15,903 nt of DNA from Thermoguttaceae bacterium. GTDB lineage: Bacteria; Planctomycetota; Planctomycetia; Pirellulales; Thermoguttaceae. The translations under genes and the position numbers were made by a program. The notes beneath the pieces are model-generated. The model saw only the letters and a list, made by a program, of their open reading frames with translations, ran no database searches and was not told the DNA's origin. The stretch covers positions 1 through 15,903 of the forward strand of contig JAFTCU010000015.1 in NCBI GenBank assembly GCA_017454585.1, written 5' to 3'. Shown piece after piece: positions 1 through 15,903 of this stretch (positions are counted from its first letter, which is position 1; the number at the start of each line of letters is the position of its first letter).

Positions 1-245
1 ACCGGGTCTTTGGACTGGATCATGAGCATGATCTTGCGCGGACGTTCCAGATTCGCGACCAGTTCTTCCAGCGAGTGGCAGCCCACGATCGCCTTTCCTT
101 TGGCGGAGTCGGAGTTTACGAAATCATCGACTTTCGAGGTGGTCCGGTTGAACACCGCGACGCTGAAGCCGTGATCCGCCATATTAAGTACAAGATTCTG
201 GCCCATGACCGCCAGACCCATCAGACCGATAGAGCATTTTGCCAT
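1..245 (-). CDS. gnd: 6-phosphogluconate dehydrogenase, decarboxylating (N-terminal part, runs off window)
   Basis: This enzyme oxidises 6-phosphogluconate with NADP+ to ribulose 5-phosphate and CO2 in the cytoplasmic pentose phosphate pathway. Only the first 81 codons are in the window. Reading the minus strand from the ATG at 245 gives a protein starting MAKCSIGLMGLAVMGQNL, the Rossmann nucleotide-binding motif in the form typical of Gnd (GLxGLAVMGxNLxLN). It is followed by DHGF and FNRTTSKVDDF, where the NRT segment contacts the NADP phosphate in this family, and later by KIMLMIQ, matching the family's second beta-strand region. The start has a purine-rich AGAAGGAA about 8 bases upstream and lies about 50 bases downstream of a consensus promoter (301-328). 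It is divergent from queA. The family identity is secure; the rest of the gene lies outside the window. Confidence 0.93.
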   Translation of the reverse strand, partial: MAKCSIGLMGLAVMGQNLVLNMADHGFSVAVFNRTTSKVDDFVNSDSAKGKAIVGCHSLEELVANLERPRKIMLMIQSKDP

Positions 246-300
246 TTTGAAGGTTCCTTCTTGGACGTTAGGAATGGTTGAAAAATAAGTCAATCCTCTA

Positions 301-328
301 ATTATACGTGCGAGAAATCATTTGTCAA
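301..328 (-). promoter_or_regulatory. sigma70-type promoter for gnd
   Basis: On the minus strand there is a perfect -35 box TTGACA (328 to 323), a 16-base spacer and a perfect -10 box TATAAT (306 to 301). Transcription would start near 294, giving a leader of about 50 bases before the gnd ATG. The -35 box is the outer end of the left arm of the inverted repeat at 324-455. Confidence 0.85.
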
Positions 329-455
329 GAGGGGGGGAGGCGCTGCGGGGACGACGCTTCCAGCGTCGTTTCCAATTGTGAATTATGGATTTTGAATTAT
401 GAATTTTAGACGACGCTGGAAGCGTCGTCCCCGTAAAGATTCCCCACCTCTTGAC
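324..455. repeat. 132-bp imperfect inverted repeat (MITE-like) between divergent promoters
   Basis: The left arm (324-369) and right arm (455 back to 410) are inverted copies. Each begins GTCAAGAGG, is followed by a G-rich tract, and reaches CGGGGACGACGCT at the same distance (22 bases from the end in both arms). Each arm also contains its own perfect hairpin: ACGACGCT / AGCGTCGT around a TCC apex at 351-369, and the GGA-apex version at 409-429. The central 39 bases (370-408) are AT-rich and made of short reiterations of TGAATTATG and GATTTTGAA. No transposase is encoded and no convincing target-site duplication is visible. It could be a MITE, a dimer of a REP-like palindrome, or a divergent regulatory region built from repeats. 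Confidence 0.8.
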
Positions 456-478
456 TTTTTCGTGCTTCCGGGTATAAT
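451..478 (+). promoter_or_regulatory. sigma70-type promoter for queA
   Basis: There is a -35 box TTGACT (451-456), a 16-base spacer and a perfect -10 box TATAAT (473-478), which would start transcription near 485 and give a leader of about 45 bases. The -35 box is the outer end of the right arm of the inverted repeat, a mirror image of the gnd promoter with the same 16-base spacing. Confidence 0.85.
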
Positions 479-530
479 TGGAGACCTGAGTATTTCCCCT
501 TTTTTGCCCGGCCACTGGCGGGATGGAATC

Positions 531-1649
531 ATGGAACCTGATTTCAATTCGATCAATTATTACGACTACACACTCCCGGAACACCTCATCGCGTCGCGGC
601 CCATGGCGAATCGCTCAGACGCCCGGCTTTTGGTCGTGGACCGGAAAACGCAGACGATCCAGCACCGCCACGTGCGGGATTTGCCGGAGTTTCTCAACCC
701 GAACGACTGCCTCGTCCTGAACAATACCAAGGTCGTGCCGGCCCGGCTGAAGGGGTTGCGGACACTCACGGGCGGCGCGTGGGAAGGGCTTTTTCTCGAG
801 CCTGCCTCCGACGCGGATCTGGAAGGAAACGGTTTCCACTTCGACAAATACCCTCGCAGGTTTCAGCGTTGGCACATTCTGGGCACGACTCGCGGCAAGC
901 TCCAGCCCGGCGAGCAGGTAACGCTTTTGGACGCATATTCCCGGCCTTATGTGCGGCTTCTGATGGAGCGCAAAATCGCTGCCGATGGTTCATGGATCTG
1001 CCTGCCGCTTCTGGACGGGGACCCAACCGATGAGGTCTGCTGGGACATTTTGCAGGAAGTGGGCAGCGTCCCGATTCCGCCGTACATCCGCAAGGGGGTT
1101 TCGGACGAGCGGGACGTGGAAAACTACCAGACGGTTTACGCGCAGGACCCGGGAGCGGTCGCGGCCCCCACCGCCGGCCTGCACTTCACGAACGAGCTTC
1201 TGGCCCAAATCGAGGCGAAGGGCGTAAAGAAAGAATTCGTGACACTTCACGTGGGGCTGGGAACGTTCCGGCCGATCTCGTGTGAGAAGCTGGATGAGCA
1301 CCAAATGCACAAAGAATGGGGCCGTTTGACGCCCGAAGTCTCGAATGCCCTGAAAAACTGCCGCGCCAACGGCGGCCGGATCGTGACGGTCGGGACCACG
1401 TCCGTCCGAGTTCTGGAAGCATCGCACGAACTGGAACCGTTTTCCGGCGACATTGATCTCTTCATTCGTCCGCCGTACCGGTTTCACGCGGTGGACGTCC
1501 TGATGACGAATTTCCACCTCCCCAAATCGACCCTTTTGGTTCTGGTCCGCACGTTTGGCGGCGACGAGCTGATAAAACGCGCGTACGATGAAGCGATCGC
1601 GAACGAGTACCGGTTTTACAGTTACGGTGATGCGATGCTGATCCTCTAG
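531..1649 (+). CDS. queA: S-adenosylmethionine:tRNA ribosyltransferase-isomerase
   Basis: QueA transfers and isomerises the ribose of S-adenosylmethionine onto 7-aminomethyl-7-deazaguanine at the wobble position of tRNA, giving epoxyqueuosine, the penultimate queuosine step. The 372-residue product has the family signatures in order: DYTLPEHLIASRP (12-24), NNTKVVPARL (64-73), VGSVPIPPYI (177-186), YQTVYAQDPGAVAAPTAGLHF (199-219), HVGLGTFRP (240-248), GTTSVRVLE (288-296), TNFHLPKSTLLVLV (326-339) and the C-terminal YRFYSYGDAML. The length is slightly above the usual 340-360. The frame is open upstream to 399, but that extension translates the inverted repeat and lies upstream of the promoter. 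The ATG at 531 gives the canonical N-terminus and has GGGA seven bases upstream. No other queuosine gene is in the window, so it appears to be a single-gene unit. Confidence 0.96.
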   Translation: MEPDFNSINYYDYTLPEHLIASRPMANRSDARLLVVDRKTQTIQHRHVRDLPEFLNPNDCLVLNNTKVVPARLKGLRTLTGGAWEGLFLEPASDADLEGNGFHFDKYPRRFQRWHILGTTRGKLQPGEQVTLLDAYSRPYVRLLMERKIAADGSWICLPLLDGDPTDEVCWDILQEVGSVPIPPYIRKGVSDERDVENYQTVYAQDPGAVAAPTAGLHFTNELLAQIEAKGVKKEFVTLHVGLGTFRPISCEKLDEHQMHKEWGRLTPEVSNALKNCRANGGRIVTVGTTSVRVLEASHELEPFSGDIDLFIRPPYRFHAVDVLMTNFHLPKSTLLVLVRTFGGDELIKRAYDEAIANEYRFYSYGDAMLIL

Positions 1650-1701
1650 GGAATGAAGTTTGGCTCATCCGGTAACCGCGTACCGAAAAGATAATTAAAA
1701 T

Positions 1702-1729
1702 ACAGCCAGGTTCAGGGGCTGTTGTTTTT
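1702..1729 (+). terminator. rho-independent terminator after queA
   Basis: A six-base stem ACAGCC (1702-1707) / GGCTGT (1717-1722) is followed directly by TGTTTTT (1723-1729), about 50 bases after the queA stop. A smaller stem CGGTA / TACCG lies just upstream, within about 1673-1689. Confidence 0.7.
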
Positions 1730-2114
1730 ATCACACGCGTAAGATGCGGAGCCGCAGAGTTTTATGGTTGGGAAGGTTGGGAGTCCGTATCGCCGTTGAT
1801 AATTCGCGTAAACGTACTTTCTAATTCTCCCCGTCTCCGCAGCTTACGCGAGCGTTCTAAAAGCGGCTTAAAAAAGATTTTGTTCGACCACATTGATTGG
1901 GGCTACAAAACAAGACGACAAAACGTCGGAGTTGTGGTTTTCGCGATAGGGAAACTTCAAACTGAAAAAACCGGAAATTAAAGGGTTGGTACGCACTTGC
2001 CGGATGAACCAGTTAATAAAAGGCCTAAAACCTCTAACTTGACCGGCGGGACGCCGGCCCTCCGTATCTTACGGTGGCATTACTGCCACATCTCGCCATT
2101 AATTCCTCGTAATT
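1730..2114. other. non-coding stretch with several small palindromes, no gene seen
   Basis: This stretch separates the queA terminator from the end of the minus-strand operon. The only open frame of any size (1796-1981, plus) starts at TTG, has no ribosome-binding site and resembles nothing known. What the stretch does contain is structure. A 16-base inverted pair, CGCGTAAG(A/C)TGCGGAG, lies at 1736-1751 and, inverted, at 1835-1850, with 15 of 16 bases matching. Three adjacent small hairpins follow: CCGGCG-GGA-CGCCGG at 2043-2057, CCGTA-TCT-TACGG at 2062-2074 and GTGGCA-TTAC-TGCCAC at 2074-2089. None has a U-tract on the minus strand, so a simple terminator for the operon ending at 2115 is not evident. 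No tRNA fold was recognised. Confidence 0.6.
2035..2071 (-). repeat. dispersed palindromic repeat, copy 1
   Basis: Read on the minus strand this 37-base unit runs TAAGATACGG...CAAGTTA. It matches 14816-14853 on the plus strand with one inserted base and about two substitutions. It contains a perfect hairpin, CCGGCG and CGCCGG around a GGA apex (2043-2057). It lies just downstream of the stop codon at 2115 of the minus-strand operon, in the same orientation relative to the upstream gene as copy 2. Confidence 0.8.
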
Positions 2115-3188
2115 TCACGTTCCTGCGCCGAGTTTCTTCAGGGTCAGGCGCGCTTCGTTCGCGATCACCGGGTCCGTGTCGGGGTCATTCAGGATCTTCA
2201 CCAGAAGGTCCGTCGCGGCCGCGCGCTGCGTCTGGGGGAAATGAAGCGTTCCACGAATTGCGGCAATACGGCAGGGCAAAGAAGCCGCGGAGTCCTCGAC
2301 GGTCGCCAAGGCAAGCGTTTGCGTCTCGGAGTTTTCCGAATCGATCGCGGCCAAAACAGAAAGAAGCCGCGAATTCGTCGCAATATTTTCCACTTTTTGA
2401 ACTGCCGGAAGGGCCGCGGGGCCAAGTTTTACCAGGATCTCGCACGCACTCAGCGCCGAATCCGCGTCCGGCGTTTTTTGAACCAGTTCGGTCAATTTTT
2501 CGGCCAGTGCCGTAGAATCCTCCCCAAACGTTTCCGGGCCGGAATCTTCCAAAATCATCAGAATCGCGGCAAGAGTCTGGTAGATTTCCGTGTTCCGAAC
2601 ATAGTTGAACTCTTTGTCCAGCGCCAGCGTTTGATCGATCCAATCCAGAACAGGCTTTTGCTTCCCGACGAGCCAGAGGGCAGCGGCGCAGTTAGGCCTC
2701 ACCGGGCGTTCGGATTCTGTCGTGGATTTCAGAATCGTCTCGAGTTTTTCCACGGTTTCCGCAGCTTCGGAAAGTTCTTTCGGGAATTTTCTCAACGCAA
2801 GGATAGCGGTGCGCCGGATGAGAACGTACTCCGAATCTACCTCGTCCAGAATGGCCGGGACAGCTTCTTTGTCACCAATTAAAGCCAGTGTGAGGAGGAT
2901 GCACGCCCGCACGTCATCATCTTCCCCGGCATCGATTTGCAGGCGTTTCAGCAAAACCGGCACGGCCGATTGAGCTTTTTCAGCGTATTTTCCCAATGCG
3001 TAGGCGGCGTACCACTGCTCGCGTATCGACGGTACTTTTTCTTTGGTTTTCTCCGTTGCCGAGTCAATGATTTTTGTCCAATGTTCGACCGGTTTGGACT
3101 GCCAAATCGCCTGGTCCTGTTCCGCGGTAAATCCGCACACGCAGAATAGAAGTGTAAAAATGATAAACAAAACGTTTCTGCAAAACAT
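2115..3188 (-). CDS. exported HEAT-repeat protein
   Basis: The 357-residue product starts with a signal peptide (basic RN at 4-5, hydrophobic core about 6-19, likely cleavage after FTA at 22), so it should act outside the cytoplasm. The mature part is almost all helical pairs of HEAT type: REQWYAAYALGKYAEKAQSAVP (56-77), VRACILLTLALIGDKEAVPAIL (93-114), VLIRRTAILALRKFP (122-136) and a run from about 163 to the end, with the typical Ala/Leu spacing and Pro between helices. HEAT solenoids generally serve as protein-binding scaffolds; the partner is not shown here. It is the last gene of the kinase operon, 29 bp after the paralog of the kinase sensor domain, so a role in the same envelope system is likely but inferred. 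A GGAG lies about 11 bases before the ATG. The two Cys near the end of the signal peptide do not form a proper lipobox. Confidence 0.85.
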   Translation of the reverse strand: MFCRNVLFIIFTLLFCVCGFTAEQDQAIWQSKPVEHWTKIIDSATEKTKEKVPSIREQWYAAYALGKYAEKAQSAVPVLLKRLQIDAGEDDDVRACILLTLALIGDKEAVPAILDEVDSEYVLIRRTAILALRKFPKELSEAAETVEKLETILKSTTESERPVRPNCAAALWLVGKQKPVLDWIDQTLALDKEFNYVRNTEIYQTLAAILMILEDSGPETFGEDSTALAEKLTELVQKTPDADSALSACEILVKLGPAALPAVQKVENIATNSRLLSVLAAIDSENSETQTLALATVEDSAASLPCRIAAIRGTLHFPQTQRAAATDLLVKILNDPDTDPVIANEARLTLKKLGAGT

Positions 3189-3217
3189 ATATGAAGGTCT
3201 CCGTGGAACTCATTCCG

Positions 3218-4414
3218 TTAAAATTTAAGCTCGTTACCTTCCTTTGGTTTCACGGGCGCCGCGACCTCTTCGGATTGTACCGGTTTTTTCTTTTCCAGGC
3301 GGGCGGCCTTTTGTTCTTCCGTCAGGGGCTGGGTTTCCAGAACATTGACCTGGGTTTCCCCATAATCAATGTAGATCCGCAGTTTCGCCTCGGATTTTGC
3401 GAGCGCTTTGAGCTGTTGAAGGCCCCAATTTTGCGTCTGCAGCGCCGAAACCTGATTTGTATCTTTCGCGTTGCGCTTCCAGGCTTTCTGTTTTTTGAGC
3501 TTGTTGTTGATGCTATTGATTTTATCCCTGTTTTTACTCATCACGATATCGATCTGCGGGTCCTGTGCCGCCCGAAACAACATGCCAAACATTTTGGCGT
3601 CAACCTTCGATGGTTCGATCGAAACCGCAATGACCGCCGCGAACGTTGTCCGTATCTCAAGAGAAAAAGCGGTCTTCGTGTTCCCGTTGGAATCTTTGAA
3701 CCTGAACAGTATCTTCATCGGGTCTTTCGACGAGATCTCCGAAACTTTTTTCTTCGGCGGCAGGATTATGTTGGCCTCGCCCGGCTTGTGCGAGCCTAAA
3801 GACTGCAACTCAAAAAAGAGCGTTTCCAGATCCGGGAGCGGGTAGTCCAAAATCTCCGTTTTGAACGTGCCCACACCGGTTTTCGGGTTCAACATAATAT
3901 TTTCGATTTTCACCGGTTCACGAAGCGCCAGGTAGTGTCTGTCCGAGCCGGAGGTGAACTTCAAAACGCAGTTCGCGATCGGGAGAAGGAGATTTTGCGG
4001 GACTTTGGTACGCCACTTGAAGGTGAGTTTTTTCCCGTCGTGGGTCAGCGTTACACAAGTGGCCTCACGGCCTTCCAGATTATACTTGATCTTCCAGCAG
4101 GCGTTTCCTTCCTTTTCCAAAGTATAACCGGTTATCCTGGCTGCGCCGCCGTCATCAGAGTCCTGATCTTTCTTTTTGGCCCCGCCCTTTTGGGGGATTG
4201 CGGTTTCCCCGCCGAGCAACGTGATCTCCAAAGGTTTTCCTCCGAGATCCATCGGCATGAAATCGACTTCACTCCCACTGGTGGAATCAGGAAGGCGAAT
4301 AGCTTTCGGAACTCCATCAAAGACACTCGCGGCCATTGCCGGGGCCTGAACCCCAAATGCGGCAAGCCCCCAAGTGAATACCGAGAGGAAAAACCAGGGT
4401 TTTAACTGTTTCAT
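3218..4414 (-). CDS. secreted paralog of the neighbouring kinase's extracytoplasmic domain
   Basis: The family is not one I recognise. The 398-residue product has a clear signal peptide (KQLK, hydrophobic 7-21, cleavage likely after AMA near residue 28) and no other membrane segment. From about residue 60 to its end it is colinear with residues 870-1209 of the kinase encoded just upstream. Shared blocks are LLGG (66-69 vs 875-878), W(K/D)IKY (107 vs 912), FKW (132 vs 937), ANC (147 vs 954), LALREP (162 vs 969), PMKI.F.FKDSNGN (232 vs 1038), KQ.AWKR.A.DTN (308 vs 1119), a shared Gln/Lys-rich helical stretch before the last block, RIY..YGE.QV (346 vs 1157) and a final (L/M)KF. Sequence between blocks has diverged. 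The start is 29 bp downstream of the kinase stop. I infer a soluble partner, decoy or co-receptor for the kinase; a structural envelope role is the main alternative. Confidence 0.85.
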   Translation of the reverse strand: MKQLKPWFFLSVFTWGLAAFGVQAPAMAASVFDGVPKAIRLPDSTSGSEVDFMPMDLGGKPLEITLLGGETAIPQKGGAKKKDQDSDDGGAARITGYTLEKEGNACWKIKYNLEGREATCVTLTHDGKKLTFKWRTKVPQNLLLPIANCVLKFTSGSDRHYLALREPVKIENIMLNPKTGVGTFKTEILDYPLPDLETLFFELQSLGSHKPGEANIILPPKKKVSEISSKDPMKILFRFKDSNGNTKTAFSLEIRTTFAAVIAVSIEPSKVDAKMFGMLFRAAQDPQIDIVMSKNRDKINSINNKLKKQKAWKRNAKDTNQVSALQTQNWGLQQLKALAKSEAKLRIYIDYGETQVNVLETQPLTEEQKAARLEKKKPVQSEEVAAPVKPKEGNELKF

Positions 4415-4443
4415 GGTGAAAAACTCACACTCCTTGCGAAACG

Positions 4444-7400
4444 CTAAAACTTCATACCGCCCAGATCATTTTCGTCTTCTTCCGGCTCGTTACCGCCTTT
4501 CTTCTTTGAAGCCTTTCCTTTTTTGTTGGGCTTCAACTCGTCAGGGTTCATTTTGCGGCTGACGACCAAATCGACCTGATCTTCACCGTATTGGGCGTAG
4601 ATACGGTATTCAAAATCCAGATTGACCATTTTCTTTGCGAGTCCGGCCAGCCAGATTTGCCCTTGAAGCTGAGCAATTTTATTTGTATCCGCGGCATCCC
4701 GCTTCCACGCTTCCTGTTTCTCCAGCTTCATTTCTAAATTCTTGATTTCGGTCTGCCATTTATTCACTTGAATGTCACTCTGAGGATCCTGGAGCTGGGC
4801 TAACTGAGCCATAAACTGAGGCCCCACACCTTTCGTCATTCCTTGCCTTCCAACGGTCAAAGTACCCGTCAGGTTGGAACCGATCATAGGAACGAAATCG
4901 AAGAAGAACGCCTCGTTCATATTCCCGTTGGAATCTTTGAAGTTAAACGAGATTTTCATCGGTTTTTTCGGATTCAGGTCGGAAACCTTTGTCGGTTCCG
5001 GGAATTGGATGTCCGGGCAGTCATCTGGAAAATCGCCAATTCGCACGAACTCAATGTAAACCACATCAGGGGAGGGGAATGGCGGATCAATTTTTCCACC
5101 TTTTAAGTTCCCAATCCCTTTTTTGTCAAGCACAATCGTAGGCAGCTCGATCGGCTCACGCAGGGCCAGGACGTGGGCTTTTTCGCCAACCTCCAGCAGC
5201 AACGCGCAGTTCGCAAGCATCGGGAGGTCTTTGGGCGCGATTTTGGCATCCGGCTGCCACTTGAAATTCAGCACGCCGTCTTCCAAAGTCAGAATCGCGG
5301 CAAGGGATTCTTCCTCCTTGTTCTTGTACTTAATATCCCATGCTTTATTTTCGCCTTCCGAGTCGCCTTCCTCAAGATTGAAGAATTTGGTCTGTTCAGG
5401 CTGCTTCTTCCCGATTGCTTTCACCGGGAATACGAGGTCACCGCCCAGAAGCGAGACCATCACGTCGGAACCCGCGTCAGGGAGGTCCACCAGTTTGGTC
5501 GTTTCCCTGGAAGAAGTTTCGGGGATCGGAGCGATTTCAGGAACGTCCTTGAAAGGTTCAGCGGAGGCCTTTTTCGGTTCGGGCTTCGCTTCCTCCTTGG
5601 GCGGTTCTTCTTTCTTCTGATCTTCGGCCGGAGCGGCTTCTTCCTTCTTTTCCTCTTCCGGCGGAGCGGCTTCTTCCTTTTTCTCTTCAACCGCCGGTGC
5701 AGGTTCTTCCTTGTTCTCCTCAGCTGCCGGAGCAGACTCCGGGTTATTCTCGCCCTCTACAGGAGCGGCGTTTTCGCCTTCGGGCTTCTGTTCACCGTCA
5801 GCCGGAGCGGCGTTTTCGCCTTCGGGCTTCTGTTCACCGTCAGCCGGAGCGGCGTTTTCACCTTCGGGTTTCTGTTCACCGTCAGCCGGAGTGGCGTTTT
5901 CACCTTCGGGTTTCTGTTCACCGTCAGCCGGAGCGGCATTTTCACCTTCGGGTTTCTGTTCACCGTCAGCCGGAGCGGCATTTTCACCTTCGGGCTTCTG
6001 CTCGCCATCAGCCGGAGCGGCGGCATCTCCCTCGGCCTTTTGTTCACCTTCAGCGGTTTTTTCCGTGTTGCCGTCTTCGGAAACTTTATTTTCTGCAGTT
6101 TCGTCTTCGATGACTTCCTCAACAACCGGCTCATTTTCATTCTGGCCGGGTTTCTTTTCATCATTGCCGCCCAAGAGACAGAGGACGATCACCAGGATGA
6201 GGATCAAAAGGAGGACACCACCCGTGATTCCACCATAGATGATACGCTGCTTCGGTGTGAGTTTCGCGAAGAAATCTTTGATTTTCTGGAGGAAACCACC
6301 ATCGCCCATCTTCGCTTTCTTTCCGGCCGCAGCCGTTTTTTTCGCAGAAGTATGGGAGGGATTCGCGTTTGCCGGAGTTTCTTCCCGTTTTCCGCTTCCC
6401 CAAGCCGCAGTTTTTCCTTTGTGGAGGCGTGACATAACGGCGGAAATTTCCTCTTCGCGCTTTGGCGAATCTTTACCGGGCTTTTTCATCGGCGGAATTG
6501 AGGTTTTTTGAGGAGCCGGGGATTTTTTTACCACGACAAAGCTTTCCTCAGATTCGTCGTCATCATCGTCGTCCAGAAGAACCGCCTTTACCAGCTTCGG
6601 ATTCTTCTCCGATTGAGCGTTTGGATTGTTTTCTTTCTTTTCCATATTTTTTATCTCAAGAGCAGGTTCCCTGGCAGCCGATTCAGCCGCGTCTTTTCCC
6701 GTTGAGACGGTTGTATCTTCCAGGGCATTTTCCTGTTTCTGTTTTTCCTTGGCCTTACCGGAAGGCGCATCTGAAAACGGAAACGCAAAACCGGAATCTT
6801 TTTTCTCAGCGGAGGAATCTTTCTGGCCATTTTCCAGGCTAGAGAAATCGATATCCAAATCAAGTTTCCCGGATTTACCGGCCTTTTCCTTTGAATCTTT
6901 GGAATCTTTTTCTTCCTTCGTTTCTTTTTTCGTAAACTTACTGAAAAAGCCCGATTTTTTCGTTTTGCTTCCCAGATTGAGAGAGCTGGAACGGCTGGCC
7001 TTGGAATCACCCGCCAAATTCGTGAAATCAAGTGAAACAGAGCTTTCTCCCGAGTGCCCGTCATCCGCCAGCCATTCACCCAGGTCTTCCTCAATTTCTG
7101 CACAAGACGCATATCGGTCCTCGGGACTTTTGGCCATCATTTTCAGGCAAATGTCACAGAGTTTCGAAGATATCCGGTCGTTAAACTCCTGAGGATTTTT
7201 GGGCTCTTCCGTTTGATGTTTGATGATTCGTTCCGGGATCGTATCGCCCGGGAATGGAATTGAACCGGTAAGAAGGAAGTACATCACGCACCCAAGCGAG
7301 TAAATATCTGACTTGGGAGAAGAATTGGCGGAATCCTCGGCGACTTCCGGCGCCATATAATCTACAGTTCCAATGACGTTTTTGTTCAGATCCTCCGCCC

Positions 7401-8073
7401 CGTTTTCCGATCTGGTATGGAAGCGGGCCAACCCCATGTCAAGAATTTTGATTTGGTCGGATTCCAGGTTCAGCAACAGGTTGGCAGGTTTAATATCACA
7501 GTGGATCATTCCGCGCTCATGGGCGTGATTCAGCGCACTGGCGGCCTGATACATATATACCGCCACACGATCCTGATCCATGGGACCTTCTTTCATGACG
7601 ATTTTTTCGAGGTCCTGCCCGTCCACATACTCCATAACGATGTAGTAGCGATCCCCCTCTTTATCAACACTATAGGCGTGTACAATATTGGGATGATTCA
7701 GGGCAGCGATCGCCCGGGCTTCATTCAGGAAACGTTTCTGCGCTTCAGGGTCCTTTACTAGTTCCTTGGCAATGATTTTCAACGCTACGGGGCGGTTCAT
7801 CGTGATGTGTTCCGCCAGGAAAACACGCCCCATCCCGCCAGCGCCCAACAAATCAACCAGTTTGTATTTCCCAAGGAAGAAGGACGTATTTCCCGAAAGA
7901 AGTTGACCAGCCTGCCAGCGGGTCACGATCTTCTTTTTCAGCAAAGCCTTGAGAAATTCCTGACTGTCGGGAAATTCCTCGCTAAGTTCTTTGGCGCTTT
8001 CAAAGTCCTTTAACTGCAATAGCCGGCTGCGTTCGATGATTTTAAGTACAGAAGCGGAATCTTTAATGGCCAT
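4444..8073 (-). CDS. transmembrane Ser/Thr protein kinase with large extracytoplasmic domain
   Basis: This is a Hanks-type kinase of planctomycete style, 1209 residues. Residues 1-65 are a helical N-terminal region; 68-335 are the kinase core, with G-loop GAGGMG (77-82), ATP lysine K99 in VALK, E118 in the C-helix, catalytic loop HCDIKPANLL (191-200), DMG (212-214) in place of DFG, GTVDY (235-239) and APE (241-243). A long charged Ser/Lys/Glu linker follows, with an acidic run at 501-510. One membrane helix spans about 612-635. Next is a Glu/Pro/Ala-rich stalk (640-840) with six 14-residue repeats, then a globular domain (855-1209) duplicated as the next gene. The predicted topology is kinase inside, stalk and domain outside. 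HCD replaces the usual HRD, making it a non-RD kinase, which in other systems often means activity without activation-loop phosphorylation. No strong Shine-Dalgarno precedes the ATG at 8073. It is the first gene of a three-gene operon. The ligand and substrates are unknown. Confidence 0.95.
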   Translation of the reverse strand: MAIKDSASVLKIIERSRLLQLKDFESAKELSEEFPDSQEFLKALLKKKIVTRWQAGQLLSGNTSFFLGKYKLVDLLGAGGMGRVFLAEHITMNRPVALKIIAKELVKDPEAQKRFLNEARAIAALNHPNIVHAYSVDKEGDRYYIVMEYVDGQDLEKIVMKEGPMDQDRVAVYMYQAASALNHAHERGMIHCDIKPANLLLNLESDQIKILDMGLARFHTRSENGAEDLNKNVIGTVDYMAPEVAEDSANSSPKSDIYSLGCVMYFLLTGSIPFPGDTIPERIIKHQTEEPKNPQEFNDRISSKLCDICLKMMAKSPEDRYASCAEIEEDLGEWLADDGHSGESSVSLDFTNLAGDSKASRSSSLNLGSKTKKSGFFSKFTKKETKEEKDSKDSKEKAGKSGKLDLDIDFSSLENGQKDSSAEKKDSGFAFPFSDAPSGKAKEKQKQENALEDTTVSTGKDAAESAAREPALEIKNMEKKENNPNAQSEKNPKLVKAVLLDDDDDDESEESFVVVKKSPAPQKTSIPPMKKPGKDSPKREEEISAVMSRLHKGKTAAWGSGKREETPANANPSHTSAKKTAAAGKKAKMGDGGFLQKIKDFFAKLTPKQRIIYGGITGGVLLLILILVIVLCLLGGNDEKKPGQNENEPVVEEVIEDETAENKVSEDGNTEKTAEGEQKAEGDAAAPADGEQKPEGENAAPADGEQKPEGENAAPADGEQKPEGENATPADGEQKPEGENAAPADGEQKPEGENAAPADGEQKPEGENAAPVEGENNPESAPAAEENKEEPAPAVEEKKEEAAPPEEEKKEEAAPAEDQKKEEPPKEEAKPEPKKASAEPFKDVPEIAPIPETSSRETTKLVDLPDAGSDVMVSLLGGDLVFPVKAIGKKQPEQTKFFNLEEGDSEGENKAWDIKYKNKEEESLAAILTLEDGVLNFKWQPDAKIAPKDLPMLANCALLLEVGEKAHVLALREPIELPTIVLDKKGIGNLKGGKIDPPFPSPDVVYIEFVRIGDFPDDCPDIQFPEPTKVSDLNPKKPMKISFNFKDSNGNMNEAFFFDFVPMIGSNLTGTLTVGRQGMTKGVGPQFMAQLAQLQDPQSDIQVNKWQTEIKNLEMKLEKQEAWKRDAADTNKIAQLQGQIWLAGLAKKMVNLDFEYRIYAQYGEDQVDLVVSRKMNPDELKPNKKGKASKKKGGNEPEEDENDLGGMKF
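5770..6021 (-). repeat. six tandem 42-bp repeats inside the kinase stalk
   Basis: Exactly six in-frame 42-bp units encode the 14-residue motif AAPADGEQKPEGEN (kinase residues 685-768); unit four has Thr for the second Ala. Degenerate partial units flank both ends (EGEQKAEGD before, AAPVEGENNPES after). The units differ at a few synonymous positions (for example GCG/GCA and GGC/GGT), so the array is not a brand-new expansion. The repeat is extended, acidic and proline-rich, fitting a flexible spacer between the membrane helix and the outer domain. Its copy number may vary between strains. Confidence 0.95.
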
Positions 8074-8574
8074 AATTCGTCTGTATATAAATTAAAGTCC
8101 CCAAATTGTGAGCTGTTTTAACCATTTTAAACCTTTGACTGAGTTTCCGGAAACATCGGCCAAAGATGCCGAAAAAGTCTCCAAAAGAATGACTCAGAGA
8201 TATAGTTTCCTAAATTTTAATCTGTTTTCATAAAAAAGTCAAGAATCCGGCAAGGCTTCTTTGAGGAATTTTTTGAAAAAAAGTGAAATTTTTTGTTTAA
8301 AATAGTCTGTTCAAAGTTCATTCCTTCAAATGTCGAGAATTAAAAGAACCAAATCACGCGAAACAATTCCAGGTGGCAAAACTTCCTCATTCGGGAGTTT
8401 TATATTCTGTACTATCAAAAAAATCGCTAAAATCAGAACCTTTTATTCCAAATTTGCATATTAATAATATTAAGACGATAAAAACAAAAAGTCGTTCCTT
8501 TTTATTTTTTGGGGTATTTTTGAGCCAATCCCCAACATGATCAAACTTCCCGAAACATAGATTAAGGCATCATA
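8074..8574. other. AT-rich divergent intergenic region
   Basis: This 501-bp region separates the divergent kinase and efflux operons and is far richer in A/T than the flanking genes. It holds the kinase promoter (8214-8242). For the plus-strand operon only weak candidates are visible: TTGAAA (8273-8278) with TAAAAT (8298-8303) at a long 19-base spacing, and TTGCAT (8454-8459) with GATAAA (8477-8482) at 17. In the kinase leader, TCGGC / GCCGA (8156-8160 / 8168-8172) can form a hairpin enclosed by CTGAGT / ACTCAG (8139-8144 / 8192-8197). No open frame of interest or RNA gene was recognised. Confidence 0.55.
8214..8242 (-). promoter_or_regulatory. sigma70-type promoter for the kinase operon
   Basis: On the minus strand there is TTGACT (8242 to 8237), a 17-base spacer and TAAAAT (8219 to 8214). 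Transcription would start near 8207, leaving an AT-rich leader of about 130 bases before the kinase ATG at 8073. Confidence 0.7.
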
Positions 8575-9891
8575 ATGATCAACCAAAACGCCCCCAGATG
8601 GCCAGGGTTAGGCTTCCTGCTTTTCAGTTGTTTTCTGACTCTTTTATCTTCTTGCGCACCGAAAGAGCCAGTTCCTTCAGAAGCGGATTTGAAAAAAAAT
8701 GAGGAAATCCGTGTTCCTCTTGTTCAACTTTGTGAAACTCAGCTTGAGAAAGAGCTTCGGCCTCAAACATTTTCTGCGATTGCCAAAGAAGGAAAAACGA
8801 TTCAGCTTTCTTTTCGGGTCCCTGGACCTATGGTTTCTCTGACGGCCAAGATCGGCGAAATGGTTGAGAAAGGTACAGAACTGGCCCGGCTGGACCAGCG
8901 TGACTTCCTGAACACTTTGGAAACCGTGAAAGCGGGGATCGCCGAGGTGCAAGCCGCACTGGACGCCAAAACCGCGAATAAAGACCGTTCCATTACCATG
9001 CTTCAAAAGCAGGTGGACGCGGCCGTCACTCAATTTGAAACTGCGGACAAAAATCTGAAAAAGTTCACCGAACTGGAAAAAGAAGGAGCCGTTCCGGAAA
9101 TCAAGCTGGATGAGATCAAGCTCAAGCATGAGCAGGCTCTTGCCGCCAAGATCGCTGCCGAAAAGCAGCTCGAAAACGGCATTAAGGGCCTTGATGAGGA
9201 AATTAAAGGTTACGAGGCCAAGAAAAAAGGTCTTCTCGCTCAGCAAACCCAGGCGGAAAACGCATTGCAGGATACGATTCTGGTCGCGCCCTGCCGTGGG
9301 TACGTCACACAAAAATATTCCGAAAATAACGAGATCGTCGCGCCGGGAATCCCCGTTCTCGCGTTTACTGATGCCTCGTCGATCCTCGTACAAACGACGA
9401 TTTCTGAGTCTTTTCTCGTTCGTCAGAATGAATTCACCTCTTTCGAGTGTGTTTTTGAGGCCTACCCGGACTTGAAATTTAACGCGGAGCTCGATTCCCT
9501 GGGAAAAGCTCTTCAGGCCGGTGGTCATGGTTATCCTCTGGAAGTTCTGATCAAAAATGAGGACCCGGAACGCAAAATTTACCCGGGAATGGCGGCCAGC
9601 CTGACGATCAACTTCAAGCCAAAGGAAGGCGAGTGCCTCGTCCCGCTTATGTCGATCGTTGGTGACTACGCGCCTCCCGCGCCTGATTCCAAACCGGAAG
9701 ACTATACGGGAAAAAGTTCTGAAACGATCGTCTGGACCCTTTCGCCGGAAAACAAAGTTGTGAAGAAAAACGTTCAAATTGTTCGTTTGACGGCTGATGG
9801 AGTGGTCGTGACCGGCCTGAACCCTGGTGAACAAATCGTCGGTCCCGGAGCGCGTTTTCTGCGTGAAGGGCAAAAAGTTCGGACCCGGTAG
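8575..9891 (+). CDS. RND efflux periplasmic adaptor (membrane fusion protein), lipoprotein
   Basis: This subunit bridges an inner-membrane RND pump to an outer-membrane channel. The 438-residue product has a lipoprotein signal peptide with lipobox LSSC (Cys27), the following Ala being compatible with release from the inner membrane. The order is that of the HlyD/AcrA family: first half of the lipoyl-like domain (about 75-112, including VPGPMVSLTAKIGEMVEKG), a long alpha-helical hairpin (about 113-232, rich in Glu/Lys/Ala/Gln), then the second half (236-266) with VAPCRGYV and VAPGIPVL, and beta-barrel and membrane-proximal domains to the end (EQIVGPGARFLREGQKV). Its TAG stop overlaps the Shine-Dalgarno of the permease gene 11 bases on, so the two are translationally linked. 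The pump substrate cannot be told from sequence. Only a weak AAGG precedes the ATG. Confidence 0.93.
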   Translation: MINQNAPRWPGLGFLLFSCFLTLLSSCAPKEPVPSEADLKKNEEIRVPLVQLCETQLEKELRPQTFSAIAKEGKTIQLSFRVPGPMVSLTAKIGEMVEKGTELARLDQRDFLNTLETVKAGIAEVQAALDAKTANKDRSITMLQKQVDAAVTQFETADKNLKKFTELEKEGAVPEIKLDEIKLKHEQALAAKIAAEKQLENGIKGLDEEIKGYEAKKKGLLAQQTQAENALQDTILVAPCRGYVTQKYSENNEIVAPGIPVLAFTDASSILVQTTISESFLVRQNEFTSFECVFEAYPDLKFNAELDSLGKALQAGGHGYPLEVLIKNEDPERKIYPGMAASLTINFKPKEGECLVPLMSIVGDYAPPAPDSKPEDYTGKSSETIVWTLSPENKVVKKNVQIVRLTADGVVVTGLNPGEQIVGPGARFLREGQKVRTR

Positions 9892-9895
9892 GAGG
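9891..9895 (+). promoter_or_regulatory. strong Shine-Dalgarno of the RND permease, overlapping the adaptor stop
   Basis: GGAGG lies seven bases before the ATG at 9903. Its first G is the last base of the adaptor's TAG stop. This is the strongest ribosome-binding site in the window and suggests coupled translation of adaptor and pump. Confidence 0.8.
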
Positions 9896-9902
9896 CAAAA
9901 AA

Positions 9903-12900
9903 ATGAACAGACTGCTTCCAACTTACGCGGTTCACCACCGGTTTGTCGTTGGTTTTTTTGTGGCGCTGCTGGTCCTTGGCGGGATTTACACGTATTTCAC
10001 GATTGGCCGGCTGGAAGATCCGGAATTTACATTGAAAACGGGTATCGTCGTAACGCTTTACCCCGGGGCGAGTGCCGCGGAAGTTGAAGAAAACGTTACA
10101 GACCTGGTTGAACGGACCTGCCGCCGCCTGAAAAACATCGATCACATTCGGTCCTACTCGGAGCCGGGGCTTTCTTTCATGTACGTTGATATGAAACAGA
10201 GCCTTCCAAGCAAAGACCTCCCGGCCGTCTGGACCGATTTGCGAAACAAACTCTCGGAGATCCGCACGGAACTTCCGCCCGAGTGCCTTCCGCCGATCGT
10301 ACAGGACGATTTTGGCCAGGTGTACGGTATCGTGCTGGCTCTGACCAGCGAGGGGTTCACACCTGAGGAACAGCTCGACCGTGCCAAAGAGCTTCAGCGC
10401 GAATTCAGCCTCTTGAGTGAAGTAGGTCGCGTGGAACTTTGGGGGAAACCGGACGAGCAGATCGAAATTGAGATTTCTCAGGCCAAAATCTCGCAGTTGT
10501 CTCTCCCTCCATCGTTCATTCTGGCGGCCCTCTCGACGCAAAATCTCACGATGAGCGCCGGAGCGATGGAATACTCAGGCGAAAATATCCGCCTTACCCC
10601 TTCCGGCAAATTCCAGAGCATTGAGGAGATTGGTAACCTCGTGATCGTCAGTTCGACCGCGCAGGCTCTGCTCAATCAGGCTCAGGCGGTTTCGGAACGG
10701 ATCGTTCCCGGGAGCATCGTAAACTCTGTCCTGCATCAGGAGGCGAGCAGGATCACCGGAAAAGAGCAGGCAGGGGCGGAACAGCAGATCCGTCTGCGCG
10801 ACATTGCGACGATCCGCCGGGTGAAGAAGGACCCACCGTCCAAAGTTTGCCGCTACGATGGAAAAGACTGCATCGCGATCGCGATCTCTCCCCGCCCGAA
10901 CGGAAACGTCGTGCGCATGGGCGAGGAGGTTCACCAAAAAGCCAACGAACTGATGGCGAAGTTCCCTGCCGGTTGCGAACTCAAAGAAGTGACTTTCCAG
11001 CCCGACGACGTAAATGAGGCCGTCCATTTGTTTGTCAAAAACCTTCGCGAGGCCGTCATCATCGTGACGATCGTCGTGATGATCGCGATGGGTTGGCGGT
11101 CTGGCCTTTTGATCACCAGTTCACTTTTGATCGTGATTTTCGCAACGATGAGCCTTCTGCAGCCAATGGGGATCGTTCTGCAGCGCATTTCGCTCGGGGC
11201 GTTCATCATTGCTCTGGGAATTCTGGTCGATGACGCGGTGGTGGTCGGTGACCTGATCATCGTGCGAATGCAGAGGGGGATCGAGCGTACCGAGGCGTGC
11301 ATCGAGGGTGCGAGCCGGGCGGCGTGGCAGCTGCTCGGTGCGACGATCGTTGGAGCCCTCGCCTTTTTGCCAATTTACCTCACACCGACCAACGTGGGCG
11401 AATATTGTTCCTCGCTTTTCATCGTGGTTGCCGTTTCGCTTGGGATCAGCTGGCTCGTCGCCATGTTCCAGACACCGGTCGTTTATTACCTCTGTGTTCA
11501 CCCGAAGGTTGAGGAAAGCGGCAAAGACCCGCACGGCGGCCCGGTTTATCGTATGTACCGTCACGCTCTGGACTGGACGCTGCGTCACCGGCTCATCGCG
11601 CTCCTTATGATCGCCGCGGCCTGTGCCATCGCGACGGTAGAATTCCTTGAAGTGGACCAGAACTTCTTCCCACGTGCCCGCCGCACGCAGTTCTGGGTCG
11701 ATTTCTGGTTCCCGAGCGGAACCTCGACCAATACGGTCTCGGAAGAGATGAAACGCGCCGAGGCGTACCTGCAGGAGATCCAGCAAAAGGACAGTCGAAT
11801 CACGTCGTTTACCTCCTTCATCGGGTCAGGCCCTCCGCGGTTTTATTTGCCGTATCAGCCCGAGTACCCGCACTCCAATTACGGCCACATCGTCGTAAAC
11901 GTAAAATCGGTTGATGACGTGGACGTGCTTCTGGAGCCGGTAAAGCTCTGGATGAAGAACCATTTCCCGCAGGCGCAGGTTCGTGTACAGCGTTTCGCGA
12001 TGGGGATGCCGACTCCGCACGAGCTGGAAGCCCGGTTCAGCGGCCCGGACCCGCGCGTTTTGCAGCAGTTAGCCTTTCAGACGGAACAAATCCTTCTGGA
12101 TTCGCCCCATGCGCAGGACGTTCAGAACAACTGGCTCCAGAAGACTCTCACCATTTCGCCGAAGTACTCGCAAAACAAAGGCCAGCGCGCGGGTCTGTCG
12201 CGGACGAATGTGATCCTTTCCCTCGCGGGAGAGACCAAAGGTATCCCGGTCGGGATGTACTCGGAAAACGAAAACAATATTCCGATCCTGGTCCGCGGAA
12301 CTCCCAGCGAACGCAATGACGTCGCCAATACTGAAAACATTCAAATCTGGGGCGTTATACCGGGAAGTACTCCGCTGGGTGAACTCACCTCGGAAATGGA
12401 TTACGTTTGGGAAGACGCCATGATCTACCGCTACGATTCCAGGCCGGCGGTCGTCGTCGGCGCGGACGCATACGGCATTTCGTGGATGAACCTCCTGAAC
12501 GAGGTCCGCCCCAAAATCGAGGCTATCGAACTGCCCGATGGTTACTCCTTCGAGTGGGGCGGTCAGTACTACGAATCCCAGAAATCCACGAAAGACGTTC
12601 TGGCCTGGCTCCCGATCGCGTGCATCATCATGCTCGGGATCGTGGTTTTACTCTTCAATGACCTGCGTCAGCCGCTGATCATCGTCCTGACGGTCCCGCT
12701 CGCCATGATCGGGATCACGACCGGCCTTTTGGTCTTCCACAAAGCGTTCGGTTTCATGGCGCTGCTCGGCGTTATGTCGCTGCTGGGAATGATCATCCGA
12801 AACGGCGTGGTCTTGATGGACCAGATCGACGAGGAACTCACCAAAGGAGGCCCTCGTTTCCAGGCGGTGCTGGACGCTTCTGTGGAACGAATGCGCCCGG

Positions 12901-13112
12901 TGGTCGTCGCGGCCACGACCGTCGTGGTCGGCATGATCCCGCTTCTGCGTGACCCCATGTTCGACGCCATGGCGGTCGCCATGATGAGTGGTCTGATTTT
13001 AGCGACTGGCCTGACGCTCTTCATCGTGCCGGTGCTTTACACTTTGTTTTTCAATATTCACCCGGAATCAAAGAAACACCCGGCAGCAAAACCAAATGAC
13101 GAAGTAAAATAA
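9903..13112 (+). CDS. RND-family efflux permease (AcrB/HAE1-like)
   Basis: This is a proton-driven inner-membrane pump. The 1069-residue product has the RND plan: TM1 (about 12-34), first periplasmic porter loop, a block of helices from about 382 to 532, TM7 (about 562-582), second porter loop, and TM8-12 (about 898-1050). TM4 has the paired aspartates D443 and D444 in GILVDDAVVVGD, equivalent to D407/D408 of AcrB. TM10 has GMIIRNGVVLMDQ, with Arg966 where AcrB has Lys940, a substitution seen in some subfamilies. Around 252-296 there is a Gln/Ala/Ser-rich segment between GNLVI and IRLRDIATI that appears to be an insertion of roughly 45 residues relative to the usual porter domain. It forms an operon with the adaptor upstream and the secreted protein 26 bp downstream. 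No outer-membrane channel gene is nearby. The substrate is unknown. Confidence 0.95.
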   Translation: MNRLLPTYAVHHRFVVGFFVALLVLGGIYTYFTIGRLEDPEFTLKTGIVVTLYPGASAAEVEENVTDLVERTCRRLKNIDHIRSYSEPGLSFMYVDMKQSLPSKDLPAVWTDLRNKLSEIRTELPPECLPPIVQDDFGQVYGIVLALTSEGFTPEEQLDRAKELQREFSLLSEVGRVELWGKPDEQIEIEISQAKISQLSLPPSFILAALSTQNLTMSAGAMEYSGENIRLTPSGKFQSIEEIGNLVIVSSTAQALLNQAQAVSERIVPGSIVNSVLHQEASRITGKEQAGAEQQIRLRDIATIRRVKKDPPSKVCRYDGKDCIAIAISPRPNGNVVRMGEEVHQKANELMAKFPAGCELKEVTFQPDDVNEAVHLFVKNLREAVIIVTIVVMIAMGWRSGLLITSSLLIVIFATMSLLQPMGIVLQRISLGAFIIALGILVDDAVVVGDLIIVRMQRGIERTEACIEGASRAAWQLLGATIVGALAFLPIYLTPTNVGEYCSSLFIVVAVSLGISWLVAMFQTPVVYYLCVHPKVEESGKDPHGGPVYRMYRHALDWTLRHRLIALLMIAAACAIATVEFLEVDQNFFPRARRTQFWVDFWFPSGTSTNTVSEEMKRAEAYLQEIQQKDSRITSFTSFIGSGPPRFYLPYQPEYPHSNYGHIVVNVKSVDDVDVLLEPVKLWMKNHFPQAQVRVQRFAMGMPTPHELEARFSGPDPRVLQQLAFQTEQILLDSPHAQDVQNNWLQKTLTISPKYSQNKGQRAGLSRTNVILSLAGETKGIPVGMYSENENNIPILVRGTPSERNDVANTENIQIWGVIPGSTPLGELTSEMDYVWEDAMIYRYDSRPAVVVGADAYGISWMNLLNEVRPKIEAIELPDGYSFEWGGQYYESQKSTKDVLAWLPIACIIMLGIVVLLFNDLRQPLIIVLTVPLAMIGITTGLLVFHKAFGFMALLGVMSLLGMIIRNGVVLMDQIDEELTKGGPRFQAVLDASVERMRPVVVAATTVVVGMIPLLRDPMFDAMAVAMMSGLILATGLTLFIVPVLYTLFFNIHPESKKHPAAKPNDEVK

Positions 13113-13138
13113 GTGAAACATTCCAGGAAAGAATTCCC

Positions 13139-14818
13139 ATGAGACCTCATCCTTTCCTTTTTATCCTGTTTTGGGCTTTCCCGATCACGGGCTTTACCCA
13201 GTTTCCAAACGTCGAGTTTTTCCCCACGGAACTCCCGAATCCGGTTTCCGTCAGCGACCCGCCCGAGAACGTGGAATTTCTCGGAGGCGGCGCTTTCAAA
13301 GAAGGGGTCGCCGCAGACGAAGCCTCGGATGAAACCCAGGAAACTGAAGATGAAGATTACGTAGAACTGAATTCGATCCAGGATTTCTGGAACCTCTACG
13401 AAGTCAGCGATTCTTTCAGGGAGCGTTACAGCGACGGAACACCCTGGTCTCCGGACGAAGAAAATCTTTTCTTCTTCTATCACCTTCAGGAGCATATCAC
13501 GCAGGAACGGCTTGAGGAGTGGGCCAAGCCAGAAAACGCACTCGACGACCTGGACACGATTCAGAATCCTGAACTGAACGCGAGACGGTTCGACGCGTTC
13601 TGGATCAACGGCCGGCTCTTGAGCGTTGAAAAGACGGACCTGGAAGAAGACGTCGCGTTCCGGTACAGAATCGCCTCGTTTTACACGTGCAAGCTGGAAC
13701 TCAACGACGGCAGGCACGTGACACTTTTCTGTCAGCAGATTCCACGGGCACTGCAAAAACCGGGGGCACTGGCGTCCAAACCCAAAGTCGGTCTGATCGC
13801 GCTTTTCCTGAAAAAAGGCGAAGCGACCGAAAACGTTTTGGTCCCTGACCCGGACAAACCCGACGAAAAGAAGGAACTCGTGTCCATGTTCATGATTGGC
13901 CGACGGCTGGCCTGGTACCCGGATACGCTGCTCGGAAATGCGGGCTTTGATGAAGGGCTTTTCGACGATTTGGACCGGGAAGAGCTTGCCGAGGACGCAA
14001 AACGCAGCGCCATGGTCGATACACGCCTCTCGTCTCGGAATCGGGAATGTTTCTACCAGATGATGAACACCGTTTTTCACATGCCTCCGGACTCGCTCGC
14101 CAAAATCGTCGCGGACGTCGAAGCCAACGCGCCTGATGAGCATTTTGAAAAAATCAACTATCCCGGCCATGAAAAAATGCTGAAGGAGGGCAAAAGGCCG
14201 AAGCGTTACAGCTCCGTCATTCCTCTGTTCAACCAGCCGGCCAAAGAACGAGGTCACTTTTTCTTCCTGAAGGGGATCGCGCGCCGCATCGTGCCGATTC
14301 GCGTGGACGATTCCGACGTGAATAATCGGTTCGGGATCAATCATTACTACGAGATTTTCCTCTTCCCGGACGAAACACCTGATTCTCCCATGGTGGTTCT
14401 GGTCCCGGAACTCCCTCCGGGAGTCACGCCCGGAAGCGATATGGGGTACTATGTCGAGCTGGAAGTTCCCGCGTTCTTTTTCAATACGTGGTCGTACGAG
14501 AAAGGAAAAAGTCAGGACGGGAAGCAGTTACGCCGTCTTTCGCCGCTTCTGATCGGTGGGATCCCCGCGCAGACCGTCAGCGTCGTGTACACGCCCGATT
14601 TGACGTGGTTCCTCGTGATCGGAGGCACGGTTTTTTCCGCCCTGTTCATCTGCTCGATCATCCTGTTCTTCATCACCAGCCGGGAAAACCAGATCGCGCA
14701 GCAAAACCGGATGAAAATGTACTCGCTCCCGGAAGGGACCCAGTTCCAGGACGAAGTCGATGACGCGCCGAAAGAAAATGAAATGGGCTTTGAGGAGTGG
14801 GTTCAGAAAAACCAGTAA
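13139..14818 (+). CDS. secreted, C-terminally membrane-anchored protein of unknown function
   Basis: I do not recognise a family. The 559-residue product has a signal peptide (residues 1-20, hydrophobic 5-18), an acidic low-complexity segment (about 55-80, rich in Glu/Asp), a long extracytoplasmic region (about 80-485), one strong membrane helix (about 489-513) and a 46-residue cytoplasmic tail starting SRENQIAQQNR. The soluble part has many aromatic residues and strand-like segments such as FDAFWINGRLLSVEK and VVLVPELPPGVTPG, suggesting a beta-rich fold. AGGAAAG precedes the ATG, 26 bp after the permease stop, so it belongs to the efflux operon. A role as a pump accessory or in the same envelope process is inferred from position only. 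The TAA stop falls within the dispersed repeat at 14815-14853. Confidence 0.85.
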   Translation: MRPHPFLFILFWAFPITGFTQFPNVEFFPTELPNPVSVSDPPENVEFLGGGAFKEGVAADEASDETQETEDEDYVELNSIQDFWNLYEVSDSFRERYSDGTPWSPDEENLFFFYHLQEHITQERLEEWAKPENALDDLDTIQNPELNARRFDAFWINGRLLSVEKTDLEEDVAFRYRIASFYTCKLELNDGRHVTLFCQQIPRALQKPGALASKPKVGLIALFLKKGEATENVLVPDPDKPDEKKELVSMFMIGRRLAWYPDTLLGNAGFDEGLFDDLDREELAEDAKRSAMVDTRLSSRNRECFYQMMNTVFHMPPDSLAKIVADVEANAPDEHFEKINYPGHEKMLKEGKRPKRYSSVIPLFNQPAKERGHFFFLKGIARRIVPIRVDDSDVNNRFGINHYYEIFLFPDETPDSPMVVLVPELPPGVTPGSDMGYYVELEVPAFFFNTWSYEKGKSQDGKQLRRLSPLLIGGIPAQTVSVVYTPDLTWFLVIGGTVFSALFICSIILFFITSRENQIAQQNRMKMYSLPEGTQFQDEVDDAPKENEMGFEEWVQKNQ

Positions 14819-14853
14819 GATCCGGAGGGCCGGCGTCCTCACCGGTCAAGTTA
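14815..14853 (+). repeat. dispersed palindromic repeat, copy 2 (contains the upstream gene's stop codon)
   Basis: The unit TAAGATCCGG...CAAGTTA starts at the TAA stop of the preceding gene and matches 2035-2071 (opposite strand), differing by one inserted base and about two substitutions. Its internal stem is kept on minus-strand RNA by a U-G wobble (CCGGUG / CGCCGG around AGGA). Both copies sit immediately after a gene end. Confidence 0.8.
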
Positions 14854-14862
14854 ATTAAAAAA

Positions 14863-14931
14863 CGTCCATTCCGCCGCAAAACCGGGGGCTTAAAGTCCCT
14901 GAATCGTGCAGCGGGGTGGACGTGAATTTTT
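14863..14931. terminator. structured, probably bidirectional terminator between convergent genes
   Basis: A 12-base stem CGTCCATTCCGC (14863-14874) pairs with GCGGGGTGGACG (14911-14922), continuous on plus-strand RNA with two G-U pairs. Inside it lies a second hairpin GGGGCT / AGTCCC with a TAA loop (14885-14899). On the plus strand TTTTT follows at 14927-14931. On the minus strand TTTTTT abuts the stem (complement of 14857-14862), although that strand has two A-C mismatches in the stem. It lies between the stops at 14818 and 14945, so it can serve both transcripts. Its large loop is unusual for a simple terminator. Confidence 0.6.
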
Positions 14932-14944
14932 GGCTGGTCCCGTT

Positions 14945-15871
14945 TCAACTCTGCGCCAAATATTCCTCCCACGGATTCACGTCAGCAGCATTCTTGGGAA
15001 GCCCCAGGGCCGCCAGACAAAGATCCGCGACGTCCTCAGTCACCGAAACTCGGGTGGAGGGAATCTCCCGCTTCTCGAAAAACGCCTTGACGCTCGCCAA
15101 ATATTCGTCGTACAAACGCTGGTAAACGGCCAGATCGTGCTCGGTCAGCGTGATGATCTGGCGGTAATCCCGGCTCGGGTCATAAATGTCCACGTCGCCG
15201 ACCAGCCCCTCCGCCCGTTCCGTCGGGTCCTCGAGATGAACCGCCCGGACGTCGTACCCGGCCTGCAGGAGCAGCTCGAACCCCGCCTTGAAATCTTTTT
15301 CAAAGGAATCGGACTCACCGAAAAAATCGCTCAGCACGAAAACCTCCCCCGCAGGGCGCTTCTGATCCACAAAAGACTGCGCAAGAAACGCGAAGTCCGT
15401 AATATTCGGCTCCTGCGAGAGTTCCATTTCTTCCAGAAAACGAAGAAACCGCCCCGTTTTCTGCTCGTGGCTCAGGACCGGATAAAGCGCGAAATCCGGC
15501 ATGAACGTCCCGAATTCCAGCAGCGCGCCGGTCGCGAGCAGCCCGTACGCCAGCACGGCCGCGGCCTGTTTCGCCGCCAGGAGTTTGGAGGGCCGAAAGC
15601 ACATTCCGTACGAAGTGTCGAGGAGCAAAGACGCGTTTCTCTGGGCGTTCCCACCGTAGGTGCGGACCCGAAGTTCATCGTGCCGGGCGCAAACGCCCCA
15701 ATCGATCCGCCACGGCTCGTCGCCGGTCGTGTAGTCGCGCAGACCGGTGATCTCGGTCCCTCCCGCGGGCAGTTTGGCCGGGTCAAACGCGAGCAGACCC
15801 CCGCCGAGCCGCTGGGCGATACGTACGCAGGATTTCAGTTGAGTTTCAAGTTCAGGAGTGAAAATGGTCAT
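14945..15871 (-). CDS. DUF58 (von Willebrand A-like) domain protein
   Basis: DUF58 proteins are usually encoded with a MoxR-type AAA+ ATPase and membrane VWA proteins; their role is thought to be in assembly or maturation of envelope or metal-containing complexes. The 308-residue product has the family core: GGTEITGLRDYTTGDEPWRIDW (37-58), CARHDELRVR (61-70), then the degenerate metal-site strand LLLDTSYGM (82-90). The classical D-x-S-x-S becomes D85-T-S87-Y-G89, so the last Ser is missing. No signal peptide or membrane helix is seen. The start at 15871 is the only good one and has no Shine-Dalgarno. Any MoxR partner would lie upstream, beyond the window end. It converges on the efflux operon. 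Confidence 0.9.
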   Translation of the reverse strand: MTIFTPELETQLKSCVRIAQRLGGGLLAFDPAKLPAGGTEITGLRDYTTGDEPWRIDWGVCARHDELRVRTYGGNAQRNASLLLDTSYGMCFRPSKLLAAKQAAAVLAYGLLATGALLEFGTFMPDFALYPVLSHEQKTGRFLRFLEEMELSQEPNITDFAFLAQSFVDQKRPAGEVFVLSDFFGESDSFEKDFKAGFELLLQAGYDVRAVHLEDPTERAEGLVGDVDIYDPSRDYRQIITLTEHDLAVYQRLYDEYLASVKAFFEKREIPSTRVSVTEDVADLCLAALGLPKNAADVNPWEEYLAQS

Positions 15872-15879
15872 GATTTTCT

Positions 15880-15903
15880 AATTATGAATTTTGAATTTTA
15901 TGG
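15880..15903. repeat. AT-rich repeat fragment like the centre of the inverted repeat at 324-455
   Basis: Upstream of the DUF58 gene, at the window edge, AATTATGAATTTT is followed by GAATTTTATGG. The first 13 bases are identical to part of the central spacer of the inverted repeat (positions 395-407). This may be the inside of another copy, cut by the window end. Confidence 0.5.

Follow-up and report, generated by a model that had tools for sequence, protein, structure and literature searches.

A membrane Ser/Thr kinase of a gut Thermoguttaceae clade is encoded directly beside an exported, diverged duplicate of its own ectodomain. We propose, with a probability of about 0.45, that this free copy is a binding partner of the kinase ectodomain. 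Established for the pair are its paralogy, the single nested clade that the free copies form, their retention beside a kinase ectodomain, low dN/dS, a like predicted order of structural elements, and opposite net charges. The fuller reading, in which two paralogous ectodomains, brought together by electrostatic steering, tune the kinase and perhaps bridge it to a HEAT-repeat protein, and in which the ectodomain belongs to an undescribed family found on Pirellulales kinases, kinase-like proteins without catalytic motifs and other membrane proteins, is put forward tentatively.

A kinase, a free copy of its ectodomain and a HEAT-repeat protein

The window, by which we mean the whole 15,903-nucleotide stretch of Thermoguttaceae DNA that was analysed, carries on its minus strand three closely spaced genes. 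The first (8073-4444) encodes a Ser/Thr kinase of 1209 residues, the second (4414-3218) the free copy, an exported protein of 398 residues, and the third (2115-3188; PF13646, E 3.7e-12) a HEAT-repeat protein of 357 residues that is likewise exported; 29 nt separate the free copy from each of its neighbors. The first two genes are as the original prediction described them; the third, absent from that account, is a member of the same unit. The common strand and the 29-nt gaps make it likely that the kinase and free copy are co-transcribed, with the HEAT gene included. A scan of the minus strand found no terminator-like site in either gap, a result of little weight because the number of sites returned (14) is close to that in shuffled sequences (12.0).

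The kinase gene, read as an open reading frame with its translation, encodes a cytoplasmic kinase domain at residues 70-322 (7108-7866, minus strand, as are all features of the unit) that matches PF00069 at E 3.4e-60, with 204 bits against a cut-off of 31.7. Its translation contains the VALK, HCDIKPAN and LDMG motifs, that is, the Lys, HxD and DxG signatures of a Hanks-type Ser/Thr kinase. A putative single membrane helix follows at about residues 611-636 (6166-6243), read from the sequence and matched by a hydropathy peak at residue 611 in the orthologue from genome G001. Beyond it lie a Pro/Glu-rich stalk of 42-nt (14-residue) repeats (5696-6096; family D1 of the repeat search) and the C-terminal ectodomain, residues 841-1209 (4447-5553). 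Stalk repeat number varies between near-identical relatives: one of them, P0025, is a single unit short and otherwise shows no difference in the printed alignment. The free copy (3218-4414) begins with a stretch of about 29 residues that by eye resembles a signal peptide, and its ectodomain spans approximately residues 32-363.

By BLASTP, kinase residues 841-1209 and the secreted protein align with 169 bits, 116 of 362 positions being identical (32%) and 184 positive; the alignment is colinear, running from 841-1192 in the kinase and from 32-377 in the secreted protein. The Smith-Waterman score of the two is 455, against a maximum of 61 in 500 shuffles. Shared blocks include LLGG, IKY, FKW, ANC, ALREP, PMKI, FKDSNGN, DPQ, AWKR, DTN, RIY and YGE, and across 25 aligned rows some residues are invariant in both forms (for example LGG, N-C, L-R and F-D-N). 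The original prediction of colinear paralogs with shared motif blocks and a terminal LKF or MKF is therefore borne out; its domain boundary of about 870-1209 holds at the C-terminal end, but the start lies nearer residue 841.

AlphaFold2 models of the kinase ectodomain (pLDDT 84.6, pTM 0.80) and the free copy (pLDDT 83.2, pTM 0.77) are confident, and both begin with a beta-sandwich, continue with a second part rich in strands and then a helical insertion, and close with two strands; the models are not independent, as they use the same 25 sequences in a different order, and their likeness was judged by the order of elements. The matching predicted order of strands and helices speaks for a shared fold, and agrees with the earlier suggestion that one fold occurs both on a kinase and free within one probable operon. 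The domain itself is without a name: none of 20 members has a Pfam family in the ectodomain at E <= 0.01, the free copy has no NCBIfam family at E <= 1, and a Foldseek search found no PDB match for the ectodomain at E <= 0.001. The one Pfam match of the free copy, below cut-off, is to its signal-peptide region.

Both proteins end in a charged tail that is modeled with low confidence, the kinase in GGMKF (4447-4461) and the free copy in LKF (3221-3229). The KF end is present in 18 of 20 free-copy rows (exceptions P0015 and P0020); kinase copies of the same clade end in KF or VF, the relatives G051-G053 in VF, TF and QF, and G050 and most distant ectodomains have no terminal Phe. A terminal hydrophobic-x-Phe after a variable charged tail is thus conserved in ectodomain and free copy, and a periplasmic PDZ-type protein could read such an end. 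As a general sorting tag, GG-x-K-F was rejected: it gave eight matches in eight genomes (five in ectodomain genes, three elsewhere), against four in a reversed control. The tail is a trait of the ectodomain family and not a genome-wide tag.

The 20-base stretch that had been reported as identical in DNA was recovered at 3681-3700, inside the free copy, and at 4922-4941, inside the kinase ectodomain (both minus strand; exact repeat search). It sits within a 78-nt block that is 73% identical between the copies, and an identical run of at least 20 arose in 3 of 2000 draws in which codons were redrawn for the same amino acids. The four related operons do not preserve the identity. On both counts we reject a conserved DNA element and read the 20-mer as local similarity, perhaps a small gene conversion.

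The flanks of the unit hold other genes. At 8575-15871 lie divergent HlyD and RND-type transporter genes, a gene for an unnamed 559-residue protein and a DUF58 gene, and the same block stands beside the unit of G001. The HlyD and RND genes were considered as part of the unit and rejected, as they were found at the G001 locus and not in the examined partial contigs of G002, G004 and G050-G053. At 399-1649 is a queuosine biosynthesis gene of the QueA type (PF02547, E 2.4e-120).

Origin of the free copy and breadth of the ectodomain family

With the free copy as query, 16 proteins matched, one of them identical; with the kinase ectodomain, five kinases matched, one without any difference across that region. 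Querying with the G003 free copy returned six rows, namely itself, a new relative (P0031), three known proteins and one whose contig and protein lengths agree with those of the truncated kinase end of G053. The sources of these relatives are named as Thermoguttaceae or Planctomycetia bacteria. Scanning contigs of the genomes yielded four loci (goat twice, water deer and one Planctomycetia bacterium), all four with the order kinase ectodomain, free copy, HEAT gene. The kinase domain itself is visible in two (L001 and L004), and the contigs of L002 and L003 begin inside the kinase gene. Each of these four free-copy genomes (G001-G004) has two matches to the domain. The domain does tend to neighbor kinases, as the original prediction implied: it is fused most frequently to kinase-like proteins, and both the window and 4/4 examined genomes of the clade have the free copy adjoining a kinase ectodomain.

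A tree of 37 ectodomains groups all 20 free copies together (support 100/100), nested among kinase ectodomains and sister (100/98) to the eight kinase ectodomains of the same gut Thermoguttaceae clade. Earlier branches lead to G051, to G052 and G053, and to G050, each a genome with a single match; long branches are flagged for G050 and the outgroup rows. Because the free copies make up one fully supported clade inside the kinase ectodomains, a single origin within one clade of gut Thermoguttaceae is most likely. The HEAT gene directly follows the kinase in all four single-copy relatives (the kinase domain is seen in G050 and G051; the contigs of G052 and G053 begin inside the gene). Among 100 loci, it lies directly downstream in 14, with a 4-nt overlap in five, as judged by a profile of 12 sequences (the window and 11 of the 14 loci) that may miss divergent HEAT genes. 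The simplest reading is that an older unit of kinase and exported HEAT protein received the free copy by a single insertion. The arrangement of kinase and free copy is retained in the four examined genomes of its clade; it was seen in that one clade only, has one apparent origin and looks like a late addition to a kinase-HEAT unit.

The ectodomain reaches much further. A first profile matched 20 of 119 Thermoguttaceae genomes, a family placed by NCBI within Pirellulales; a broader profile matched 103 of 396 genomes of the order at E <= 0.001, and 36 of 397 genomes of the class have a match at E <= 1e-5. The module had been proposed as undescribed, which stands insofar as the ectodomain has neither a Pfam nor an NCBIfam name, but its occurrence is by no means limited to this kinase and its free copy. 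We examined 100 loci (60 + 40), a subset of all broader-profile matches, which contain 106 ectodomain frames; 62 of these also match the kinase profile. By a simple pattern, the kinase part is full-length with HxD and DxG in 32, full-length without HxD in 12, and partial in 18, of which L080 and L082 are cut at a contig start. The 12 of 44 full-length kinase parts without a recognizable HxD..KxxN are those of L081, L084, L085, L087, L089, L091, L092, L095, L110, L116, L145 and L146. Given the frames that lack the motif or match the kinase profile partially, many kinase-like relatives may be catalytically dead. Pseudokinase receptors are possibly common in the order, counting these 12 of 44 together with 16 partial frames (L080 and L082 excluded).

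Four of the 44 frames without a kinase match are the free copies of G001-G004. Others are kinase ends truncated at a contig end (L003, L030, L031 and L047) or at a stretch of N (L029); two frames at contig ends, L101 and L114, were left unclassified, and in L038 kinase and ectodomain are split over two frames. Some of the other N-terminal parts were scanned: L033 (9453-13097) joins two sulfatase-modifying-factor domains to the ectodomain, L156 (3076-5727) a GAP1-N2/M region and L126 (4766-6337) a zinc ribbon, the last a weak match under the cut-off, and no named family appeared in the N-terminal parts of L119, L142, L118 and L137. A further free copy, in genome G326 (L118:5590-6795), has a signal-peptide-like start; no kinase match lies in the 12 kb examined around it. 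It belongs to another lineage, looks independent and is not beside a kinase. Across the order, then, membrane proteins of several kinds carry this domain as their C-terminal ectodomain, kinase-like proteins most often.

Opposite charges and the role of the free copy

By one core definition applied to all groups, net charge is +3 to +17 in 17 of 17 free copies and -13 to -17 in seven of the eight kinase ectodomains of the clade, the exception being P0029 at 0; it is -1 to -6 in the single-copy relatives G050-G053 and -2 to +9 in seven more distant ectodomains. A further 57 kinase-fused ectodomains, covered over 280 or more profile positions and including those of degenerate kinases, average +3.8 (sd 6.3) and reach no lower than -8. 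The split is strongest in the first beta-sandwich, where kinase copies range from -3 to -9 (5/5) and free copies from +3 to +10 (20/20). The kinase copies are acidic at ectodomain position 69 in 5/5, at 77 in 4/5 and at 311 in 5/5, where the free copies are basic in at least 16/20, 20/20 and 18/20, respectively; at position 121, the kinase copies have Lys (5/5) and the free copies Asp or Glu (20/20). Most of these swaps look derived in the free copy, because G050-G053 mostly keep the kinase-like state (by eye in the alignment, 4/4 at 69, 3/4 at 311, 4/4 at 121, and 2/4 at 77, where the alignment is uncertain). The HEAT protein is acidic too, at -15 to -17 in five of five clade members, one of them cut by a contig end; all these charge comparisons rest on few evolutionary events and are not independent tests. 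Between the window and G001, two methods put dN/dS at about 0.23 for the free copy, 0.13-0.21 for the ectodomain, 0.16-0.19 for the HEAT gene and 0.03-0.04 for the kinase part.

The opposite charges suggest that the two ectodomains may bind each other. The copies arose by duplication, as in a heteromer of paralogs, judging by their colinear 32% identity and the nested position in the tree, and duplicates of self-associating proteins often form heteromers (PMC6711710, PMC7480870). We read the unit as a receptor kinase made of a cytoplasmic kinase, one membrane helix, a variable stalk and a C-terminal ectodomain, with an exported HEAT-repeat partner. In the gut clade its ectodomain coding region was duplicated between the kinase and HEAT genes to give a separate exported protein. 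The basic free copy may then dock on the acidic kinase ectodomain outside the membrane, and the resulting hetero-pair would replace or compete with kinase self-association, which assumes that the ancestral ectodomain self-associated. Such a pair could set how the kinase clusters, or how readily it reaches a ligand or the acidic HEAT protein, with activation and inhibition alike possible. Against a binding partner speak the neutral P0029 and the HEAT protein of G051, which is at -18 although that genome has no free copy; the charge split could have another cause. Of the heterotypic receptor first suggested, the opposite charge shift fits a hetero-pair, but the pairing was seen in one clade only.

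The strong change of charge would also fit a free copy that has acquired another target, be it the cell envelope, a polysaccharide or a host or diet molecule, and that keeps its place in the operon only for co-expression. The longer stem branch of the free copies (0.47 vs 0.22 on the kinase side) points the same way, as does the free copy of G326, which the same genome holds about 3.7 Mb away from its kinase copy (L095). We consider such a new role a serious rival but less likely than a binding partner, since the free copy still lies beside a kinase ectodomain in the four examined genomes of its clade and charges were swapped at several positions without loss of the shared core.

The residues invariant in both forms would fit a soluble decoy or ligand buffer that takes the ligand of the kinase ectodomain and so sets sensitivity without touching the kinase; the same domain, a probable signal peptide and a likely single transcript are in keeping with it. 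However, with opposite net charges the two forms are less likely to share a ligand, except at a site that does not depend on charge; we regard a decoy, too, as a serious rival but less likely than a binding partner. A polymer or surface layer that consists of the free copy and whose state the kinase monitors, also suggested originally, is highly improbable: the like charge of every free copy does not favor self-assembly, no repeats, anchor or sorting signal were seen in the 398 residues, and no finding points that way.

Known systems and significance

In animals, soluble ectodomains of receptor kinases tune the receptor and are mostly splice or shed forms, whereas the free copy of the window is a separate, diverged gene of opposite charge. 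The PASTA-type receptor kinases (PknB/Stk1 family) share the plan of kinase, one membrane helix and ectodomain, but the kinase of the window has no PASTA repeats: the Pfam scan gave no PASTA model, and NF033483 reached 311 of 450 bits over residues 66-397 only, the kinase part. The membrane Hanks-type kinases of Planctomycetota with periplasmic domains likewise have a cytoplasmic kinase, a single membrane helix and a domain on the far side; in the passages of a survey of planctomycete kinases (PMC11032199), most are membrane proteins, Pfam accessory domains were counted, and no free ectodomain copy is described. The ectodomain studied here matches no Pfam model, and a Pfam-based census would therefore miss it. 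In the GlnH/GlnX system of Corynebacterium glutamicum, an extracytoplasmic protein whose gene accompanies those of membrane signaling parts is proposed to control the Ser/Thr kinase PknG (PMC9769921). An exported protein proposed to control a kinase is common to both cases; there, however, it is a solute-binding protein and not a paralog of the kinase's own ectodomain. Among the titles and abstract openings searched, with most subscription papers outside the search, no description of the ectodomain or the arrangement was found.

Planctomycetes possess numerous membrane kinases, few of them with a known input, and the ectodomain family described here is nameless in the libraries searched. The present case offers a single, placed duplication that yielded a free partner and a few charge positions that are open to testing. 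Should the two proteins bind each other, they would provide a clear example, in bacteria, of a duplicated ectodomain that regulates the receptor kinase from which it came.
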